In this document: in pieces, positions 1-64,000 of the stretch | How the letters are laid out: every line of letters starts with the position of its first letter | Position numbering within the stretch: the stretch's first letter is position 1 | Assembly: GCA_014799385.1 (NCBI GenBank) | Contig: JAAVIC010000003.1 | Span: 33,701 to 97,700 of the forward strand | DNA: 64,000 nucleotides | Direction: 5' to 3' | Source of the DNA: Oscillospiraceae bacterium | GTDB lineage: Bacteria; Bacillota; Clostridia; Oscillospirales; Ruminococcaceae | Program-made: the position numbers and the translations under genes | The notes under the pieces: generated by a model | Database searches by the model: none | The model's input: only the letters and a program-made list of their open reading frames with translations | What the model was told of the DNA's origin: nothing

Positions 1-2586
1 CCTAACGCGGGGCAGCCGTCATATAACAATGCACCGAATAATCAAAATATCAGAAGTGCCGAGCCGTCCGCGCCGACAAACCCGAACGTTATCGGGAATA
101 CACCGTATAATCAGCTTGGCGGCAAGGGGCAGTTGCAGTTTTATACAGACCTCAAAAATCGTCACGCGGATAATATCGCCGCTCAATTGAACGCTGACGG
201 AATACGTTTCAGCGGTTTGCGCAAGGGCGAGGTCACAACGATTACAATTAACAAAGCGGATATTCCGCACTATGAGGCGGCGGTCGAAAAGGTCAAGCAG
301 TCATATCGGCAGAACAATGCGCCGGATCGCGGCTATCAGCAGAATGTGCCAAATCAGAACTATCAGCCGAATTTTCAGCAGTCGTATAATAATGCTCCGA
401 CAAATCCGAACGTGATCGGGAACACTCCCTATGAACAGCTTGGACAGAAAAATCAGTTGCAGTATTATACCAATTTGAAAAATCGTCACGCGGATAATGT
501 CGCAAAACAGCTTGACGAGGACGGCGTTCGGTTCAGCGGCTTGCGCAAAGGTACGGTCACAACGATCACGATCAACAAAGCGGATATTCCGAGATATGAG
601 GCGGCTCTCGCCAAAGTAAAGCAGACGTATGACAGGCTGAATAATCCATCGGCTCAGGTTCCCGAAACGGTGTTCAGAGAGCAAATGCCCAAACCAAAGC
701 TGGCAGAGCAGCCGCGCACGGATATTCCCGAAATGACCACGGACGAGCCGAGTAATTTCCGCTCTGTTCCTATCTGTACACAATCACTTATGGAGGCAAA
801 GCAGAGTGGCAATCTCGGTGCTTGGAAAGACAACGTAGCCGCGTCTAAAGCGTGTATCAAGTTCATAGAGGGCAATCTTTCCGCTGCGTATGAGGGGCGC
901 GATCTGGAGGGATTTGTCAAGCAGCTTAATGACAAATTCGGAATTGACCGCGCTATGTACACGGTCGCGGCAACAGTTCAGTTGAAAGATCACGACGGAC
1001 GGTTCACAAACGCGGTCAAGGAGAGCGCGGCACAATTCAGCTTTGATAGCGATAATATGCGCTTAAAGTTTTTGACGGAACGTCACCCCGTTATGATAAA
1101 TCATCTTTATGAACAGATGATGAAAATGGAACACGAATTGCGGCTGAACGCGCCCGAACAGAATCGGAATTTGTCGGCAGATTTTGACGGAAAGCTGCTG
1201 TATTCCTCCGAGCGCGTAAAGCTCGACGATGATTTTCGCGGCATTCCCGAAACAAAATATTATAAATCCTCCGCGAATGAGTATTTTATTCCGGAAATCG
1301 GCTGGCTCGATAACGATGCGTATGAGCGTGAGAAAAACAATTCCGATCTTACGGGCAAGGAATTTTACGCGAAAATTACGCGCGTAAACGCTAACTGCAT
1401 TGATAACACGGGATTGGTGGGGCAGATGGATATGTCGAGGGAGGAATTTGACGCTATGCTCGAAAAAACTTATGCTCCCGAAAATGCCGAGGAATTGAAA
1501 TCCTCGCTTGCCAAGCTGGACGAACGCAGAAACGCGGCGGATATTCCCGAAAAGCCTACCGAATATTACGCGGTTCGGCAGGAAAACAACAGAAAATTTT
1601 CCGTATGCTCGATCAGCGCGGATGGGCTTGTTACAACGGTCAAGACGAATATTACTTCGATCACCGAAGCGAAAAAGGCAATGCTTGAAATTTTCGAGCA
1701 GAAGAAAAGCAGCGCAAGGGTTGAGTTGGTTCACCCGCAGACGCTGGACGAGCTTTCGGCAGAGCAGTATAAGAACCGCGCACAAAACGAGCTGCCGGAT
1801 ATAATGTACCGCATAAATCTCAATTCCGATAAAAAATCCGCCGATACTCACGTTTTGCAGGAATACATCAAGAATGCCGACGATACATATTCCGTCGGAC
1901 AGGAGGTCGCAAAGGGCGATTACGAAAAGTGCAACAAGTTCCTCGCGCAGCTTTTTAACTCACCCAAGCGCGAGGCTCCCGTTCAGACGTATGAGATTTA
2001 TCAGCTCAAAAGCGGTGATGAAATGCACGATATTCGCTTTGAACCGCTTGAATCGCTTGCAAAGCGCGGCGGCAAGCCCGATTTCGCGAATTATGATAAG
2101 GTGTATGAGGGTAACGCCGCCAATCTGAGCGGCGATCTGGGCGAAAAGCTGGAGTCGCTTTATGAAAAGTTTAACCTTGACCGTCCCGAAGATTTCAAGG
2201 GTCACTCGCTTAGCGTTTCGGACGTTGTGGTTCTGGAGGACAAGGCATACTATGTTGATGATGTGGGATTTAAGCCTTTAGAGGACTTTGTTCCGCTTGA
2301 GGTCAAGCAGTCGCGCTTTTATGACGAGCTGCCGAAACGGTTGAGTGATATTGCCGAGGGCAAAATTCACCCGTTGCAGGACAATCTTTTAAAGGTCGGG
2401 AACGACGCGCTGAAACTGAATGTGCCGCCTGCCGTTATGCGTGAAGCCGTGTATAGGCTGAATAATGAGAAAACGGATAAGCTGGCAGAGTCTTATGAGA
2501 AGATGTACGAGAGGAAACACTCCGCTCCGGATCGCGAGAAGTCCGAACCTGCAGTACATAAGCCGCAGCGGAAGCCGAAATTGTAA
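1..2586 (+). CDS. Conjugative-element multidomain protein (DUF3849/YodL-like), 5'-truncated by window
   Basis: The frame is open from base 1, so the true start lies outside the window. The visible part has two near-identical 108-codon repeats (73-396 and 397 to about 645), each with a conserved block NRHADN followed by FSGLRKG and INKADIP. Next comes a region resembling DUF3849 (PVCTQSLMEAKQ-like opening, about 760-1150) and, near the C-terminus (about 1985-2300), a YodL-like domain with YEIYQLK, SLSVSDVV and YYVDDVGF. Proteins with this domain mix are large accessory proteins of clostridial integrative conjugative elements. The molecular function is unknown. It probably marks the end of such an element, with the recombinase gene just downstream on the opposite strand. 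The family assignment is from memory of motifs, not from a search. Confidence 0.75.
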   Translation, partial: PNAGQPSYNNAPNNQNIRSAEPSAPTNPNVIGNTPYNQLGGKGQLQFYTDLKNRHADNIAAQLNADGIRFSGLRKGEVTTITINKADIPHYEAAVEKVKQSYRQNNAPDRGYQQNVPNQNYQPNFQQSYNNAPTNPNVIGNTPYEQLGQKNQLQYYTNLKNRHADNVAKQLDEDGVRFSGLRKGTVTTITINKADIPRYEAALAKVKQTYDRLNNPSAQVPETVFREQMPKPKLAEQPRTDIPEMTTDEPSNFRSVPICTQSLMEAKQSGNLGAWKDNVAASKACIKFIEGNLSAAYEGRDLEGFVKQLNDKFGIDRAMYTVAATVQLKDHDGRFTNAVKESAAQFSFDSDNMRLKFLTERHPVMINHLYEQMMKMEHELRLNAPEQNRNLSADFDGKLLYSSERVKLDDDFRGIPETKYYKSSANEYFIPEIGWLDNDAYEREKNNSDLTGKEFYAKITRVNANCIDNTGLVGQMDMSREEFDAMLEKTYAPENAEELKSSLAKLDERRNAADIPEKPTEYYAVRQENNRKFSVCSISADGLVTTVKTNITSITEAKKAMLEIFEQKKSSARVELVHPQTLDELSAEQYKNRAQNELPDIMYRINLNSDKKSADTHVLQEYIKNADDTYSVGQEVAKGDYEKCNKFLAQLFNSPKREAPVQTYEIYQLKSGDEMHDIRFEPLESLAKRGGKPDFANYDKVYEGNAANLSGDLGEKLESLYEKFNLDRPEDFKGHSLSVSDVVVLEDKAYYVDDVGFKPLEDFVPLEVKQSRFYDELPKRLSDIAEGKIHPLQDNLLKVGNDALKLNVPPAVMREAVYRLNNEKTDKLAESYEKMYERKHSAPDREKSEPAVHKPQRKPKL
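73..645 (+). repeat. Two tandem 324-bp coding repeats
   Basis: In-frame repeats of 108 codons, the first from 73 and the second from 397. Both begin PTNPNVIGNTPY, include a conserved core of about 70 residues and end in a Gln/Asn/Tyr-rich linker. Bases 1-72 look like the linker of a further copy outside the window. Such repeats can expand or contract by recombination. Confidence 0.85.
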
Positions 2587-2614
2587 TTCCATGATTGGGT
2601 GTGATAAATTATTT

Positions 2615-2644
2615 ATATGCCGTACAGTTTTTTGTGCGGCATAT
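2615..2644. terminator. Hairpin between convergent genes
   Basis: An 11-bp stem (2615-2625 with 2634-2644, one G-T pair) and a T-rich loop lie between the convergent multidomain gene and recombinase gene. There is no long T tract directly after the stem, so termination is plausible but not certain. Confidence 0.5.
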
Positions 2645-2660
2645 TATATAACGCAATTCA

Positions 2661-3566
2661 TTAAATTATTATTTTATTTCTAGGGTGCTTGACTGAAAGA
2701 ATCTGTTTCTGTTTAGCCATTGAAACGTGCGTATAAATTTGCGTTGTAGCAATTGAGCTGTGACCGAGAATTTTTTGTATGTAACGAATATCTACGTCTT
2801 CCTCAAGCAAGAGTGTTGCAAACGAGTGGCGGAACATATGTGGAGTAATATGCTTTTCATATCCAATCGCTGTTGCTTGCTTGTTGATCATTACTCGAAC
2901 AGACTGCTCTGTAAGTCGTTGGTGAAGCTTATTTACGAAGAAAAATCCCGATTCGGAAATGTCATCGTAAAATGCGTCATAATAACGGTTCAGTGCTTTT
3001 AAAACGTCGGAATTTTCAATCTGAATAATGCGTTCTCTTGACCCTTTTCCAAAAATCTTTACTGTGTGGTTTGTCAAGTCAACAGATTCCGGGGTAAGAG
3101 TACAAATCTCGGAGACTCTCGCTCCGGTAGCAAACAACAACTCTAATACGGCTATATTCCTAATCGCATTTTTACGGGAAAAGTCTGTTTTGCACTGCCG
3201 GTAATCTTCATAGGCGTTAGCAAGAATCTTACCAATAATGTTCATCGGGATAACCTTTGGCAGTACCATTGGTTCACGAAACGAGGAATCAATTTTATCG
3301 AACGGGTTTGCATCAATTATTTCTTGGGTCATCAGATAGTGTGTAAACGCCTTAAGTGCTGCGATTTTACGCTTTGCAGTCTTGGGTTTAAACTGTTTAT
3401 GTAAGTAAGCTATGTAGTTGATTATAATATTCTTGCCAAATGTATTTTCTGAAAACTCTGCGAATTGCAGCAAGTCGGTTTGGTACGCCTTGGTTGTTTT
3501 TGAACTGAGAGTTCTCTGCTCCGAACAATAGCGGAGGTATGTCGATATATTATTTCTTAAGTCCAT
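2661..3566 (-). CDS. Tyrosine recombinase (XerC/D-like integrase or invertase)
   Basis: A 301-aa site-specific recombinase with an N-terminal SAM-like core-binding domain (residues 1-90) and a C-terminal catalytic domain. All catalytic residues are visible: Arg150 (ATGARVSE), Lys174 (GKGSRER), His243 and Arg246 (TPHMFRHSF), His269 (LGHSS) and the nucleophile Tyr278 (TQIYTHV). The start is set by AAAGGAG 8 bases upstream. Full length suggests an active enzyme. It sits between a conjugative-element gene and a cassette flanked by a perfect 41-bp inverted repeat, so it is either the integrase of the element or the invertase of that cassette. Proximity to the repeat, as in the Bacteroides Mpi/Tsr and Clostridioides RecV systems, makes the second role attractive, but this is inference. 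Confidence 0.93.
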   Translation of the reverse strand: MDLRNNISTYLRYCSEQRTLSSKTTKAYQTDLLQFAEFSENTFGKNIIINYIAYLHKQFKPKTAKRKIAALKAFTHYLMTQEIIDANPFDKIDSSFREPMVLPKVIPMNIIGKILANAYEDYRQCKTDFSRKNAIRNIAVLELLFATGARVSEICTLTPESVDLTNHTVKIFGKGSRERIIQIENSDVLKALNRYYDAFYDDISESGFFFVNKLHQRLTEQSVRVMINKQATAIGYEKHITPHMFRHSFATLLLEEDVDIRYIQKILGHSSIATTQIYTHVSMAKQKQILSVKHPRNKIII

Positions 3567-3645
3567 TGTGATTTCTCCTTTGATTTTGATATATTTTTAT
3601 TATAAATCCAAATGAGAATTATGTCAAATTATACAATTAGATTAG

Positions 3646-3830
3646 ATGAAATTTGTAGAAAATGCTGATTTTGATGGTGAGTGCGATCTGACGCAGAGGG
3701 CGGCGAATATGGAACAGAACGAAACAGCCACTATGAGCGTGATCTTGAGAACGATTGTGATGTAGCGGGCAATGAATCTGAAGATGAGGAACTTGACAAT
3801 GACAAAGCTGAGGATATCGGTGAAGATTAG
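3646..3830 (+). pseudogene. Degraded coding remnant, acidic
   Basis: A 39-codon frame starts at 3646 (MKFVENADFDGECD) and stops at 3763. The adjacent frame from about 3717 then continues with a strongly acidic sequence (ESEDEELDNDKAEDIGED) to a stop at 3828. The composition and frame switch suggest a decayed gene. No family is recognised. The rest of 3567-4073 shows no other gene. Confidence 0.3.
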
Positions 3831-4073
3831 GATGAGCCCGAAGATCAAGTAATGTCGGTGGGAATGTAAAAGCGAATCACCATGTCGCAATTCTAACAAT
3901 TTAATTTGGATTGCGACAAAATTGGTAATTTCCGGCGACTTTGTTTATGGTTAAAATTAACAAAGTTTTGATTGAGAATTTGACAAAAAATACAAAAATC
4001 GTGCATTTCACGCAAAATATCGACATCTTGCGCAAGGGCGTGGGTGACTGACAATTTCCAGTTGGAAAATTGG

Positions 4074-4102
4074 TTGATTTATTTGTTTAGGAATGGTATA
4101 AT
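4074..4102 (+). promoter_or_regulatory. Sigma-A promoter reading into the invertible cassette
   Basis: TTGATT (4074-4079), a 17-base spacer and TATAAT (4097-4102). Transcription would start near 4109, just upstream of the left 41-bp inverted repeat, and read into the membrane-protein/ATPase operon. The promoter is outside the repeat, so it would stay in place if the cassette inverted. Confidence 0.8.
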
Positions 4103-4128
4103 TATAAATGAATAAGTATCCAACGATG

Positions 4129-4169
4129 GATAACTGTAAATTATCATTTGTTAGAGAGGGAATTATGAA
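4129..4169 (+). repeat. Inverted repeat, left copy (41 bp)
   Basis: Identical over 41 bases to the reverse complement of 9338-9378; identity ends on both sides. It begins GATAACTGTAAATTATC, which is itself two 5-bp inverted arms (GATAA/TTATC) around a 7-bp spacer, as expected of a tyrosine recombinase core site. It ends with GAGAGGG, the ATG at 4165 and two further bases. Confidence 0.95.
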
Positions 4170-4551
4170 TTACATAGAAATTGTAGAGTTTTTTTGTCCG
4201 ATTATTTCGACATTAAGTATTGTAATTTCTTCAGTTGTTTTATGTCATCGATCTCTTTCAAAAATATCAATTTATGTATTAAATGAGAATGGCTATTTGA
4301 AATTGTATGCAGTAGCACTACACCGGAAAATGGTTCTTCGTAACTTGCAAATTAAAGTAAAACGAAAAATAGTCAATGTGGATGATATTTTTTTTAATGG
4401 TGGAGAAGAAAAGATTGACTTAGATACAGACGGTTTTAAATTAATAAAAATTATTCCATCGTCCGAAAAACTGAAAGGATATGCTTTTATAACAATTGAC
4501 ACCGAATGGGATAACAAAATCTGGAAACTTGTTAAAATAAGGAGAAGATAA
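4165..4551 (+). CDS. Small membrane-anchored protein of unknown function
   Basis: A 128-aa protein in which a hydrophobic helix (about residues 8-28) is followed by a soluble basic/beta-rich region of about 95 residues. I chose the ATG at 4165 because it has GAGAGGG 5 bases upstream, both inside the inverted repeat. The upstream in-frame ATG at 4108 lies at the predicted transcription start and has no RBS. The gene is AT-rich like the rest of the cassette. Its stop is 2 bases before the next gene, so it is co-transcribed with the STAND-like ATPase and may tether or sense for it at the membrane. No family is recognised. Confidence 0.75.
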   Translation: MNYIEIVEFFCPIISTLSIVISSVVLCHRSLSKISIYVLNENGYLKLYAVALHRKMVLRNLQIKVKRKIVNVDDIFFNGGEEKIDLDTDGFKLIKIIPSSEKLKGYAFITIDTEWDNKIWKLVKIRRR

Positions 4552-4553
4552 AT

Positions 4554-6896
4554 ATGGATTCTTTTTACAATAGGTTTGAAGAACGAAAAGTACTATGCCA
4601 AAATGATAACAATACTTTCATAAAAAAAATGTTGATATTTGGAGAAAAGGGCATGGGTAAAAGCACTCTTGTCAAAGAAATATATAACGATAAATACTGC
4701 TTTTGGTGCGATGGACTATCTAACAATTATTTCCGTTCTTTCGTACTTAACATTGTCCAAAATGGTTTTCACAATTACCTTATGGGTCAAAATAAATTTA
4801 ACTATAAAGATTTATATTTGGTAGAATTTCAAGACCGTTTGCTACAAAATAATAGTTTAGTAGACTTTTTGTTTTCAAAAAAGTTTTTCTGTGCAAAAAA
4901 TGAGGTAAGCATAGAAATGCTTGCAGTAAAATTTTTGTTGGAGCACTGTAAATGCAAGACAATTATTTTTGATAATTTTCAGAATTGTGATAATGATGAT
5001 TACGGCAGAATAATGAACATAATACAGACAATTTCCCATGATTGGGTAAATGAAACTTTTAAAATAATTTTCATCCTTTCTGAAACATCTGGTAAAATGT
5101 TTGATTTGCTGAATGCATTATGTGATAATATTCTCATGCTTTCTGGTTTGGAAAATAGATATATCAAAGCTTTGGTTACAGACTTTTTTGGGAATCCACC
5201 ATTTAATTGTGATGAAATTTCCGAGTATCTTTTTGAGAAATACAATGGAAATCCAGGATCAATTTTAAATCTATTAAAATTTAAATTTAACCAAAATAGC
5301 AGTAATTGCCTATCCAAAAACGAAATCCTTTCTAAGCTAACATCAACACAGTATACTAATCTTGACCCCACCGAAAAAAGGATAGTACTTTTTTTATCTG
5401 TTTTACCTTATCCGATAAGCACAAAAAAAATGATTCGCTTTATTAGCCAAGATAAGGATTACCCAAATCTCGATAGTCTTGAAACAATAATTGATAAAAT
5501 ACAAAATTTAAAGATTAGAGGTATTTTACAGGTAAAAGATGATATTCTTAGAATAGATAGTGCGGCAAAAGTACAATATAGCAGTATATTTAGTTCTGAT
5601 ATTATTGCTGTTTATATGATACATACACTTCTTAAAAATTTTGATAAAATATTAAGTTCGCATGAAAAATCAGATTGTCTTTATTTCATAATGTGTAGCA
5701 AAAAGATTGATTTTACGAGCAGCTTGATTAAAAAAATCTTTAGTTCTACTACAGAGACAGCTGTTACTATGGCAAATAATAGAATGTGGAATGAAAGTGT
5801 TTGCTATTTTAAGAGAATCGTTTGCTTTACAGATCTTCTAACAGAAAAAATACTTACAAGATTTTATGAATGTATCTACTATTCTGCCCAATTTGATAAC
5901 TTTAAAGATTTCATTGAAAATATTAATGATAATAATTTCTCATCTTTTGCATATTGGTATTGGAAAGGAAATATATTATATATGTTAAATTCCGAAAGTT
6001 CTATTAAGGCTTTGGACAATGCAATTTTATTTGCTACCAACAAAGGCGAAAAAATAAAAGCTCAGATTATTCGAGAAGAAGCGATGTCGGAATTACCGGC
6101 GTTATGTCACGCTACATTTTCCTATTACAACTTTCTACTTAATGAATATGAAAATGATGATTTTCCAGAGTTGGCATTATTATATAGAAATTCTTTGGTT
6201 ATTGGCGGAGATCAGACTGTAGCATTATGTAACAAAGGCATTGAAATCGCTGAAAAATACAATTTAAGGGAGGAGGCAGTTAAATTAAAACATAATCAAA
6301 ATTTTGAACTTTTTAGGATGGGAAAATATGACAATTGTCTTGAGGCTTTTGAGGAGTCTGCACAGTTTTTTCAAGGATATAGTGGTAGAAAATATGAGTC
6401 TGCGTATGGATACAATAATTTATCCCTTGTTTGTCTTTTGAGACAACAATATTCTGATGCGAAGCTATATGCGTATAGTGCTGTAATCTATGCTGACACG
6501 CCTTATTCTCAAATAGCTACACGAGTTAACTATAATTTAATCCTGAGTTTTTGTGAAAAAAACAGTTCAGAATTAGAAAAGCGTGTTAGTAAAATAGAGG
6601 AACTCTTTAATTATTATAGGATAACTGACTGTAGAATGTATAGAAAAGCCTATATGTCCATAGCAATATCCTATATAAATATAGAAAAACATGATATTGC
6701 CAAAGAATACTTAATGAAAGCAGAAAAATACCTTCAAACAGGAAGACATATTAATAGATATAGTAATCTTTGTAATAAGCTTAATATTCCCTGCAATGAA
6801 ACTGTATCAGAAGTAATTGATGAAGATAATTGTTATTATAATTTCTATTCCAATCCTAATTTTGAATTATGGCTTTTAGCTTTTGGGCACCTGTAA
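4554..6896 (+). CDS. STAND-like P-loop ATPase with C-terminal helical/TPR region
   Basis: A 780-aa protein. The N-terminal NTPase domain has a Walker A GEKGMGKST (residues 30-38), a Walker B TIIFD (136-140) and a sensor-like strand IIFILSETS (171-179). A winged-helix-like segment follows (about 280-360), then a long helical region (about 400-770) with TPR-like repeats. This is the layout of STAND NTPases, which act as regulators or as defence and cell-fate switches when a ligand binds the repeat sensor. No effector domain is obvious, so the small membrane protein encoded 2 bases upstream could be the effector or anchor. RBS AAGGAGA. Strongly AT-rich relative to the chromosome. It is on in the present orientation if the left promoter is real. 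Its biological role is not known. Confidence 0.75.
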   Translation: MDSFYNRFEERKVLCQNDNNTFIKKMLIFGEKGMGKSTLVKEIYNDKYCFWCDGLSNNYFRSFVLNIVQNGFHNYLMGQNKFNYKDLYLVEFQDRLLQNNSLVDFLFSKKFFCAKNEVSIEMLAVKFLLEHCKCKTIIFDNFQNCDNDDYGRIMNIIQTISHDWVNETFKIIFILSETSGKMFDLLNALCDNILMLSGLENRYIKALVTDFFGNPPFNCDEISEYLFEKYNGNPGSILNLLKFKFNQNSSNCLSKNEILSKLTSTQYTNLDPTEKRIVLFLSVLPYPISTKKMIRFISQDKDYPNLDSLETIIDKIQNLKIRGILQVKDDILRIDSAAKVQYSSIFSSDIIAVYMIHTLLKNFDKILSSHEKSDCLYFIMCSKKIDFTSSLIKKIFSSTTETAVTMANNRMWNESVCYFKRIVCFTDLLTEKILTRFYECIYYSAQFDNFKDFIENINDNNFSSFAYWYWKGNILYMLNSESSIKALDNAILFATNKGEKIKAQIIREEAMSELPALCHATFSYYNFLLNEYENDDFPELALLYRNSLVIGGDQTVALCNKGIEIAEKYNLREEAVKLKHNQNFELFRMGKYDNCLEAFEESAQFFQGYSGRKYESAYGYNNLSLVCLLRQQYSDAKLYAYSAVIYADTPYSQIATRVNYNLILSFCEKNSSELEKRVSKIEELFNYYRITDCRMYRKAYMSIAISYINIEKHDIAKEYLMKAEKYLQTGRHINRYSNLCNKLNIPCNETVSEVIDEDNCYYNFYSNPNFELWLLAFGHL

Positions 6897-6945
6897 TTAA
6901 TTATTCTTGCTTATTTTTATAAAAGTGATTTTCATATAAAGCTTT

Positions 6946-7935
6946 TTATAATAAATTTAGCGATTCAATATAAAGTTTTACGAAAGATTCAAAAGTAACA
7001 TTTAGAAGTTCACAGCATTTTCCAACATCTGAGGTTGTTCCAAATGCTGGATTGGTGTTTGCTTCAATGAAGAATATCCCATTATCATTTATTCTGTAAT
7101 CTACTCTTATAAAATTATTAAGGTTTAATGCCAACGCGATTTGTTCAGTAATTATCTTAACATTGTCTGTAACGGTATTGCTAAAATTCTGCTCTGCCAA
7201 ATAATATTTTCTAATATTTGAACTTTTTTCAAAAATTCCAAAAATCTCGTTGGAAAGGAATAATTGATTTTGGTAAGCTATTGATAAAGGTTGATTAAAT
7301 AATATGTTATTTGTTCCTTTTTGTCTGATTATCAAATCAGTTATCTCGTATCCTGCAATATATTCTTGAACTAAAACTTCATCAAAATCTTTTAACAAAT
7401 CTTGTGTTTTTATTTTTGCGGTTTTAAAATCTGGACAAAAACAAGAGGACGTTATCCCAATTGACGAACCTTCACAATTCGGCTTGGCAATTACAGGAAA
7501 ACGCAAATTATGTATTTGTGAAAAATCTTCTTGGGATGAAATCATAACGGAATCTGGGCATTGTATATTTTTTTGGCGCAAACACAGATTTGTAAAATAC
7601 TTGTCGCTTACAAGCAATGTGTGAAATGGATCGGAGCCTGAATATGGGACATTTAGCATTTCCAGTAGCATGGGTGTTTGTCCTCTTTTATGTTTTTCAG
7701 ATAATCCATCATTAAGGTTAATATAAACTCCTTCTGGCATTATTCTTTTTTGACTATATGATTTAATTAAATCTTCTACACCACCGAAATACTCTGCCTC
7801 ATATCCAATACTGTTAATTGTATTTATTAAATTAATCATTGACTGTTTGCTGATATGATCATTATAGGTCTTATTCCCAACAGTTAAAGAGGGAAACTTT
7901 TCTCTATAATCGCAAATAATATACAATTTCTTCAT
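6946..7935 (-). CDS. D-alanine-D-alanine-ligase-like ATP-grasp enzyme
   Basis: A 329-aa ATP-grasp protein with the Ddl fold order: an N-terminal Rossmann-like part with NLNDGL and PYSGSD (about 75-105), an ATP-binding middle domain with PVIAKPNCEGSSIGI (about 150-165) and VQEYIAGYE, and the C-terminal metal site RVDYR...FFIEANTNP. True Ddl enzymes usually end this motif with NTLPG; here it is NTNPAFG, so the acceptor may not be D-Ala. It is second in a minus-strand operon, starting 3 bases after the malQ-like stop with GGGAGA as RBS. AT-rich. It would form an amide or depsipeptide bond between an activated carboxylate and an unknown acceptor. Confidence 0.75.
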   Translation of the reverse strand: MKKLYIICDYREKFPSLTVGNKTYNDHISKQSMINLINTINSIGYEAEYFGGVEDLIKSYSQKRIMPEGVYINLNDGLSEKHKRGQTPMLLEMLNVPYSGSDPFHTLLVSDKYFTNLCLRQKNIQCPDSVMISSQEDFSQIHNLRFPVIAKPNCEGSSIGITSSCFCPDFKTAKIKTQDLLKDFDEVLVQEYIAGYEITDLIIRQKGTNNILFNQPLSIAYQNQLFLSNEIFGIFEKSSNIRKYYLAEQNFSNTVTDNVKIITEQIALALNLNNFIRVDYRINDNGIFFIEANTNPAFGTTSDVGKCCELLNVTFESFVKLYIESLNLL

Positions 7936-7938
7936 AAT

Positions 7939-9342
7939 TCACTCTCCCTGAATTAGAAAATCTATCATAGAATTTTCTAGTTGATTTATGTCTTTTAGTC
8001 TGAAGCTCCAGTTCGTATCACTTGGAGCATGTGTGTTTATAACAAAGTTATCATCTAGTTTTAAGATGTCTTGTATAGTGAAAAAAACGATTTTAGCCTT
8101 ACTTTTTAACAAGCTATTAATAATGCTTTTATATATATTACTGGACTTTTTTATATTTAAATTATGATATAGCTTTGAAATCTCACTTTGACTTAAAGAA
8201 TTTAAAAAACCAATTAAAGTATGTGTATCATGTGTTCCAGTATATGCAACGCATTTTTCTGTAAAATTCTTCGGTAAATCAAGTGCTGGATTCTTAAGGC
8301 AATATTGAAATACTCTCATATTGTAAAATCCTGTTTCATTGATAAGACATTGCACCTCTGGAGTAATGATTCCTAAATCCTCTCCGACAACAATCTTATT
8401 GGTAGTATATTCTTTCACGGCATTAAATAAAGAAGCTCCTGGACCTTTCTCATAATGACCAATTAATCCATCTCTTGTTTTGGGAACAACCCAATAACTT
8501 TCATATCCTCTAAAATGATCCAATCTAATTCCATCAAACAACATGGAATAAAAAGAAAATTTAGTTTTAAAAAAATTAAAATCATCATTTTCAATATTTT
8601 CCCAATTATATACAGGATGCCCCCAACACTGCCCAATTGATGAAAATTCATCAGGTTTTGCGCCAGATAAATATATTGGATTACCTTGTAAATCAAGTTG
8701 ATAGTATGATTGATTAAAATATACCTCGCTACTACAAAGTGAAGAATAAAATGGTAAATCTCCCATGATCATTATATTCTTTTTATTTGCGTATTTTTTA
8801 AGTGAGATCCATTGAGAATAGGCTTCATATTGAAGGAACTCCCAGAATTTTTCAAGTATATCACTAGATTTGAAATTTACCCATTTTATCCAGGAATTGG
8901 TTTTATTTACATGACATAAAGATTGGTATTTACAAAAATCCTTAACACCAGAATTTTGAGATATAAAAAAATCTAATTTATTAAAATCTTTAAATCGAAG
9001 AAATGCCGAATATAATAATTGAATTCTAGAGGAATATAACTTCTTGTAATTACATCTGCCATTGTTCAATGTAATTTGCTCTTGTAACTCCTTGTGTGAA
9101 ATAAGATTTTTGAAATATAATTCTTCTAAATCAATATAAAAAGGATTAATGGAAAAAAGGGATGAGGAATTATATGGGGAATTGAACTCATCAGAAATAC
9201 ATAAGGGAAGAATTTGCCACCACGAAAAGCCAGCTTCTGATAAAATGTCAACAAATTTTCTTGCTTCCAGTCCAAATGAACCTATTGAGTATTTGTTATC
9301 TAATGAAAAAATAGGCATTAAAATTCCATAATCTGGTTTCAT
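7939..9342 (-). CDS. malQ: 4-alpha-glucanotransferase-like protein (GH77)
   Basis: A 467-aa GH77 amylomaltase. Recognisable blocks are SPYNSSSLFSINPFYID (substrate/glucan loop), GDLPFY, GAKPDEFSSIGQCWGHPVYNW, the nucleophile Asp in RLDHFRG, the acid/base Glu in GEDLG and the third acidic motif GTHDTHT. The usual C-terminal RMNTPG block is replaced by VINTHAPSDTNW, so this is a divergent member. The enzyme family transfers alpha-1,4-glucan segments between acceptors. The RBS and start codon lie inside the right inverted repeat and are identical to those of the small membrane protein at 4165. Upstream, reading toward the gene, I see no good promoter, so it may be silent in this orientation. Confidence 0.85.
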   Translation of the reverse strand: MKPDYGILMPIFSLDNKYSIGSFGLEARKFVDILSEAGFSWWQILPLCISDEFNSPYNSSSLFSINPFYIDLEELYFKNLISHKELQEQITLNNGRCNYKKLYSSRIQLLYSAFLRFKDFNKLDFFISQNSGVKDFCKYQSLCHVNKTNSWIKWVNFKSSDILEKFWEFLQYEAYSQWISLKKYANKKNIMIMGDLPFYSSLCSSEVYFNQSYYQLDLQGNPIYLSGAKPDEFSSIGQCWGHPVYNWENIENDDFNFFKTKFSFYSMLFDGIRLDHFRGYESYWVVPKTRDGLIGHYEKGPGASLFNAVKEYTTNKIVVGEDLGIITPEVQCLINETGFYNMRVFQYCLKNPALDLPKNFTEKCVAYTGTHDTHTLIGFLNSLSQSEISKLYHNLNIKKSSNIYKSIINSLLKSKAKIVFFTIQDILKLDDNFVINTHAPSDTNWSFRLKDINQLENSMIDFLIQGE

Positions 9343-9378
9343 AATTCCCTCTCTAACAAATGATAATTTACAGTTATC
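9338..9378 (-). repeat. Inverted repeat, right copy (41 bp)
   Basis: Perfect reverse complement of 4129-4169. It carries the RBS (GAGAGGG) and start codon of the malQ-like gene. The sequence between it and the next promoter (9379-9481) has no convincing leftward -35/-10 pair. Confidence 0.95.
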
Positions 9379-9481
9379 TTATGTTGAGCGTATGGATTAT
9401 TCCATCCGAGAGAAGATAAGTTCACATATGCACATGCTAATGTTCTTTTGCGACGGCAACTATATTTTTACAAAGTAAATG

Positions 9482-9510
9482 TTGCATTTTCTCTGAGTTT
9501 GTGCTATTAT
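9482..9510 (+). promoter_or_regulatory. Promoter of the FAD-dependent reductase gene
   Basis: TTGCAT (9482-9487), a 17-base spacer and TATTAT (9505-9510). It reads rightward, away from the cassette. Confidence 0.65.
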
Positions 9511-9613
9511 ATAAATAATGGGACTTGTATTCCGAGTGAGGAAGAGTTTAAGCGGGAACCTAAACTCAGTGATTTCAATAAGTTAGATGATTAAATTTAT
9601 AGAGGATAATGAT

Positions 9614-10651
9614 ATGCTGTATGATGTAATAATTATCGGCGCGGGACCTGCGGGATGTACCGCCGCAAAAACGCTTTCCGAAAACGGATATAAGGTTATT
9701 TTGGTTGAAAAATTCAAGCTGCCGAGATATAAATCCTGTTCGGGACAGCTTATCAAGAAAAGTCTTGACTTGGTTCGCGAGTATTTTGGTGAAGATGTTC
9801 CCCAAAGTACGACCTGCGCTCCATCGGAAAATCGCGGAATGATATTCACCGATGATAAGGGTGAAACATTCCGTTTTGAGCAGCAAGGGCTTAATGTATG
9901 GAGAAGCACATTTGACAATTGGCTTGCCGAAAAAGCCGCGCAGTCAGGTGCGGAAATACGCGATAACACTTCGGCAATATTCGTATCGGAAAACAATGAC
10001 GGAACCGTCACGGTAACGCTGAAAGGCAAGAAAACCTACACCGAGCAGTCACGGTATGTTGTTGATTGCGAGGGAGCGGTCGGTGTTATCAAGCGCGGTT
10101 TGTTGAGCATTACACCGCAGTATATTCTTACTTTTCAGACATTCAATATGGGCAGCATTGATCTGGATCACCATTATTTTCACGCGTTCTTACAGCCCGA
10201 ATTATCCGAATATGACGCGTGGTTCAATGTCAAGGACGATCAGCTTGTGCTTGGGGTTGCCGTGAAAGATAAATGCAAAATCAAGGATTACTATGCGCGG
10301 TTCATATCATATATGGAGAAAAATTACGGACTGAAAATCGAAAAACAGCTCAAAATCGACAAGTGGATAATGCCGCATATTCGCCCCGATTACGCCATAA
10401 ATTACGGCATTGGCAGAGTGTTATTCGCGGGTGAGATAGCGGGATTTTTAAATCCTATGGGCGAGGGAGTTTCCGCCGCAATGGAGAGCGGACATCACGC
10501 GGCGGTTTCCGTAATAAATAATTTTGATGATCCCGATCTTGTCCTTTCCGAATACAAAGAAAAAACAAACCTGCTTTACGGATATATGAAGCGTCAATGG
10601 AATTTGATAGCGCGAATGACCGATACGTTTTCTGAAATGACAATCAAATAA
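9614..10651 (+). CDS. FAD-dependent oxidoreductase, geranylgeranyl-reductase-like
   Basis: A 345-aa flavoprotein. The N-terminal dinucleotide-binding motif is IIGAGPAGCTAAKTL, followed by the family block LPRYKSCSGQL, and the second FAD motif is RVLFAGEIAGFLNPMGEG (about residue 265-285). Members of this group include geranylgeranyl reductases and flavin-dependent halogenase or hydroxylase relatives; the substrate here is unknown. I chose the ATG at 9614 (AGAGG 8 bases upstream) over the in-frame ATG at 9587. It has its own promoter and a strong terminator, so it is monocistronic. GC is back to the chromosomal level. Confidence 0.8.
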   Translation: MLYDVIIIGAGPAGCTAAKTLSENGYKVILVEKFKLPRYKSCSGQLIKKSLDLVREYFGEDVPQSTTCAPSENRGMIFTDDKGETFRFEQQGLNVWRSTFDNWLAEKAAQSGAEIRDNTSAIFVSENNDGTVTVTLKGKKTYTEQSRYVVDCEGAVGVIKRGLLSITPQYILTFQTFNMGSIDLDHHYFHAFLQPELSEYDAWFNVKDDQLVLGVAVKDKCKIKDYYARFISYMEKNYGLKIEKQLKIDKWIMPHIRPDYAINYGIGRVLFAGEIAGFLNPMGEGVSAAMESGHHAAVSVINNFDDPDLVLSEYKEKTNLLYGYMKRQWNLIARMTDTFSEMTIK

Positions 10652-10685
10652 TACTGTTAATGGGTTATTATATCTTCCAAAATAT

Positions 10686-10720
10686 TAAGGCGGTGTCCGT
10701 ATGCACCGCCTTATTTTTAT
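10686..10720 (+). terminator. Rho-independent terminator
   Basis: A perfect 10-bp stem TAAGGCGGTG/CACCGCCTTA (10686-10695, 10704-10713) followed by TTTTTAT. It ends the FAD reductase transcript. Confidence 0.9.
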
Positions 10721-11302
10721 ATGCGCTTATTTGTCCGCCCATTACGCTCCCTGTTCTGCCGTTCTTCCTCGACAAGCCGCGAGATATAATCCCCTTGCGA
10801 AATATCATAATAGGTTTTGGCAATATCGGAATACAACTCACAAAGCTGTCTGCACCGCTCGAATTTTTCTTTGAGCGGTGCGCTTTTTTTGCACTGTTTC
10901 GGAGATTACATTTTTGAGATAGTCGTAATCGAAACGTGACCGAATATTGTGGTTTTCAAGTACCGTCCTATACATTTTAATCCGCAGTTCCTCGGCTGGT
11001 GTGGGTTGCTGCTTTTCCAAGAGCGCAAAATATTCCTCCGCTTGATTGGCAAGACCCGTGAGCGTATCTTGCTGTGTAGTGAGCGTATTCAGCTCCTGCC
11101 GTTCTTTTTCAACTTCATACCGAAGATGTTCAATTTTTCCCTCGACCTCTCCGATAGAGCGGAGATTGTCGCGATTGATGATTGTGAGCTGCGTCGACAG
11201 GAGGACTTGGTTCTCAATGAAGAAAATAATAAAAGATATTCGTTGGCGTCTAAGATGCGCCCGACAGTCCTTGATGATATCAAAAGAAGCTAAAAACTCC
11301 AT
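10717..11302 (-). pseudogene. Relaxase/mobilisation protein C-terminal remnant, frameshifted
   Basis: A minus-strand coiled-coil-rich frame (11302 to 10838; for example LANQAEEYFALLEKQQ and PAEELRIKMYRTVLENHNI) resembles the C-terminal region of MobA/relaxase proteins of clostridial conjugative elements. It stops after RAVQTAL. Shifting frame at the run of seven A residues (minus strand, near 10890) restores the expected tail: CRQLCELYSDIAKTYYDISQ, then GDYISRLVEEERQNRE, ending at 10717. The nickase domain is absent. I read this as a decayed fragment of a mobile element. The N-terminal 40 residues of the frame may not be genuine. Confidence 0.7.
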
Positions 11303-11347
11303 TGTTATATTAAACAGCAGGATTATTTGCTGCTGTTGGAACGAAAA

Positions 11348-11866
11348 TCAATTAAAGGATACCTGAACGTTCCCGCTCCCGAGAGCCGCCGCCAGTCCGT
11401 TGGGACCGTCAATTTTTCCAATCGGAGTGTAGCTGTATGAGGTCGAAAAGCTATCGTAAAAAATCACAAGACAGTCGCTGCCGTACAGCATAATATCTCC
11501 CGTATTTATTCCCGATGGTCTGCTTGAATTTTTGGGCAGACCTTCGGGAAGATAATAATACTTTTCGTTGCCGTTAAGCTCGCTCATATCCAACGTGAGC
11601 GGCAGCCGTTCCTTAAATGCTCTTGCCGTTTCATTGTCATAAAGCGTTGCGGAAAATGCGCGCCCGTTTACAGTAATTTTGATTTCCAAATCGTCTTCCT
11701 CCTTAATGTCAGATTCTGCGGTATTGATTGTCCCCGATGAGGTTTGATCGGTTGTTTGATAATAGTTGCTATTCGAGAAGTCCGGAACGCTTGAATCGGT
11801 ATCGCCTGATTTGTTGCACCCGTTCATCATTACAATCGCCAAAAATATAATCAGCAGTCTTTTCAT
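11348..11866 (-). CDS. Lipoprotein with cyclophilin-like fold
   Basis: 172 aa starting at the ATG at 11866 (RBS GGAGG). It has a lipoprotein signal MKRLLIIFLAIVMMNGC with the lipobox cysteine at residue 17, then a Ser/Thr/Asp-rich linker and a domain beginning ITVNGRAFSATLYDN and containing TGDIMLYGSDCLVIFYDSF. This matches my memory of the cyclophilin_like (TM1367-type) family rather than a true PPIase. It is predicted to be anchored outside the membrane; the function is unknown. It follows the DUF3737 gene by 26 bases on the same strand and is probably in the same operon. Confidence 0.7.
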   Translation of the reverse strand: MKRLLIIFLAIVMMNGCNKSGDTDSSVPDFSNSNYYQTTDQTSSGTINTAESDIKEEDDLEIKITVNGRAFSATLYDNETARAFKERLPLTLDMSELNGNEKYYYLPEGLPKNSSRPSGINTGDIMLYGSDCLVIFYDSFSTSYSYTPIGKIDGPNGLAAALGSGNVQVSFN

Positions 11867-11892
11867 ATCGACCTCCACTATCGGTACGAGTT

Positions 11893-12744
11893 CTAGGCAC
11901 AGCAGCACTCACTGCAAATAATTACCTCGCCGCTCGAATTTTCATCATCGCGTATAATTTCACCTACGCTTGGCGCGTAAATATGTCCCGAAAGCGGATT
12001 TTTCACGCTCATTATCGGTGTTGTAACGCAAGCCTCCACCTCGGATTTTTCAAAGCTCAGATCGGTATCGATCATCTCGCAGTCGATAAGCTTCAATCTC
12101 TTGCAGTAGCAAAGCGGCTGAGTTCCGATTATCCTACAGTTTTCAAAGGTTACATTTTCGCAGTACCACGCGAGATATTCTCCCTTGACAACGCTGTTTT
12201 TTACGGTAACGTTTTTCGCGTGCCAGAACGCGTCCTTGGTATCGAAAACGCAGTTCTCAAACGTGGAATCTTCGATATACTGGAACGAATATTTTCCCTT
12301 GAATTTAACATTGTTAAACCTCAAATCGGACGACCTCATCATAAAATATTCACTCTCGGCGGTGCAGTCTGTCATTTCAAGACCGTTTACCGACCAGCCA
12401 AATTCGGGGGAAATAATATCACAATTGCGCATTACAACGTTTGAGCACTCGCGGAGCGCCTTAATGCCGTGCAGCTTTGTATCGGTGATCTCAATATCGT
12501 GAGAATACCACAGTGCCGCTCTGCAAAGCTCGGTCATTTCCGAATCGGATATTTTCAGCTTGGTATCGTGCCAGAACGGATAACGCAGATTGAAAAAGCA
12601 GTTCTCCGCCGCGATGTTCTTACATTCCTTTAACGCGCTCTCGCCGTCTGCGGGACCGTCAAATTTGCAGCCGCGAGCAATAATATCCCGCTCTCCGTAT
12701 AACGCTCTTTCCTCGTCAAAGGTTTTATTTGTAATCGTTCTCAT
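11893..12744 (-). CDS. DUF3737 family pentapeptide/beta-helix-like protein
   Basis: A 283-aa protein rich in short repeats of the type N-V-x-x-x-N-C (ALKECKNIAAENCFF, CENVTFENCRII), giving a right-handed beta-helix pattern with many Cys, Phe and Trp residues. It ends in CSECCCA. This is recognisable as DUF3737, a widespread but uncharacterised family in gut Firmicutes. Its ATG overlaps the TGA of the 76-aa gene upstream (ATGA at 12741-12744), so they are translationally coupled. Probably controlled by the divergent LysR regulator. Confidence 0.8.
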   Translation of the reverse strand: MRTITNKTFDEERALYGERDIIARGCKFDGPADGESALKECKNIAAENCFFNLRYPFWHDTKLKISDSEMTELCRAALWYSHDIEITDTKLHGIKALRECSNVVMRNCDIISPEFGWSVNGLEMTDCTAESEYFMMRSSDLRFNNVKFKGKYSFQYIEDSTFENCVFDTKDAFWHAKNVTVKNSVVKGEYLAWYCENVTFENCRIIGTQPLCYCKRLKLIDCEMIDTDLSFEKSEVEACVTTPIMSVKNPLSGHIYAPSVGEIIRDDENSSGEVIICSECCCA

Positions 12745-12971
12745 ACCGAGTTCTCCTTTGTCATTTGGTATACAAGATAGTCCAGACAGTCTATCCGCTT
12801 CTGCTCCTTGTGAAGATTATTCAGCAGCGAACGTCTGTGCGCTTCCAGCAGCTTTAATTCTTTGGAGATGTTATCCTTCCGAAAATCCTCCATAAATTCC
12901 GAAATAAAGCTCTGTCCGCAACCCGCGTCTATCAGATTTTGCACGATAGATTTTTCGTCATTGATGTTCAT
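12741..12971 (-). CDS. Small helical protein, DUF3737-associated
   Basis: 76 aa, highly charged and helical (LLEAHRRSLLNNLHKEQKRIDCLDYLVYQM). Small proteins of this kind commonly precede DUF3737 genes and may act with them; the function is unknown. First gene of a minus-strand operon with TAGGAG as RBS and a good promoter at 13014-13042. Confidence 0.75.
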   Translation of the reverse strand: MNINDEKSIVQNLIDAGCGQSFISEFMEDFRKDNISKELKLLEAHRRSLLNNLHKEQKRIDCLDYLVYQMTKENSV

Positions 12972-13013
12972 AAAATCAACTCCTAAAATATGTAAGCCTG
13001 TTGTTCTGTTTAT

Positions 13014-13042
13014 ATTATAGCATACTCGTTGATAAATAGCAA
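13014..13042 (-). promoter_or_regulatory. Promoter of the DUF3737 operon
   Basis: On the minus strand: TTGCTA (13042-13037), 17 bases, TATAAT (13019-13014). It diverges from the LysR promoter 27 bases away, so one LysR site could control both. Confidence 0.75.
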
Positions 13043-13069
13043 ATACTTATATCAAATATTAAAATATGC

Positions 13070-13098
13070 TTGACAGTTATATACAATTGTAGTATAAT
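13070..13098 (+). promoter_or_regulatory. Consensus promoter of the LysR gene
   Basis: TTGACA (13070-13075), a 17-base spacer and TATAAT (13093-13098): a full sigma-A consensus, so repression, probably autorepression, is likely. Confidence 0.85.
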
Positions 13099-13120
13099 AT
13101 AAAAACAGGGGAGGGACATT

Positions 13121-14020
13121 ATGGAACTGAGAGTATTGCAGTATTTTCTTGCGGTAACGCGCGAACAGAGTATCTCCGGGGCGGCGGAATCGCTGTATCT
13201 TTCGCAGCCAACACTTTCGCGCCAGCTAAAGGAGCTTGAAGAAGAACTCGGCAAGCAGCTCTTTATACGCGGCAGCAGACGCATTACCTTGACCGAGGAG
13301 GGTATGATATTACGAAAGCGCGCCGAGGAGATAATAGAACTTGTGAAAAGAGCCGAGGACGAAATAACGCAGTCCGATGAAACGATAGCGGGGGATATTA
13401 CTGTCGGCACAGGAGAAACTGACGGTCTGCGTTTCCTTGCAAGAGCCGCGCGCAGTCTGCAAACCGATTATCCGCTTATTCATCTCAATATAATAAGCGG
13501 CGACAAGGCAAGAGTTATGGAGGAACTTGACAGGGGACTTATAGATTTTGGAATTGTTTTCGGTGATATTGATACTTCAAAATACGAGTTTATACGGCTT
13601 CCGCACAAGGACATCTGGGGAGTGATGATGCGGCGGGATTCTCCGCTTGCCCAAAAGCGGGAGATCACCGCCGATGATCTTATCGACAAGCCGTTGATAA
13701 TATCCAGGCAGTCTTTTCATGATTCCGCGTTTCGGGAATTTTTCCGGTGCGATCAAGAAAAACTGAATGTAGTTGCAACGTATAATCTGTTGTTTAACGG
13801 TTCAATAATGGTTGATGAGGGAATGGGATATGCCATCTGCCTTGACAAAATAATCAATGTATCGGGCGACAGCAGCCTGTGCTTTCGACCCTTGTCGCCG
13901 ATAATGGAAGCAAGTATGAACATCATATGGAAGAAATATCAGGTACATTCAAAAGCCATAGAAAAATTCTTGGAAAGAATCCGTAGCGAAACCGCTGCGG
14001 CGGAAAGCGCAAGTTCCTGA
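13121..14020 (+). CDS. LysR-type transcriptional regulator
   Basis: A 299-aa LTTR. The N-terminal winged helix-turn-helix is typical (MELRVLQYFLAVTREQSISG, SQPTLSRQLKELEEELGKQL, about residues 1-60), followed by a linker helix and a periplasmic-binding-like effector domain with two lobes (about 90-290). RBS GGGGAGGG. Divergent from the 76-aa/DUF3737/lipoprotein operon, which is therefore its likely target besides its own promoter. The effector ligand cannot be told from sequence. Confidence 0.92.
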   Translation: MELRVLQYFLAVTREQSISGAAESLYLSQPTLSRQLKELEEELGKQLFIRGSRRITLTEEGMILRKRAEEIIELVKRAEDEITQSDETIAGDITVGTGETDGLRFLARAARSLQTDYPLIHLNIISGDKARVMEELDRGLIDFGIVFGDIDTSKYEFIRLPHKDIWGVMMRRDSPLAQKREITADDLIDKPLIISRQSFHDSAFREFFRCDQEKLNVVATYNLLFNGSIMVDEGMGYAICLDKIINVSGDSSLCFRPLSPIMEASMNIIWKKYQVHSKAIEKFLERIRSETAAAESASS

Positions 14021-14080
14021 GAATGGGCGCATTTGACTGAATCGCACCATGTATTGCTCATCATTCCGCATTAAACAAGA

Positions 14081-14135
14081 AAACCGCCCTGCGGCAGCCG
14101 TTAAAGCCGGTCGCAGAGCGGTTTATGATTTTTTC
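14081..14135. terminator. Bidirectional terminator between LysR and anti-sigma genes
   Basis: An imperfect stem of about 18 bp (AAACCGCCCTGCGGC... with ...GTCGCAGAGCGGTTT, 14081-14124) followed by ATGATTTTTTC on the plus strand and preceded by a pyrimidine-rich run in the minus direction. It lies between convergent genes. Confidence 0.75.
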
Positions 14136-14156
14136 AACAGTGACTGCATTCTATTG

Positions 14157-15524
14157 TTAAATACCTATGGGAATGGTATTGACGTTTTGAATCGCCATCT
14201 TTTCGCGTGTGGTGTACAGCCTTACGATTTCGATAAACTCCTCCTCGGTAACGTTTCTCGCGGTGATTTTGAATCCGCACTGTTGTCCGCTGTCCCCCAG
14301 CGTAAACGCGGCGGAATATTGTTTTCCGTTGTAGTAGAGATATACATACAGATTGTTGATAACGGACATTTCATCACCGTCACGCGGACAGCCCCCAAAG
14401 TCCGGAATTTCATCGCCCCTATCCACCGCGATGTTTACGCTTTTTTCTCCCAGCGTCCATGCAAAATCGTTCTGAGTCCAATATGGTCTGTACCACGCGG
14501 CAAAGCCATCGTTACCCTCATCAATGTACGTTCCGTACTTGTTCTGCTTCATAGTCCATTCGGGATATTCAGCCGAAAATGCGTCGACCTTATAGCCGTA
14601 GTAGCGGCATATTCCCTCAAGCGTGTACTCGTCAAAATCATCGGGATTCATCTCTTGCTCAAAGGTTTTTGCATATCCGCCGTCACCGTTATTGAACACG
14701 ATATTTTCGGGCTTGGATGTTATTTTTTCATTGCCGCCAACTCCCGTGTAGTCGGTATACAGCTCCACGATTTTAATAAATTCGTCCTCGGTAACTCCGC
14801 CCTTTGCGGTTATCTCAAATCCGCACCTGCCGTACATAAATCTCGCGTAGTACGAATCAATAGGTTCGCTATTGGGATACTTCCCTGCGAAGTGATAAAG
14901 CGTTACATCGACATTGTTGATTACCGAAACCGCGTCATCGCCAAATTCCCAAATCACGCAGTGTATCGGAAGTCCGCCCATATTCACCTCAACGCTTATT
15001 TCTTTTTCGTCGAGCTTCCACCAGAGGGTGTTTTGCCGGTAATACGGGTTATATGCCCCGGACGAACTTTCCGTGGATTCGCCCCTTTCCGCGTAGATTC
15101 CCAGCTTATTGTAATTCATAGTCCATTCGGGATATTTCTCCGAAAACGCGTCAATTTTCAAGCCGTAGTAGTTGTTCATTTCTTCAAGCGTGAACTCCTC
15201 GAAATCATTCGGATTTATATAGATATCCGCCTGAGCCGTTGCGGGAGAGCCGTCATTGAACACTATATTATCGGGTCTCGGGTTCGGAGATTGGTTCGCG
15301 CCCAACTCGGCTCCCGATGCGATCTCATCCACTTCACCTATTAATGGATGTACATACTTCCCTTTGGTTGGTGTGTTTGCTAACACAGCGATTCCGACAA
15401 TCCCCGCGGCAGCCACACTCGGAATACCGATTCTCATCGTGTTCCTCCGCAGTCTTTTGCGGTTTATAAGCTCCTTATCGCGGCGGGCAATAACGTCCCG
15501 CGTCATTTCTTCATAAGTTTTCAT
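14157..15524 (-). CDS. Membrane anti-sigma-like protein with duplicated extracellular domain
   Basis: 455 aa. A short basic cytoplasmic N-terminus (residues 1-32), one transmembrane helix (about 33-52, IGIPSVAAAGIVGIAVLA) and then two homologous extracellular domains. Each opens with PDNIVFNDG or PENIVFNNG, then ...NPDDFDEYTLE, YYG.KIDAFSEKYPEWTM and ...FIKIVELYT. The ATG at 15524 is preferred (AGGGG 7 bases upstream) over the in-frame TTG. It overlaps the 3' end of the ECF sigma gene by 14 bases, so it probably acts as its membrane-bound partner, although no classical zinc-binding ZAS motif is visible. No specific family is recognised for the repeated domain. Confidence 0.75.
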   Translation of the reverse strand: MKTYEEMTRDVIARRDKELINRKRLRRNTMRIGIPSVAAAGIVGIAVLANTPTKGKYVHPLIGEVDEIASGAELGANQSPNPRPDNIVFNDGSPATAQADIYINPNDFEEFTLEEMNNYYGLKIDAFSEKYPEWTMNYNKLGIYAERGESTESSSGAYNPYYRQNTLWWKLDEKEISVEVNMGGLPIHCVIWEFGDDAVSVINNVDVTLYHFAGKYPNSEPIDSYYARFMYGRCGFEITAKGGVTEDEFIKIVELYTDYTGVGGNEKITSKPENIVFNNGDGGYAKTFEQEMNPDDFDEYTLEGICRYYGYKVDAFSAEYPEWTMKQNKYGTYIDEGNDGFAAWYRPYWTQNDFAWTLGEKSVNIAVDRGDEIPDFGGCPRDGDEMSVINNLYVYLYYNGKQYSAAFTLGDSGQQCGFKITARNVTEEEFIEIVRLYTTREKMAIQNVNTIPIGI

Positions 15525-16062
15525 ATTCAAACCCCTCTTTCACAAGCTCGTCCTTGAGAGCGTTCCGCGCGCGGTACACAAGCGTTTCCACAGCATGGAC
15601 GCTCTTTTTCATAATCGCGGCGGTCTCCTTGTTGGACAGCTCCTCGAAATACGTCAGCCACAGAATCTGCGCGTATTCGGGCTTTAGTTTTCCCAACGCG
15701 CGGTGAACCTGCGCCTTTCGTTCCTCCTTTATATAAGCCGCCTCAAGGGATTCCGTTTCTGTGGAAATATCGTCTATTTCCTCGGGCGGCGCATAACTTT
15801 TTTGTTTCTTCAGGTAATCCAGCGCGACATTCCGCCCGATAGCATACAGAAACGTCTTAAACGAAGATTTCCCCGAAAACCGCGGCTTTTTGACCGCCAG
15901 CTTCACGAACGTATCCTCGCACAGCTCTTCGGCGACACGCAAATTCCGTACAAAGCTGTTCAGGTACAAAATCAGCCCGTTCTTATAGTCACGGATTATA
16001 TTTTCCAAACCAATATCGTCACCTGTCAGATAACGGCGGTAGCTACTTTCACCGTTGTCCAT
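15511..16062 (-). CDS. ECF sigma-70 family RNA polymerase sigma factor
   Basis: 183 aa with regions 2 and 4 only. Region 2 has ILYLNSFVRNLRVAEELCED and SSFKTFLYAIGRNVALDYLKK (about 30-85); region 4 has ALGKLKPEYAQILWLTYFEE and ELSNKETAAIMKKSVHAVETL (about 125-170). It should direct RNA polymerase to stress or envelope promoters and be held by the membrane protein encoded by the overlapping downstream gene. RBS AAGGAGGTGG. The upstream sequence on the minus strand has a GGTTTTTGG...GTCTAAT pair that could be an autoregulated ECF promoter; this is only a guess. Confidence 0.9.
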   Translation of the reverse strand: MDNGESSYRRYLTGDDIGLENIIRDYKNGLILYLNSFVRNLRVAEELCEDTFVKLAVKKPRFSGKSSFKTFLYAIGRNVALDYLKKQKSYAPPEEIDDISTETESLEAAYIKEERKAQVHRALGKLKPEYAQILWLTYFEELSNKETAAIMKKSVHAVETLVYRARNALKDELVKEGFEYENL

Positions 16063-16119
16063 AAATCCACCTCCTTTTACCTATTAGACTAACCGAATAC
16101 CAAAAACCTCACAGAAAAT

Positions 16120-16139
16120 CCGCGCCTTTTACAGCGCGG
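16120..16139 (-). terminator. Terminator overlapping the stop codon of the TerB-domain gene
   Basis: Stem CCGCGC/GCGCGG (16120-16125 with 16134-16139), followed on the minus strand by ATTTTCT. It overlaps the TAA of the TerB-domain gene. Confidence 0.6.
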
Positions 16140-17991
16140 ACCAAATTATTTTTTCGATTTCCTCGGAGTAATCCTCCAAAATCTCACCGTTTTCTATTAT
16201 CACATCTCCGATATTTTCCAGAGCCGCGGTGTTGATTTGCTCGTACACCGTTTCGGGCAGCAGACCGCGTTCGCGGCAAAATTCCGCGCCGTTTCCTTTT
16301 GTCAGAGCGTCTAATGCCGCGATTTGAACCGCCGTCAGACACCACGCCAGAATTTGCCAGCCGTCCTCGGAATTGTCGGCTAATTCGGTGAACTGCTCCG
16401 TTCGCTCGGAGAAATCGTCCTCGGAGATCTTCACCGAAATCTCGGTTATTTTCTCCTCGTCAATTTCCGGAATTTCCTCGGGAATTACCAGCTTTTTCGC
16501 CAGCTCGTCCGATTCCTCGCGGATTTTTTCGAGTTTGGAAACGTCGATTTCCACCTTTTCGCGAACATATTCCGAATACTCGGAATCGGTTGTTTTTGCG
16601 TTTTTCTTCTTTGGGAATATCCCCATTTTGTCACAAAACTTGTTCACCGCTTTTGGAATCACGGTTTCAAATTCCGCGTTCTCGACCGCCGCCGTTAGTT
16701 TGGTTTTGTTGCATATATCGTACTGTAACATTGTGATTTTCGCGGTCAGCTTTCGCGCTTTGCCCGTACGGGCGCGTAGCTCCGACTCTGCGGATTTCAG
16801 AATGTACCCGATAAATCCGCGCGCCGGCGAGAACTCGAATCGCTCCAACGCGGGAGCGCCGCGTTTTTTGCGGTAGCGCTCTCTTTCGCCCGTGTCCACC
16901 TCGCGGAAGCCGTCCTGCCTGTCAAGGTCGACCATTGCGTCCTCGAAAGGCGACCACGAATACACTGTTCGCATCGAGCCGCAGAGAATCTCCGTTAGGT
17001 TCAGTCCGCGCGGCTTGAAATACTCCGAAAGCGCGCGAAGAGCGGCTTCGAGTGCGCCCTCCATCAGCGGCAGGGTTTCCTCCGTCAGGAATACGCTCTC
17101 GCGAATCGGGTATGTGGAATTATCCGCGAGGAACTCGAATTTACCCGAAAAATCATCATTGTCGAAAGTAAACGCGCGGCGTTTTCCGCTTTCCGGAAAT
17201 TTCGGAAGTTCTTTTGTGATGTTGTTGAACGCGTAAAAATCCTTGATCCAACGCGGCAATTGGCTGTCAAGCGAAGGCACGGATTTGCCGTAATTTTCCC
17301 ATATCGCGCATAGCCCGTCAAACGCTTCATCGGAGCTTATTCCGCCGATTTTATTCATCAGCTCAAGGCAATATAGAACGATATACGGCTTGTCGGCTTC
17401 GGGGAATTTTTCGTGACGAACATCGGTGCGCCACGTGAAATATGTGCGAAGCTGCGAGTTCGACATCGCGCCGTAAAGCGGCATATCCAGACAACAGAAC
17501 GCACGGCGCTCGAAATCGTCTTCGACATCGAACATAAAATCACCTTGGACGATCAGGTTGTCCAATGCGCACCGTATCAGAATATACGAATTTTTCGAGA
17601 TTTTTTCCAGTCCGCGCATCTCGTAGATTTTGTCCAGCATATACTCCTCTTGCGGTGTCATATGCTCGGGGACAGCCTCGTGGGGATACCAGACGGAGTT
17701 TGGCTCGAACGGACGAAACGGATATTTCGACTGCGGCGGCGGGGGATCGGTGAACTCTTCAAGGCGCGGGGGAATTTTTTCGGGCTTGTATTCTTTCGAT
17801 TCAACAGGGTCTGCGGATTCCTGCGCGTTGTGGATTTTTTGCTTGATATACCGCCGAACCTCTTTTGGCGCAAACTCCGTTACATCGTCAACAATGTCGT
17901 CCACGACTCCCGAAACCATATCGTTTATAAGTTTTTTGATTTCCTCAAAGCTCTTGCCGTTTGTATCAATAAACTTTTTGAATCCGGACAT
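16129..17991 (-). CDS. TerB_N/TerB_C domain protein
   Basis: A 620-aa protein. After a charged, proline-rich N-terminus (1-110), residues about 130-290 carry the TerB_N signature (SNSQLRTYFTWRTDVRHEKF, IVLYCLELMNKIGG). The C-terminal third is acidic and helical with the TerB_C-type ending (WCLTAVQIAALDALTKGNG). TerB-related modules occur in tellurite/stress and phage-defence contexts; the biochemical role is unknown. It starts 13 bases after the Abi gene stop on the same strand, so the two form an operon, which supports a defence or stress function. Confidence 0.8.
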   Translation of the reverse strand: MSGFKKFIDTNGKSFEEIKKLINDMVSGVVDDIVDDVTEFAPKEVRRYIKQKIHNAQESADPVESKEYKPEKIPPRLEEFTDPPPPQSKYPFRPFEPNSVWYPHEAVPEHMTPQEEYMLDKIYEMRGLEKISKNSYILIRCALDNLIVQGDFMFDVEDDFERRAFCCLDMPLYGAMSNSQLRTYFTWRTDVRHEKFPEADKPYIVLYCLELMNKIGGISSDEAFDGLCAIWENYGKSVPSLDSQLPRWIKDFYAFNNITKELPKFPESGKRRAFTFDNDDFSGKFEFLADNSTYPIRESVFLTEETLPLMEGALEAALRALSEYFKPRGLNLTEILCGSMRTVYSWSPFEDAMVDLDRQDGFREVDTGERERYRKKRGAPALERFEFSPARGFIGYILKSAESELRARTGKARKLTAKITMLQYDICNKTKLTAAVENAEFETVIPKAVNKFCDKMGIFPKKKNAKTTDSEYSEYVREKVEIDVSKLEKIREESDELAKKLVIPEEIPEIDEEKITEISVKISEDDFSERTEQFTELADNSEDGWQILAWCLTAVQIAALDALTKGNGAEFCRERGLLPETVYEQINTAALENIGDVIIENGEILEDYSEEIEKIIWSAL

Positions 17992-18003
17992 TTTCAGCTC
18001 CTG

Positions 18004-18873
18004 TCACTTTTCCGAAAACCGCAGCAAACTCTCCCAATCCTCCGGGAAACCCAAATCCGATAATCGGATTATATCGGCGTTTTTCCGTATCAATCTGGAG
18101 ATGGGCTTTGCCGCGCGTTCATTCCAGTTGTCCTTGTTGTGATATAATTGCTTCAGCACAATGATGTAGCTCCAAACATCGTTCGACAGCTCCGCGCTGT
18201 AATCCGCGGGCTTTTTCGGAATCACCGTAAAACGGTTTCCGTAAAGGCGGTTGTAGTGCGCGCAATAGTTTCTCAGCTCGGAAAGGCAGAACACCCAGCT
18301 GTCCAGACAAGCCGCCGAACAGTTGTAATAGCGCGCCGACAGCTCCTTTTTATCCGTCATATGCATATCTTTATAAAAGAACGCCAGTGTGCCGAAGCTG
18401 AACAGCTCCATTATTACCCACAACGGAAAATGTCCGCTGTGTTTCGCGTTATAGTGCTTGACGAACGCGCGGTCGCTGTTGGAATCTATTAGATGCTCAA
18501 TATGGTGCAAAAACTGTTTGTGATTGTGACTGTGACCAAAGGACGCGCCGTTCAGGTAGCCCTGCGCGCCGTATTTCAGCGCGTGGAAGTTAGATACGGA
18601 AGCTCTCAGCGCGATTTCCACCGATTCCAGTGCCGCCAGCAGTATGCTCCTCATCTTCTTATCCATTTCGTAGATACGCATAATCTTTCCGAACGTTGTT
18701 CCGTCTTCATATTTGTGCTTGCTTACGGAAAACGGCTCAAAGTAGTTCGACAAGCGGAAATAGTTGATATATCTAAGAGTTTCGCGAGCCGCGTTTTCGT
18801 CCTCAAATTCGCAGCCGCGCTCTTTCAGTATGGCAATTTGTTCGTTTATCGTAGCGGGAATCTTTTCAGCCAT
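18004..18873 (-). CDS. Abi family protein (AbiD/AbiF type)
   Basis: 289 aa from the ATG at 18873 (AAGGGGTGG upstream). The Abi_2 pattern is clear: AILKERGCEFEDENAARETL, RYINYFRLSNYFEPF, IMRIYEMDKKMRSILLAALE and SVEIALRASVSNFHALKYG, with the C-terminal block LSELRNYCAHYNRLYGNRF, whose R-x4-6-H motif (RNYCAH) is also HEPN-like and suggests RNase activity. Abi_2 proteins abort phage infection in lactococci. It is followed by the TerB-domain gene in the same operon. The longer frame reaching 18978 has no RBS. Confidence 0.88.
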   Translation of the reverse strand: MAEKIPATINEQIAILKERGCEFEDENAARETLRYINYFRLSNYFEPFSVSKHKYEDGTTFGKIMRIYEMDKKMRSILLAALESVEIALRASVSNFHALKYGAQGYLNGASFGHSHNHKQFLHHIEHLIDSNSDRAFVKHYNAKHSGHFPLWVIMELFSFGTLAFFYKDMHMTDKKELSARYYNCSAACLDSWVFCLSELRNYCAHYNRLYGNRFTVIPKKPADYSAELSNDVWSYIIVLKQLYHNKDNWNERAAKPISRLIRKNADIIRLSDLGFPEDWESLLRFSEK

Positions 18874-19012
18874 AAAACCACCCCTTTTAGTTGTCGGCGA
18901 ATAGTAGTTAGTTATCCGAATCATAGTATTAATCACCTCGAAACAGTGGATTATGGCTATAATCCCAATAACCGGCAATAAACAACTATGCGGATTTCCG
19001 CCTCATACGGAC

Positions 19013-19041
19013 TTGACATCTTGAAAAAAAATTGTTATAAT
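19013..19041 (+). promoter_or_regulatory. Consensus promoter of the 51-aa gene
   Basis: TTGACA (19013-19018), 17 bases, TATAAT (19036-19041). A perfect sigma-A consensus, indicating strong transcription of a very short gene. Confidence 0.85.
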
Positions 19042-19078
19042 ATAGGTAACCATAAAAAGCACAAGGAGGTGGAAACCT

Positions 19079-19234
19079 ATGTCAAATAACGAATTGTGTA
19101 TCTTGCTTGAATCCCTGTTGGCATTGCTTGAAACTCATAACGATGAAAAGGCGGTTACGGTTATAAAGAATGCCATTCGGAGAATTGACAAGAACGCGGC
19201 AAGCAGCGACAACACAGAATCCAAAAAGGATTAG
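19079..19234 (+). CDS. Small 51-aa protein of unknown function
   Basis: ATG at 19079 with a very strong RBS (AAGGAGGTGG), TAG at 19232. The sequence opens MSNNELCILLESLLALLETH, continues with NDEKAVTVIKNAIRRIDKNA and ends in a polar tail SSDNTESKKD. It is a predicted amphipathic helical pair with no signal peptide. The isolated unit of consensus promoter, strong RBS, 51 codons and rho-independent terminator argues strongly for a real, highly expressed gene. No family is recognised. Antitoxin-like or regulatory roles are possible but unsupported. Confidence 0.75.
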   Translation: MSNNELCILLESLLALLETHNDEKAVTVIKNAIRRIDKNAASSDNTESKKD

Positions 19235-19248
19235 ACATCCAATCTCAA

Positions 19249-19290
19249 AAGTCGTTAAGTCTGTACAAGGGACTTGGCGGCTTTTTTATA
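19249..19290 (+). terminator. Rho-independent terminator
   Basis: A 13-bp stem (19249-19261 with 19271-19283, several G-T pairs), a 9-base loop and a T tract. It ends the 51-aa gene. Confidence 0.85.
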
Positions 19291-19513
19291 CTAATTTGCA
19301 ATCGTAGTATAGACAAGATTTGCGGCAAGGTCGCGTCTAGCGCAAGGACGAATGAACGCTGCGCGTTCAACCTAGCGACGCAGGCGTACTGTATGTATCA
19401 GAGGACGTTCCGTCCTCTTGCAAGGAGCGTTGACGCGGCGATAGGCGCGAGATAGGTCGAACGCACAGCGTTCGTTCGCGCAAAGATGTCTATACGTAGA
19501 TTGTAAATTAGTA
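19289..19513. repeat. 225-bp palindromic element with 27-bp terminal inverted repeats
   Basis: Termini 19289-19315 and 19487-19513 match as inverted repeats at 23 of 27 positions. The interior is a series of GC-rich hairpins with 3-base loops, for example GAACGC-TGC-GCGTTC, GAGGACG-TTC-CGTCCTC and CGAACGC-ACA-GCGTTCG. There is no coding frame. MITE-like or structured-RNA element filling the gap between the 51-aa gene and gpsA. Confidence 0.75.
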
Positions 19514-19531
19514 TTAGAGGTAAGCGATTAA

Positions 19532-20533
19532 TTAATCCGTCCAGAATTGTTCACGTTCGTGCTTTACGGCGCGTGTCATCAGCACGGATATGCTCTCCTT
19601 GGGGTCTGCGCCGTTATAGCAGATATTGACGATCTGTTCGATTATCGGCGTGTCGATTTTGAGCTGCTGAGCGATTCTGAACGCGGTCTTGCTGTTGAGA
19701 TAGCCCTCCACCGTGCCGACCTGCGCGACAGCCTCGGCTGCGGGAGTCCCTTTGCCGATAAGCAGCCCCGCGCGATAGTTTCGCGAGTGCTGAGACGTAC
19801 AGGTGACAATTAAATCCCCGATTCCCGCCATACCCGTAAAGGTTTTCCAGCTTGCGCCCATAGCCACGCCCAACCGCGTGATTTCGGTCATTCCGCGCGT
19901 CATCAAAGCCGCGAGAGCATTGTCGCCCAGACCCATTCCGCGCGCGATTCCGCAGCCAAGGGCAATCGGGTTTTTCAGCACTCCGCCCAATTCGCAGCCG
20001 ATTACGTCATCGTTGATATAGATTCGGTAGCACTCGTTGGAGAGCATGTTTTGCAGGTACTTCGCGGATTCGGTATCATATGCCGCGCAGACCTCGGTGG
20101 TGGGAACAAAACGCGCGATTTCCTCCGCGTGGCAAGGACCCGTGATAACGGCAACACGGTTTTCGGGAAATTCCTCGCGAATAAGCTCAGAGAGCCGCTT
20201 TCCCGTGGATTCCTCCAAACCCTTGCTTGCGTTGACTATAACGGTATTCTTGTCGACATAGGGCTTCACCGCGCGAATCGCCTCGCGATAAAACGCGGAC
20301 GGAATACAAACCACCACAATATCCGCGCCCGAAACGCACTTCGGGTCGGTCGTAACCTTGAGATTATCGGGCAGTTTAACCCCCGGAAGCAGACGTTTAT
20401 GCTCCCGCGTTTCCTTTAGCTGATTCGCCTCGTCCTCGAATTTTGTCCATGTAGTTACCTCGTGACCGTATTTCGTGTACAGCACTCCCAGTGCCGTGCC
20501 GTAGCCGCAGCCTAAAATCGTTATTTTTGCCAT
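19532..20533 (-). CDS. gpsA: NAD(P)H-dependent glycerol-3-phosphate dehydrogenase
   Basis: 333 aa; reduces dihydroxyacetone phosphate to sn-glycerol 3-phosphate for phospholipid synthesis. The Rossmann motif is ILGCGYGTALG (the usual GAGSWG is changed), then NASKGLE, GPCHAEEIA, the catalytic Lys in VLKNPIALGCGIA, and GIGDLIVTCTS...RNYRAG. It is last of a minus-strand operon with plsY, whose enzyme acylates the product. The pairing of plsY and gpsA is common in Firmicutes. Confidence 0.94.
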   Translation of the reverse strand: MAKITILGCGYGTALGVLYTKYGHEVTTWTKFEDEANQLKETREHKRLLPGVKLPDNLKVTTDPKCVSGADIVVVCIPSAFYREAIRAVKPYVDKNTVIVNASKGLEESTGKRLSELIREEFPENRVAVITGPCHAEEIARFVPTTEVCAAYDTESAKYLQNMLSNECYRIYINDDVIGCELGGVLKNPIALGCGIARGMGLGDNALAALMTRGMTEITRLGVAMGASWKTFTGMAGIGDLIVTCTSQHSRNYRAGLLIGKGTPAAEAVAQVGTVEGYLNSKTAFRIAQQLKIDTPIIEQIVNICYNGADPKESISVLMTRAVKHEREQFWTD

Positions 20534-20543
20534 ATAAATCCCC

Positions 20544-21206
20544 CTATTTCGCCTTTTCCCCGAGCTTTTTCTCGGTATGAGTAACCAGCCGCTTGATATT
20601 CGCGCGGTGACGGAACACTATCAGTCCGCCGCAGAATGCCGCGATAAACGTGTTCACTATAAACGCGGGGTCGTGGTCGAGAAAGTACCCGAAAAGCGGA
20701 GCGGCTATGCAAAAGCACGAGGACGCAACGCAGCTCCCCAAAGAAACATATCGTGTTGCCGCAACAAGCACGATAAAAATTCCGAGCAGAATACACGCAA
20801 TTCGCCAGTCAAGCACGAAAATCGCCGAAATCGCCGCGAGAACTCCCTTGCCGCCCTTGAACCCGTAGTAAATCGGAAAGCAGTGACCAACGATTGCCAT
20901 AAACACCGCGAAATACTCCACCCACGTCATTTCCGCCGCAGGGTTCATCGTGTCCACTCCTCCGACAAACAGGAACACCAGTCGCACAATAAGTACCGCC
21001 AAAGCCGCCTTTGAAACATCGCCAATCAGAACGATTCCCGCCGCGCCTTTGCCAAGCACACGCAGAGTGTTGGTAAGTCCCGCGTTTCCACTGCCCATCG
21101 TGCGGATATCCTTACCGGTTTTCATCTTGCATACAATAATCGAAAAGTTGATGCCCGACATCAGATACGGAACGATCAGCATCGCAATATAACAAATCCA
21201 AATCAT
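20544..21206 (-). CDS. plsY: Glycerol-3-phosphate acyltransferase PlsY
   Basis: A 220-aa integral membrane protein that transfers acyl from acyl-phosphate to glycerol 3-phosphate. The three conserved motifs are visible: GSGNAGLTNTLRVLGK (glycerol-3-phosphate/acyl-phosphate loop), GHCFPIYYGFKGGKGV and the C-terminal RHRANIKRL. About five transmembrane segments. The start overlaps the stop of the upstream gene (ATGA at 21203-21206); gpsA follows by 10 bases. Confidence 0.93.
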   Translation of the reverse strand: MIWICYIAMLIVPYLMSGINFSIIVCKMKTGKDIRTMGSGNAGLTNTLRVLGKGAAGIVLIGDVSKAALAVLIVRLVFLFVGGVDTMNPAAEMTWVEYFAVFMAIVGHCFPIYYGFKGGKGVLAAISAIFVLDWRIACILLGIFIVLVAATRYVSLGSCVASSCFCIAAPLFGYFLDHDPAFIVNTFIAAFCGGLIVFRHRANIKRLVTHTEKKLGEKAK

Positions 21207-21766
21207 TTTCTGTTCTCCTGATTGTTTTCCATTTTTTCAACAACCTCACCATTAAGAATAACGCTTATCTGTGGATTTTTGGAGCGCATTGCCGCTACCA
21301 AAACCGCCGGATTATCGTTCGGGCTTAAATCCATCTTTTCCGTTTTGCCGTTCGAGAGCCGCAGCAGCAGCTTGCCGCGCTTAAGCTCCGCCGAGAGGAT
21401 TTCCGAATATTTCAGCAGCACGATGTCAGTGTTCGTGAAATACAGCAGATATTCTTCCGGAAACCAACGATACCCGAAATTCACCGCGTTATCATATTGA
21501 TCCGCGATATCCGAACGCTCTTTCTCGGACAGCGCGGACATACGTTTTTTGAACCGAAACTCCGCGAAAATCAGCGAGTTCAGCGTTGCATACAGCGAAA
21601 TCCCGACCATTCCCGCCGTGAGGATCATCGCCGCAATTCGGAATCCCGGTCTTGCGTACATTCCGGTCAGTGCGAACACGGCAGCCACCAACGCGGCGCG
21701 AAGCCAGTCAAACGGTATCACCGTAATCCACGAGAATCGCCGATAATCCTTGATGATTTTTTTCAT
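21203..21766 (-). CDS. Membrane protein of unknown function with cytoplasmic domain
   Basis: 187 aa with two transmembrane helices near the N-terminus (about 20-40 and 43-65), followed by a soluble domain (YLLYFTNTDIVLLKYSEILSA, then LKRGKLLLRLSNGKTEKMDL) of a YcxB- or PH-like type. It starts 1 base after the der stop and overlaps plsY, so it is part of the der-plsY-gpsA operon. Function unknown; a role at the membrane with lipid synthesis is only guilt by association. Confidence 0.7.
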   Translation of the reverse strand: MKKIIKDYRRFSWITVIPFDWLRAALVAAVFALTGMYARPGFRIAAMILTAGMVGISLYATLNSLIFAEFRFKKRMSALSEKERSDIADQYDNAVNFGYRWFPEEYLLYFTNTDIVLLKYSEILSAELKRGKLLLRLSNGKTEKMDLSPNDNPAVLVAAMRSKNPQISVILNGEVVEKMENNQENRK

Positions 21767-21767
21767 A

Positions 21768-23084
21768 TCACTCGCCCCGTTCGCGTATCGACAGCTTTAT
21801 GGGAGTTTTATCCAATCCAAATGTTTCGCGTATCTGGTTCTCGATGTAACGCTGATATGAATAATGGAACAGCTCCTTGCTGTTGCAGAACACCACGAAA
21901 TTCGGAGGATTTGTGCCCGCTTGCGTCATGTAATAGAGCTTCAGACGCTTGCCCTTGTCCGAGGGCGGCTGAACGCGCGAAGTCGCGTAGCTGAGCATAT
22001 CGTTCAGTACGCCTGTGGAAATTCTCCGCGAGTGCTGCTCGTGAACGATTTTGATAAGCTCGAACATCTTATCCACGCGCTGTCCCGTCTTTGCAGAAAT
22101 GAACACAAACGGCGCGTAGCTCATAAACGAAAAGTCGGTTTCCAGATTCTTTGTGAACTCGCGCATGGTTTTGTCGGTCTTATCCTCCACCGCGTCCCAC
22201 TTGTTGACGGCAATCACGCAAGCCTTGCCCTTGTCGTGGGCGTAACCCGCAACCTTGCTGTCCTGCTCGGTAAAGCCGACGGTCGCGTCAATCATCACCA
22301 CGCATACGTCCGCGCGGTCTACCGCCATAAGCGCGCGCAGAACGCTGAAATGCTCGATGTTTTCGGTGACTTTGGCTTTGCGCCGCATACCCGCCGTATC
22401 AATGAAGATGTACTTATCCTCTCCGCGGATAACCTCGCTGTCTACCGCGTCACGGGTCGTTCCCGCAATATCCGAAACGATGGAACGCTCCGTGCCGGTC
22501 AGATGGTTCACCAGCGAGGACTTGCCGACATTCGGCTTGCCGATTACCGCGACCTTGATAACGTCCTCGTCATAAGGCTCGGGTTCTTCGGGGGGCATTT
22601 TCGAGAACACCTCTTCAAGCAAATCGCCCGTGCCGTGACCGTGAACCGCCGATACGGAAATCGGATCGCCCAGCCCCAGGTTGTAGAACTCGTAAAATTC
22701 GGGTGGAGGTTCGCCGATGTGGTCGTCCTTGTTGACCGCGAGAACCACAGGCTTGCCGCTTTTCGTCAGCATTGCCGCAACCTCCGCGTCATTCGCCGTA
22801 ACGCCCGTTGTCAGGTCGGTTACGAAGATTATACAGTCCGCCGATTCGATGGCGAGGAGAGCCTGTTCGCGCATCTGCGCCAGGATAACGTCATCGGTTT
22901 TCGGCTCGATTCCGCCTGTGTCAATCAGCATAAACTCACGGTTAAGCCACTCACAGCGGCTGTAAATTCGGTCGCGGGTCACTCCGGGAGTGTCGTCTAC
23001 AATGGACAGACGCTTTCCGACCAGTTTATTGAAAAGTGTGGACTTGCCGACATTCGGACGTCCGACAATAGCTACCAGTTGCAT
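21768..23084 (-). CDS. der: Ribosome biogenesis GTPase Der (EngA)
   Basis: 438 aa with two tandem G domains and a KH-like C-terminus. The first domain has GRPNVGKSTLFN, DTGG and NKDD; the second has GKPNVGKSSLVN, DTAG and NKWD. The C-terminal KH-like domain includes SRVQPPSDKGKRLKLYYMTQ. Der acts in late assembly of the 50S ribosomal subunit. First gene of the minus-strand operon, with its own promoter at 23125-23153. Confidence 0.96.
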   Translation of the reverse strand: MQLVAIVGRPNVGKSTLFNKLVGKRLSIVDDTPGVTRDRIYSRCEWLNREFMLIDTGGIEPKTDDVILAQMREQALLAIESADCIIFVTDLTTGVTANDAEVAAMLTKSGKPVVLAVNKDDHIGEPPPEFYEFYNLGLGDPISVSAVHGHGTGDLLEEVFSKMPPEEPEPYDEDVIKVAVIGKPNVGKSSLVNHLTGTERSIVSDIAGTTRDAVDSEVIRGEDKYIFIDTAGMRRKAKVTENIEHFSVLRALMAVDRADVCVVMIDATVGFTEQDSKVAGYAHDKGKACVIAVNKWDAVEDKTDKTMREFTKNLETDFSFMSYAPFVFISAKTGQRVDKMFELIKIVHEQHSRRISTGVLNDMLSYATSRVQPPSDKGKRLKLYYMTQAGTNPPNFVVFCNSKELFHYSYQRYIENQIRETFGLDKTPIKLSIRERGE

Positions 23085-23124
23085 TTTATCATTCCTGCCT
23101 TATTAAAATAGTTACTTATAATAT

Positions 23125-23153
23125 AGTATAACACATTCTTCCCGAATTTTCAA
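23125..23153 (-). promoter_or_regulatory. Promoter of the der operon
   Basis: Minus strand: TTGAAA (23153-23148), 17 bases, TATACT (23130-23125). Confidence 0.75.
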
Positions 23154-23323
23154 GATACATTTTCATTAAATTTTCGGAATTACCCCCTTTACAATTCGGA
23201 GGTTATGTTGTAAAATAGAATAAGGACCATAGCCCGTTGTTTGGATTATAAACATAATCCGCTGTTGGGGCGCAAGTTTTGGAACATTCGATTTCAAGCA
23301 GCAAACCGGGTTGCAAGTCTAGC

Positions 23324-23454
23324 GCGTTATAATCAAAACAAGTTATTGGTGATTCGTGCAAATCCAAAATGCAAGCGGCGCGCAACACCACGAAGTGGTG
23401 TTGCAGGTCGCTTAGGCAAGTGCACACCGCAGGTGTGCACGGTTTTGGATTTGC
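23324..23454 (+). repeat. Pre-SD palindromic leader repeat, copy A
   Basis: Upstream module with TATAAT and CAAGTTATTGG, then a perfect 12-bp closing stem (23358-23369 with 23443-23454) holding two hairpins: CAACACCAC-GAA-GTGGTGTTG inside an AAGCG/CGCTT outer stem, and GTGCACACC-GCA-GGTGTGCAC. The RBS TCAGGAG begins 11 bases after the stem. The gap 23154-23323 holds only weaker, partial module sequence. Confidence 0.85.
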
Positions 23455-23475
23455 AAATTAAAATCAGGAGATTAT

Positions 23476-24417
23476 ATGGAACTTCCTTTTGAGATTCGTA
23501 ACAAAATACAAGAAATGTGCGCTGGCGTGGACGCAAAAACGCTCTCTAAATCGGCGGAGCGGCTGTCGGAGAACTACCGCGCCGAGTCGCCGCAAGGAAA
23601 ACGCTCCGCCTCGGCAAAGTCCGACATTGCAGCATACTGCGCGGTGCGTATGCCCGCGACATTCGCCGCCGTCAGCCGCGCTTTGGAGCTGGCTTTGGAG
23701 TGCTTTGACGGAGAAATCAACTCGGTTCTGGACGTTGGCGCGGGTACGGGCGCGGGAGCGATCGCGGCGCGGATTCTCACAAACTGCGATGAAATCACGC
23801 TGATCGAGCGCGAGAGGAATATGATTGACGCGGGCAGACAGTTTATGGAGTGTATGGGGATAAACGGGTACTGGATAGAGCGGGACATCACAAACGGAAT
23901 CCCCGCGCGGGCGGATTTGGTGATTTGCTCTTATTGCCTTAACGAACTTCCCGAAAGCCGCCGCAAAGCCGTTGCAGAGCAGCTTGCCGAATCGGCGGAA
24001 AAGATGTTGGTGATTGTCGAGCCGGGCACTCCAAACGCGTTCGCGAGTATGCTCAAAACGCGCTCCGAGTTGATTGCGAGCGGATTAACGGTTGTTGCGC
24101 CGTGTCCCAATGTGGGAGAATGCCCGCTGCTCAATGGAGATTGGTGTCACTTCTCGGCACGCGCGGCGCGTTCCAAATTACATAAACAACTGAAAAACGC
24201 CGATGTTCCGTATGAGGACGAGAAGTTCTGTTTTCTCGCGGTAACGCGTGAGGGGGCGAATCCGTGCGGTTTCAGAATCCTCCGCCGACCGATAATTCAG
24301 CCCGGGCGGATAACACTGAAGTTGTGCGGCGAAAACGGAGTGCTGACCGAAACGGTCACAAAGAGCAATCCCAAGTTCAAAACGGCGCGGAAAGCAAATG
24401 TAGGTGATGTATATTAG
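23476..24417 (+). CDS. Rsm22-family SAM-dependent methyltransferase
   Basis: 313 aa. The N-terminal helical part is followed by a Rossmann methyltransferase domain with motif I VLDVGAGTGAGAIAA and the ELP motif CLNELPESRR. Then come the four-cysteine-type region CPNVGECPLLNGDWCHF and the family block YEDEKFCFLAV. This matches the Rsm22 family (mitochondrial ribosomal small-subunit assembly in eukaryotes; a bacterial role in rRNA modification is likely but little studied). RBS AGGAG. It is preceded by leader repeat A. Confidence 0.85.
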   Translation: MELPFEIRNKIQEMCAGVDAKTLSKSAERLSENYRAESPQGKRSASAKSDIAAYCAVRMPATFAAVSRALELALECFDGEINSVLDVGAGTGAGAIAARILTNCDEITLIERERNMIDAGRQFMECMGINGYWIERDITNGIPARADLVICSYCLNELPESRRKAVAEQLAESAEKMLVIVEPGTPNAFASMLKTRSELIASGLTVVAPCPNVGECPLLNGDWCHFSARAARSKLHKQLKNADVPYEDEKFCFLAVTREGANPCGFRILRRPIIQPGRITLKLCGENGVLTETVTKSNPKFKTARKANVGDVY

Positions 24418-24459
24418 AATGTTGAAATTCACATCAACCAATCGGAGACTGATGTAATC

Positions 24460-24675
24460 ACGCTATAACTTAAAACAACTTATGGGCGGCTAGTGCAAAT
24501 TCAAAACGCAAGCTATGGCGACCGCCTTGGTTGCGCGGCATCCGTGCCGCGCTTTGGGCGGTCACCGGCAACATCGTGTTGCCGCGCACTGCACGCACAG
24601 CGTGCAGTGTGACGTGAAGCGAGCACTCTTGAAATGGTGCGCAGCACTATTTCAAGAGCGCGGTTTTAGATTTGC
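24460..24675 (+). repeat. Pre-SD palindromic leader repeat, copy B (expanded)
   Basis: Module with GCTATAACTT and CAACTTATGGG, then a closing stem (24495-24506 with 24664-24675, one mismatch) around at least four hairpins: a GACCGCC/GGGCGGTC arm with GCGCGGCA/TGCCGCGC, CGGCAACA-TCG-TGTTGCCG, ACTGCACGC-ACA-GCGTGCAGT and GAAATGGTGC-GCA-GCACTATTTC. The RBS is 10 bases downstream. Confidence 0.8.
24518..24565 (-). repeat. Nested 48-bp palindrome, copy 1
   Basis: The reverse complement of this segment is nearly identical to 34092-34139 (about 41 of 48 positions), with both ends and the central GCGCGGCA...TGCCGCGC conserved. It sits inside leader repeat B in the opposite orientation to the copy in repeat E. 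Confidence 0.85.
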
Positions 24676-24695
24676 CATTTTAGATAAGAGGTATT

Positions 24696-25331
24696 ATGGA
24701 CATTTTATTGATTAGGGTTGAGGAAAAATTGACGTGGGCTGACATCGCGGACTACGCTGACTGCCTTTCGCGTTCCCGAAAAGCCGCCATCGAGCGGAAA
24801 AAACAAGAGGGCGACAGAATCAACGCGCTGTTATCGCGGCTGCTGCTGATGTCGGAGCTGACCGCGCGGACGGGCATTCCCGAGCGGAAAATCAAGTTTA
24901 CATACGGAACGAACGGCAAGCCGTATCTCAAGGGCAAGGAGCTTGAATTTTCGCTGTCGCATACGGACGGCGCGATCTGCGCGGCATTCTCGGAAACGGG
25001 CGAAATCGGGATAGATGTCGAGCGGCGCGACAGACGCGTAAGCGATACGCTCTATAAGCGCGTGCTGAGCGAGGAGGAGCAGTTCCACCTCACGTCATCG
25101 GCGGATTTTATGCGGTTCTGGGTGCAGAAGGAGGCTTTCCTCAAACGGCTGGGAATCGGCATTACGCGGGATTTGCGCGGGGTCAATTCATTAGAGCTGC
25201 CCGATACCGCCGCTATCGACTGCGGAGAGTTGTTTGTTGGCGCGTCGGGGAAAGGCGCGTTGGACGCGGTCGTACGGGAAATTTCGGTTGAGGAAGTACT
25301 TTCGCGGTTTGGGGCTTGCAATTTCCAATAA
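24696..25331 (+). CDS. 4'-phosphopantetheinyl transferase superfamily protein (Sfp-like)
   Basis: 211 aa. Transfers the phosphopantetheine arm of CoA to a carrier-protein serine. The conserved motifs are KPYLKGKELEFSLSHTDG, the metal-binding GIDVERRD (about 105-112) and FMRFWVQKEAFLKRLG with the catalytic W-x-x-K-E-A. Sfp-type enzymes usually serve secondary-metabolite carriers or substitute for AcpS; no biosynthetic cluster is in the window. RBS AAGAGG after leader repeat B. Confidence 0.9.
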   Translation: MDILLIRVEEKLTWADIADYADCLSRSRKAAIERKKQEGDRINALLSRLLLMSELTARTGIPERKIKFTYGTNGKPYLKGKELEFSLSHTDGAICAAFSETGEIGIDVERRDRRVSDTLYKRVLSEEEQFHLTSSADFMRFWVQKEAFLKRLGIGITRDLRGVNSLELPDTAAIDCGELFVGASGKGALDAVVREISVEEVLSRFGACNFQ

Positions 25332-25455
25332 AATGATGTATAATGTAGTTGGTAGTGAATAGTTGTTAGTTATTGTGGGTATAGCCGCAATCTCCTGTTT
25401 GGAGTGGAATTTTAGCGCGCTATAATAAAAAACAACTAATTGACGGCTTGTGACT

Positions 25456-25596
25456 AGTGCGTTATATACCACATCAAGTTATTGGTAATCGGTGCAAATC
25501 CAAAATGCGAGCGGCGCGCAACACCACGAAGTGGTGTTGCGGGTCGCTCAGGCAAGCAAAGATGAGCAAAGCTCATCTTTGCGTTTTCGGATTTGC
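25456..25596 (+). repeat. Pre-SD palindromic leader repeat, copy C
   Basis: Module GCGTTATATACC...CAAGTTATTGG, then a closing stem 25494-25505 with 25584-25596 (one bulge). Hairpin 1 CAACACCAC-GAA-GTGGTGTTG is the same as in copy A. Hairpin 2 is GCAAAGATGAGC-AAA-GCTCATCTTTGC: different sequence, same shape. TAGGAGGA follows the stem by 7 bases. 25332-25455 contains a further decayed module (GCGCTATAAT...AACAACTAATTG) and no gene. Confidence 0.85.
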
Positions 25597-25616
25597 CATC
25601 TAAATAGGAGGATTTT

Positions 25617-26894
25617 ATGAACATATTGATAGTAGGCGGCGGCGGTCGCGAACACGCAATAGCGGCGTCTCTGAAAAAGTCCGCAAAGGTGGAAAAGCTG
25701 TACTGCGCGCCGGGAAACGGCGGAATTTCCGCGCTGGCGGAGTGCTTTCCCGTAAAGGCAACGGATATTGACGGAATCGTGGAGTTGGCGCGGAAGCTCA
25801 ATCCCGATTATGTGTTTGTCGCGCCCGATGACCCGTTGGTTGCGGGAATGGTGGACAAACTCAACGATGCGGGGTTCAAGACGTTCGGACCGAGAGCAAA
25901 CGCGGCGATTATCGAGGGGAGCAAGTCGTTCTCCAAGGGGCTGATGAAGAAGTACGGAATTCCGACAGCCGCATATGAGGTGTTTACTGACGAGGAGAAA
26001 GCGGTTGCGTATCTGCGCGAACAGAACAGCTATCCCGCGGTCATCAAGGCGGACGGTCTGGCTCTCGGAAAGGGCGTAATCATCGCCAAGGATTTCGAGG
26101 AGGCGAGAGATGCCGTTCATTCTATGTTGGTGGACGGAAAATTCGGCAAGAGCGGCGCGGAAATCGTAATCGAGGAGTTTATGACGGGTCCCGAGGTGTC
26201 GGTGCTGGCGTTCACGGACGGAAAGGCCGTCAAGCCGATGATCTCCTCGATGGATCACAAGCGCGCATATGATAATGACGAGGGTCTGAACACGGGCGGA
26301 ATGGGTACAATTGCGCCGAATCCGTGCTATACGGACGAAATCGCCGCCGAGTGTATGGAAAAGATCTTCAAGCCCACCATCAAGGCAATGGCTGACGAGG
26401 GCAGACCGTTCAAGGGCTGTCTGTATTTCGGGCTGATGATTACTCCGCAAGGCGCAAAGGTGGTTGAGTACAACTGCCGTTTCGGCGACCCCGAAACTCA
26501 GGTGGTGCTGCCGCTGCTTGAAACGGATTTGGCGGATATTATCGAATCGGTATGGAATGAGAATCTCGCCGAGTTGGATATTAAGTGGAGCGGGGAAAGC
26601 TGCGCGTGCGTGGTAATGGCAAGCGGCGGTTATCCCGAAAAGTACGAAACGGGCAAGGAAATCGGCGGATTGGACGAAACCGGTCAGTGCGCGGGCGCGT
26701 ATGTTTACCACGCGGGAACAAAACTCGAAAACGGGAAGTTCCTGACGGCGGGCGGACGCGTTCTCGGTGTAACGGCGACCGCGGAGAATCTTCAAGCCGC
26801 TTTGGACAAGGCTTACAAGGCTGTGTCGGAGATTTCGTTTGATAAGGCGCATTATCGCCGTGACATCGGAAAACGCGCTCTGGAGCAGAAGTAA
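25617..26894 (+). CDS. purD: Phosphoribosylamine-glycine ligase
   Basis: A 425-aa ATP-grasp enzyme of de novo purine synthesis that joins phosphoribosylamine and glycine to GAR. Motifs: N-terminal ILIVGGGGREHAIA, SKSFSKGLMKKYGIPTA, PAVIKADGLALGKGV, the metal-binding region VEYNCRFGDPETQ, and GGMGTIAPNPCYT. Standard length. It lies away from other pur genes, directly behind leader repeat C, with RBS AGGAGGA. Confidence 0.96.
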   Translation: MNILIVGGGGREHAIAASLKKSAKVEKLYCAPGNGGISALAECFPVKATDIDGIVELARKLNPDYVFVAPDDPLVAGMVDKLNDAGFKTFGPRANAAIIEGSKSFSKGLMKKYGIPTAAYEVFTDEEKAVAYLREQNSYPAVIKADGLALGKGVIIAKDFEEARDAVHSMLVDGKFGKSGAEIVIEEFMTGPEVSVLAFTDGKAVKPMISSMDHKRAYDNDEGLNTGGMGTIAPNPCYTDEIAAECMEKIFKPTIKAMADEGRPFKGCLYFGLMITPQGAKVVEYNCRFGDPETQVVLPLLETDLADIIESVWNENLAELDIKWSGESCACVVMASGGYPEKYETGKEIGGLDETGQCAGAYVYHAGTKLENGKFLTAGGRVLGVTATAENLQAALDKAYKAVSEISFDKAHYRRDIGKRALEQK

Positions 26895-28012
26895 TGGAGA
26901 AGTTTAATTTAGTCGCGCCGTGCCATTTCGGATTGGAAAAAACGCTCACATTCGAGATTCGCAAAATCGGCGGCGAGGATATCCGCACGGAGAACGGAAG
27001 AGTGTTCTTTTCGGGGAACGCTGATGTTTGCGCGCGGGCGAATGTAAATCTCCGCACCGCCGAGCGCGTATGCGTTGTTTTGGGGCAGTTCCGCGCGGAA
27101 ACGTTCGATGAGTTGTTTGAGGGGATTCGCAAGCTGCCGCTGTCGGAGTTCATAGGCAAAAACGATCAATTTCCAAATAAAGGCAGTTCTCTTAACTCCA
27201 AGCTGACCAGTATCCCCGCGATACAGAAAATCGTCAAGAAAGCGATGGCGGTGAACCTCGGAAACGCTTACGGAGTGAACGTCCTCGCGGAGAGCGGCGC
27301 GTTGTGTCAAATCCGCTTTACGCTGATGAAGAACGAGTTCACGCTTATGCTGGACACAAGCGGCACGGGACTCCATAAGCGCGGATACCGCGCGGAGAGC
27401 AATTCCGCGCCGATTCGCGAAACCTTGGCAGCCGGAATTGTCGACATCGCGCGGATTCGTGACGGAGATTACGTTCTTGACCCGTTCTGCGGCTCGGGAA
27501 CTTTGATTATCGAAGCGGCGATGAAAGCTCTGGACATCGCGCCGGGGCTGAATCGGACGTTCGCGGGGGAGCATATGAAGTTTCTTTCGAAAAACGCGTG
27601 GGATTCTGCGCGCGAGGAGGCTAAAAGCCGTATAAAACGCTCCTTGAATTTCCGCGCGGAGGGCTTTGACGTTGATTCGGAGTGCGCGGAGCTTACGCTT
27701 CGTAATGCCCAAAAGGCGGGAGTAGGGGAATACGTAACGGCAAAAACACGCGATATTCGCGATTTTTCGTATCCCGAGTTTCCTGTGAAGATTCTCACCA
27801 ACCCGCCCTATGGGGAGCGTATGCTGGAGGTAACGGACGCGCGGGAGATATACAAAATCCTCGGAGAGCGGCTGATTCCGTTAGGTGAAAATTCCCTTTA
27901 CATAATCACCCCCGATGAGGAGTTCGAGGACATTTTCGGCGTCAAAGCCGACAAGAATCGTAAGCTGTATAACGGAATGATGATGTGCAGGTTATATACC
28001 TATTATAAATGA
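26894..28012 (+). CDS. THUMP-domain 23S rRNA guanine-N2-methyltransferase-like protein
   Basis: 372 aa, class I SAM-dependent RNA methyltransferase of the RlmL-N/YpsC group. A THUMP-type RNA-binding N-terminus (1-160) is followed by the KRGYRAESNSAPIRETLAAG block, motif I VLDPFCGSGTLIIEAA and the catalytic NPPYGERM. It probably makes m2G in 23S rRNA. The ATG overlaps the purD stop (TAATG), so they are co-translated. Confidence 0.9.
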   Translation: MEKFNLVAPCHFGLEKTLTFEIRKIGGEDIRTENGRVFFSGNADVCARANVNLRTAERVCVVLGQFRAETFDELFEGIRKLPLSEFIGKNDQFPNKGSSLNSKLTSIPAIQKIVKKAMAVNLGNAYGVNVLAESGALCQIRFTLMKNEFTLMLDTSGTGLHKRGYRAESNSAPIRETLAAGIVDIARIRDGDYVLDPFCGSGTLIIEAAMKALDIAPGLNRTFAGEHMKFLSKNAWDSAREEAKSRIKRSLNFRAEGFDVDSECAELTLRNAQKAGVGEYVTAKTRDIRDFSYPEFPVKILTNPPYGERMLEVTDAREIYKILGERLIPLGENSLYIITPDEEFEDIFGVKADKNRKLYNGMMMCRLYTYYK

Positions 28013-30162
28013 GTATGAAGAAACGAATTAAGATTGTATATAAAAACGCAGAGATCTCCACGGCACTGATATTCCTGTGCGCGGTGAATACTGCTATGAT
28101 GTATATGCTGTGCCGAAGCCGTATGCTCATATGCACGCTTATTATGACTGCTATCACATCGGCTATGTATATGATGTTCTACAAGTTGCGAAAGCGGAAA
28201 ATGCTGTCTTTTTTGGCGTTTATGGCATTGTTCCTTTCGATATTGATAGTGAACAATATGGTAAGTGTTGTTTACGGATCGATAGGGCTTTTTCGCTTTG
28301 TTTTCGAAACGTCCAATTATTTCGACCCGGTATTGGCGGGGGCTTCAATATGGATGTTCTCGCTGATTTTCGCATATCCTACGTTTTACTTTACGGCAAA
28401 TCTGCCGCGTCCGGGATTTCTAGTGTATATCGCGGCGATTCCCATTATGTTGGGCGCGCGGGTAATGGGCGGGCTGCCTATCGGAATCCTGGCGTTTCTG
28501 GTGACGGCATATATTCTCGCGGCTGCGGGAGTGGCGCGTCCCGAGGCGGCTGAAAAGGTGACGTATTTTGATGATAAACGCGCGCGTATCGAGCGAATTG
28601 CAACAATGGCTGCGGCTTCGGCGGTGGTTTTGGCTGCGCTGTTGGTAGTGCCGATAAACGATAGCACGCCAATGGGGCAGTATATGGATACCCTTTTGCT
28701 GTACCGCGGAAATGTGCGCTTTGGTACGCAGACCATCTCGGAGTTTGAGGAGTACACTCAGCCGAACCGCGGTTACAACAATCCATCTTCGGACGCGGTT
28801 TTTGTCGCAGCGGCGGACGCTCCGTATAAGGTGATCCGCGAAAGCTATAACCGCTACGAGCCGGAAAAAGGCTGGAGCAAGACAAGCGGAGACCCCGAGG
28901 CTCTTCGTGATTGGAATCAACTCAAGGAGCTGAATGTTCCCGAGCTTATCCGCAATCTGAAAGTCGGTGTGCGTTGGGGCAAGCTGACAGATTATAAAGA
29001 AGATCTCGATAAGGTAAAGAATATTACCGGAACGCAGGAGAATATCATAACCATACACTTTGTAGATAATTCGAGCGGGCACGTGGTGCTCCACCCGAAC
29101 AAGACATTTAATGTCAGTGTACGTAATTACGGGGGTATGATTTACTACGGCAACAGTGACGAGGTGTGGACAGGGAACGATTACGGCACTAATCCAACGT
29201 ATTCGGCGCGGTTTTACACGGACTCTCCCAACACAGACTTCATTAATATGCTTGAAGGTATGAATTTTACAGAGCTTTTGTATAACGCGTATTTAGAGGA
29301 CGCTATCTCTATGGATATGTACAATGCGTTCAAACGTGAGTATGACCTGGCTTTGAGCGACTTTGAGCAAAACGGCGAAAACGGTGTAACTCCGCAGATT
29401 CAAGCACTTGCGGACGAGATCACTGCCGGGCTTACAAACGACTACGACAAGGCGATGGCAATCGAGAGGTATTTTGCGAACGGCTTTACATACGATTTGA
29501 ATTACGTTCCCGAGGAATCCACGGCGGAGTATTTCCTGTTCACAAGCAAGCGCGGAATCTGCACGGATTTCGCGACTGCGGCAACGCTTTTGCTGCGCGC
29601 GGCGGGAATCCCCGCGAGATATACCGAGGGATACCAGCTTAAAGAGGATTCGATGGACATTTACGGGCAGTTTATCGTCAAGGAGAACCAAGCTCACGCG
29701 TGGGCGACAGCCTATATCAAGGGATACGGTTGGTTGGAGCTCGACGGCACGGCATACGCGGCAATAGGCGAGGAGAACGCTTTGCTGAGAAACGCGATGA
29801 CGGTTGTGCTTATCGCCGCCGCAGTACTGGGAATCCTCGCTATCGTGTTCCGCAAACAGCTTGGCGAGGCTGCATTCAGGATTTCGTATCGATTCAGAAG
29901 TCAAGACGGCAAAATCCGCGCGATTTATCTGCGCGTAAGACGGCTCAGCAGTCAGATAAGCGGTATCCCCGCGAAATCCGTGACAGCCGAAGAAGTCTGC
30001 GATACGATAACGCGTTCGCTGGATCTGGGTGCTCAGGCTGCTGAAATCACCGACGCGGCAAACGAACTGCTATACGGAAACGGTAATCCCAATGCCGATA
30101 CAAATCGTTTGATGGACGACTATAAGCTAATCTACAAAACGAAAAGGAGTCGTAAGAAATGA
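28009..30162 (+). CDS. Transmembrane transglutaminase-like protein
   Basis: 717 aa. About six N-terminal membrane helices (residues 15-215), a large extracellular part and a transglutaminase/protease core with the catalytic Cys in SKRGICTDFATAATLLLRAAG, His in ENQAHAWATAYI and Asp in GWLELDGTA. A final helix lies near 605-625 with a cytoplasmic tail. The layout is that of DUF3488/TgpA-type proteins, normally found with DUF58 and MoxR partners. It overlaps the preceding gene by 4 bases (ATGA) and is overlapped by the DUF58 gene. Probably acts on cell-surface proteins; the substrate is unknown. Confidence 0.88.
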   Translation: MSMKKRIKIVYKNAEISTALIFLCAVNTAMMYMLCRSRMLICTLIMTAITSAMYMMFYKLRKRKMLSFLAFMALFLSILIVNNMVSVVYGSIGLFRFVFETSNYFDPVLAGASIWMFSLIFAYPTFYFTANLPRPGFLVYIAAIPIMLGARVMGGLPIGILAFLVTAYILAAAGVARPEAAEKVTYFDDKRARIERIATMAAASAVVLAALLVVPINDSTPMGQYMDTLLLYRGNVRFGTQTISEFEEYTQPNRGYNNPSSDAVFVAAADAPYKVIRESYNRYEPEKGWSKTSGDPEALRDWNQLKELNVPELIRNLKVGVRWGKLTDYKEDLDKVKNITGTQENIITIHFVDNSSGHVVLHPNKTFNVSVRNYGGMIYYGNSDEVWTGNDYGTNPTYSARFYTDSPNTDFINMLEGMNFTELLYNAYLEDAISMDMYNAFKREYDLALSDFEQNGENGVTPQIQALADEITAGLTNDYDKAMAIERYFANGFTYDLNYVPEESTAEYFLFTSKRGICTDFATAATLLLRAAGIPARYTEGYQLKEDSMDIYGQFIVKENQAHAWATAYIKGYGWLELDGTAYAAIGEENALLRNAMTVVLIAAAVLGILAIVFRKQLGEAAFRISYRFRSQDGKIRAIYLRVRRLSSQISGIPAKSVTAEEVCDTITRSLDLGAQAAEITDAANELLYGNGNPNADTNRLMDDYKLIYKTKRSRKK

Positions 30163-31118
30163 TACGCATAGGCGGGTATATCGGAGCGATTGTCCTCAGC
30201 GCGATTCTGTTGATATTCATCAACGGTGAGATCGGTCGCGCGTTGTTGTACACGATTATTATAGCGGTGGCTGTTTCCATTGTGGTGGCTGTTATTTCGC
30301 GAAAGCATTTTACGGTGAAGATGGAGGGGCTGTCCGGAGTGTGCGAATGCGGCAGTCTTGTAGAGTTTGAGGTTACGCTGGAAAAAATTGGATTCTGCTT
30401 TATCCCCCATATAATGATATGCGTTGAGGCAGAGTACCCGATTCATTTAAGAACCGCACTGTTGTTCCAAAAATCGGTGACGGTCAAGGGCTATTTCCGC
30501 GCGGAGCACAGCGGACTGACCACACTCTCGATAAATAATGTAGTTATCGGTGATTTGCTTAACGGATTCGCCCGTAAGATGCCCGTTGAACAAAAGACGC
30601 ATATGGCTGTGCTGCCGATGATCGTGGATTACGATGGACCCGAGGTGTTCCCGAATACGCTGCCCTCGGAAGAGGAGGAAGTTGAGGAGGGAATTACCGT
30701 AACGCATGGCGGAATGCCCGGTTATGAACACCGCGAATATGTTGAGGGGGATTCGCCGCGCCGTGTGAATTACAAGCTCTCTGCCAAGAGGGGAAAGCTG
30801 ATGGTGCGTCTGGACGAAAGCAGCGGAAGCGCGACCACCAATCTGTTCATAAGCAGCAACGCGTTGCCGATTTGCTGTGATAAAGCGTTCGCGCTGGCTA
30901 CCAAGCTGGTTATGCGCGGCGGAACCGTGAAAATCACGCACAAGGGCGAATCACGAACGGCAGCGACTCCCGAAACACTTGACCGTCTGCGCGAGTGGAT
31001 GGCATTCCGCGAGTACGCGAGATCCACGGACGCGCCGATATCCGAATCTGCTCCCGCGGACACAATGGTAATATTCAAGGGCAACGGCGAAATCGTTGTT
31101 ACAACTCCGGCTTGTTAA
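30159..31118 (+). CDS. DUF58 domain-containing membrane protein
   Basis: 319 aa. Two N-terminal membrane helices (about 5-45) are followed by a soluble region with the DUF58 signature EHREYVEGDSPRRVNYKLSA and GKLMVRLDESSG (about 190-225). DUF58 proteins are usually co-encoded with a MoxR AAA+ ATPase and a transglutaminase-like protein; the MoxR gene is not next to this pair. ATGA overlap with the upstream gene. No terminator is evident before the pgi promoter. Confidence 0.87.
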   Translation: MIRIGGYIGAIVLSAILLIFINGEIGRALLYTIIIAVAVSIVVAVISRKHFTVKMEGLSGVCECGSLVEFEVTLEKIGFCFIPHIMICVEAEYPIHLRTALLFQKSVTVKGYFRAEHSGLTTLSINNVVIGDLLNGFARKMPVEQKTHMAVLPMIVDYDGPEVFPNTLPSEEEEVEEGITVTHGGMPGYEHREYVEGDSPRRVNYKLSAKRGKLMVRLDESSGSATTNLFISSNALPICCDKAFALATKLVMRGGTVKITHKGESRTAATPETLDRLREWMAFREYARSTDAPISESAPADTMVIFKGNGEIVVTTPAC

Positions 31119-31209
31119 AGGAAATTCCAACAAATTTGTGCAAGATATACAAAAATCTATCTGAATATTGTATCAAATATACAAATTCGTGAAGATGTTG
31201 GAAAACTCC

Positions 31210-31238
31210 TTGAAAAAGTTTGGAAAATGCTTTATAAT
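31210..31238 (+). promoter_or_regulatory. Promoter of pgi
   Basis: TTGAAA (31210-31215), 17 bases, TATAAT (31233-31238). Confidence 0.8.
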
Positions 31239-31294
31239 ATGATTAGGACATTGTGTTCGGAATTATCGACACAGTGGAAAGGAGTTTTAATTAA

Positions 31295-32635
31295 ATGAGT
31301 ATTAGACTTGACGACAAGTATCTGAAAGGGTTTGTGCGCGAGCATGAGCTTGCGTGCTATGCTCCTGCGGTGAAAGCGGCTCACGAAACGCTGACCAACC
31401 GCACCGGCGCGGGGAACGACTTCCTTGGGTGGATTGACCTTCCCGTAAACTATGACAAGGACGAGTTCGAGCGTATTAAGAAAGCAGCCGCGAAAATCAA
31501 AGCGGACAGCAAGGTTCTGATCGTTATCGGAATCGGCGGCTCTTATCTGGGTGCGCGCGCGGCAATCGAGGCGCTGAAATCCACGCTGTACAACTCGCTT
31601 GCAAAGGACACCCCCGAAATCTATTTCGTGGGCAACAGCCTTTCGCCGACCTATCTCAACGAGGTTATTTCACTGGTTAAGGACAAGGACTTTTCAGTGA
31701 ACATCATCTCCAAGTCGGGTACAACAACCGAACCCGCTCTGGCATTCCGCGTATTCCGCGATTTGTTGGTGGAGCGTTATGGCGAGGACGGCGCGAAATC
31801 GCGTATCTACGCGACTACCGATAAGGCTCGCGGCACGCTCAAGGAGCTGTCGGACAAGATGGGTTACGAAACGTTCGTGATTCCGGACGATGTGGGCGGA
31901 AGATTCTCCGTGCTGACTGCTGTCGGATTGTTGCCGATTGCCTGCGCGGGCTGCGATATCGACGCGCTGATGAAGGGCGCGGCGGACGCACGCACCGAGT
32001 ACGCGGAGTGCGACCTTGAAAAGAACGCGTGCTATAAGTACGCGGCACTGCGCAATCTTCTGCGTCAGAAGGGCAAGTCCGTGGAGATGCTGGTAAGCTA
32101 CGAGAACAGCTTTATGATGATGGTTGAGTGGTTCAAGCAGCTTTACGGCGAAAGTGAGGGCAAGGACAACAAGGGTCTGTTCCCGGCGGGAGCAGTGTTC
32201 TCGACCGATTTGCACTCAATGGGGCAGTTTGTTCAAGACGGCACACGTCTGATGTTTGAAACGGTTGTTCAGTTCGGCAAGCCGCAAAAGGATTTGTTCC
32301 TCAAGGACGAGCCCAACAACATTGACGGTTTGAACTTCCTGTCGAATCAGAATATGTCGATAGTTAACCGCAAAGCGTTTGAGGGAACGGTTATCGCGCA
32401 TACCGAGGGCGGTGTTCCGAATATCGTTCTGGAGGTTCCCGAGCTTAACGAATACGAGCTTGGTTACATGATCTACTTCTTCGAGAAAGCGTGCGGTATC
32501 AGCGGCTATCTGCTGGGTGTAAATCCGTTTGACCAGCCCGGCGTGGAGAGCTACAAGAAGAATATGTTCGCGCTGCTCGGCAAGCCCGGCTATGAGGCTC
32601 AAAAAGCGGAGCTGGAGAAACAGTTGAACGTGTAA
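31295..32635 (+). CDS. pgi: Glucose-6-phosphate isomerase
   Basis: 446 aa, the short form typical of Firmicutes, interconverting glucose 6-phosphate and fructose 6-phosphate. Family signatures: [48 protein letters not shown] and, near the end, [32 protein letters not shown]. Glycolysis continues with pfkA 1.6 kb downstream. Confidence 0.96.
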
Positions 32636-32730
32636 AATTTACAGTTGCGGCGCACTTTGATTCTCAATAAAGTTATAGGGGTGAAGTACAAATTCCGCAA
32701 GCCGCCGCGGAAGTGAGCATTGCGGGTTGA

Positions 32731-32866
32731 GTATTAAACTCTTGTCAAGTTACTGGGGTGAAGTGCAAATTCAAAACGCGAGTGTTGCCGAACACCGCGC
32801 AGCGGTGTGAGGTAACGCTCAGCGAGTACAGACGAGCGTAGCTCGTCTGTACGGTTTTGAATTTGC
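32731..32866 (+). repeat. Pre-SD palindromic leader repeat, copy D
   Basis: A perfect 13-bp closing stem GCAAATTCAAAAC/GTTTTGAATTTGC (32765-32777, 32854-32866). Inner hairpins: CACCGC-GCA-GCGGTG and GTACAGACGAGC-GTA-GCTCGTCTGTAC. TAGGAGGA starts 9 bases after the stem. A decayed half copy (AAGTTATAGGGGTGAAGTACAAATTCC) precedes it at about 32670-32697. Confidence 0.85.
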
Positions 32867-32887
32867 CATTAAAATAGGAGGATTATT

Positions 32888-33292
32888 ATGGTTAAGATTG
32901 TTACTGGTAAAAGAGGGTCGGGTAAGACCAAGGTGCTTATCGATGCGATTCATGAGGCGGAAAAGAAGTCAAACGGCAACGTTGTGGCTATTCAGAAGGG
33001 TTCATCGCTGAATACCGATATTACGTACAAGGTTCGTTTGATCAATATCGAGGATTACGCGGTTGAGGGTATGGACGCGTTCTACGGCTTTATCGCGGGA
33101 ATTTTGTCTAGCGACCACGACTGCACGGACATCTTCGTGGACGCAACTCTCAAGATCACCGGCAGAGAGTACGACAAGCTCGGCGAGATGTTCGACAAAC
33201 TCGCGAAGATCACACCGAACACCACCGTGACGCTTACAGTGTCTGCGGATAACGCAGAACTTCCCGAAAGCGTAAAGAAATTTATCGCGTAA
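32888..33292 (+). CDS. Small P-loop protein of unknown function
   Basis: 134 aa beginning MVKIVTGKRGSGKTKVLIDA, a Walker A motif at residues 7-14, and with a possible Walker B strand TDIFVDATLK. The rest resembles a minimal RecA/ATPase core without extra domains. Single gene between leader repeat D and the rpmF promoter, RBS AGGAGGA. Recurrent in Clostridia as far as I recall; no function known. Confidence 0.75.
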   Translation: MVKIVTGKRGSGKTKVLIDAIHEAEKKSNGNVVAIQKGSSLNTDITYKVRLINIEDYAVEGMDAFYGFIAGILSSDHDCTDIFVDATLKITGREYDKLGEMFDKLAKITPNTTVTLTVSADNAELPESVKKFIA

Positions 33293-33314
33293 GAAAAAAA
33301 GTTTGAAAAACCGC

Positions 33315-33343
33315 TTGACAAATCTTAAAAGATGTGGTATAAT
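33315..33343 (+). promoter_or_regulatory. Consensus promoter of rpmF
   Basis: TTGACA (33315-33320), 17 bases, TATAAT (33338-33343). The roughly 95-base leader that follows can form three small hairpins (TGAC-TTGTAC-GTCA, GGTTC-TGAC-GAACC, CAGT-GTCA-ACTG); a regulatory role is possible but unproven. Confidence 0.85.
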
Positions 33344-33447
33344 GGAAAAGTTAGATGATTAAATGACTTGTACGTCAAAATGTAAGGCGATTATGGGTTC
33401 TGACGAACCATTGTACAGTGTCAACTGAAAGAGAGGGGGGTGCAATA

Positions 33448-33633
33448 ATGGCAGTTCCGAAGAGAAAAGTATCTCGTACAAGACGTGATAAAAGACGTTC
33501 CAACGTGTGGAAGCTTTCCGCTCCCGCTTTCTCGCGGTGCAGACACTGCGGTGAGCTGAAGCTCTCTCACAGAGTTTGTCCTAATTGCGGTTATTACAAG
33601 GATAAGGTCGTTATTTCCAAAGAGGCTGACTGA
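33448..33633 (+). CDS. rpmF: 50S ribosomal protein L32
   Basis: 61 aa. MAVPKRKVSRTRRDKRRSN is the hallmark N-terminus, and the zinc ribbon CRHCGEL...CPNCGYY carries four cysteines, so this is the zinc-bound form. The start at 33448 is fixed by GAGGGGGG; the upstream in-frame codon at 33418 is not conserved. The DUF177 (YceD) gene that often precedes rpmF is absent. Confidence 0.97.
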   Translation: MAVPKRKVSRTRRDKRRSNVWKLSAPAFSRCRHCGELKLSHRVCPNCGYYKDKVVISKEAD

Positions 33634-33656
33634 TTCCGGTATGCGTTTTACGAGTA

Positions 33657-33687
33657 ACGGGCTTGACCAAGGTTAAGCCCGTTTTTC
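33657..33687 (+). terminator. Terminator of rpmF
   Basis: Stem ACGGGCTT/AAGCCCGT (33657-33664, 33675-33682) followed by TTTTC. Confidence 0.85.
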
Positions 33688-33783
33688 TATGTCCAAGATT
33701 CAGCAGAATGCACAAATATCGCAGTTAAAGTTTGTCAAGGTTCACGAATATTTGAAAGCGGTGCGTAATGTTTGAAAAATCGC

Positions 33784-33812
33784 TTGAAAATGACGGAAAA
33801 TTGTAGTAAAAT
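33784..33812 (+). promoter_or_regulatory. Promoter of pfkA
   Basis: TTGAAA (33784-33789), 17 bases, TAAAAT (33807-33812). The start of transcription would lie about 20 bases before the MITE-like insertion and about 420 bases before the pfkA start codon. Confidence 0.65.
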
Positions 33813-33839
33813 AATAGTGTACAGTTAGTGGGGTTATAA

Positions 33840-34019
33840 TTAAGGCAACACCGCACAAAGACCGCGCTTCGCGCTTTGTACGGCATTTGCTTGCATCTTT
33901 TCCGTCATTTTTGCCCAAAACTCCTCGAAATACGCCAGTATTACTTCGTCATTTTGGGCAATCTGACGAAAAATCTGCTGGCGCAACTGCCGCACAATCT
34001 TTGTGCGGTGTTGCCTTAA
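33840..34019. mobile_element. 180-bp MITE-like palindromic element
   Basis: Perfect 22-bp terminal inverted repeats (33840-33861 and 33998-34019, starting TTAAGGCAACACCGC). The interior is also largely self-complementary (GCCCAAAA/TTTTGGGC, CGTCATTTTT/AAAAATCTG region). No coding potential. The flanks rejoin to a normal module of the leader-repeat family (GTTATAAT | CTACTTTTCAGCGACTAGTGC), showing insertion into a pre-existing repeat. Confidence 0.85.
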
Positions 34020-34213
34020 AATCTACTTTTCAGCGACTAGTGCAAATTCAAAACGCAAGCGGGACACAACACCACGACACGAAGTCGTAAGGTGACCGCC
34101 CAAAGCGCGGCAAGGATGCCGCGCACCGGAGGCGGTCACTCTGTGAAACGGTGTTGTGGCTCGCTTAGCGAACGCAGACGAGCGTTAGCCCGTCTGCGTG
34201 GTTTTGAATTTGC
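34020..34213 (+). repeat. Pre-SD palindromic leader repeat, copy E (interrupted)
   Basis: A perfect 13-bp closing stem (34042-34054 with 34201-34213). The first hairpin, CAACACCACGA...ACGGTGTTGTG, is split by the nested 48-bp palindrome. The last hairpin is GCAGACGAGC-GTTA-GCCCGTCTGC with one bulge. AAGGAG follows the stem by 9 bases. Confidence 0.85.
34092..34139 (+). repeat. Nested 48-bp palindrome, copy 2
   Basis: GTGACCGCCC...GGCGGTCAC with an inner GCGCGGCA/TGCCGCGC arm. Nearly identical to the reverse complement of 24518-24565. It interrupts the hairpin-1 arm of leader repeat E. Confidence 0.85.
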
Positions 34214-34237
34214 TATTAAAATAAGGAGAAATAAACT

Positions 34238-35203
34238 ATGGCTAAGAAAAAAATCGGTGTATTGACAAGCGGCGGCGACGCTCCCGGAATGAACGCGGCG
34301 GTGAGAGCCGTTACGCGCTCGGCGATTTCCAAGGGATTTGAAGTGGTGGGAATCCGCCGCGGCTATAATGGACTTTTGCACGGCGATATGATCCCGTTGG
34401 ACGTTCAGGCAGTGTCTGACATTATCCAGCGCGGCGGAACAATGATTTACACCGCGCGCTGTCCCGAGTTCAAGGAGTGGGAGAATGTCGTAAAGGCAAA
34501 GGACATCTGCATTGAGCAGGGTATGGCGGGCATCGTTGTAATCGGCGGTGACGGTTCGTTCAGAGGTGCGGCTGATCTGTCCAAGGCGGGTATTCCATGC
34601 GTTGGTCTGCCCGGAACGATCGATAACGATATTCAGTGTTCCGAATACACGATCGGCTACGACACGGCAATGAACACCGTTGTGGATATGATCGACAAGC
34701 TGCGCGATACCTCGCATTCGCACGAGCGCTGCGCGGTAGTCGAGGTTATGGGAAGAAACGCGGGTCATATCGCGGTGAATACCGGTCTGGCTTGCGGTGC
34801 GACCGCTGTTCTCGTACCCGAGGTGGAGTATGACATCGATAAGGTTATTGCGCGTATCAGAGAGGTTCGCGCGGCAGGCAAAATGCAGTTTATCGTGGTT
34901 GTGGCTGAGGGTATCGGCGGCACGGACGAGATTGCAAAGCGCATTCAGGCGGAGACGGGTATCGAGTCCCGCGCGACCGTTCTCGGTCACGTTCAGAGAG
35001 GCGGCGCGCCCACCGTTCGCGACAGAGTTGTTGCGTCCGAGATGGGATATTATGCCGTTGAGCTGCTCGAAAAGGGCATTGGCAACCGCGTTGTCGGCTT
35101 GAAGGACGGAAAGGTCTACGATGTGGACATTCAAGAGGCTCTTTCGATGAAGAAGCCGTTTAACGAGCGTTTGTATAGAATCTGCAACGAAATCAATTTC
35201 TGA
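34238..35203 (+). CDS. pfkA: ATP-dependent 6-phosphofructokinase
   Basis: A 321-aa bacterial-type PFK. LTSGGDAPGMNAAVRAVTR (ATP site), GGDGSFRGA with the Gly that marks ATP rather than pyrophosphate use, the catalytic loop PGTIDNDI, and EVMGRNAGHIA and GHVQRGGAPTVRDR for substrate and effector sites. Commits fructose 6-phosphate to glycolysis. RBS AAGGAG behind leader repeat E. Confidence 0.97.
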   Translation: MAKKKIGVLTSGGDAPGMNAAVRAVTRSAISKGFEVVGIRRGYNGLLHGDMIPLDVQAVSDIIQRGGTMIYTARCPEFKEWENVVKAKDICIEQGMAGIVVIGGDGSFRGAADLSKAGIPCVGLPGTIDNDIQCSEYTIGYDTAMNTVVDMIDKLRDTSHSHERCAVVEVMGRNAGHIAVNTGLACGATAVLVPEVEYDIDKVIARIREVRAAGKMQFIVVVAEGIGGTDEIAKRIQAETGIESRATVLGHVQRGGAPTVRDRVVASEMGYYAVELLEKGIGNRVVGLKDGKVYDVDIQEALSMKKPFNERLYRICNEINF

Positions 35204-35241
35204 TTCCGTTATAAAGCAGTGGAATATTACAGAAAGTATTA

Positions 35242-35342
35242 ACAGAGTAGAAAATCGAGCGTTAAGTGCCGCGCGGACGGAGAGTTGCCGCGCGGACGAA
35301 AAGCCGCAAACGGCTTGCGGTTCGGTTTTCGCATCTCGCTGT
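35242..35342 (+). ncRNA. Tetrahydrofolate (THF) riboswitch
   Basis: The 5' end has ACAGAGTAGAAAATCGAG, directly followed by the hallmark GCGTTAAGTG; the 3' end has TTTTCGCATCTCGCTGT. The outer stem ACAG/CTGT, the second stem AAAATCG/CGGTTTT and the conserved junctions match my memory of the folT-leader THF riboswitch. A GC-rich variable arm sits between. A small hairpin GAATAAA/TTTATTC follows before the RBS GGGAGGAG. It sits 57 bases upstream of folT, as expected. Confidence 0.88.
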
Positions 35343-35399
35343 ACATAAACCGAATAAAGTCATATTTATTCCGTTGTACTGCGAAAGGGAGGAGTAATT

Positions 35400-36044
35400 A
35401 TGGCTTTTTTTGGTAATTTCAAGAAATCGGCAGCGGAGCTGAAAAATCTGCGCTGCTTAGTGGTCACGGCGATACTTATTGCGCTGGATTTGGTTCTTAA
35501 GGGTGTTACAATCAATATCTCAAAGGATTTGAAGATAACATTTGCATATCTGGCTCTTGCTTCGATAGGAATGTTGTACGGACCTGTCGTTTCGTTTCTT
35601 GCGGGCGTGGTTACTGATATTATCGGATTTTTCCTATTCCCGATGGGCGGAGCGTTCAATCCGATTTTCACGTTTATAGAGGCGTTTGGAGCTATGATTT
35701 ACGGAGTTTTTTTGTATAATATCAAGTTTTCCGATTCCAAAACGCTTGACGGAAAATTCACCTCAAAAAAAGATGTGAAACAGATTCTGCGCGTTATTTT
35801 TGCAAAAGTGTCGGTTGTGATTGCCTGTAACCTGATTCTGACTCCGATAGGCAATATAATCACAAATTCTATGGAAGCAGGAACGCTGGTTTATGGCGCT
35901 ACTCTCGCGAAATATCCTGCGCGGCTGCTTAAGAATGCCATTCAATGCCCTGTGGATTGTTTGCTGCTGTTGGGTGTGCTTCCGATTGTTCTGACCGCTT
36001 ATAACAGGGTTTTCAAAATGCGGCAAAATATTACAGAAAGTTAA
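35400..36044 (+). CDS. folT: Folate ECF transporter S component
   Basis: 214 aa with about six membrane helices. The sequence LRCLVVTAILIALDLVLKGV, ISKDLKITFAYLALASIGML and YGPVVSFLAGVVTDIIGFF has the S-component pattern for folate (FolT group). It would bind folate and use a shared ECF energising module encoded elsewhere. Controlled by the THF riboswitch in its leader, which independently supports the substrate. Confidence 0.9.
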   Translation: MAFFGNFKKSAAELKNLRCLVVTAILIALDLVLKGVTINISKDLKITFAYLALASIGMLYGPVVSFLAGVVTDIIGFFLFPMGGAFNPIFTFIEAFGAMIYGVFLYNIKFSDSKTLDGKFTSKKDVKQILRVIFAKVSVVIACNLILTPIGNIITNSMEAGTLVYGATLAKYPARLLKNAIQCPVDCLLLLGVLPIVLTAYNRVFKMRQNITES

Positions 36045-36057
36045 TAAAGGTGAAAAT

Positions 36058-36858
36058 ATGACAAAACTCGGATTTATCGGCGTCGGAAATATGGGCGGCG
36101 CGATTATCAAGGGAATCAACGGAAAACTTGGAAATACCGCTGTTTTCGCGTATGATTCCAACCACGAAAAGCTCGCAGATCTGCGGTTTTCGGGAGCTAC
36201 CGCCGCATCGAGTATTCTCGACCTAGCGAAAAAATGCGATTACGTTCTGTTGGCGGTAAAGCCCCAACAGCTTGATTCCGTGTTGGAGGAAATCAAATCC
36301 GCAGGGAACGAGAAGCTGGTAATCATTTCCATTTGCGCGGGAATCTCCGCGGAGTATATCCGCGAGAGAACATTCGTCAACGCAAAAGTAGTGTTGGTAA
36401 TGCCCAATACTCCGATGATGTTGGGATTCGGCGCGTCTGCGATGAGCTGCGATGACAAGGTGTCGGACGCGGAATTTGCGTTCGCTCGGAAAATCATTGG
36501 TTCGTGCGGAATTACCGAGGTCGTTCCCACGGACAAGATGAAAGAGGTCATCGCGATAAACGGCAGTTCCCCCGCGTTTATTTATCTGTACGCGAAGGGA
36601 TTTGTTCAGTACGCTGAGAAAGTCGGAATTGACGGTGACGCGGCATTGCGGTTGTTCGCGCAGACGCTTATCGGTTCAGCGAAAATGCTTACCGACAGCG
36701 GTATGAGCGTGGACGACCTGATTCGTCAGGTTTCCTCGCCGGGCGGAACAACTCTCGCGGGTCTGGAAAAGCTGTATGAGGGGCATTTGACCGATGTGGT
36801 GTTTGACGCGTGCGATGCGTGCACCAAGCGCGCGTATGAGTTGGGGGAGAAGAAATGA
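36058..36858 (+). CDS. proC: Pyrroline-5-carboxylate reductase
   Basis: 266 aa; last step of proline synthesis. N-terminal GFIGVGNMGGAII (NADPH site), then KPQQLDSVLEEI, VLVMPNTPMMLGFG, GSSPAFIYLYAKG and the C-terminal family signature VSSPGGTTLAGLEKL. It begins 13 bases after folT and could be co-transcribed with it. Confidence 0.95.
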   Translation: MTKLGFIGVGNMGGAIIKGINGKLGNTAVFAYDSNHEKLADLRFSGATAASSILDLAKKCDYVLLAVKPQQLDSVLEEIKSAGNEKLVIISICAGISAEYIRERTFVNAKVVLVMPNTPMMLGFGASAMSCDDKVSDAEFAFARKIIGSCGITEVVPTDKMKEVIAINGSSPAFIYLYAKGFVQYAEKVGIDGDAALRLFAQTLIGSAKMLTDSGMSVDDLIRQVSSPGGTTLAGLEKLYEGHLTDVVFDACDACTKRAYELGEKK

Positions 36859-37316
36859 GATTTTCGTTCGGGGAATACACCGTTGAAATCGATGTTTCGG
36901 CTACGCGGGAGTTTTATTCGCGTGAAATGGACGAGAACGACTGTGTATGTCGGGGCTGTGAGAATTTCCGCAAATTCGCGGAGGTGTGTTCAGAGGAAAT
37001 AAAGCAAGCGTTTTCGGAGCTGGGAATTGATAATATGAAGAAAGTTGCGGAGATAATTCCGCATTACTGTAGCAGAGCGGATTACGAGAAAAACGGCGGC
37101 AATCATTACGGGGGATTTTTCCCCGTGGTCGGAAAGGTAATCGGTGCGGAAACGATAAATCCCAACAAATCCACAAGGAAGATAACGGATAAATTTGAGT
37201 TTTTCTTGTGTGATTATTGTGCGAACTTCGATTATTTTCCCAAACCGATACTTCAAGTTGAAATTGAGGCGCGGATTCCGTGGCTTATTGAGGCGGAAAA
37301 CATATATGTAGAGTGA
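36855..37316 (+). CDS. Cysteine-rich protein of unknown function
   Basis: 153 aa. Two cysteine pairs, DCVCRGCENFRKF (about 27-39) and LCDYCANFDYF (about 118-128), plus HYC, suggest a metal-binding treble-clef-like fold. No signal or membrane helix. The ATG overlaps the proC stop (ATGA), so they are translationally coupled. No family recognised. Confidence 0.7.
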   Translation: MRFSFGEYTVEIDVSATREFYSREMDENDCVCRGCENFRKFAEVCSEEIKQAFSELGIDNMKKVAEIIPHYCSRADYEKNGGNHYGGFFPVVGKVIGAETINPNKSTRKITDKFEFFLCDYCANFDYFPKPILQVEIEARIPWLIEAENIYVE

Positions 37317-37339
37317 GGGGCGCAAAATCCGAAACAAGT

Positions 37340-37595
37340 TGCCGGAGTGCGAGTTTAGCGTGTTATGATACCAAACCGCCTTTTGGCAGCTTGTGAAAGC
37401 GCGTTAAATATCAAGTCCACCTATTGGTGATTCGTGCAAATCGCGAAAGCGAGCGTTGCAGGTGCGCTATAGTCCAAAGCAAGTGTTTGGTAACTAATGC
37501 AAATTCAAAACGCAAGCGGCGCACAACACCACAAGTGGTGTTGTGGGTCGCTTAGCGAACGCAGACGCGCAGCGTCTGCGTGGTTTTGAATTTGC
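37340..37595 (+). repeat. Pre-SD palindromic leader repeat, copy F (with tandem upstream modules)
   Basis: Three upstream modules in tandem (around 37350-37385, 37401-37445 and 37465-37500; GCGTTA.../GCGCTATAG... then TATTGGTGATTCGTGCAAATC or TTTGGTAACTAATGC), then a perfect 13-bp closing stem (37499-37511 with 37583-37595). Hairpins: CAACACCAC-AA-GTGGTGTTG and CGCAGACGC-GCA-GCGTCTGCG. AAGGAG follows by 10 bases. Confidence 0.85.
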
Positions 37596-37616
37596 CATCT
37601 AAATAAGGAGTTTAAT

Positions 37617-38090
37617 ATGGTTGTTATTGAGTTGGAAAACGGCAAGGAAATCAAGCTGGAGCTTTATCCTGATAAAGCCCCGATTACGGTGGAAAACTTC
37701 TTGAAATTGGTAAAGAGCGGGTTCTATGACGGATTGATTTTCCATCGCGTGATAAAGGGATTTATGATTCAGGGCGGCGACCCGTTGGGCAACGGCACGG
37801 GCGGCGCAGACGAGAAAATCAAGGGTGAGTTCGCGTCAAACGGAGTGCCTAATGACATCAGCCACGTTCGCGGGGTGCTGTCAATGGCGCGTTCAAAGCT
37901 GCCAAATTCCGCGTCAAGTCAGTTCTTCATTATGCACGCGGACTATACCGGTCTGGACGGCGACTACGCGGCATTCGGGCGAGTGATAGAGGGAATGGAC
38001 GCGGTGGACGAAATCGCCGAATCTCAGACCGATTACAATGACCGTCCGCTGAAAGATGTGCGAATGAAACGCGTTTATGTAGCAGAATGA
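37617..38090 (+). CDS. Cyclophilin-type peptidyl-prolyl cis-trans isomerase
   Basis: 157 aa, no signal peptide, so cytoplasmic. Cyclophilin blocks: PDKAPITVENFLKLVKSGFY, FHRVIKGFMIQGGDPLGNG and, later, ASSQFFIMHADYTGLDGDYA, then FGRVIEGMDAVDEI. Accelerates proline isomerisation in folding proteins. RBS AAGGAG behind leader repeat F; its own terminator follows. Confidence 0.95.
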   Translation: MVVIELENGKEIKLELYPDKAPITVENFLKLVKSGFYDGLIFHRVIKGFMIQGGDPLGNGTGGADEKIKGEFASNGVPNDISHVRGVLSMARSKLPNSASSQFFIMHADYTGLDGDYAAFGRVIEGMDAVDEIAESQTDYNDRPLKDVRMKRVYVAE

Positions 38091-38101
38091 ACGAAAGAAA
38101 A

Positions 38102-38126
38102 GACGGCGCAAAAAAGCGCCGTTTTT
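38102..38126 (+). terminator. Terminator of the cyclophilin gene
   Basis: Stem ACGGCGC/GCGCCGT (38102-38108, 38115-38121) with an A-rich loop and TTTTT. Confidence 0.9.
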
Positions 38127-38236
38127 GATGTCTTTGTGCAAAATCAACAAATTCAACAGAAAAAATTTGTTGGCACTAAAATACCCCAAATACCGTTTAT
38201 TCACATTGATTTTTGACGTTTTTTGCGCTTCGGCTC

Positions 38237-38265
38237 TTGACAAACTCTGATTTTTATTGTATTAT
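38237..38265 (+). promoter_or_regulatory. Promoter of the polysaccharide deacetylase gene
   Basis: TTGACA (38237-38242), 17 bases, TATTAT (38260-38265). The 130-base leader contains two hairpins, CAGGTT/AACCTG and GCGGC/GCCGC (about 38298-38336); no known riboswitch is recognised. Confidence 0.75.
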
Positions 38266-38402
38266 ATAATAATAGGGGAACTATAATTATAAAGATAACA
38301 GGTTGTATAATAACCTGCGGCTCTCCCCGCCGCATAGTAAAACAATTTCCGTTTTTGGAAAGTCGGTTTTATACAGACTGTAAAGATAAAAGAGGTATTC
38401 AA

Positions 38403-39674
38403 ATGCGTTTTGGCAGCGTTGAATTCTTTAAGGTACTGATAAAAACAGTGCTTGCCATATTCTTCTTTGTGCCGCTCGTGCTGGCTGTCGTATTCGGGGT
38501 GATGTTCGCAAACAACAACGCGAAGCTCGCCGAAGCCCAAAAGGAGAACACGCGGCTCTCGTTGGTGGCGGACGTTCTGGTTAAAGAAAAGGTTGGCAAT
38601 GTTGACGACTTTTGCGCGATTTTCGAGGCAAGCGGAATTTCATACGAGGAGTTTCTGCGTGAGATAAATAAGGACAAAAAAATTGACGCGGCAGGGCTGT
38701 ATTCCGCGCTGAACGCGGCGGGTATTCCCGATAAGGAAATTATCGCGATGGCGGTGTCAAAAAAATCCGTAAGCGGCGCGGAATTTCATGATATTTTGTC
38801 GAAAAACGGTATTTCCGATAAGGATTTACTGGCGGCTGCCGCTCAAAGTCAGGGCGGCGGAATCGAGGGCTACTGTAAGGTGCTTGAGAGTTGCGGTATC
38901 AGCCGCGCGGAGATCCTGTCGTATTACAACAATCAGAGCGGTATTTCAAGTACAATTCCCAATAATTCAACGGCGGACAGCACTCCCGAAGAATCAAGTC
39001 CGTATGCGGGGCTGTACGAGGATATGTACGTCCCCGTGCCGAGCGAATACAAGCGCGAAACGGGCACGATCTATCTGACTTTCGATGACGGACCCTCGCA
39101 GTACACTTACAGCGTACTTAACTACCTCGATGAGTTCGACATAAAGGCAACGTTTTTCGTTGTTCCGAATCGCACCGAGGATTGCTATAAAACGCTTAGG
39201 GAAATTGTGAAGAGGGGACATTCGATCGGAGTGCATTCCGCTTCACACGATTATGACAAGATTTACGCGTCCGTGGAGTCGTTTATGGAGGATTTCCACG
39301 AGGCTTGGGATATAGTCCGCGAGGCTACCGGGGTTTCAACACCGATTTTCCGCTTTCCGGGCGGCAGCAAGAATGACTTCAACGAGAAAACGCGTGATGA
39401 CATAATCAAGGAAATGACGCGGCGAGGTTTTCGGTATTTCGACTGGAACGTTGAGAGCGGCGATGCGGCGGGCGCAACTTGGACGGAGATGTACAATTCC
39501 ATTCCGCAGGATGTACGGAACACCGAGCGCGCGTTCGTTTTGTTCCATGACACAAAGTATAATACCGTGTTGGTACTGGAGGACGTTCTCAGGGTGCTTA
39601 AAAACGAAGGATATAAGTTCGACAAGATAAACGCGGACACACGTCCCGTGCAGTTTATCGGCGAGTTTTCATAA
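38403..39674 (+). CDS. Membrane-anchored polysaccharide deacetylase (NodB domain)
   Basis: 423 aa from the ATG at 38403 (AGAGG upstream). One N-terminal membrane helix (about 12-34), a coiled and helical extracellular stalk made of short repeats (AAGIPDKEIIAMAVSKK, KNGISDKDLLAAAAQ, SCGISRAEILSYY), and a NodB domain with TFDDGPSQ, HSASHDYDKI and FRFPGGS. It probably deacetylates peptidoglycan or another envelope glycan. The repeated stalk is unusual. The bactofilin gene follows by 22 bases. Confidence 0.88.
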   Translation: MRFGSVEFFKVLIKTVLAIFFFVPLVLAVVFGVMFANNNAKLAEAQKENTRLSLVADVLVKEKVGNVDDFCAIFEASGISYEEFLREINKDKKIDAAGLYSALNAAGIPDKEIIAMAVSKKSVSGAEFHDILSKNGISDKDLLAAAAQSQGGGIEGYCKVLESCGISRAEILSYYNNQSGISSTIPNNSTADSTPEESSPYAGLYEDMYVPVPSEYKRETGTIYLTFDDGPSQYTYSVLNYLDEFDIKATFFVVPNRTEDCYKTLREIVKRGHSIGVHSASHDYDKIYASVESFMEDFHEAWDIVREATGVSTPIFRFPGGSKNDFNEKTRDDIIKEMTRRGFRYFDWNVESGDAAGATWTEMYNSIPQDVRNTERAFVLFHDTKYNTVLVLEDVLRVLKNEGYKFDKINADTRPVQFIGEFS

Positions 39675-39696
39675 ATGTTGTTGAAAGGATTTAATT

Positions 39697-40782
39697 ATGG
39701 GAATCAAGGATAATTTCTCACAGGCGGTTAAGGAGCTGTGGAAAAAAGACGGTCAGGATAAAGGCGATAACAAGCCCGATGGCTCCACAGAGTTGGATAA
39801 GTACCTCCGTCAGGACGTTGAGCCACAGGATACGGGCATGAACGGCGTGCCGTTGGAAACACCGTATTACCGCAATTCCGTTTCCACGGAGAACAGTGTC
39901 GCTTACGCGCAGAATCCACAGCCGGAACAGGTGAGTCCCGCGCCCGAGCAGAATCGGGGATTTACGCAAGAAATTCCCGCCGCTCCCGAGCGGAGCGCGC
40001 AAAATTCGGCAGATTCTGTTGATCCGATGCCCGAGAATAATCCCGAGCAAGGCGGAATTAACCGGAATGTACAAAATATTCGCAGCAATTTCGGGCAAAA
40101 TAATGAAAACGCTCAACCGCAGCAGAATGCCGCAAACAGCGTGAATGTCGGTTACGGAGGCGTTGGCTATGACCAAGGCGGATATAATCAAGGTTACAAT
40201 CAGAATGCCTATAACCAAGGCGGCTACGGAGGCGGCGGATATGTTCCGCCAAACGGAGGCGGCGCTCCCGCGCCGATGCAAGCTCCGAATGAAACCGATG
40301 AACTTACTGTGATTTCCAAGAATACCGTAATTGACGGAAATGTTCATTCGCTTGCCAATATGCGAATTGACGGCAACATCAAGGGTAATGTCGAAACCAC
40401 ACGAAACGTGGATATGAGCGGTAAAATCGTTGGTGATATTACCTGCAATAACGCGGCGATGAATTCTGCGGCAATGCAGGGAAACGTGTCGCTTAAGGGC
40501 AGAATGCGTATGGACCGCGACACAATACTTATCGGGGATCTGTCCTCGCAGTATGCCGATGTCAACGGCAGAATCCGCGGAAAGCTGGACATAGTCGGCA
40601 AGGCGGAGCTTAGACGCGATGCAATCGTATTCGGCGATATTAACGCTTCAACCATTGCCGTGACCGATGGCGCGATTATCCAGGGTTATGTAAACACCAC
40701 GTTCCTGTCCAAAGAGGACAGCAGAAACGTGTTCCCCGAGGCAATTTCTTTCGACAGCAAGGAAGCGGGTTCAGCAAAATAA
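39697..40782 (+). CDS. Bactofilin-domain protein
   Basis: 361 aa. The N-terminal 195 residues are disordered, rich in Asn/Gln/Gly/Tyr. The C-terminal bactofilin (DUF583) beta-helix (about 200-345) begins ISKNTVIDGNVHSLANMRID and has repeated strands such as GNIKGNVETTRNVDMSGKIV. Bactofilins polymerise into cytoskeletal filaments that can recruit cell-wall enzymes. Its position right after a peptidoglycan-type deacetylase fits that role. Confidence 0.88.
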   Translation: MGIKDNFSQAVKELWKKDGQDKGDNKPDGSTELDKYLRQDVEPQDTGMNGVPLETPYYRNSVSTENSVAYAQNPQPEQVSPAPEQNRGFTQEIPAAPERSAQNSADSVDPMPENNPEQGGINRNVQNIRSNFGQNNENAQPQQNAANSVNVGYGGVGYDQGGYNQGYNQNAYNQGGYGGGGYVPPNGGGAPAPMQAPNETDELTVISKNTVIDGNVHSLANMRIDGNIKGNVETTRNVDMSGKIVGDITCNNAAMNSAAMQGNVSLKGRMRMDRDTILIGDLSSQYADVNGRIRGKLDIVGKAELRRDAIVFGDINASTIAVTDGAIIQGYVNTTFLSKEDSRNVFPEAISFDSKEAGSAK

Positions 40783-40799
40783 CAAGGCGCAAGGTGGTG

Positions 40800-40836
40800 C
40801 GTTATAATTTGCGAAAACATATCGGATTTGCAAATT
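40800..40836 (+). repeat. Pre-SD leader repeat, remnant G
   Basis: GCGTTATAATTTGCGAAAAC then ATCGGATTTGCAAATTAAGATAGG: the module start and the 3' closing arm are left, and the hairpins are missing. A deleted copy, keeping the arm just before the RBS. Confidence 0.6.
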
Positions 40837-40851
40837 AAGATAGGTGGTTTA

Positions 40852-41544
40852 ATGAGCGAAAATAAGAACAAGCAAAAAGACTCGAACAGCGCGCTTATCG
40901 CGACTGTCATAGTGGCTGTGGCGGCTGCGGCGGCAATAGTTGTGCTGATTATTGTAATGAACAGCGGCAACAGCAGAACGCTGCCCAACGGCTCACAAGT
41001 TGAGAAATACTCTCCGACCCAAGAGCAGATAGATGAGTGCCTTAATTCGGCTCACGACCTTGTGGCGAGTAATTACACTGTCATAAAGCTGTATATAACC
41101 GAGGGTTTGCCGCATCTTGACGAGCCGTACGGAAATAAGCCCGAGGACGGGATATACACCGTTGATTCCGATAAATACAAAACTCCCGATGATATACAAG
41201 ACTTGCTGAAGAGCATTTATACCGAGCAAGCGGCAAACGACATCTGGGAGCGCGGAGTGTATAAAACGCGCTATATGAAGGACGATTTGGCGGTAAGCTC
41301 CGATACGGTCGGCGCGAAGCAGGTTCTCGGAATCAGCGAGGATTTCAGTCCGAACGAGAATTATTCCGTGAATTGGTCGTCCACACCGCTTGAAGTGATC
41401 CTCACCGCAGCGGATAAGTGCAAAATCGTGATTTATGTCAACGGCGCGTCTCCGAACGATTCGGACGTGAGTGGGGGGAACATCCTCACCGCCGATATGG
41501 TCAAGGAGAACGGCGCGTGGCGGCTGACGGAGCTGATAAGCTGA
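40852..41544 (+). CDS. Membrane-anchored protein of unknown function
   Basis: 230 aa from the ATG at 40852 (TAGGTGG upstream). Short charged cytoplasmic N-terminus, one transmembrane helix (about 14-37, ALIATVIVAVAAAAAIVVLI) and an extracellular alpha/beta domain (about 60-228) ending GAWRLTELIS, reminiscent of an NTF2-like fold. No family recognised. Its stop overlaps the start of the AtpZ-like gene (TGATG). Confidence 0.7.
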   Translation: MSENKNKQKDSNSALIATVIVAVAAAAAIVVLIIVMNSGNSRTLPNGSQVEKYSPTQEQIDECLNSAHDLVASNYTVIKLYITEGLPHLDEPYGNKPEDGIYTVDSDKYKTPDDIQDLLKSIYTEQAANDIWERGVYKTRYMKDDLAVSSDTVGAKQVLGISEDFSPNENYSVNWSSTPLEVILTAADKCKIVIYVNGASPNDSDVSGGNILTADMVKENGAWRLTELIS

Positions 41545-41849
41545 TGAAAAAGGACGAGAATCCGATTTCGGTATACGCGAAGGTAAGCCAACTGGCGTTT
41601 GTGATACTGACGCCGCTGCTGCTGTTTATATGGGGCGGAAGCGCGTTAGTGAATCACTTTGATTTGCCCGATTGGGTAATGGGTATCTTCATCGCGCTGG
41701 CGATAATCTTTATGCTGGGCGGCGCGGTGAATTATCTTGCGACGCTCATCAGATATTACGAAAAGCGCGAAAAGCCCGCGCCCAAGGCGTTTACAAGCCG
41801 CAGGAGCGACAACGACTACTATGATGATTACAAGAATATGCGAAAGTAG
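41544..41849 (+). CDS. AtpZ/AtpI-like small membrane protein
   Basis: 101 aa with two membrane helices (about 15-37 and 44-68): SVYAKVSQLAFVILTPLLLF, GGSALVNHFDLPDWV and an arginine-rich tail. This is the ATPase_gene1 (AtpZ) pattern, an accessory protein proposed to act with AtpI in ion or Mg supply and c-ring assembly. Starts within the stop of the preceding gene and is followed 4 bases later by the AtpI-like gene. Confidence 0.75.
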   Translation: MKKDENPISVYAKVSQLAFVILTPLLLFIWGGSALVNHFDLPDWVMGIFIALAIIFMLGGAVNYLATLIRYYEKREKPAPKAFTSRRSDNDYYDDYKNMRK

Positions 41850-41853
41850 AATT

Positions 41854-42240
41854 ATGAAGAAAAACGAACCTGTTTACGCAGAAATGATTTCTCTGGCACC
41901 GTATTTTCTCATTCTCAGCGGAATATATATTGCGGTAGCGCTGGTGATTTTCTTTGCCGCGGGGTTTGCTTATTCCGTGCCGATAGGGGCGATATACGGA
42001 ATAATTCTCACGGCGGCGAACTTCTGGGCATTGGGCAAAACCGCTCAGAACTCCGTACAAAAATCCGAAAAGAAAGCCAATACTTATATGAGCCGAATGT
42101 ACGCTTTTCGGTATCTGGGGCTGTTTTTACTGCTTACAATCGGTGCGGCAGCACCGTTTATAAATCTCGTGGCATCGGTGATTCCATTGTTTTTCCCAAG
42201 AATTGCCATAATGCTGCGTGAAATCAAAAAAGATAAGTAA
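41854..42240 (+). CDS. atpI: ATP synthase subunit I (AtpI-like)
   Basis: 128 aa with four membrane helices, including GFAYSVPIGAIYGIILTAAN. Size and position directly before atpB are those of AtpI, which assists c-ring assembly. The start at 41854 is chosen by size and spacing from the upstream stop; the longer frame overlaps the previous gene. Confidence 0.78.
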   Translation: MKKNEPVYAEMISLAPYFLILSGIYIAVALVIFFAAGFAYSVPIGAIYGIILTAANFWALGKTAQNSVQKSEKKANTYMSRMYAFRYLGLFLLLTIGAAAPFINLVASVIPLFFPRIAIMLREIKKDK

Positions 42241-42253
42241 GGAGGAATGATTT

Positions 42254-42973
42254 ATGCCTACTGCGTTAATGCTGGCGGCTGAGGAAGGAATTTCCGTAAA
42301 CGGTCCTTTGGTCGTCAAGAGCTTTAATATAGGCGGCATCACTATCAACCTGACGGAAAGCATAATCGTGCAATGGTTTGTAATCGCGATTTTGCTTGTC
42401 GTTGTGTTGGTTCTCACCCGCAACCTGAAGGTTGTGCCGGAGACCAAACGTCAAGCGGCGGCGGAAATGATCGTTGAGTTCTTCCGCAATACGGTTGACG
42501 GAACAATGGGAACGAAGTACAAGGCGTACTATTCGTACATCGCGGCTTTGTTCTGCTTCATTATGATCAATAACCTGATGGGGCTGCTTGGACTAAGAAA
42601 CCCCACCGCAGACGTTTCCGTGACGGGAGCGTTCGCTATTATCACGTTTTTCCTTGTTCAGTACAACAAGGGCAAAACGGGTAAGTTCAAGGGTTATATG
42701 AAGAGCTTCGTAGAGCCTCTGCCGTTTATGCTTCCGTTTAACATAATCGGCGAGTTCGCAAATCCGCTTTCGCTGACGCTGCGTCTTTTCGGCAATATGG
42801 TCGCAGGTACGGTTATAGGAGCGCTTATTTACTTCGCACTGGGGCATTTCGCGATTCTTGTTCCCGCGGTTGCTTCACTGTATTTCGACATCTTCTCGGC
42901 GGTAATGCAGGCATATATATTCATTATGCTGAGTATGTCGTACATCTCTTCGGCAGATTGCTCGGAGGACTAA
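42254..42973 (+). CDS. atpB: F0F1 ATP synthase subunit a
   Basis: 239 aa with five or six helices. The essential arginine lies in LSLTLRLFGNMVAG (about residue 176). It forms the two ion half-channels next to the c-ring. RBS AAGGAGGA. The C-terminal QAYIFIMLSMSYISSA is typical. Confidence 0.95.
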   Translation: MPTALMLAAEEGISVNGPLVVKSFNIGGITINLTESIIVQWFVIAILLVVVLVLTRNLKVVPETKRQAAAEMIVEFFRNTVDGTMGTKYKAYYSYIAALFCFIMINNLMGLLGLRNPTADVSVTGAFAIITFFLVQYNKGKTGKFKGYMKSFVEPLPFMLPFNIIGEFANPLSLTLRLFGNMVAGTVIGALIYFALGHFAILVPAVASLYFDIFSAVMQAYIFIMLSMSYISSADCSED

Positions 42974-43019
42974 CACGGTTTACTATCTCAAGCAAATTGA
43001 GATAAATGTCCGTGAATAA

Positions 43020-43322
<303 letters not shown>

Positions 43323-43358
43323 TCGGGAAAATCGACATATCGGGAGGAGTGAATTAAG

Positions 43359-43898
43359 ATGCTGAATTTCATCAGCGAAGCTGCGCCGGGTAGCGCGTGG
43401 TACAACTCGCTTGTATCTATCGACCCCGGAACGATTATCTTTACGCTGATAAATACGCTCATCATCTTCCTCATCTTCAAGATATTCCTGTTCAAGCCCG
43501 TGGGTAAGATTCTCGATAAGAGAAAGGAAATGGCGGCGGCGGAAATATCCGAGGCGAAAAAAGCCAAGGAGGCTGCCGAAAAGGCTGAAAAGGAATATAC
43601 CGAACGTCTTGCTGAGGCTAAGACCGAGGCTGCGGAAATCGTGAAGCAGGCAACGCTCCGTGCGCAGAAGCGCGAGGAGGAGATCGTTGCCGAAGCGAAC
43701 CAAAAGGCGGCAGATATCCGCGCAAAGGCTGAGGAAAATATCGAGCGTGACAAACAGCGCGCCATAAACGAGATCAAGGACGAAATATCCGAGCTTGTTA
43801 TTATGGCGGCAAGCAAGGTCGCTCAGAAGGAAATTTCGGCGAAGGACAACGAGGAGCTTATCTCCGCGTTCCTGAGCGAGGTTGGAGCGGCTGAATAA
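43359..43898 (+). CDS. atpF: F0F1 ATP synthase subunit b
   Basis: 179 aa. One N-terminal membrane helix (about 24-43, IIFTLINTLIIFLIFKIFLF) ending in KPVGKILDKRKE, then a long charged coiled coil. Peripheral stalk of the synthase. RBS GGGAGGAG. Confidence 0.95.
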   Translation: MLNFISEAAPGSAWYNSLVSIDPGTIIFTLINTLIIFLIFKIFLFKPVGKILDKRKEMAAAEISEAKKAKEAAEKAEKEYTERLAEAKTEAAEIVKQATLRAQKREEEIVAEANQKAADIRAKAEENIERDKQRAINEIKDEISELVIMAASKVAQKEISAKDNEELISAFLSEVGAAE

Positions 43899-43923
43899 GC
43901 CAATCCGGAAAGGAATTTGCCAT

Positions 43924-44475
43924 ATGAACGACAAGGCTGAAAAGGTTTACGCGCAGGCGTTTTTTGAGCTGTGTGCCGAGAGCGGGGACGAGTGTCTGAA
44001 AAGTACGCTTCCCGAGCTTTCGGAGCTGAATCGGATTTTCGATGAGAATCCCGAGTTCGTAAAGCTGATGGGAACACCCACCGTGCCGCTGAACGAAAAA
44101 ATCTCGATGATAAAAGATATTATCAAAGAGGGAAAAATCAGCGAATACACGGGGAATCTGCTGTGCGTGCTTGCGGAACGGAACAGAATCGATTGCTTTG
44201 CGGGGGTCGTAAAGTCCTTCCGCGAGCTGTACAACGAGCGGTTCAAGCTGGCGGAGATAACCGTTACCGCTGCGAATCCGCTTTCCGACAAGCTAAAAGA
44301 GCAAATCACGCAGAAAATGTCGCAGATTATCGGCAAGACTGTAACAATCCGCGAGAAAGTGGACGAAACGATAATCGGCGGTATCATCATTGATTACGGC
44401 AGCCGCCGTTATGACGGCAGCGTTAAGGCAAGACTGAACAATCTCGCGAAAGAGCTTGGTTCCGTTATTGCCTGA
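43924..44475 (+). CDS. atpH: F0F1 ATP synthase subunit delta
   Basis: 183 aa from the ATG at 43924. KVYAQAFFELC at the N-terminus and the C-terminal signature KVDETIIGGIIIDYGSRRYD, then GSVKARLNNL. Links the stalk to the F1 head. Upstream in-frame codons overlap atpF and lack an RBS. Confidence 0.94.
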   Translation: MNDKAEKVYAQAFFELCAESGDECLKSTLPELSELNRIFDENPEFVKLMGTPTVPLNEKISMIKDIIKEGKISEYTGNLLCVLAERNRIDCFAGVVKSFRELYNERFKLAEITVTAANPLSDKLKEQITQKMSQIIGKTVTIREKVDETIIGGIIIDYGSRRYDGSVKARLNNLAKELGSVIA

Positions 44476-44545
44476 TGGAGAAACGGCTGCAGTCAGCCAA
44501 TAATCGATCTCTATCAAACAAAAAACTAAGAAAGGGATGTATAGA

Positions 44546-46054
44546 ATGGATTTACGCCCCGATGAAATAACGGGTCTGATCAAGAACCGCATTAAGGACT
44601 ACAACTCAAAAATCCAGCTCGGCGACGTTGGTACGGTCGTTACCGTCGGCGACGGAATCGTGCGGATCCACGGGCTTGAGAACTGTATGATGAACGAGCT
44701 GCTCGAATTTGACAACGGCGTTCAGTGTATGGCGCTCAACCTCGAGCAGGACTTTGTAGGCGCGGTTATGCTCGGCTCGGACGCAGGAATTAAGGAGGGC
44801 GACAGCGTTAAGCGCACGAACGGTATCGTGTCCGTGCCGGTTGGCGAGGCACTCCTTGGACGCGTTGTAAACTCTTTGGGACAGCCGCTTGACGGCAAGG
44901 GAAATATTCTTGCGAAGGAAACCCGCCCGATTGAGAAAATCGCTTCGGGTATCATCACAAGAGAACCCGTAACCGTGCCGCTGCAGACGGGAATCAAGGC
45001 TATCGACTCGATGATTCCTATCGGCAGAGGTCAGCGTGAGCTTATTATTGGCGACAGACAGACGGGAAAGACCGCTATCGCCATTGATACAATAATCAAC
45101 CAGAAGGGAAAGGACGTTATCTGCATTTATGTTGCCATCGGTCAGAAAAATTCCACCGTGGCAAACGTTGTGGAAACGCTTTCCTCCAACGGCGCGATGG
45201 ACTACACAATTGTAGTATCCTCCACCGCCTCGGAGCTTGCGCCCTTGCAGTACATAGCGCCGTATTCCGGCTGTACTATGGGCGAATACTTTATGGAGCA
45301 GGGCAAGGACGTGTTGGTGGTATATGATGACCTTTCAAAGCACGCGGTGGCTTACAGAGCGCTCTCGCTGCTGCTGAAGCGCCCGCCGGGACGTGAGGCG
45401 TTCCCCGGTGACGTATTCTATCTGCACTCCAGATTGTTGGAGCGCGCGGCGCGTCTGAACAAGGATTACGGCGGCGGTTCGCTTACCGCGCTGCCGATTA
45501 TCGAAACACAGGCGGGCGACGTTTCTGCGTATATTCCGACTAACGTAATCTCCATTACGGACGGTCAGATATTCCTCGAAACGGAGCTGTTTAACTCGGG
45601 CGTTCGCCCCGCGGTAAATCCCGGTATCTCGGTATCCCGTGTTGGCGGTAACGCGCAGATAAAGGCGATGAAGAAGGTTTCCGGTACGCTGAAGCTCGAC
45701 TACTCGCAGTACCGTGAGCTGCAGAGCTTCTCGCAGTTCGGGTCCGACCTCGATAAGGACACCAAGGACCGTCTGGCAAAGGGCGAGCGTATCGTTGAGG
45801 TCCTCAAGCAGGATCAGAACTCCCCGTTGGAGGTTGAGGAGCAGGTTGTGATTATTTATGCGGTCGTAAATAATTTCCTTGCGTCAATCCCTATCGAAAA
45901 AATCAAGCAGTACCAGAAGGATTTGCTGGAGCATATCAAAACAAACAAGCCCGAGATCCTTGATGGAATCAAAAACGAGAAAGTTATCACTCCCGAGAAC
46001 GAAACAGCGCTTAAGGAGGTTCTTACGTCCTTTGCAGCGACATTCGCGGGTTAA
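44546..46054 (+). CDS. atpA: F0F1 ATP synthase subunit alpha
   Basis: 502 aa. Walker [14 protein letters not shown], the signature [14 protein letters not shown], and [13 protein letters not shown]. The start is the ATG at 44546, 9 bases after GAAAGGG; the ATG at 44537 touches the RBS. Non-catalytic nucleotide-binding subunit of F1. Confidence 0.96.
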
Positions 46055-46072
46055 CCGGAAAGGGGTTTCGCT

Positions 46073-46198
46073 ATGAAACAGGCTTCTTTTGTACTCAGCA
46101 TTGTCGCGCTGACGGTGGCGGTGTTCTCCGCGTTGGCGGTTGCATGGCTGTATATCGAGAAAAAGGTCAAGTACATCACCACCGATGACAACATTTAA
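46073..46198 (+). CDS. 41-aa single-helix membrane protein inside the atp operon
   Basis: ATG at 46073 with GGAAAGGGG upstream, TAA at 46196. Sequence MKQASFVLSIVALTVAVFSA, then LAVAWLYIEKKVKYITTDDNI. One transmembrane helix (about 6-27), a basic EKKVK stop-transfer patch and an acidic tail. It lies exactly between atpA (18 bases) and atpG (14 bases), where most atp operons have no gene. Possible accessory or regulatory peptide of the synthase. Coding is supported by RBS, spacing and membrane-protein composition, not by homology. Confidence 0.72.
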   Translation: MKQASFVLSIVALTVAVFSALAVAWLYIEKKVKYITTDDNI

Positions 46199-46212
46199 GC
46201 GGGGGTGGTATA

Positions 46213-47064
46213 GTGGCAAGCGGAAATATGAAAGCCATCAAGCGCCGCATCAAGTCTGTCGGTTCGACACGGCAGATTACCAAGGCGATGGAGCTGGTGG
46301 CATCAAGTAAGCTCCGCAAGGCGAAAACCCGCGCGGAGCAGGCAAGACCTTACTTTAACGAGCTGTACAAGACGATGTGCGAAATCGCGTCCGCGAATGA
46401 CGACTTCTCGACTGTTTTCACAACAAAGAGGGAAGTAAAGCGCAAGCTGTTCATCGTGATTGCGGGCGACCGCGGATTGGCGGGCGGATACAACTCTAAT
46501 GTGCTGAAAATGGCGGCGGAGGCTCACAAGGACGATTCCGAGCTTCCCAGGATAATCGCCATCGGCAAGAAGGCGGGGGAGTATTTCGCCAAGCGTGATT
46601 ACGAAATCGTGGCGTCCTACGCTAATATCGCCGAGGATATCAAGCCAAGCACGGTGCAGGATATCGCGGATATGGCAATTGATATGTTCGCAAAGGGCGA
46701 GGTGGACGAGGTACGCGTGTTCTACACGATGTTTGTATCGTCCATGTCGCAGCAGCCCGAAAATATGCGTGTGCTGCCGATGGATACCGTGCAGCTTGAG
46801 AACTACGGCAAAATGACTTACGACCCCTCTCCGGAGGCGGTGTTCAACCGAATTGTACCGCGATTCACCGCAAGCCTGATTCAGTGCGCGGTGGTGGAGA
46901 GCTACGCTTCGGAACAGGGCGCGCGCCGCACGGCGATGGAAAGCGCGACCGACAATGCGGACGCGATGACCGAGAGTCTGTCGCTGCTGTATAACCGCGC
47001 AAGACAATCGAGCATCACGACAGAGATTATCGACATTGTGTCGGGTGCGTCGTCACAAAGTTAA
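46213..47064 (+). CDS. atpG: F0F1 ATP synthase subunit gamma
   Basis: 283 aa. GTG start at 46213 with GGGGGTGG upstream; MASGNMKAIKRRIKSVGSTR and, after it, QITKAMELVASSKLRKA are the conserved N-terminal coiled coil, and the C-terminus has SLLYNRARQSSITTEIIDIV. Central rotor shaft. Confidence 0.96.
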   Translation: MASGNMKAIKRRIKSVGSTRQITKAMELVASSKLRKAKTRAEQARPYFNELYKTMCEIASANDDFSTVFTTKREVKRKLFIVIAGDRGLAGGYNSNVLKMAAEAHKDDSELPRIIAIGKKAGEYFAKRDYEIVASYANIAEDIKPSTVQDIADMAIDMFAKGEVDEVRVFYTMFVSSMSQQPENMRVLPMDTVQLENYGKMTYDPSPEAVFNRIVPRFTASLIQCAVVESYASEQGARRTAMESATDNADAMTESLSLLYNRARQSSITTEIIDIVSGASSQS

Positions 47065-47090
47065 TCAATCGAAATTTTAGCAATTCCTAA

Positions 47091-48506
<1,416 letters not shown>

Positions 48507-48512
48507 GATAAG

Positions 48513-48621
48513 GCAATCTGCGAAAGCGAGTGAAGCCGAAGTGAGTGAAACGAACGAGGGTTCGCTCGGCTAGTTCGTTACGTATTGCGCAGCAATGCGT
48601 AACGAACGTTTCGCGGATTGC
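48513..48621 (+). repeat. Pre-SD palindromic leader repeat, copy H (inside the atp operon)
   Basis: Closing stem GCAATCTGCGAAA/TTTCGCGGATTGC (48513-48525, 48609-48621, one G-T pair) enclosing an AGCCGA/TCGGCT arm and a long hairpin GTTCGTTACG...GCA...CGTAACGAAC. AAGGAGGA follows by 8 bases. Divergent in sequence but the same architecture and position. Confidence 0.8.
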
Positions 48622-48643
48622 AAATCAAAATAAGGAGGAAAGA

Positions 48644-49045
48644 ATGACTCCGTTTAAGTTACAGATTATTACGCCCGAAAAGACCGTTTTCGATGGTGAA
48701 ACGGAGCAGATCATAGTCCGCACCACAGTCGGCGATGTCGGCATTCTGAACGGTCACGAGCCGTACTGCGCCGCGATTGCCATTGGTCAAATGCGGATTA
48801 TGATTGGCGGCGCGTTTCGGCGCGCGGCGACATCGGGCGGGATTTTGAAGGTGTCGAAGGAAAAGACCACGATTCTTGTGCAGACCTGCGAATGGTCGGA
48901 CGAGATTGACGTGAAGCGCGCCAATGCCGCGAAATCCGCCGCTGAGGAGCGAATCAAGGCAGCAAAGAGCGACAAAGACTTGCTTCTTGCCGAGGCAAAG
49001 CTCAAACGCGCCCTTAACCGAATCGACACATCACATTTCAATTAA
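48644..49045 (+). CDS. atpC: F0F1 ATP synthase subunit epsilon
   Basis: 133 aa from the ATG at 48644 (AAGGAGG). N-terminal beta sandwich MTPFKLQIITPEKTVFDGE, then VGDVGILNGHEPYCAAI, and a two-helix C-terminus (ANAAKSAAEERIKAAKSDKD) that can inhibit rotation. Last gene of the operon. Confidence 0.93.
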   Translation: MTPFKLQIITPEKTVFDGETEQIIVRTTVGDVGILNGHEPYCAAIAIGQMRIMIGGAFRRAATSGGILKVSKEKTTILVQTCEWSDEIDVKRANAAKSAAEERIKAAKSDKDLLLAEAKLKRALNRIDTSHFN

Positions 49046-49050
49046 AAAAG

Positions 49051-49129
49051 TCCCCCTCGAAAGAGGGGGATTTTAGATTGTATATAAATCACTTCTACAA
49101 ACCGGAATCCCCCTTTTGTGAGGGGGATT
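49051..49129. terminator. Paired bidirectional terminators after atpC
   Basis: Hairpin 1 TCCCCCTC/GAGGGGGA (49051-49070) has an A run on one side, read as TTTTTT on the minus strand, and ATTTTAG on the other. Hairpin 2 AATCCCCCT/AGGGGGATT (49106-49114, 49121-49129) is followed by TCTTATTTC. Together they separate atpC from the convergent small gene. Confidence 0.8.
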
Positions 49130-49131
49130 TC

Positions 49132-49440
49132 TTATTTCATTTTGAACTTTAAAGAGAAATTACAAAATTCCGAATCAGACGGTTGAATTTCATTATAATC
49201 AATTTTGAAATCGCACGCGTAAATATCCTTATCTGCGGATTTTGCAACAAAGAACTCGTCCTTGTCGAATTGAAACTCATTACAGTAAAGCTCATTGTTT
49301 GTATCATCGGTTATTGTGATTTCCACTTTTCCATCGGGAGCGTTATTCGGTTCACCAAAATCCTTAAAGCCCAAACATTTAATGCATAACCCATCACTAT
49401 CACGATTTACGGAAAAATCACACAAATACCCTGATTTCAT
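49132..49440 (-). CDS. Small hypothetical protein
   Basis: 102 aa from the ATG at 49440 with GGAGG directly upstream. Acidic, cysteine-containing, all-beta-looking (DGKVEITITDDTNNELYCNE); no signal or membrane helix. No family recognised. Convergent with atpC and divergent from the HTH regulator. Confidence 0.6.
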   Translation of the reverse strand: MKSGYLCDFSVNRDSDGLCIKCLGFKDFGEPNNAPDGKVEITITDDTNNELYCNEFQFDKDEFFVAKSADKDIYACDFKIDYNEIQPSDSEFCNFSLKFKMK

Positions 49441-49570
49441 AAAAACCTCCAAAAATATTCTATATTTACATAATATCACACATTTTTGGGAATGTCAAGT
49501 GGTAAATCACCTTACAGCCGACTTATTAATTCGCACTGTAAGATGTATAATCGTATTGAGAGGTGATTTT

Positions 49571-49909
49571 TTGCTTACACTTGATTATAAGGAAATCGGG
49601 AAAAGAATAGTAAAACGGCGCAAGGAGCTTGGTCTTAAACAATGGCAAGTTGAGGAAAAGGCTGAAATTTCTTTTGGGTATTTGTCAAATATCGAACGCG
49701 CATCATCTATTTTGAGTGTTGAAATGCTTATGAGAATTTGTTACGCATTGGATACAACTCCCAATGAATTTTTACTTGGAGCTGTTGCCGAAATGGAGGA
49801 CAACGATTATCAACGATCCATAACCAGCCGTGTTAAGCAAATGTCCTCAAAGCAAGCGCGTATGGCACTATCAATGATGGATTGGATTCTTTCGCAAAAA
49901 TTGGAATAG
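49571..49909 (+). CDS. XRE-family helix-turn-helix regulator
   Basis: 112 aa, TTG start at 49571 with GAGAGGTGA upstream. Cro/C1-type HTH: IGKRIVKRRKELGLKQWQVE, EKAEISFGYLSNIERASSIL and SVEMLMRICYALDTTPNEFL (residues about 8-65), then a helical tail. A TGTATAAT -10 box lies at about 49532-49540. Might regulate the divergent 102-aa gene. The upstream longer frame has no RBS. Confidence 0.85.
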   Translation: MLTLDYKEIGKRIVKRRKELGLKQWQVEEKAEISFGYLSNIERASSILSVEMLMRICYALDTTPNEFLLGAVAEMEDNDYQRSITSRVKQMSSKQARMALSMMDWILSQKLE

Positions 49910-49944
49910 AAACTCCCCCATTCAATCGAACGTGAAAATCAGAC

Positions 49945-50014
49945 TGTATATAAACCTGCGGAATCCCGCAGGTTTATATACAATTTGCCCCGCCCGTGAA
50001 TCCCACGGGCGGGG
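49945..50014. repeat. Two strong consecutive palindromes
   Basis: TGTATATAAACCTGCGG-AATC-complement (17-bp perfect stem, 49945-49982) and CCCCGCCCGTG-AATCC-complement (11-bp perfect stem, 49988-50014). Neither has a T tract. A third, weaker hairpin follows at about 50034-50065. The first may end the HTH transcript. Confidence 0.7.
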
Positions 50015-50123
50015 TTTGCCGCGAATACACAAAACCGCCCATGAAACCTCACGAGCGGCTTTGTTATCCCATTTATATATGACATCGTTTTTATAAGAGA
50101 AGATCAACCCCCGCAGTTTTTGC

Positions 50124-50168
50124 GTTTAACAAAATCCCCTCGGCACAGCCGAGGGGATTTTGTTAAAC
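50124..50168 (-). terminator. Terminator of tRNA-Thr (21-bp perfect stem)
   Basis: A perfect 21-bp inverted repeat, 50124-50144 with 50148-50168 and a 3-base loop, beginning immediately after the CCA end of the tRNA. On the minus strand the 3' arm contains ...GGGGATTTTGTTAAAC. Confidence 0.8.
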
Positions 50169-50244
50169 TGGAGCTGTTAATCAGAGTCGAACTGATGACC
50201 TCATCCTTACCAAGGATGTGCTCTACCAACTGAGCTATAACAGC
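50169..50244 (-). tRNA. tRNA-Thr (anticodon GGT)
   Basis: 76 nt on the minus strand. Acceptor stem GCTGTTA/TAACAGC with encoded CCA, D arm AGCTCAGTTGGTAGAGC, anticodon arm ATCCTTGGTAAGGAT with GGT, and T arm with TTCGA. All four arms pair. Confidence 0.97.
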
Positions 50245-50261
50245 ATTCCGTTGACTTTTCT

Positions 50262-50290
50262 ATTATACCATACTTTTTTCGACTTGTCAA
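50262..50290 (-). promoter_or_regulatory. Consensus promoter of tRNA-Thr
   Basis: Minus strand: TTGACA (50290-50285), 17 bases, TATAAT (50267-50262). Confidence 0.85.
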
Positions 50291-50333
50291 GGGGTTTTTG
50301 AAAATTTTTTTAATTTTTTTCAAGAAATAGTTG

Positions 50334-50362
50334 TTGATTTTTCTGCTGAGATGTGGTATAAT
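50334..50362 (+). promoter_or_regulatory. Promoter of the remA-gmk-priA cluster
   Basis: TTGATT (50334-50339), 17 bases, TATAAT (50357-50362). Confidence 0.8.
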
Positions 50363-50393
50363 TAAAATATATGTACTACGGAGGGGGAGAGTT

Positions 50394-50624
50394 GTGCAAT
50401 TGGTAAATATTGGGTTTGGAAATTCCGTAAACGCTGATAAAATCGTTGCGATCGTAAGTCCCGATGCCGCGCCAATAAAGCGCATAGTCCAGACCGCGCG
50501 CGACAGCGGTTTCGCGATAGACGCAACTTGCGGACGCAAAACCCGCTCGGTTATTATCTGCGGCAGCGGTCATGTAATCCTGTCCGCGCTTCAGCCCGAA
50601 ACTCTCGCCGACAAGGTTGAATAA
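50394..50624 (+). CDS. remA: RemA-like regulator (DUF370)
   Basis: 76 aa, GTG start at 50394 with GGAGGGGG 6 bases upstream. The family sequence is almost complete: [40 protein letters not shown], then [20 protein letters not shown]. RemA is a DNA-binding regulator of biofilm matrix and osmoprotection genes in Bacillus. Precedes gmk as in most Firmicutes. Confidence 0.93.
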
Positions 50625-50637
50625 AGGGGGTATTTTT

Positions 50638-51240
50638 ATGTCCGATAAGGGAATTTTATTCGTTGTTTCCGCGCCCGCGGGCTGCGGCAAAGATACGATT
50701 CTGAACGAGCTGTTCAAGCGCGTTGATTCCGTTGGATACGCTGTTTCGGCGACCACACGCGCTCCGCGTGAGGGCGAGGTGGACGGCGTTCACTATTGCT
50801 TCCTTACGCGTGAACAATTCGAGCAGAAAATATCCGAAAACGAGGTTCTTGAATACACCGAATACTGCGGAAACTACTACGGAACGCTCCGCAAAAGCGT
50901 TGAGGGACTTCTCTCTCAAGGTAAAGACGCGATTTTGAAAATTGAAGTTGAGGGCGCAATGAACATTCGGAATAAATTTCCGGAGGCGCGCCTTGTGTTC
51001 ATACTTCCGCCAAGCTGGGAAGTTCTGGAACACCGTCTGCGCAACAGAGGCACGGAAACCGAGGACAAAATCCGCGAGCGCATTGCCCAAGCCCGCACGG
51101 AGCTTGACTTCGCGCGGAATTATGACTACCTCATCGTCAATGATGATCTTGAAGCGGCGGTGGACGACCTGGTTTGCGTACTGCGCGCCGAAAAGCTCCG
51201 CAAAGAGCACAACAACGCGCTTTTAGACAGTTTTAAGTAA
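50638..51240 (+). CDS. gmk: Guanylate kinase
   Basis: 200 aa from the ATG at 50638 (AAAGGGGG). Phosphorylates GMP. FVVSAPAGCGKDTI is a variant of the usual SGPSGxGKxT P-loop, followed by SATTRAPREGEVDGVHYCFL, EYTEYCGNYYGT and RGTETEDKIRERI. The rpoZ gene that usually follows is not here. Confidence 0.93.
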   Translation: MSDKGILFVVSAPAGCGKDTILNELFKRVDSVGYAVSATTRAPREGEVDGVHYCFLTREQFEQKISENEVLEYTEYCGNYYGTLRKSVEGLLSQGKDAILKIEVEGAMNIRNKFPEARLVFILPPSWEVLEHRLRNRGTETEDKIRERIAQARTELDFARNYDYLIVNDDLEAAVDDLVCVLRAEKLRKEHNNALLDSFK

Positions 51241-51256
51241 TCGGGGGTATATCCTG

Positions 51257-53668
51257 TTGTTCGCACAAATCGCCGTTCAAAACACGCTCTACGCGTTCGA
51301 TATGCTGTACTCATATGAAATTCCCGAGGCGATGGCGAGTCAAATCGTTGTGGGGAGCGTGGTTGTAGTGCCATTCGGGCGAGGCAGCCGCAAGCGTATC
51401 GGCGTGGTATTCGGTATCACCGAATACCCGCCGGACAAACCCGCAAAGGCTGTGGACGCGCTTGTGGAGAGCGCTCCGTCTGTTTCGGACGAGCTGATTC
51501 GCTTGTGCGTTTGGCTGCGCGAAAACACGTTCTGCACATACTATGACGCATTCCGCGCGATTCTGCCAAGCGGACTTGGATACACGCTTAAAAGCAGCTT
51601 TACGGTAAACGGTGATTTTTCCGAGACGTTGAGCCACGACGAACAAAAACTGTTCGCGGCACTGAAATCCGCAGACAAAGGAACCTTTTCGGCACTCTGC
51701 GCCGCGAATCCACAAACGGTGGATTCCCTTGTAAAAAAAGGCGCGCTTGTCGAAAACCGCGCGGCTAAGCGGAATATCGGCGATGAGAGCGTGGCTATGG
51801 TAAGAATTTCAGCCGAGCCACCCGAGGGCGAAAAGTTGACGCCCAAACAACGCGCGGTTATTGAATTTCTTGCGGAGAACGGTTCGGCGTCAATCGGAGA
51901 GGTAAGCTACGGTTGTTCCGTCACTCCCGCTGTGGTGAAACGGTTGGTCGAAAAGGGCATACTGGAGCGGTTTGAGAACATCGTGTTCCGTATGCCGAAC
52001 GAGCAGTCCGCGCCTGTCGAAAACCCCGAGAATATTGTGTTCTCGCCCGTTCAGCAGAAAGTGTTCGATGGGATTTCCGAGCTGATGAACTCTCCGAAAC
52101 CGCAGTGCGCCTTACTTCGCGGTGTTACGGGCAGCGGAAAAACATCGGTGTTCATACGGTTGATCAACGATGCGCTAAAGCAAGGGAAAAGCGCGATTAT
52201 GCTCGTTCCCGAGATTTCGCTCACTCCGCAGATGGTAAATAAATTCACGCGGTTGTTCGGAAGTGAAGTCGCGATAATGCACAGCTCGTTGTCAATCGGC
52301 GAGCGCGCTGACGAATACCGCCGAATCCGCGATGGAAAGGCGCATATAGTCATCGGAACACGCAGCGCGGTATTTGCCCCGGTGACAAATCTGGGAATAA
52401 TTGTCATTGACGAGGAAGGCGAGGGAACGTACAAATCCGAAAGTACGCCGCGTTATCATGCGCGTGATGTTGCGAAACAGCGGTGCTTCGCGCAAAATTC
52501 GCTGCTTCTGCTCGCCTCGGCGACACCCTCTCTGGAGAGCTATCACTTCGCGAAAACGGGGCGCTATCACCTGTTTGAGATTGACGAACGGTATAACAAC
52601 GCGGTTCTGCCCGATGTATACATCATAAATATGGCGGAAGAGCGGCAGAACGGCAATATGTCAACATTCTCTCTTCCGCTTATCAATGAACTTCAAACCA
52701 ATCTGGAGCGAGGCGAGCAGTCTATTCTGCTCTTGAACCGCCGCGGATACCGCACTGGCGTGAGCTGTCTTGCCTGCGGAAAGCCGCTGGTATGCCCGAA
52801 TTGCGAACTTCCGCTTACGTTCCACAAGGTGAACAATTCGCTTATTTGCCACTATTGCGGCTATATGCGCCCTTTGGACGCGGCTTGCCCCGGGTGCGGC
52901 GGAAAGTATTTCAATATGCGCGGCGAGGGCACGCAGCTTATCGAGGACGAGCTGGGGCAGATGTTCAAAGAGGCGCGGATTCTGCGAATGGACGCGGACA
53001 CGACCTCCACCAAGAACGCGTTCGAGAAAAAGTTTAGCGCGTTCGCCAATGGTGAATATGATATAATGATCGGCACTCAGATGATAGCCAAGGGTCTGGA
53101 TTTTCCGAACGTTACGCTGGTTGGGGTGCTGAAAATCGACAATTCGCTCTACTGCGCGGATTTCAAGGCAGCCGAGCGCACGTTCTCACTGATTACGCAG
53201 GTGGTCGGCAGAGCGGGTCGCGCCGGAAAACATGGTCGCGCGCTGCTCCAGACGTTCTCACCTGAACATTACGTGGTGAACTTAGCCGCGCGGCAGAACT
53301 ACCCCGAGTTTTTCGAGGAGGAAATCGAGCTGCGAAAAGCGTTGTTTTACCCGCCGTTATGCGATGTGGTGAGCTTTGGGTTCTCGGGAATCGACAACAC
53401 GCGGACGTTCGCGGCGGCAAAGCTCTTTGCGCGGTGGCTGACAGAGCTTGCAAAGCCGTTCGGAGAGCGCGTTCCAATGCGGATTCTGGGTCCCGCGCCC
53501 AATGCGGTTGGCAAGGTCAACGGGCAGTATAGATGTTCACTGCTTGTGAAGTGCGTGAACAGCACACCGCTGCGATCGGTTGTAGAACAATCTCTGAAGA
53601 GGGCTTATGCGGATAAGACATTCGAGAATGTGCATTTTTACGCGGATATCAACGGGCTGCCGGAGTAA
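51257..53668 (+). CDS. priA: Primosomal protein N' (PriA helicase)
   Basis: 803 aa, TTG start at 51257 behind GGGGGT. N-terminal DNA-binding part (QNTLYAFDMLYSYEIPE, VVVPFGRGSRKRIGVV), Walker A GVTGSGKTSVF, DEEG box, then paired zinc sites CLACGKPLVCPNCELPL and CHYCGYMRPLDAACPGCGGK, and motif V/VI TQVVGRAGRAGKHG. Restarts stalled replication forks. Confidence 0.96.
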   Translation: MFAQIAVQNTLYAFDMLYSYEIPEAMASQIVVGSVVVVPFGRGSRKRIGVVFGITEYPPDKPAKAVDALVESAPSVSDELIRLCVWLRENTFCTYYDAFRAILPSGLGYTLKSSFTVNGDFSETLSHDEQKLFAALKSADKGTFSALCAANPQTVDSLVKKGALVENRAAKRNIGDESVAMVRISAEPPEGEKLTPKQRAVIEFLAENGSASIGEVSYGCSVTPAVVKRLVEKGILERFENIVFRMPNEQSAPVENPENIVFSPVQQKVFDGISELMNSPKPQCALLRGVTGSGKTSVFIRLINDALKQGKSAIMLVPEISLTPQMVNKFTRLFGSEVAIMHSSLSIGERADEYRRIRDGKAHIVIGTRSAVFAPVTNLGIIVIDEEGEGTYKSESTPRYHARDVAKQRCFAQNSLLLLASATPSLESYHFAKTGRYHLFEIDERYNNAVLPDVYIINMAEERQNGNMSTFSLPLINELQTNLERGEQSILLLNRRGYRTGVSCLACGKPLVCPNCELPLTFHKVNNSLICHYCGYMRPLDAACPGCGGKYFNMRGEGTQLIEDELGQMFKEARILRMDADTTSTKNAFEKKFSAFANGEYDIMIGTQMIAKGLDFPNVTLVGVLKIDNSLYCADFKAAERTFSLITQVVGRAGRAGKHGRALLQTFSPEHYVVNLAARQNYPEFFEEEIELRKALFYPPLCDVVSFGFSGIDNTRTFAAAKLFARWLTELAKPFGERVPMRILGPAPNAVGKVNGQYRCSLLVKCVNSTPLRSVVEQSLKRAYADKTFENVHFYADINGLPE

Positions 53669-53740
53669 AGTGCAGCTTGAACAGAGCGTGTGAATACGTT
53701 CTGATACATATGAACAAATGAACAAAGCGAGGAAGAATTT

Positions 53741-54205
53741 ATGGCATTACGAGAAATCTTGAAGTTCGGTGAGGACGCTCTGCGGAAGAAATGCCGCCCG
53801 GTGACGGTGTTTGATGACCGCCTGGCGACTCTTTTGGACGATATGCGGGAAACGCTTCAATCCGCTGACGGAGCGGGTTTGGCAGCTCCACAGGTGGGAA
53901 TTTTGAGGCGCGCGGTGGTGATTGACGTTCATGACAAACACGGAATGATTGAACTTGTGAACCCCGAAATAATCTCCGAGGAGGGTGTTCAGGTGGCTGA
54001 TGAGGGCTGCCTGTCCGCGCCGAACGAGTGGTGCCGCGTGGAGCGTCCGAACGTAGTCACAGTGCGGGCTTACGACCGATTCGGCAAGGAGTTTACGCTG
54101 ACCGGGCGGGACCTGCTTGCACGCGCGATTTGTCACGAGGTGGATCATCTGGACGGAATTTTATTCACCGACCGCGTAAAGAGTGAAATCCCAACGCGAA
54201 AATAG
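53741..54205 (+). CDS. def: Peptide deformylase 1
   Basis: 154 aa. All three metal and catalytic motifs: GAGLAAPQVG, EGCLSAP and HEVDHLDG. Removes the formyl group from nascent proteins. Followed 9 bases later by a second deformylase gene and then fmt. Confidence 0.95.
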   Translation: MALREILKFGEDALRKKCRPVTVFDDRLATLLDDMRETLQSADGAGLAAPQVGILRRAVVIDVHDKHGMIELVNPEIISEEGVQVADEGCLSAPNEWCRVERPNVVTVRAYDRFGKEFTLTGRDLLARAICHEVDHLDGILFTDRVKSEIPTRK

Positions 54206-54214
54206 GAGTTCGAG

Positions 54215-54670
54215 ATGGTAAGGGAGATATTGAAGTTCGGGAATCCGCTGTTGCGCGAAAATTGTGCAGAAGTGACAAAATTCGATTCCGAATTGCACAA
54301 AATTTTAGATGATTTGTATGACACAATGAATAAAGCAGACGGAGTCGGACTTGCCGCTCCACAAATCGGTGTTTTGAAACGTATTGTCGTAATTGACACG
54401 GGCAAGGGTCGCATAGAGCTTGTAAACCCCGTCATTACAGCGTTTTGGGGCAAACAGTTCGAGCCTGAGGGCTGCCTGTCCTATCCGAAAAAGCGGGGAA
54501 TCGTGCGGCGACCGATGCACGTCCGCATCAAGGCATTCGATCGTTTCGGAAAGCCCGTCAAGTATCGCGGCAGAGATCTTCTGGCGCGGGCGTTCTGCCA
54601 CGAAATCGACCATCTCAACGGGATTTTGTATGAGGATAAAGTCATAGAGTGGGTGGAGGATGAACAATGA
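54215..54670 (+). CDS. def: Peptide deformylase 2
   Basis: 151 aa with GVGLAAPQIG, EGCLSYP and HEIDHLNG, so also catalytically complete. A tandem paralogue of the preceding gene with the insert motif KKRGIVRRP where the first has NEWCRVERP. RBS AGGAG. Its stop overlaps the fmt start (ATGA-type, 4 bases). Confidence 0.94.
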   Translation: MVREILKFGNPLLRENCAEVTKFDSELHKILDDLYDTMNKADGVGLAAPQIGVLKRIVVIDTGKGRIELVNPVITAFWGKQFEPEGCLSYPKKRGIVRRPMHVRIKAFDRFGKPVKYRGRDLLARAFCHEIDHLNGILYEDKVIEWVEDEQ

Positions 54671-55608
54671 GAGTAGTTTTTATGGGAACTCCGGATTTTT
54701 CCGTGCCGTCTCTGGCGGCTCTGAAAGATGCGGGACATGAGATTTGCGCGGTTTTTGCCAAGCCCGACAAGCCCAAAAATCGTGGAAAGCAGATTCAGAC
54801 TTGCCCCGTTAAGGATTTTGCGATAGAAAATGATTTTGAGATTTTTCAGCCAAATTCACTGAAAAAAGGCGATGACGCGGCGGAAAGTTTGTCGATATTG
54901 CACAAAATAAATCCCGATGTAATTGTTGTTATTGCGTATGGTCAGATTCTCCCTAATGAGATTCTTGAACTGCCAAAATTTGGCTGTATCAATGTGCATG
55001 CTTCTCTGTTGCCGAAATACCGCGGAGCCGCGCCGATTCAGCGGTGTATTCAGGACGGTGAAACGGTGAGCGGCGTCTGCACAATGCGTATGGATTCGGG
55101 CATTGACACGGGCGACGTGATTATGCGCCGTGAGGTCGAGATTCCTCCCGAAATGACAGGCTCGGAGCTGTGGGAAACCCTCTCGCAATGCGGTGCGGAG
55201 CTGATTGTCGAAACGCTTGCCGCCTTGGAAAACGGTACTGCGGAATTTACTTCGCAGCCGAACAGCGAGCAGGCAAGCTACGCGAAGATGATTTCAAAGG
55301 AGGAGCTGCGGCTCGATTTCACGAAGCCCGCCAAGCAGCTCTACGACTTCATTCGTGCGATGGCGGACGCTCCGTGCGCGTACACTATGCTGGAGGGCAA
55401 GCGCCTGAAAATCTATCGTGCGCGGCTCACGGAGCGGACTTCTGCGCTCCCTGCGGGGTCAATCGCGGACGAGCGGACATTCGCGGCAGTGTGCGGCGAT
55501 GGAATCTGTATCGAGCTTTCCGAGGTTAAAATTGAGGGCGGAAAACGTATGAAATCGGACGATTTTCTGCGCGGAAAAAAGCTCGAAAAGGGCTTGATTT
55601 TGGGGTGA
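54667..55608 (+). CDS. fmt: Methionyl-tRNA formyltransferase
   Basis: 313 aa. FMGTPDFSVPSLAAL, the folate-binding VHASLLPKYRGAAPIQRCI with catalytic Asn/His/Asp (SLLPKYRGAAP, DSGIDTGDV), and a C-terminal OB-like domain. Formylates initiator tRNA, the counterpart of the deformylases upstream. Confidence 0.96.
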   Translation: MRVVFMGTPDFSVPSLAALKDAGHEICAVFAKPDKPKNRGKQIQTCPVKDFAIENDFEIFQPNSLKKGDDAAESLSILHKINPDVIVVIAYGQILPNEILELPKFGCINVHASLLPKYRGAAPIQRCIQDGETVSGVCTMRMDSGIDTGDVIMRREVEIPPEMTGSELWETLSQCGAELIVETLAALENGTAEFTSQPNSEQASYAKMISKEELRLDFTKPAKQLYDFIRAMADAPCAYTMLEGKRLKIYRARLTERTSALPAGSIADERTFAAVCGDGICIELSEVKIEGGKRMKSDDFLRGKKLEKGLILG

Positions 55609-55883
55609 CTTTTTTTCGGCGGTTTCAGCGTCAAAATCAACCTGTTTTTCGGGTGAAAATCCAAGTTTTTTTGGGGCGAAAAATCAAGGTTTTTTGAGCG
55701 GTATTCGATACGTCAAAATGGCTTAACAGTGCCGAAAATCCGCATTTTGAAAATCCGGAAAAACGGTAGATTTTGACGACCGAATCAACCGATTTATTTG
55801 ACGTCATTTTTGGATAGATTTTTAAGGCGATTTTCACTCGAAAATCGGGTGGATTTCGGACATCATTTCGGAGGTTTTGAATT
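55609..55883. other. 275-bp non-coding gap with short degenerate repeats
   Basis: No gene, promoter or leader repeat is recognised. The words GAAAATC and GTCAAAAT (or their complements) recur many times, and a hairpin CGATTTTC/GAAAATCG lies near 55830. The RBS for rsmB (GGAGG) is at its end. Confidence 0.5.
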
Positions 55884-57200
55884 ATGGCGGACGCGCGGCT
55901 GACGGTTGCAAAGCTGCTGCTGAAAATGGAGAGCAGCGGCTCGTATTCAAATATTCTGTTGGATTCCGCGCTGACGGAATCGGGGCTTTCCGAACGCGAC
56001 AAGGCGTTCGCGGCGGCGCTGTTTTACGGCGTAACCGAGCGCAAAATGACGCTCGACTACATTATCAAGCAGTATTGCCGAATGCCGTTTGAGAAGCTCG
56101 AAACGGAAGCAGTTGTGGTTTTGCGAATGGGAATCTACCAGATTTTGTACACCTCTGTTCCCGAGAGTGCCGCCGTCAACGAATCGGTGAAGCTGTGCAA
56201 AAAGCTGAAGTTGTTCAGCGCACAAGGGTTTGTGAATGGACTTCTCCGAACGTTTTTGCGCCGAGAAAAGGCAGTCAGTTACGTTGGGCTGAGCACTGCG
56301 GAACGGCTCTCCATACAGTATTCCGCGCCGCAATGGCTCGCACAAAAGTGGACGGACGAGTACGGCGAGGCGAACGCGGTCAAGTGCTTGAAAGCGTCTT
56401 TGGGTGCGCCGCCGATTTACGCGCGGGTAAATACCACCAAAATTTCGGCGGAAGATTTGGTGAAATCGCTGAAAACTGATGGAATCAAGGCAAGCGTATT
56501 TCCGAATTTGACGGGTTGTGTGAAGCTCGAAAAAACGGGCGATTTAGAGCGTTCGGAGGCTTTTCGGAGCGGACTTTTCCATATTCAGGACGTGTCAAGC
56601 CAGCTCTGCTGTCACACGCTCAAGCCGATTGTGAACGAAACGGTGCTGGACATTTGCGCCGCGCCGGGCGGAAAATCGTTCACGATGGCAGAGCTGATGG
56701 GAAACAATGGACGCGTCATTAGTATGGATTTATATGAACAACGCGTGGATTTGATCCGCAAGGGCGCGTGGCGACTCGGTTTGCGGATCGTTGAGGCGGA
56801 GATCAACAATGCCGTGAAGTTCAATGAAAACCTCCCGATGGCGGACAGGGTGCTGTGTGACGTGCCTTGCTCGGGACTGGGCGTGATTCGCCGAAAGCCC
56901 GAAATCAAGTACAAATCCGAGGAGGAGTTTGAGGAGCTGCCGCGGCTTCAGATGGCGATTCTCGAGACCTCGGCGCGGTACGTGAAGGTCGGCGGAACGC
57001 TTGTCTATTCGACTTGTACGCTCTCCCGCGCGGAGAATGACGATGTAGCGGCGGCATTCGCGGCGGAGCATCCCGAATTTTCGCCGATCGTTCAAACGAT
57101 TCCATATGCGGGCGCGGAGAACTCCCCTACGCGGACGTTCTTCCCCGAAGAGGACGGCGGAGATGGATTTTTTACCGCCTCATTCAGGAGAACCAAATAA
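55884..57200 (+). CDS. rsmB: 16S rRNA (cytosine-967-C5)-methyltransferase
   Basis: 438 aa. N-terminal NusB-like RNA-binding domain (1-140), then a methyltransferase domain with motif I VLDICAAPGGKSFTMAEL, DVPCSGLGVIRRKPEIKY (catalytic PC) and VYSTCTLSRAEN (second cysteine). Followed 2 bases later by rlmN. Confidence 0.95.
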   Translation: MADARLTVAKLLLKMESSGSYSNILLDSALTESGLSERDKAFAAALFYGVTERKMTLDYIIKQYCRMPFEKLETEAVVVLRMGIYQILYTSVPESAAVNESVKLCKKLKLFSAQGFVNGLLRTFLRREKAVSYVGLSTAERLSIQYSAPQWLAQKWTDEYGEANAVKCLKASLGAPPIYARVNTTKISAEDLVKSLKTDGIKASVFPNLTGCVKLEKTGDLERSEAFRSGLFHIQDVSSQLCCHTLKPIVNETVLDICAAPGGKSFTMAELMGNNGRVISMDLYEQRVDLIRKGAWRLGLRIVEAEINNAVKFNENLPMADRVLCDVPCSGLGVIRRKPEIKYKSEEEFEELPRLQMAILETSARYVKVGGTLVYSTCTLSRAENDDVAAAFAAEHPEFSPIVQTIPYAGAENSPTRTFFPEEDGGDGFFTASFRRTK

Positions 57201-57202
57201 AT

Positions 57203-58240
57203 ATGAACGAAACAGAGAAAATCGACATTTTGTCGCTTACCAAAGACGAATTGATAAAAAAAATCACCGAAATAGGCGAAAAGTCCTTTCGTGCCGCGCA
57301 AATCTACGATTGGCTGCATATAAAAAGGGTTACGGATTTTGCGCAGATGACTAATATTTCTGCACAATTTCGCGAGCAATTATCAAGATTTTTTTGTATA
57401 AAATCACCAAAAATTAAAAAAAGACTTGTAAGCGGCATAGATAATACGGTAAAATATCTGTATGGGCTGCCCGATGGCGAGGCGGTGGAAAGCGTGCTGA
57501 TGGAGTACAAGCACGGCAACAGCTTGTGCATATCCACGCAAGTGGGGTGCAAAATGGGCTGCCGTTTCTGCGCGTCGACCATTGCGGGTTGGGTGCGCAA
57601 TCTTGAGCCGTCGGAGATGCTGCTGCAAATCTACGAAACCGAGCGCGACAGCGGACGGCACGTGGACAGCATCGTACTTATGGGTATTGGAGAGCCGCTG
57701 GATAATTTTGACAACGTGGTGAAGTTCTTGCGAATTCTGAACAGCGAGGGCGAGGGAATGAGCCTGCGCCACCTTTCGCTGTCGACCTGCGGAGTGTGCG
57801 ATAAGATTTACGAGTTGGCGCGGCTTAAACTCGGAATCACGCTCTCCATTTCACTTCACGCTGCTACCGATGAACGGCGCGGCGCGATAATGCCTATTAA
57901 TAAGCGATTCCCGCTTGCGGAGCTTATGCGTGCGTGCGATGACTATTTTGCGGCGACCGGGCGGCGAATTTCGTTTGAGTTTTCGCTGATTGAGGGTGTA
58001 AACGATACGGACGAGTCCGCGGACGAGCTGATAGAACTGCTCCGAGGAAAGCCGTGCCATGTCAATCTGATTCCCATAAATGAGGTCAAGGAGCGGGATT
58101 TCAGGAAGAGCAAATCCGTGGAACATTTTCGGCGGCGGCTGACGGACGCGGGTATCAACGCGACCGTGCGGCGGACGCTCGGCGCGGACATCAATGCCGC
58201 TTGCGGGCAGCTCAGACGCGATGAAGCGGTTGACAGTTAG
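57203..58240 (+). CDS. rlmN: Dual-specificity RNA methyltransferase RlmN
   Basis: A 345-aa radical-SAM enzyme that makes m2A in 23S rRNA and tRNA. The cluster motif is CKMGCRFC, with GIGEPLDNFDNV, and the C-terminal VRRTLGADINAACGQL contains the methylated catalytic cysteine. Full length. After rlmN, leader repeat I separates it from prpC. Confidence 0.96.
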   Translation: MNETEKIDILSLTKDELIKKITEIGEKSFRAAQIYDWLHIKRVTDFAQMTNISAQFREQLSRFFCIKSPKIKKRLVSGIDNTVKYLYGLPDGEAVESVLMEYKHGNSLCISTQVGCKMGCRFCASTIAGWVRNLEPSEMLLQIYETERDSGRHVDSIVLMGIGEPLDNFDNVVKFLRILNSEGEGMSLRHLSLSTCGVCDKIYELARLKLGITLSISLHAATDERRGAIMPINKRFPLAELMRACDDYFAATGRRISFEFSLIEGVNDTDESADELIELLRGKPCHVNLIPINEVKERDFRKSKSVEHFRRRLTDAGINATVRRTLGADINAACGQLRRDEAVDS

Positions 58241-58252
58241 GGTGTGCAAATC

Positions 58253-58418
58253 GGAGCGGTGTGATTTATATCAAGTTATTGGCGACTAATGCAAATCCGA
58301 AACACGCCGGGGCGCAGTGTTATAACTTAGTCAAGCTTTCGGTGACAATCGCAAATCCGAAACGCGAGCGGGGCGCAACACCGCAAAGCGGATTTTATCT
58401 GCACGTTTTCGGATTTGC
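58253..58418 (+). repeat. Pre-SD palindromic leader repeat, copy I (tandem modules)
   Basis: Three tandem units each ending in GCAAATC (58255, 58291, 58351). The last forms the closing stem GCAAATCCGAAACG (58351-58364) with CGTTTTCGGATTTGC (58404-58418, one bulge). The interior is short, a single arm near GCAACACCGCAAAGCGG. AAGGTG follows by 10 bases. Confidence 0.8.
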
Positions 58419-58440
58419 AAATTGAAATAAGGTGATGAAA

Positions 58441-59181
58441 TTGGAAATTTTTAGTAAAACAGATATAGGTTTGGTTCGTAACGAAAACCAGGACTGCGTA
58501 TGGAGCGAAATGCTTTCAAATTCGGCTTGCGCAGCGGTTCTGTGCGATGGAATGGGCGGCGAACACGAGGGCGGTCTTGCAAGCAAAATCACAGTTGAAT
58601 TGATCTCTCGGCGGATTCGCGAGGGGTTTAATGAGTTGATGAACCGCAATTCCGTGCGGAATCTGCTGATTACATCGGTTATCGCCGCAAATTCGCTTGT
58701 TTGGGAAACGGCGCAGTCCAAGATCCATGAGGTGATGGGAACCACCTGTGTTGCGTGCATCGTGTTCGGCGGAGTGGCATATATCGTCAATGTCGGAGAT
58801 TCGCGCGCGTATCATTTGTTCACACAGGACGATGATGAGTGCATTCAGCAGATAACAAAGGATCACTCGCACGTCCGCGAGCTTATCGATCTGGGAGAAA
58901 TCACCGAGGAGCAGGCGAAAACTCACCCCAAGCGCAGCAAAATAACCCGCGCAATCGGCGCGGAGAGCAGCGTTACTCCCGATTATTTCGAGCTTGAGCT
59001 TGCGCCGGAGGATATGGTTCTGATGTGCAGCGACGGGCTTACGTCTTACGGAGACGACCTGGATATTCTGGATATTTGCTTCGATTCCAAGCCGCGCGAT
59101 TGCTGCGGAAAGCTGGTGGATTACGCGAATAACAAGGGCGGACACGATAATGTTTCGGTCGCGTTAATATTAAACAATTGA
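58441..59181 (+). CDS. prpC: PP2C-type serine/threonine phosphatase (Stp/PrpC)
   Basis: About 246 aa. Metal-binding motifs TDIGLVRNENQD, VLCDGMGGEHEGG, VGDSRAYHL and the C-terminal GGHDNVSVALI. It reverses phosphorylation by the PASTA kinase encoded next. The start is uncertain: TTG at 58441 has the best spacing from AAGGTG, and ATG at 58435 is very close to it. Confidence 0.92.
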   Translation: MEIFSKTDIGLVRNENQDCVWSEMLSNSACAAVLCDGMGGEHEGGLASKITVELISRRIREGFNELMNRNSVRNLLITSVIAANSLVWETAQSKIHEVMGTTCVACIVFGGVAYIVNVGDSRAYHLFTQDDDECIQQITKDHSHVRELIDLGEITEEQAKTHPKRSKITRAIGAESSVTPDYFELELAPEDMVLMCSDGLTSYGDDLDILDICFDSKPRDCCGKLVDYANNKGGHDNVSVALILNN

Positions 59182-59243
59182 TTTTTGTGAAAATTGAATA
59201 GTTTTTCTCTTGATTCGGACGAAATATTATTGAAGTTGGCACA

Positions 59244-59272
59244 TTGACTTTTGGGAAATTTCGTGTTAATAT
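59244..59272 (+). promoter_or_regulatory. Promoter upstream of pknB
   Basis: TTGACT (59244-59249), 17 bases, TAATAT (59267-59272). It gives pknB a leader of about 180 bases, including a hairpin CCATACAC/GTGTATGG (59402-59409 with 59436-59443) that encloses GGGAA-CA-TTCCC. The only strong SD-like GGAG overlaps the foot of this hairpin. Confidence 0.6.
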
Positions 59273-59461
59273 GTAAGTTGGGGTATTCCATAACTTCAAA
59301 TGTGCGTGAAAAAAGTTTTCCGCACGCGAATTGGGGATAATCACCAATATCATTCACACTTTTTTGTAATATTCTCACAAATTATGGGGAACGTGCTCGT
59401 ACCATACACGGGCGCGGCGGGAACATTCCCGATAAGTGTATGGAGAAATGGCGGATTTACG

Positions 59462-61627
59462 ATGGACAACAATATCGGAAAAAAGCTGGACGGACGCTAT
59501 GAGCTGCTTGAACTTATCGGCGTCGGCGGAATGGCGGATATTTATCGCGCGATGGATATGCAAGAGGACAGAGTCGTTGCGGTTAAGATTCTCAAAACGG
59601 AGTTTGCGGGGAGCGAAGAGTTCCTGCGCCGCTTCCGCAACGAAAGCAAGGCTATTGCGCTGCTTTCGCATCCAAATATTGTAAAAATCTACGATGTGGG
59701 CTTCACCGATAAGGTGCAGTTTATCGTTATGGAGTATGTTGACGGCATCACTCTGGCGGATTATATCGAACAACAGGGCATTCTGAAATGGCGCGATTCC
59801 GTGCATTTTATCGTGCAGGTTCTGCGCGCGCTTCAGCACGCCCATGACCGCGGAATCGTTCACCGTGACATTAAAACCTCGAACGTTATGCTGCTGCGTG
59901 ACGGCACGATCAAGGTGATGGATTTCGGAATTGCGCGGTTCAATCGCGAGAACAACAAAACAATGTCCGAAAAGACCATCGGCTCGGTGCACTACATAAG
60001 CCCCGAGCAGGCGCGCGGCGATATTACTGATGAGCGCAGCGATATTTATTCCGTTGGCGTGGCATTGTATGAAATGCTGACGGGTAAGAAGCCGTTTGAC
60101 GGCGATACCCCCGTTGCTATCGCTTTGAAGCACATGCAGAGCGTTCCCAAAAGACCCACCGAAATCAACGAAACCATTCCCGAGGGGCTTGAGCAGATCG
60201 TTCTCAAGGCAATGCAGAAAGAGCCTGCCGCGCGTTATCAGACGGCGGGCGAGATGATAAACGACCTTGAGGAGTTCAAGCGCAATCCCGGAATTGTGTT
60301 CGACTATAAGTACAACTCCACGGACGGCACGGCGAAATACACCAACAGACCGTATCCCGCTGCTGAGCCGGAGAACGTCCGCCGCAGACGCATCGTTGAC
60401 GAGGACGATGATTACGGCGACGACTACGATGATGACGATGACGACGAATTGGAGGATCGCCGCAGTCCGCTGATACCGATTCTGTTTGCGGTTGGCGCGG
60501 CATTTGTGATCTGTACGGTTTTTCTGATTCTTATACTGGTTCAGAACAAGCTTGGCAGCAATCCCGAGCCGGCAAGCAACACGATTGACGCTGAAATCAG
60601 CATTGACCAGAACAACGAGTTCCCGATGCCGAATCTTATCGGAATGTCTTGGGACGAGGTATTGCAGAAGTATGGCGATGGAAGATATATGAACATTGTC
60701 AAAGAGGAGGAGTGGAACGAAGCCACCAAGGGTCAGATTTTCGACCAGGAGATCAGCGAGAGCCGCAGGGTAAAGGTTGGTACCTTCGTTACCGTAAAGG
60801 TCAGCAAAGGAATCCGCGAGGTTGAGATTCCCGATGTGACGGGTTGGACCGTAACTCTGGCGGAGCAGCAGCTTACCCGCGAGGGCTTTAAGGTTTCCAA
60901 GAAGTTTAAGGAGGACGAGGAAGTCCCCAAGGACAGAGTAATTTCCACTACTCCCGCGGCGCATGAAATGCTGCCTCAAGGAAGCACCGTAATTATTGTT
61001 GGAAGCACCGGTGCTAAGGATAAGCCGATTTCCATGCCGAAGCTCACGGGTATGCCGGTTTCCGAGGCGATAAAGCGTTGTGACGAGTATCATCTCAGCT
61101 ATACTATCGAGAGCAAGGACAGCGAAAGACCCGAGGGAGAAGTAATCGGGCAGAGCATCAACCCGAATGAGATAGTTTCCCGCGATAATACGGTTGTTCT
61201 TTATGTCAGCACGGGTGAAATACCGGATATGAGCTCCACTGTGAATATTTCCGTGCCGATGCTTTCAACGGGAGAGTTTGAGTTCAGGTTCTATGTGGAC
61301 GGAGTTTTGGATCCCTCGGCAACCGAAATCCGCGATGTCAGCCTTTCCAGCGCAAGAGAGCTGAAGTATGTTGTTAAGGGTCAGCCCGGCGAAACCAAGA
61401 GATTGACGGTTAAGGTCAAAAACACGAATACGGGCGCGGAGGGTATCTTCTATGAATACCGCATTGACTTTACGGAGAACGAAGATCCCGAGCAGACCGT
61501 TGAGTTCCGGAACAGCGAAATTTTTGAGCAGCTTTTGGGCGGCGGAGAAGAAGAGTCTAACAGTTCAAGCTCCGATGACGACCCCTTGAATAACGACCCG
61601 CCTTTCCCGGATGACACCAATGAGTGA
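59462..61627 (+). CDS. pknB: PASTA-domain serine/threonine protein kinase
   Basis: 721 aa from the ATG at 59462. Kinase domain (about 12-275) with GVGGMADIYRA, AVKIL, HRDIKTSNVML, DFGIARF and GSVHYISPEQARG. A juxtamembrane acidic stretch (DDDYGDDYDDDDDDELED, about 315-335), a transmembrane helix (about 343-365), three extracellular PASTA domains (about 383-590) and a C-terminal beta domain with a Ser/Asp tail. Senses muropeptides or lipid II and phosphorylates division and wall proteins. The weak RBS and the longer frame from 59300 leave the start slightly open. Confidence 0.94.
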   Translation: MDNNIGKKLDGRYELLELIGVGGMADIYRAMDMQEDRVVAVKILKTEFAGSEEFLRRFRNESKAIALLSHPNIVKIYDVGFTDKVQFIVMEYVDGITLADYIEQQGILKWRDSVHFIVQVLRALQHAHDRGIVHRDIKTSNVMLLRDGTIKVMDFGIARFNRENNKTMSEKTIGSVHYISPEQARGDITDERSDIYSVGVALYEMLTGKKPFDGDTPVAIALKHMQSVPKRPTEINETIPEGLEQIVLKAMQKEPAARYQTAGEMINDLEEFKRNPGIVFDYKYNSTDGTAKYTNRPYPAAEPENVRRRRIVDEDDDYGDDYDDDDDDELEDRRSPLIPILFAVGAAFVICTVFLILILVQNKLGSNPEPASNTIDAEISIDQNNEFPMPNLIGMSWDEVLQKYGDGRYMNIVKEEEWNEATKGQIFDQEISESRRVKVGTFVTVKVSKGIREVEIPDVTGWTVTLAEQQLTREGFKVSKKFKEDEEVPKDRVISTTPAAHEMLPQGSTVIIVGSTGAKDKPISMPKLTGMPVSEAIKRCDEYHLSYTIESKDSERPEGEVIGQSINPNEIVSRDNTVVLYVSTGEIPDMSSTVNISVPMLSTGEFEFRFYVDGVLDPSATEIRDVSLSSARELKYVVKGQPGETKRLTVKVKNTNTGAEGIFYEYRIDFTENEDPEQTVEFRNSEIFEQLLGGGEEESNSSSSDDDPLNNDPPFPDDTNE

Positions 61628-62510
61628 TTCGATGGTTTTCAGCGGAATAATCGTCAGGGCTACGGGTGGAAATTACTACGTTGAAACACCCGATGGCGAT
61701 GTGGTCAAGTGCGCGGCACGGGGAATATTCCGTGCGCGGGGAATCAGCCCCGCCGCAGGAGATTTCGTCCGCGTGGAAACCGAGGGCGACCCGGTTATTA
61801 CGGATATCAGCGAGCGGAGGAACTATCTGGTTCGTCCGCCGCTTGCTAATCTCGATGTAATCGTGTTCGTGAACAGCACCTCCGAGCCGGCAGTGAACAG
61901 CTTTATTCTGGATAAGCTGATTGCGATAGCCGACAGTAAGGGAATTGAGCCGATTATCGCGTTCACCAAGATCGACCTTAAAACCGCGGGGGAGTTTCCC
62001 GAAATCTACCGCAGAATCGGAATCCCCGTGTGCGTGGTGGATAATCTTACGGGCGAGGGCGCGTGTGACGTAAAGCGGCTCATCACGGGCAAAACCGCTG
62101 CGTTTGTCGGGAATTCGGGGGTCGGGAAGTCCAGTCTGCTGAACAACCTTTATCCCGAGCTTAACCTCGACATCGCGGACATCAGCAAGAAATTGGGCAG
62201 AGGGCGGCATACCACGCGGCAAGTAGAGCTGTTCAAAAGGGACGGCGGATATATCGCCGATACCCCCGGATTTTCCACCGTTGATACCGAGCGTTACTGC
62301 AAAATTCCGAAAGAGGAGCTGGATTACGCGTTCCGTGAGTTCAGACCGTTTCTCGGGAAGTGCGAGTTCGCAAACTGCGCGCACATTAAGGAGCGAGGCT
62401 GCGCTGTCAAGGCGGCAGCGGAAACTGGCGAAATCGCGCAGTCGCGCTATCGCAGCTACGTGAGAATGTTTGAGGAATCCAAAAACGATTGGGAGAAAGG
62501 CTCGAAATGA
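61620..62510 (+). CDS. rsgA: Ribosome small-subunit-dependent GTPase RsgA
   Basis: 296 aa. N-terminal OB fold (1-70), then a circularly permuted G domain in which G4 (FTKIDLK) precedes G1 (GNSGVGKSSLLN) and G3 (DTPGFS), and a C-terminal zinc site CEFANCAHIKERGC. Matures the 30S subunit. The ATG at 61620 overlaps the pknB stop. Confidence 0.94.
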   Translation: MSDSMVFSGIIVRATGGNYYVETPDGDVVKCAARGIFRARGISPAAGDFVRVETEGDPVITDISERRNYLVRPPLANLDVIVFVNSTSEPAVNSFILDKLIAIADSKGIEPIIAFTKIDLKTAGEFPEIYRRIGIPVCVVDNLTGEGACDVKRLITGKTAAFVGNSGVGKSSLLNNLYPELNLDIADISKKLGRGRHTTRQVELFKRDGGYIADTPGFSTVDTERYCKIPKEELDYAFREFRPFLGKCEFANCAHIKERGCAVKAAAETGEIAQSRYRSYVRMFEESKNDWEKGSK

Positions 62511-63127
62511 CCGATTCGGAGATTTGTACCATAATTTGCGGCGCGCCGTGCGCGGAATTTCCACGGGAGAAGGTGCGCGGATTTGTTATCGCCGCAGACC
62601 ATGGCTTGGATTACGCTTTGGCGGCGGGAATCACTCCCGATTTGGTTGTCGGGGATTTCGACAGCGCTAAGACAGAGATTCCGATCGGGATTCAATGCGT
62701 TCGCGTATCCCCGATAAAGGACGATACGGACGCGGCTTTGGCGGCGGAACTCGCGATAAAAAAGGGCTTCCGCGAGCTGAGATTTTTGTGCGCGCTGGGA
62801 GGAAGGCTTGACCATTCCATTGCTAATATCCAACTGTTGTACGGTCTGAAAAAGCACGGGATAAACGGCATTATGTACGGCGACAATACGGAGCTGCTTC
62901 TGGCGCGCGATGAAAGCGTGGAGATTCCGCGATTTGAGGGGTATGTGTCGGTGTTTTCATATACGGCGGATTGTGTTGTTTCCGAGCAGGGAATGAAATA
63001 TCCGCTGACGGAAAAGCTGCTCACCAACGACCTCACATTGGGAGTGAGCAACGAGATTACGGAAGAAATGGCGCGTATCACCGTCCATTCGGGAACCGCA
63101 TTGATTATGAAGGTAACGGAAAAATGA
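62507..63127 (+). CDS. thiN: Thiamine pyrophosphokinase
   Basis: 206 aa from the ATG at 62507, overlapping the rsgA stop (ATGA). IAADHGLDYALAAGITPDLV, VVGDFDSAK, KDDTDAALAAELAI and LGGRLDHSIANIQLL are the family motifs. Converts thiamine to thiamine diphosphate. The rpe gene often found between rsgA and thiN is missing. Confidence 0.94.
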   Translation: MTDSEICTIICGAPCAEFPREKVRGFVIAADHGLDYALAAGITPDLVVGDFDSAKTEIPIGIQCVRVSPIKDDTDAALAAELAIKKGFRELRFLCALGGRLDHSIANIQLLYGLKKHGINGIMYGDNTELLLARDESVEIPRFEGYVSVFSYTADCVVSEQGMKYPLTEKLLTNDLTLGVSNEITEEMARITVHSGTALIMKVTEK

Positions 63128-63747
63128 GTTTTGAATCCGAAATGAAAATAATGTCGCGGAATTTCCGCAACGGAGCGGATAAAATCGCGCCGCTGCCCGC
63201 TGTTCCGTGGCTTAAGAGTGATGACGGATTGTCGCGGCTGTACGAGGAGTTTCCGCGTTTAATGGAGCGCGGAGAGGTGTACTACGCGAGCCTTGTTCAG
63301 GCGAACAGTTGTCTGTTCAAGCCCGCCAACGGCGACTTAACTCCGAGCGTTGCGTCAATAATCTACAACCACAAGCGTCCGCGTGAAACGGTAGAAAACC
63401 CGATGATTCTGCGGATTTTCTCGCATTATTTATACGGATATAAGAACAAAATGCCCGAGGAGATACCCGAGTGGATTCAGCCCGCCGTCAGCGCGATTAC
63501 CGATGAGCTTGACCGCTCACGCGTGGTAATCAAAGCGGGCGCGAAGGACGATTTTGCGATGAACATCACGCTTCAAAGTGTTCTGGTGTTCCGTGAGCAT
63601 TTGCCCAAAACCAAGCTGGACGGCGGAATACTCCCTATTATCGCCGCACCGAAAGAGTGCGAATCGGTGATGATTTTGCCGCAGAGATTCTGGTCGAGCG
63701 AATTTATCCGCGATTGGAGCTATACAATGCGGCTTCCCAACGATTGA
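63124..63747 (+). CDS. Conserved-looking protein of unknown function
   Basis: 207 aa, ATG at 63124 overlapping the thiN stop (ATGA). Soluble alpha/beta protein (VYYASLVQANSCLFKPANGD, FREHLPKTKLDGGILPIIAA), no membrane helix. Translational coupling to thiN supports a real gene. I do not recognise the family. Confidence 0.7.
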   Translation: MSFESEMKIMSRNFRNGADKIAPLPAVPWLKSDDGLSRLYEEFPRLMERGEVYYASLVQANSCLFKPANGDLTPSVASIIYNHKRPRETVENPMILRIFSHYLYGYKNKMPEEIPEWIQPAVSAITDELDRSRVVIKAGAKDDFAMNITLQSVLVFREHLPKTKLDGGILPIIAAPKECESVMILPQRFWSSEFIRDWSYTMRLPND

Positions 63748-63758
63748 GGGGAGTAAAA

Positions 63759-64000
63759 ATGGTTGATGAAAAATATTTGCAGAAATTGATTAAAAATGTT
63801 TCGGCACTCAGAAAAAAGGTAAGTCACAGCCCTATCGACCCTAACGAGTGCGTTGTAACTTATATGGCTACAAAGAGGAAATCGTTTGTGGGAATGAAAT
63901 CGGGATACGCAGAACAGCTCTTCAGAATAGAAAACGGAATTAAAGAATCCGAGAAAATCAGGGCGAACTGCAAGGACTATCTGAAGATATTCAGAAACCG
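63759..64000 (+). CDS. Hypothetical protein, 3'-truncated by window
   Basis: ATG at 63759 with GAGGGGAG upstream, 11 bases after the previous stop. 80 codons are visible (MVDEKYLQKLIKNVSALRKK..., KSGYAEQLFRIENGIKESEK...), basic and helical. The frame is still open at the window end. Family unknown. Confidence 0.65.
   Translation, partial: MVDEKYLQKLIKNVSALRKKVSHSPIDPNECVVTYMATKRKSFVGMKSGYAEQLFRIENGIKESEKIRANCKDYLKIFRN

Follow-up and report, generated by a model that had tools for sequence, protein, structure and literature searches.

A 5.2-kb segment of the 64-kb window, by which we mean the whole stretch of DNA analysed, very probably forms a two-state switch, in which the adjoining XerC/D-like tyrosine recombinase flips the segment and one promoter outside it reads either of two whole operons. 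The recombinase would recombine two inverted sites with a 17-bp core (GATAACTGTAAATTATC) and turn the segment, and the single promoter outside the left site would read whichever operon adjoins it. Because the 5′ leader contains the site and the RBS and start codon are within the repeat, translation would be kept in both orientations. In the sequenced copy, the STAND operon would be read and the MalQ/ATP-grasp operon would be silent, and inversion would swap them. We infer that this recombinase is the agent, that the window copy flips and that the operons take these expression states. The same platform appears to be carried by plasmids and apparent conjugative elements of several bacterial groups, with exchangeable payloads.

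The first-pass annotation had described a perfect 41-bp inverted repeat around two convergent operons, with an RBS and ATG in each arm, and all of this was borne out, the arms holding the first codons as well (Table 1). This is the longest exact inverted repeat of the window, the next being 22 bp. Searched with up to 3 mismatches, its first 31 bases match the 2.69-Mb genome at the two arms and nowhere else. No stretch with the exact 31-base sequence was found in a scan of the genome contig collection. The assembly of the window genome has a single orientation, with the contig continuous through both sites, and the reading frames of all four cassette genes are open. The proposed MalQ and ATP-grasp content of the far operon agreed with Pfam (GH77, E = 9e-114; D-Ala-D-Ala-ligase-like). 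In the near operon, the 128-aa protein has, in our own reading, a hydrophobic N-terminal stretch, and the label “STAND” for the second gene is an interpretation only, because every Pfam hit is below the cut-off. A STAND-like protein was found in one of 100 relatives, namely the window's own genome. Among known STAND defence systems (PADLOC, 2023), no model matched window 4554-6893, and for Thoeris PADLOC gave no hit at E ≤ 0.001 with the four cassette proteins of the window.

Table 1. Coordinates of the proposed switch in the window, and Thoeris-like cassettes among its relatives.
Feature	Position	Strand	Basis
XerC/D-like tyrosine recombinase, proposed invertase	2661..3566	-	Pfam, alignment
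Proposed recombinase promoter, TTGACA-17-TATAAT, 12/12 consensus match	3599..3627	-	
Proposed outside promoter, TTGATT-17-(TGG)TATAAT (TTGATT-17-TGGTATAAT), reading into the near repeat	4074..4102	+	
Near recombination site, CAAC-N4-GATAACTGTAAATTATC, core 4129-4145	4121..4145	+	Sequence, family motif
Left repeat arm, with RBS and ATG of the near operon	4129..4169	+	Repeat search
Near operon gene 1, 128 aa, without family match	4165..4551	+	
Near operon gene 2, STAND-like P-loop ATPase with TPR region, 780 aa	4554..6896	+	Weak Pfam hits, L061 homologue
Far operon gene 2, D-Ala-D-Ala-ligase-like ATP-grasp enzyme, 329 aa	6946..7935	-	
Far operon gene 1, GH77 4-alpha-glucanotransferase (MalQ), 467 aa	7939..9342	-	
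Right repeat arm, with RBS and ATG of the far operon	9338..9378	-	Repeat search
Far recombination site, CAAC-N4-GATAACTGTAAATTATC	9362..9386	-	Sequence, motif
Thoeris-like cassettes in relatives	L077, L084, L102, L110, L119, L139, L202		

The protein encoded beside the segment is indeed a tyrosine recombinase (PF00589, 5e-42), in which R150, K174, H243, R246, H269 and Y278, which we take to be the catalytic set, are invariant across 12 aligned sequences. No serine-recombinase family was among its six Pfam hits, and its score against the integron integrase model TIGR02249 (94.8 bits, cut-off 265) indicates that it is not one. The gene is divergent from the outside promoter and lies 562 bp from the site; among the 21 relatives whose pair is upstream, this distance is 102-242 bp in 20 and 685 bp in L080. 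The stretch between recombinase and promoter (3642-4073) is longer than in most relatives and seems to contain a degraded insert.

At the outside promoter, TTGATT (4074-4079), a 17-bp spacer and TATAAT (4097-4102) were all found as described, with a TG preceding the -10, and the expectation that the right side has nothing comparable also held, as a scan yielded just a 9/12 match overlapping the site (9387-9360, minus strand). Promoter-like strings are frequent in this AT-rich stretch (51, against a mean of 36.1 in shuffles), which makes the window by itself weak evidence for a promoter. Across relatives, a simple sigma-70 score, applied to the 90 bp outside each site, was higher on the recombinase flank than on the far flank in 20 of 22 cassettes, the exceptions being L138 and L021. 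The means were 9.7 and 5.6 (Wilcoxon p = 1.2e-5), with the related flanks not being independent; L110 and the downstream-site and plasmid cassettes were left out. In L110, the arms share 99 bp, promoter included, and the far arm is the contig end; we read this as a possible captured inverted junction, a true longer repeat being the alternative.

Recombinase matches at E ≤ 1e-40 were present in 11 of 43 genomes of the genus, counting the window's own, and 12 of the 13 matches were aligned into a search profile, with the partial match in G019 omitted. Scanning the genome contig collection with this profile gave at least 553 confirmed loci, and the best 80 of these are titled mostly as MAGs of Oscillospiraceae, Ruminococcus, Lachnospiraceae and unplaced Clostridia, with Ruminococcus callidus ATCC 27760, Hungatella hathewayi WAL-18680 and Desulfosporosinus hippei DSM 8344 as isolates. 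In 21 of these best 80 of at least 553, an inverted repeat with the site motif or a close variant lies upstream of the recombinase, and in 11 more a motif-bearing repeat lies downstream, at most 204 bp past the gene end, an architecture that would place the near operon behind the recombinase and on its strand. Inverted repeats lacking the site motif were excluded by visual inspection (e.g., L108, L111, L120, L132 and L134 upstream and L089 downstream). With tblastn at E ≤ 1e-60, we recovered eight plasmid records, five from Streptococcus and three from Aliarcobacter, each of which has the repeat pair. The same search gave three contigs that had been deposited as faecal phage, two of which were fetched, L202 with the pair and L203 without it. 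At E ≤ 1e-95, 8 of 394 genomes of the order matched, again counting the window's own, and among the order-wide regions L206-L211 a motif-bearing inverted repeat was present in L209 only, which was used. In a viral contig collection, the recombinase search gave one distant locus, 36% alike over half of the length, which was screened with an inverted-repeat script only.

Across 32 near sites, the motif is AAC-N4-GATAACTnnnAATTATC, where A, A and C at -7 to -5 hold 1.7, 2.0 and 1.1 bits and AAC was outside the search pattern. Both window sites fit it (CAAC-GATG-GATAACTGTAAATTATC and CAAC-ATAA-GATAACTGTAAATTATC). Pattern hits with the centre CCGAG (e.g., G000:C1:129151) were rejected as sites, and four loci were translated: the hits in L033, L044 and L050 fall in one conserved coding stretch, which we read as flavodoxin-like, and that in L054 (centre CGT) in another gene. 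A further site is present in the window's own genome at G000:C12:109460-109476 (L186), where GATAACTATAAATTATC is the exact contig end; the adjoining 5.5 kb that we read holds no recombinase, and this could be a second switch, perhaps served in trans.

Inversion driven by the recombinase, as the first-pass annotation had proposed, is supported by both orientations being present in one record and in all nine recurring pairs of the relatives. For this comparison, cassette proteins were clustered at E < 1e-10, giving nine cluster pairs found in at least two cassettes (eight gene-pair types, 27 of 42 cassettes), and each of the nine occurs in both orientations relative to the recombinase; near and far were assigned by gene strand, and 3 of the 27 have non-simple layouts. 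Comparing orientation among relatives had been suggested as a check, and it does differ for the pair of the window, which is one of the nine: in L061, from the same genus, it is the ATP-grasp gene that adjoins the promoter, and the STAND-like gene, on the other strand, is separated from the far site by a HAD gene. We attributed a 17-bp inverted match within L061 to chance.

The single record is that of an S. equinus plasmid (CP020439.2; L218 and L219), whose two ends repeat each other over at least ~33 kb at an offset of ~185.4 kb, so that both cassette orientations are visible in it. From position 15001, where the comparison began (the first 15 kb being left out), the left flank 15001-27830 matches 200451-213278 on the plus strand (99.95%) and the right flank 29818-48000 matches 215267-233324, also plus (99.3%), while the cassette 27792-29859 matches 215305-213237 on the minus strand (99.9%). 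The orientation breakpoints are a 39-bp repeat. One copy is of poor quality, as the alignment of the right flank contains 123 gap openings over 18 kb, and the first copy has an annotation for just one of its two cassette genes. The recombinase of this plasmid is 43% identical to that of the window, and the record suggests flipping inside one S. equinus isolate.

Contigs end 0-54 bp past the near site in 13 of the best 80 of at least 553 loci, from 10 genomes, that is, in 13 of the 37 among those 80 for which an upstream site was recognised. Partner contigs were sought in all 10 genomes. In G107, one 26-bp sequence closes the recombinase contig and is also present at the start and at the end of a 3778-bp cassette contig, the pattern that we would expect from two coexisting orientations in a de Bruijn assembly. 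The two flank contigs terminate at an identical base in G100 (two cassettes), G103, G104 (one pair) and G109; in G101 the far contig continues into the cassette, the second pair of G104 and G105 have uneven ends, and G106 shows a linking contig besides two contigs with the recombinase. No partner was identified in G102 and G108. The far flank of G015 (in G101) is 92.6% alike to that of G012 up to the site and continues into what is the near gene end in G012, with 53 bp (site included) matching it on the minus strand at 98%; this comparison rests on those 53 bp at a contig end, because a search of G015 for the 415-aa cassette protein of G012 found none. Downstream contig ends were considered as a control for these stops (19 of 80 within 400 bp upstream and 11 of 80 within 400 bp downstream, in the best 80 of at least 553) and rejected, as the second architecture places a site just downstream. 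Stops at the site could also stem from strains with different payloads.

We mapped 42 cassettes with a crude ORF caller, with Pfam run on part of their proteins. Two convergent blocks, each starting ~0.2 kb or less from a site, are present in 35, and the layout is less simple in the other seven (L061, L068, L079, L083, L121, L122 and L138). Payloads set a STAND-like protein against an ATP-grasp enzyme or SHMT, SIR2-STALD against TIR, a protein with a sub-threshold CAP12-TIR match against a glycosyltransferase, ATP-grasp/radical SAM against a pentapeptide protein, a methyltransferase against a protein whose L217 relative carries a GNAT annotation, and a polyprenyl synthase against an unknown protein. 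By our own uncounted reading, many cassettes appear to set enzyme genes against a sensor/effector-like protein. In L088 and L130, the opposed operons bear relatives of one gene (38% and 53% identity), which is closer to classical antigenic alternation. A far-side gene is split into two frames in L102 (2067-3410) and L216 (1937-4407), as if the off state had relaxed selection, and this could also be sequencing error. Small frames at 3665-4253 of L095 read as integrase-like, suggesting an insertion sequence inside the cassette.

Cassettes are also exchanged, since similar plasmid flanks carry unrelated cassettes and the similarity breaks at the site. In the five S. salivarius/equinus plasmid records, recombinases are 95-100% alike and flanks 91-99.6% alike, and the match ends at the site, with three unrelated cassettes in between; two of the three Aliarcobacter plasmids behave likewise, with two cassettes. 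Such exchange is what would be expected if, in an integron-like manner, the repeats were the ends of an exchangeable cassette that the recombinase mainly swaps or inserts, with its orientation set at entry and rarely changed, a reading that we consider somewhat unlikely. Insertion either way or mixed strains could also account for both orientations across genomes, the contig stops and the G015/G012 comparison, but the S. equinus record with both orientations of one cassette, and the G107 cassette contig, which has the repeat at its start and its end, are harder to explain in this manner. Inversion and cassette exchange can coexist.

Flipping could also belong to the past in the window genome, the segment having been inverted or inserted once and now being fixed. 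The single orientation of the assembled contig and the long recombinase-to-site distance would fit such a fossil, but the repeat is still perfect across 41 bp, all four cassette genes are open, and the recombinase is intact, with its conserved residues and a 12/12 promoter match, and we judge this very unlikely. Expression of both operons in either orientation, from a second promoter past the far site or by read-through, would mean that inversion alters dose and not identity. The far flanks of the streptococcal plasmids, which are outside the 22 scored cassettes, do contain a -10-like TGGTATACT by our own reading, and Thoeris is understood to require its two proteins together, which is hard to square with exclusive expression; against this, the far flank scores lower in 20 of the 22 cassettes, and a hairpin and T-run follow the far site in L018 and L019, as we read them. 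No terminator-like site was found beyond the far repeat of the window. On balance, we regard expression of both operons as unlikely, and a switch between two operons remains our preferred reading.

The Bacteroides Mpi/Tsr invertons, Clostridioides RecV and FimB/E switches mostly flip a promoter. The segment described here shares with them a tyrosine recombinase, short inverted repeats and, as proposed, ON/OFF phase variation, whereas in this case the promoter would stay in place and two operons would change places. Integrons likewise combine a tyrosine recombinase, exchangeable cassettes and one promoter, but here two inverted sites enclose one double cassette. In the G segment of phage Mu, the C segment of P1 (Gin, Cin) and the P segment of e14, which are invertible and bear ORFs, an outside promoter reads alternative gene sets, so turning such sets past a promoter is already known from Mu G and P1 C. 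As in those, a segment between inverted repeats would be turned past one outside promoter; however, theirs are serine invertases that swap tail-fibre gene variants, whereas here a XerC/D-like tyrosine recombinase would swap whole and mostly unrelated operons, the RBS is in or beside the repeat, and payloads are exchangeable. For the e14 P segment, we also refer to the PinQ paper (PMC12529663). Among the open-licence PubMed Central entries returned by our searches, none described this recombinase/operon-exchange family. Within that scope, what appears to be new is a family of tyrosine recombinases that would exchange entire, unrelated operons between sites bearing an RBS, with payloads that can be replaced and in some cases resemble the halves of one immune system.

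In seven cassettes of relatives (Table 1), ThsA-like SIR2-STALD and TIR proteins are encoded on opposite operons. The two SIR2 proteins submitted to PADLOC matched ThsA (7e-168 in L084, 8e-91 in L077), with SIR2_2 and STALD in Pfam, and the remaining five were assigned by homology only. Pfam TIR_2 was found in all four TIR proteins submitted (L077, L084, L110 and L139), and in PADLOC the two submitted gave a partial ThsB match (5e-9 in L077, 4.5e-11 in L139), which the candidate model PDC-S66 outscores (4e-15 and 1e-18, respectively). Thoeris is understood to need both proteins, and its genes are usually in one operon. The relatives, and not the window, resemble Thoeris in their SIR2-STALD and TIR proteins, but their two genes are convergent in an invertible segment and the TIR match to ThsB is partial. 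If expression is exclusive, a cell would have one Thoeris-like half at a time; a division into senders and responders, arming by flipping and leaky expression are all possible for these cassettes. In the literature found on Thoeris together with DNA inversion and phase variation, Thoeris is named solely in the title of a reference.

More tentatively, the family may form a mobile either-or platform that spans phyla and carries the two halves of a single conflict system, each cell expressing only one half at a time, which we see as possible though doubtful. If so, the halves would be a signal-making enzyme and a sensor/effector, as in Thoeris, and cells would be senders or responders; alternatively, a flip under attack would arm the system, the second half joining what remains of the first. 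The ATP-grasp/MalQ and STAND operons of the window would then be an undescribed two-part system. If the switch reading is right, a Thoeris-like system and several undescribed pairs would be phase-variable in a way invisible from gene content, and finding the two genes in a genome would not imply expression of both. As each cassette pairs operons, the signature of recombinase, AAC-N4-GATAACTnnnAATTATC and convergent operons could serve to find two-part conflict systems, and it raises the question of what favours separating the halves of an immune system.

A relaxase-like gene, by our own reading, lies just beyond the far site in L018 (4445-5713), L019 (12592-13149) and L020 (3486-4664), and in L018 and L019 the hairpin and T-run are located between the site and this gene. 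In these three loci, the cassette seems to occupy a fixed place in conjugative elements.
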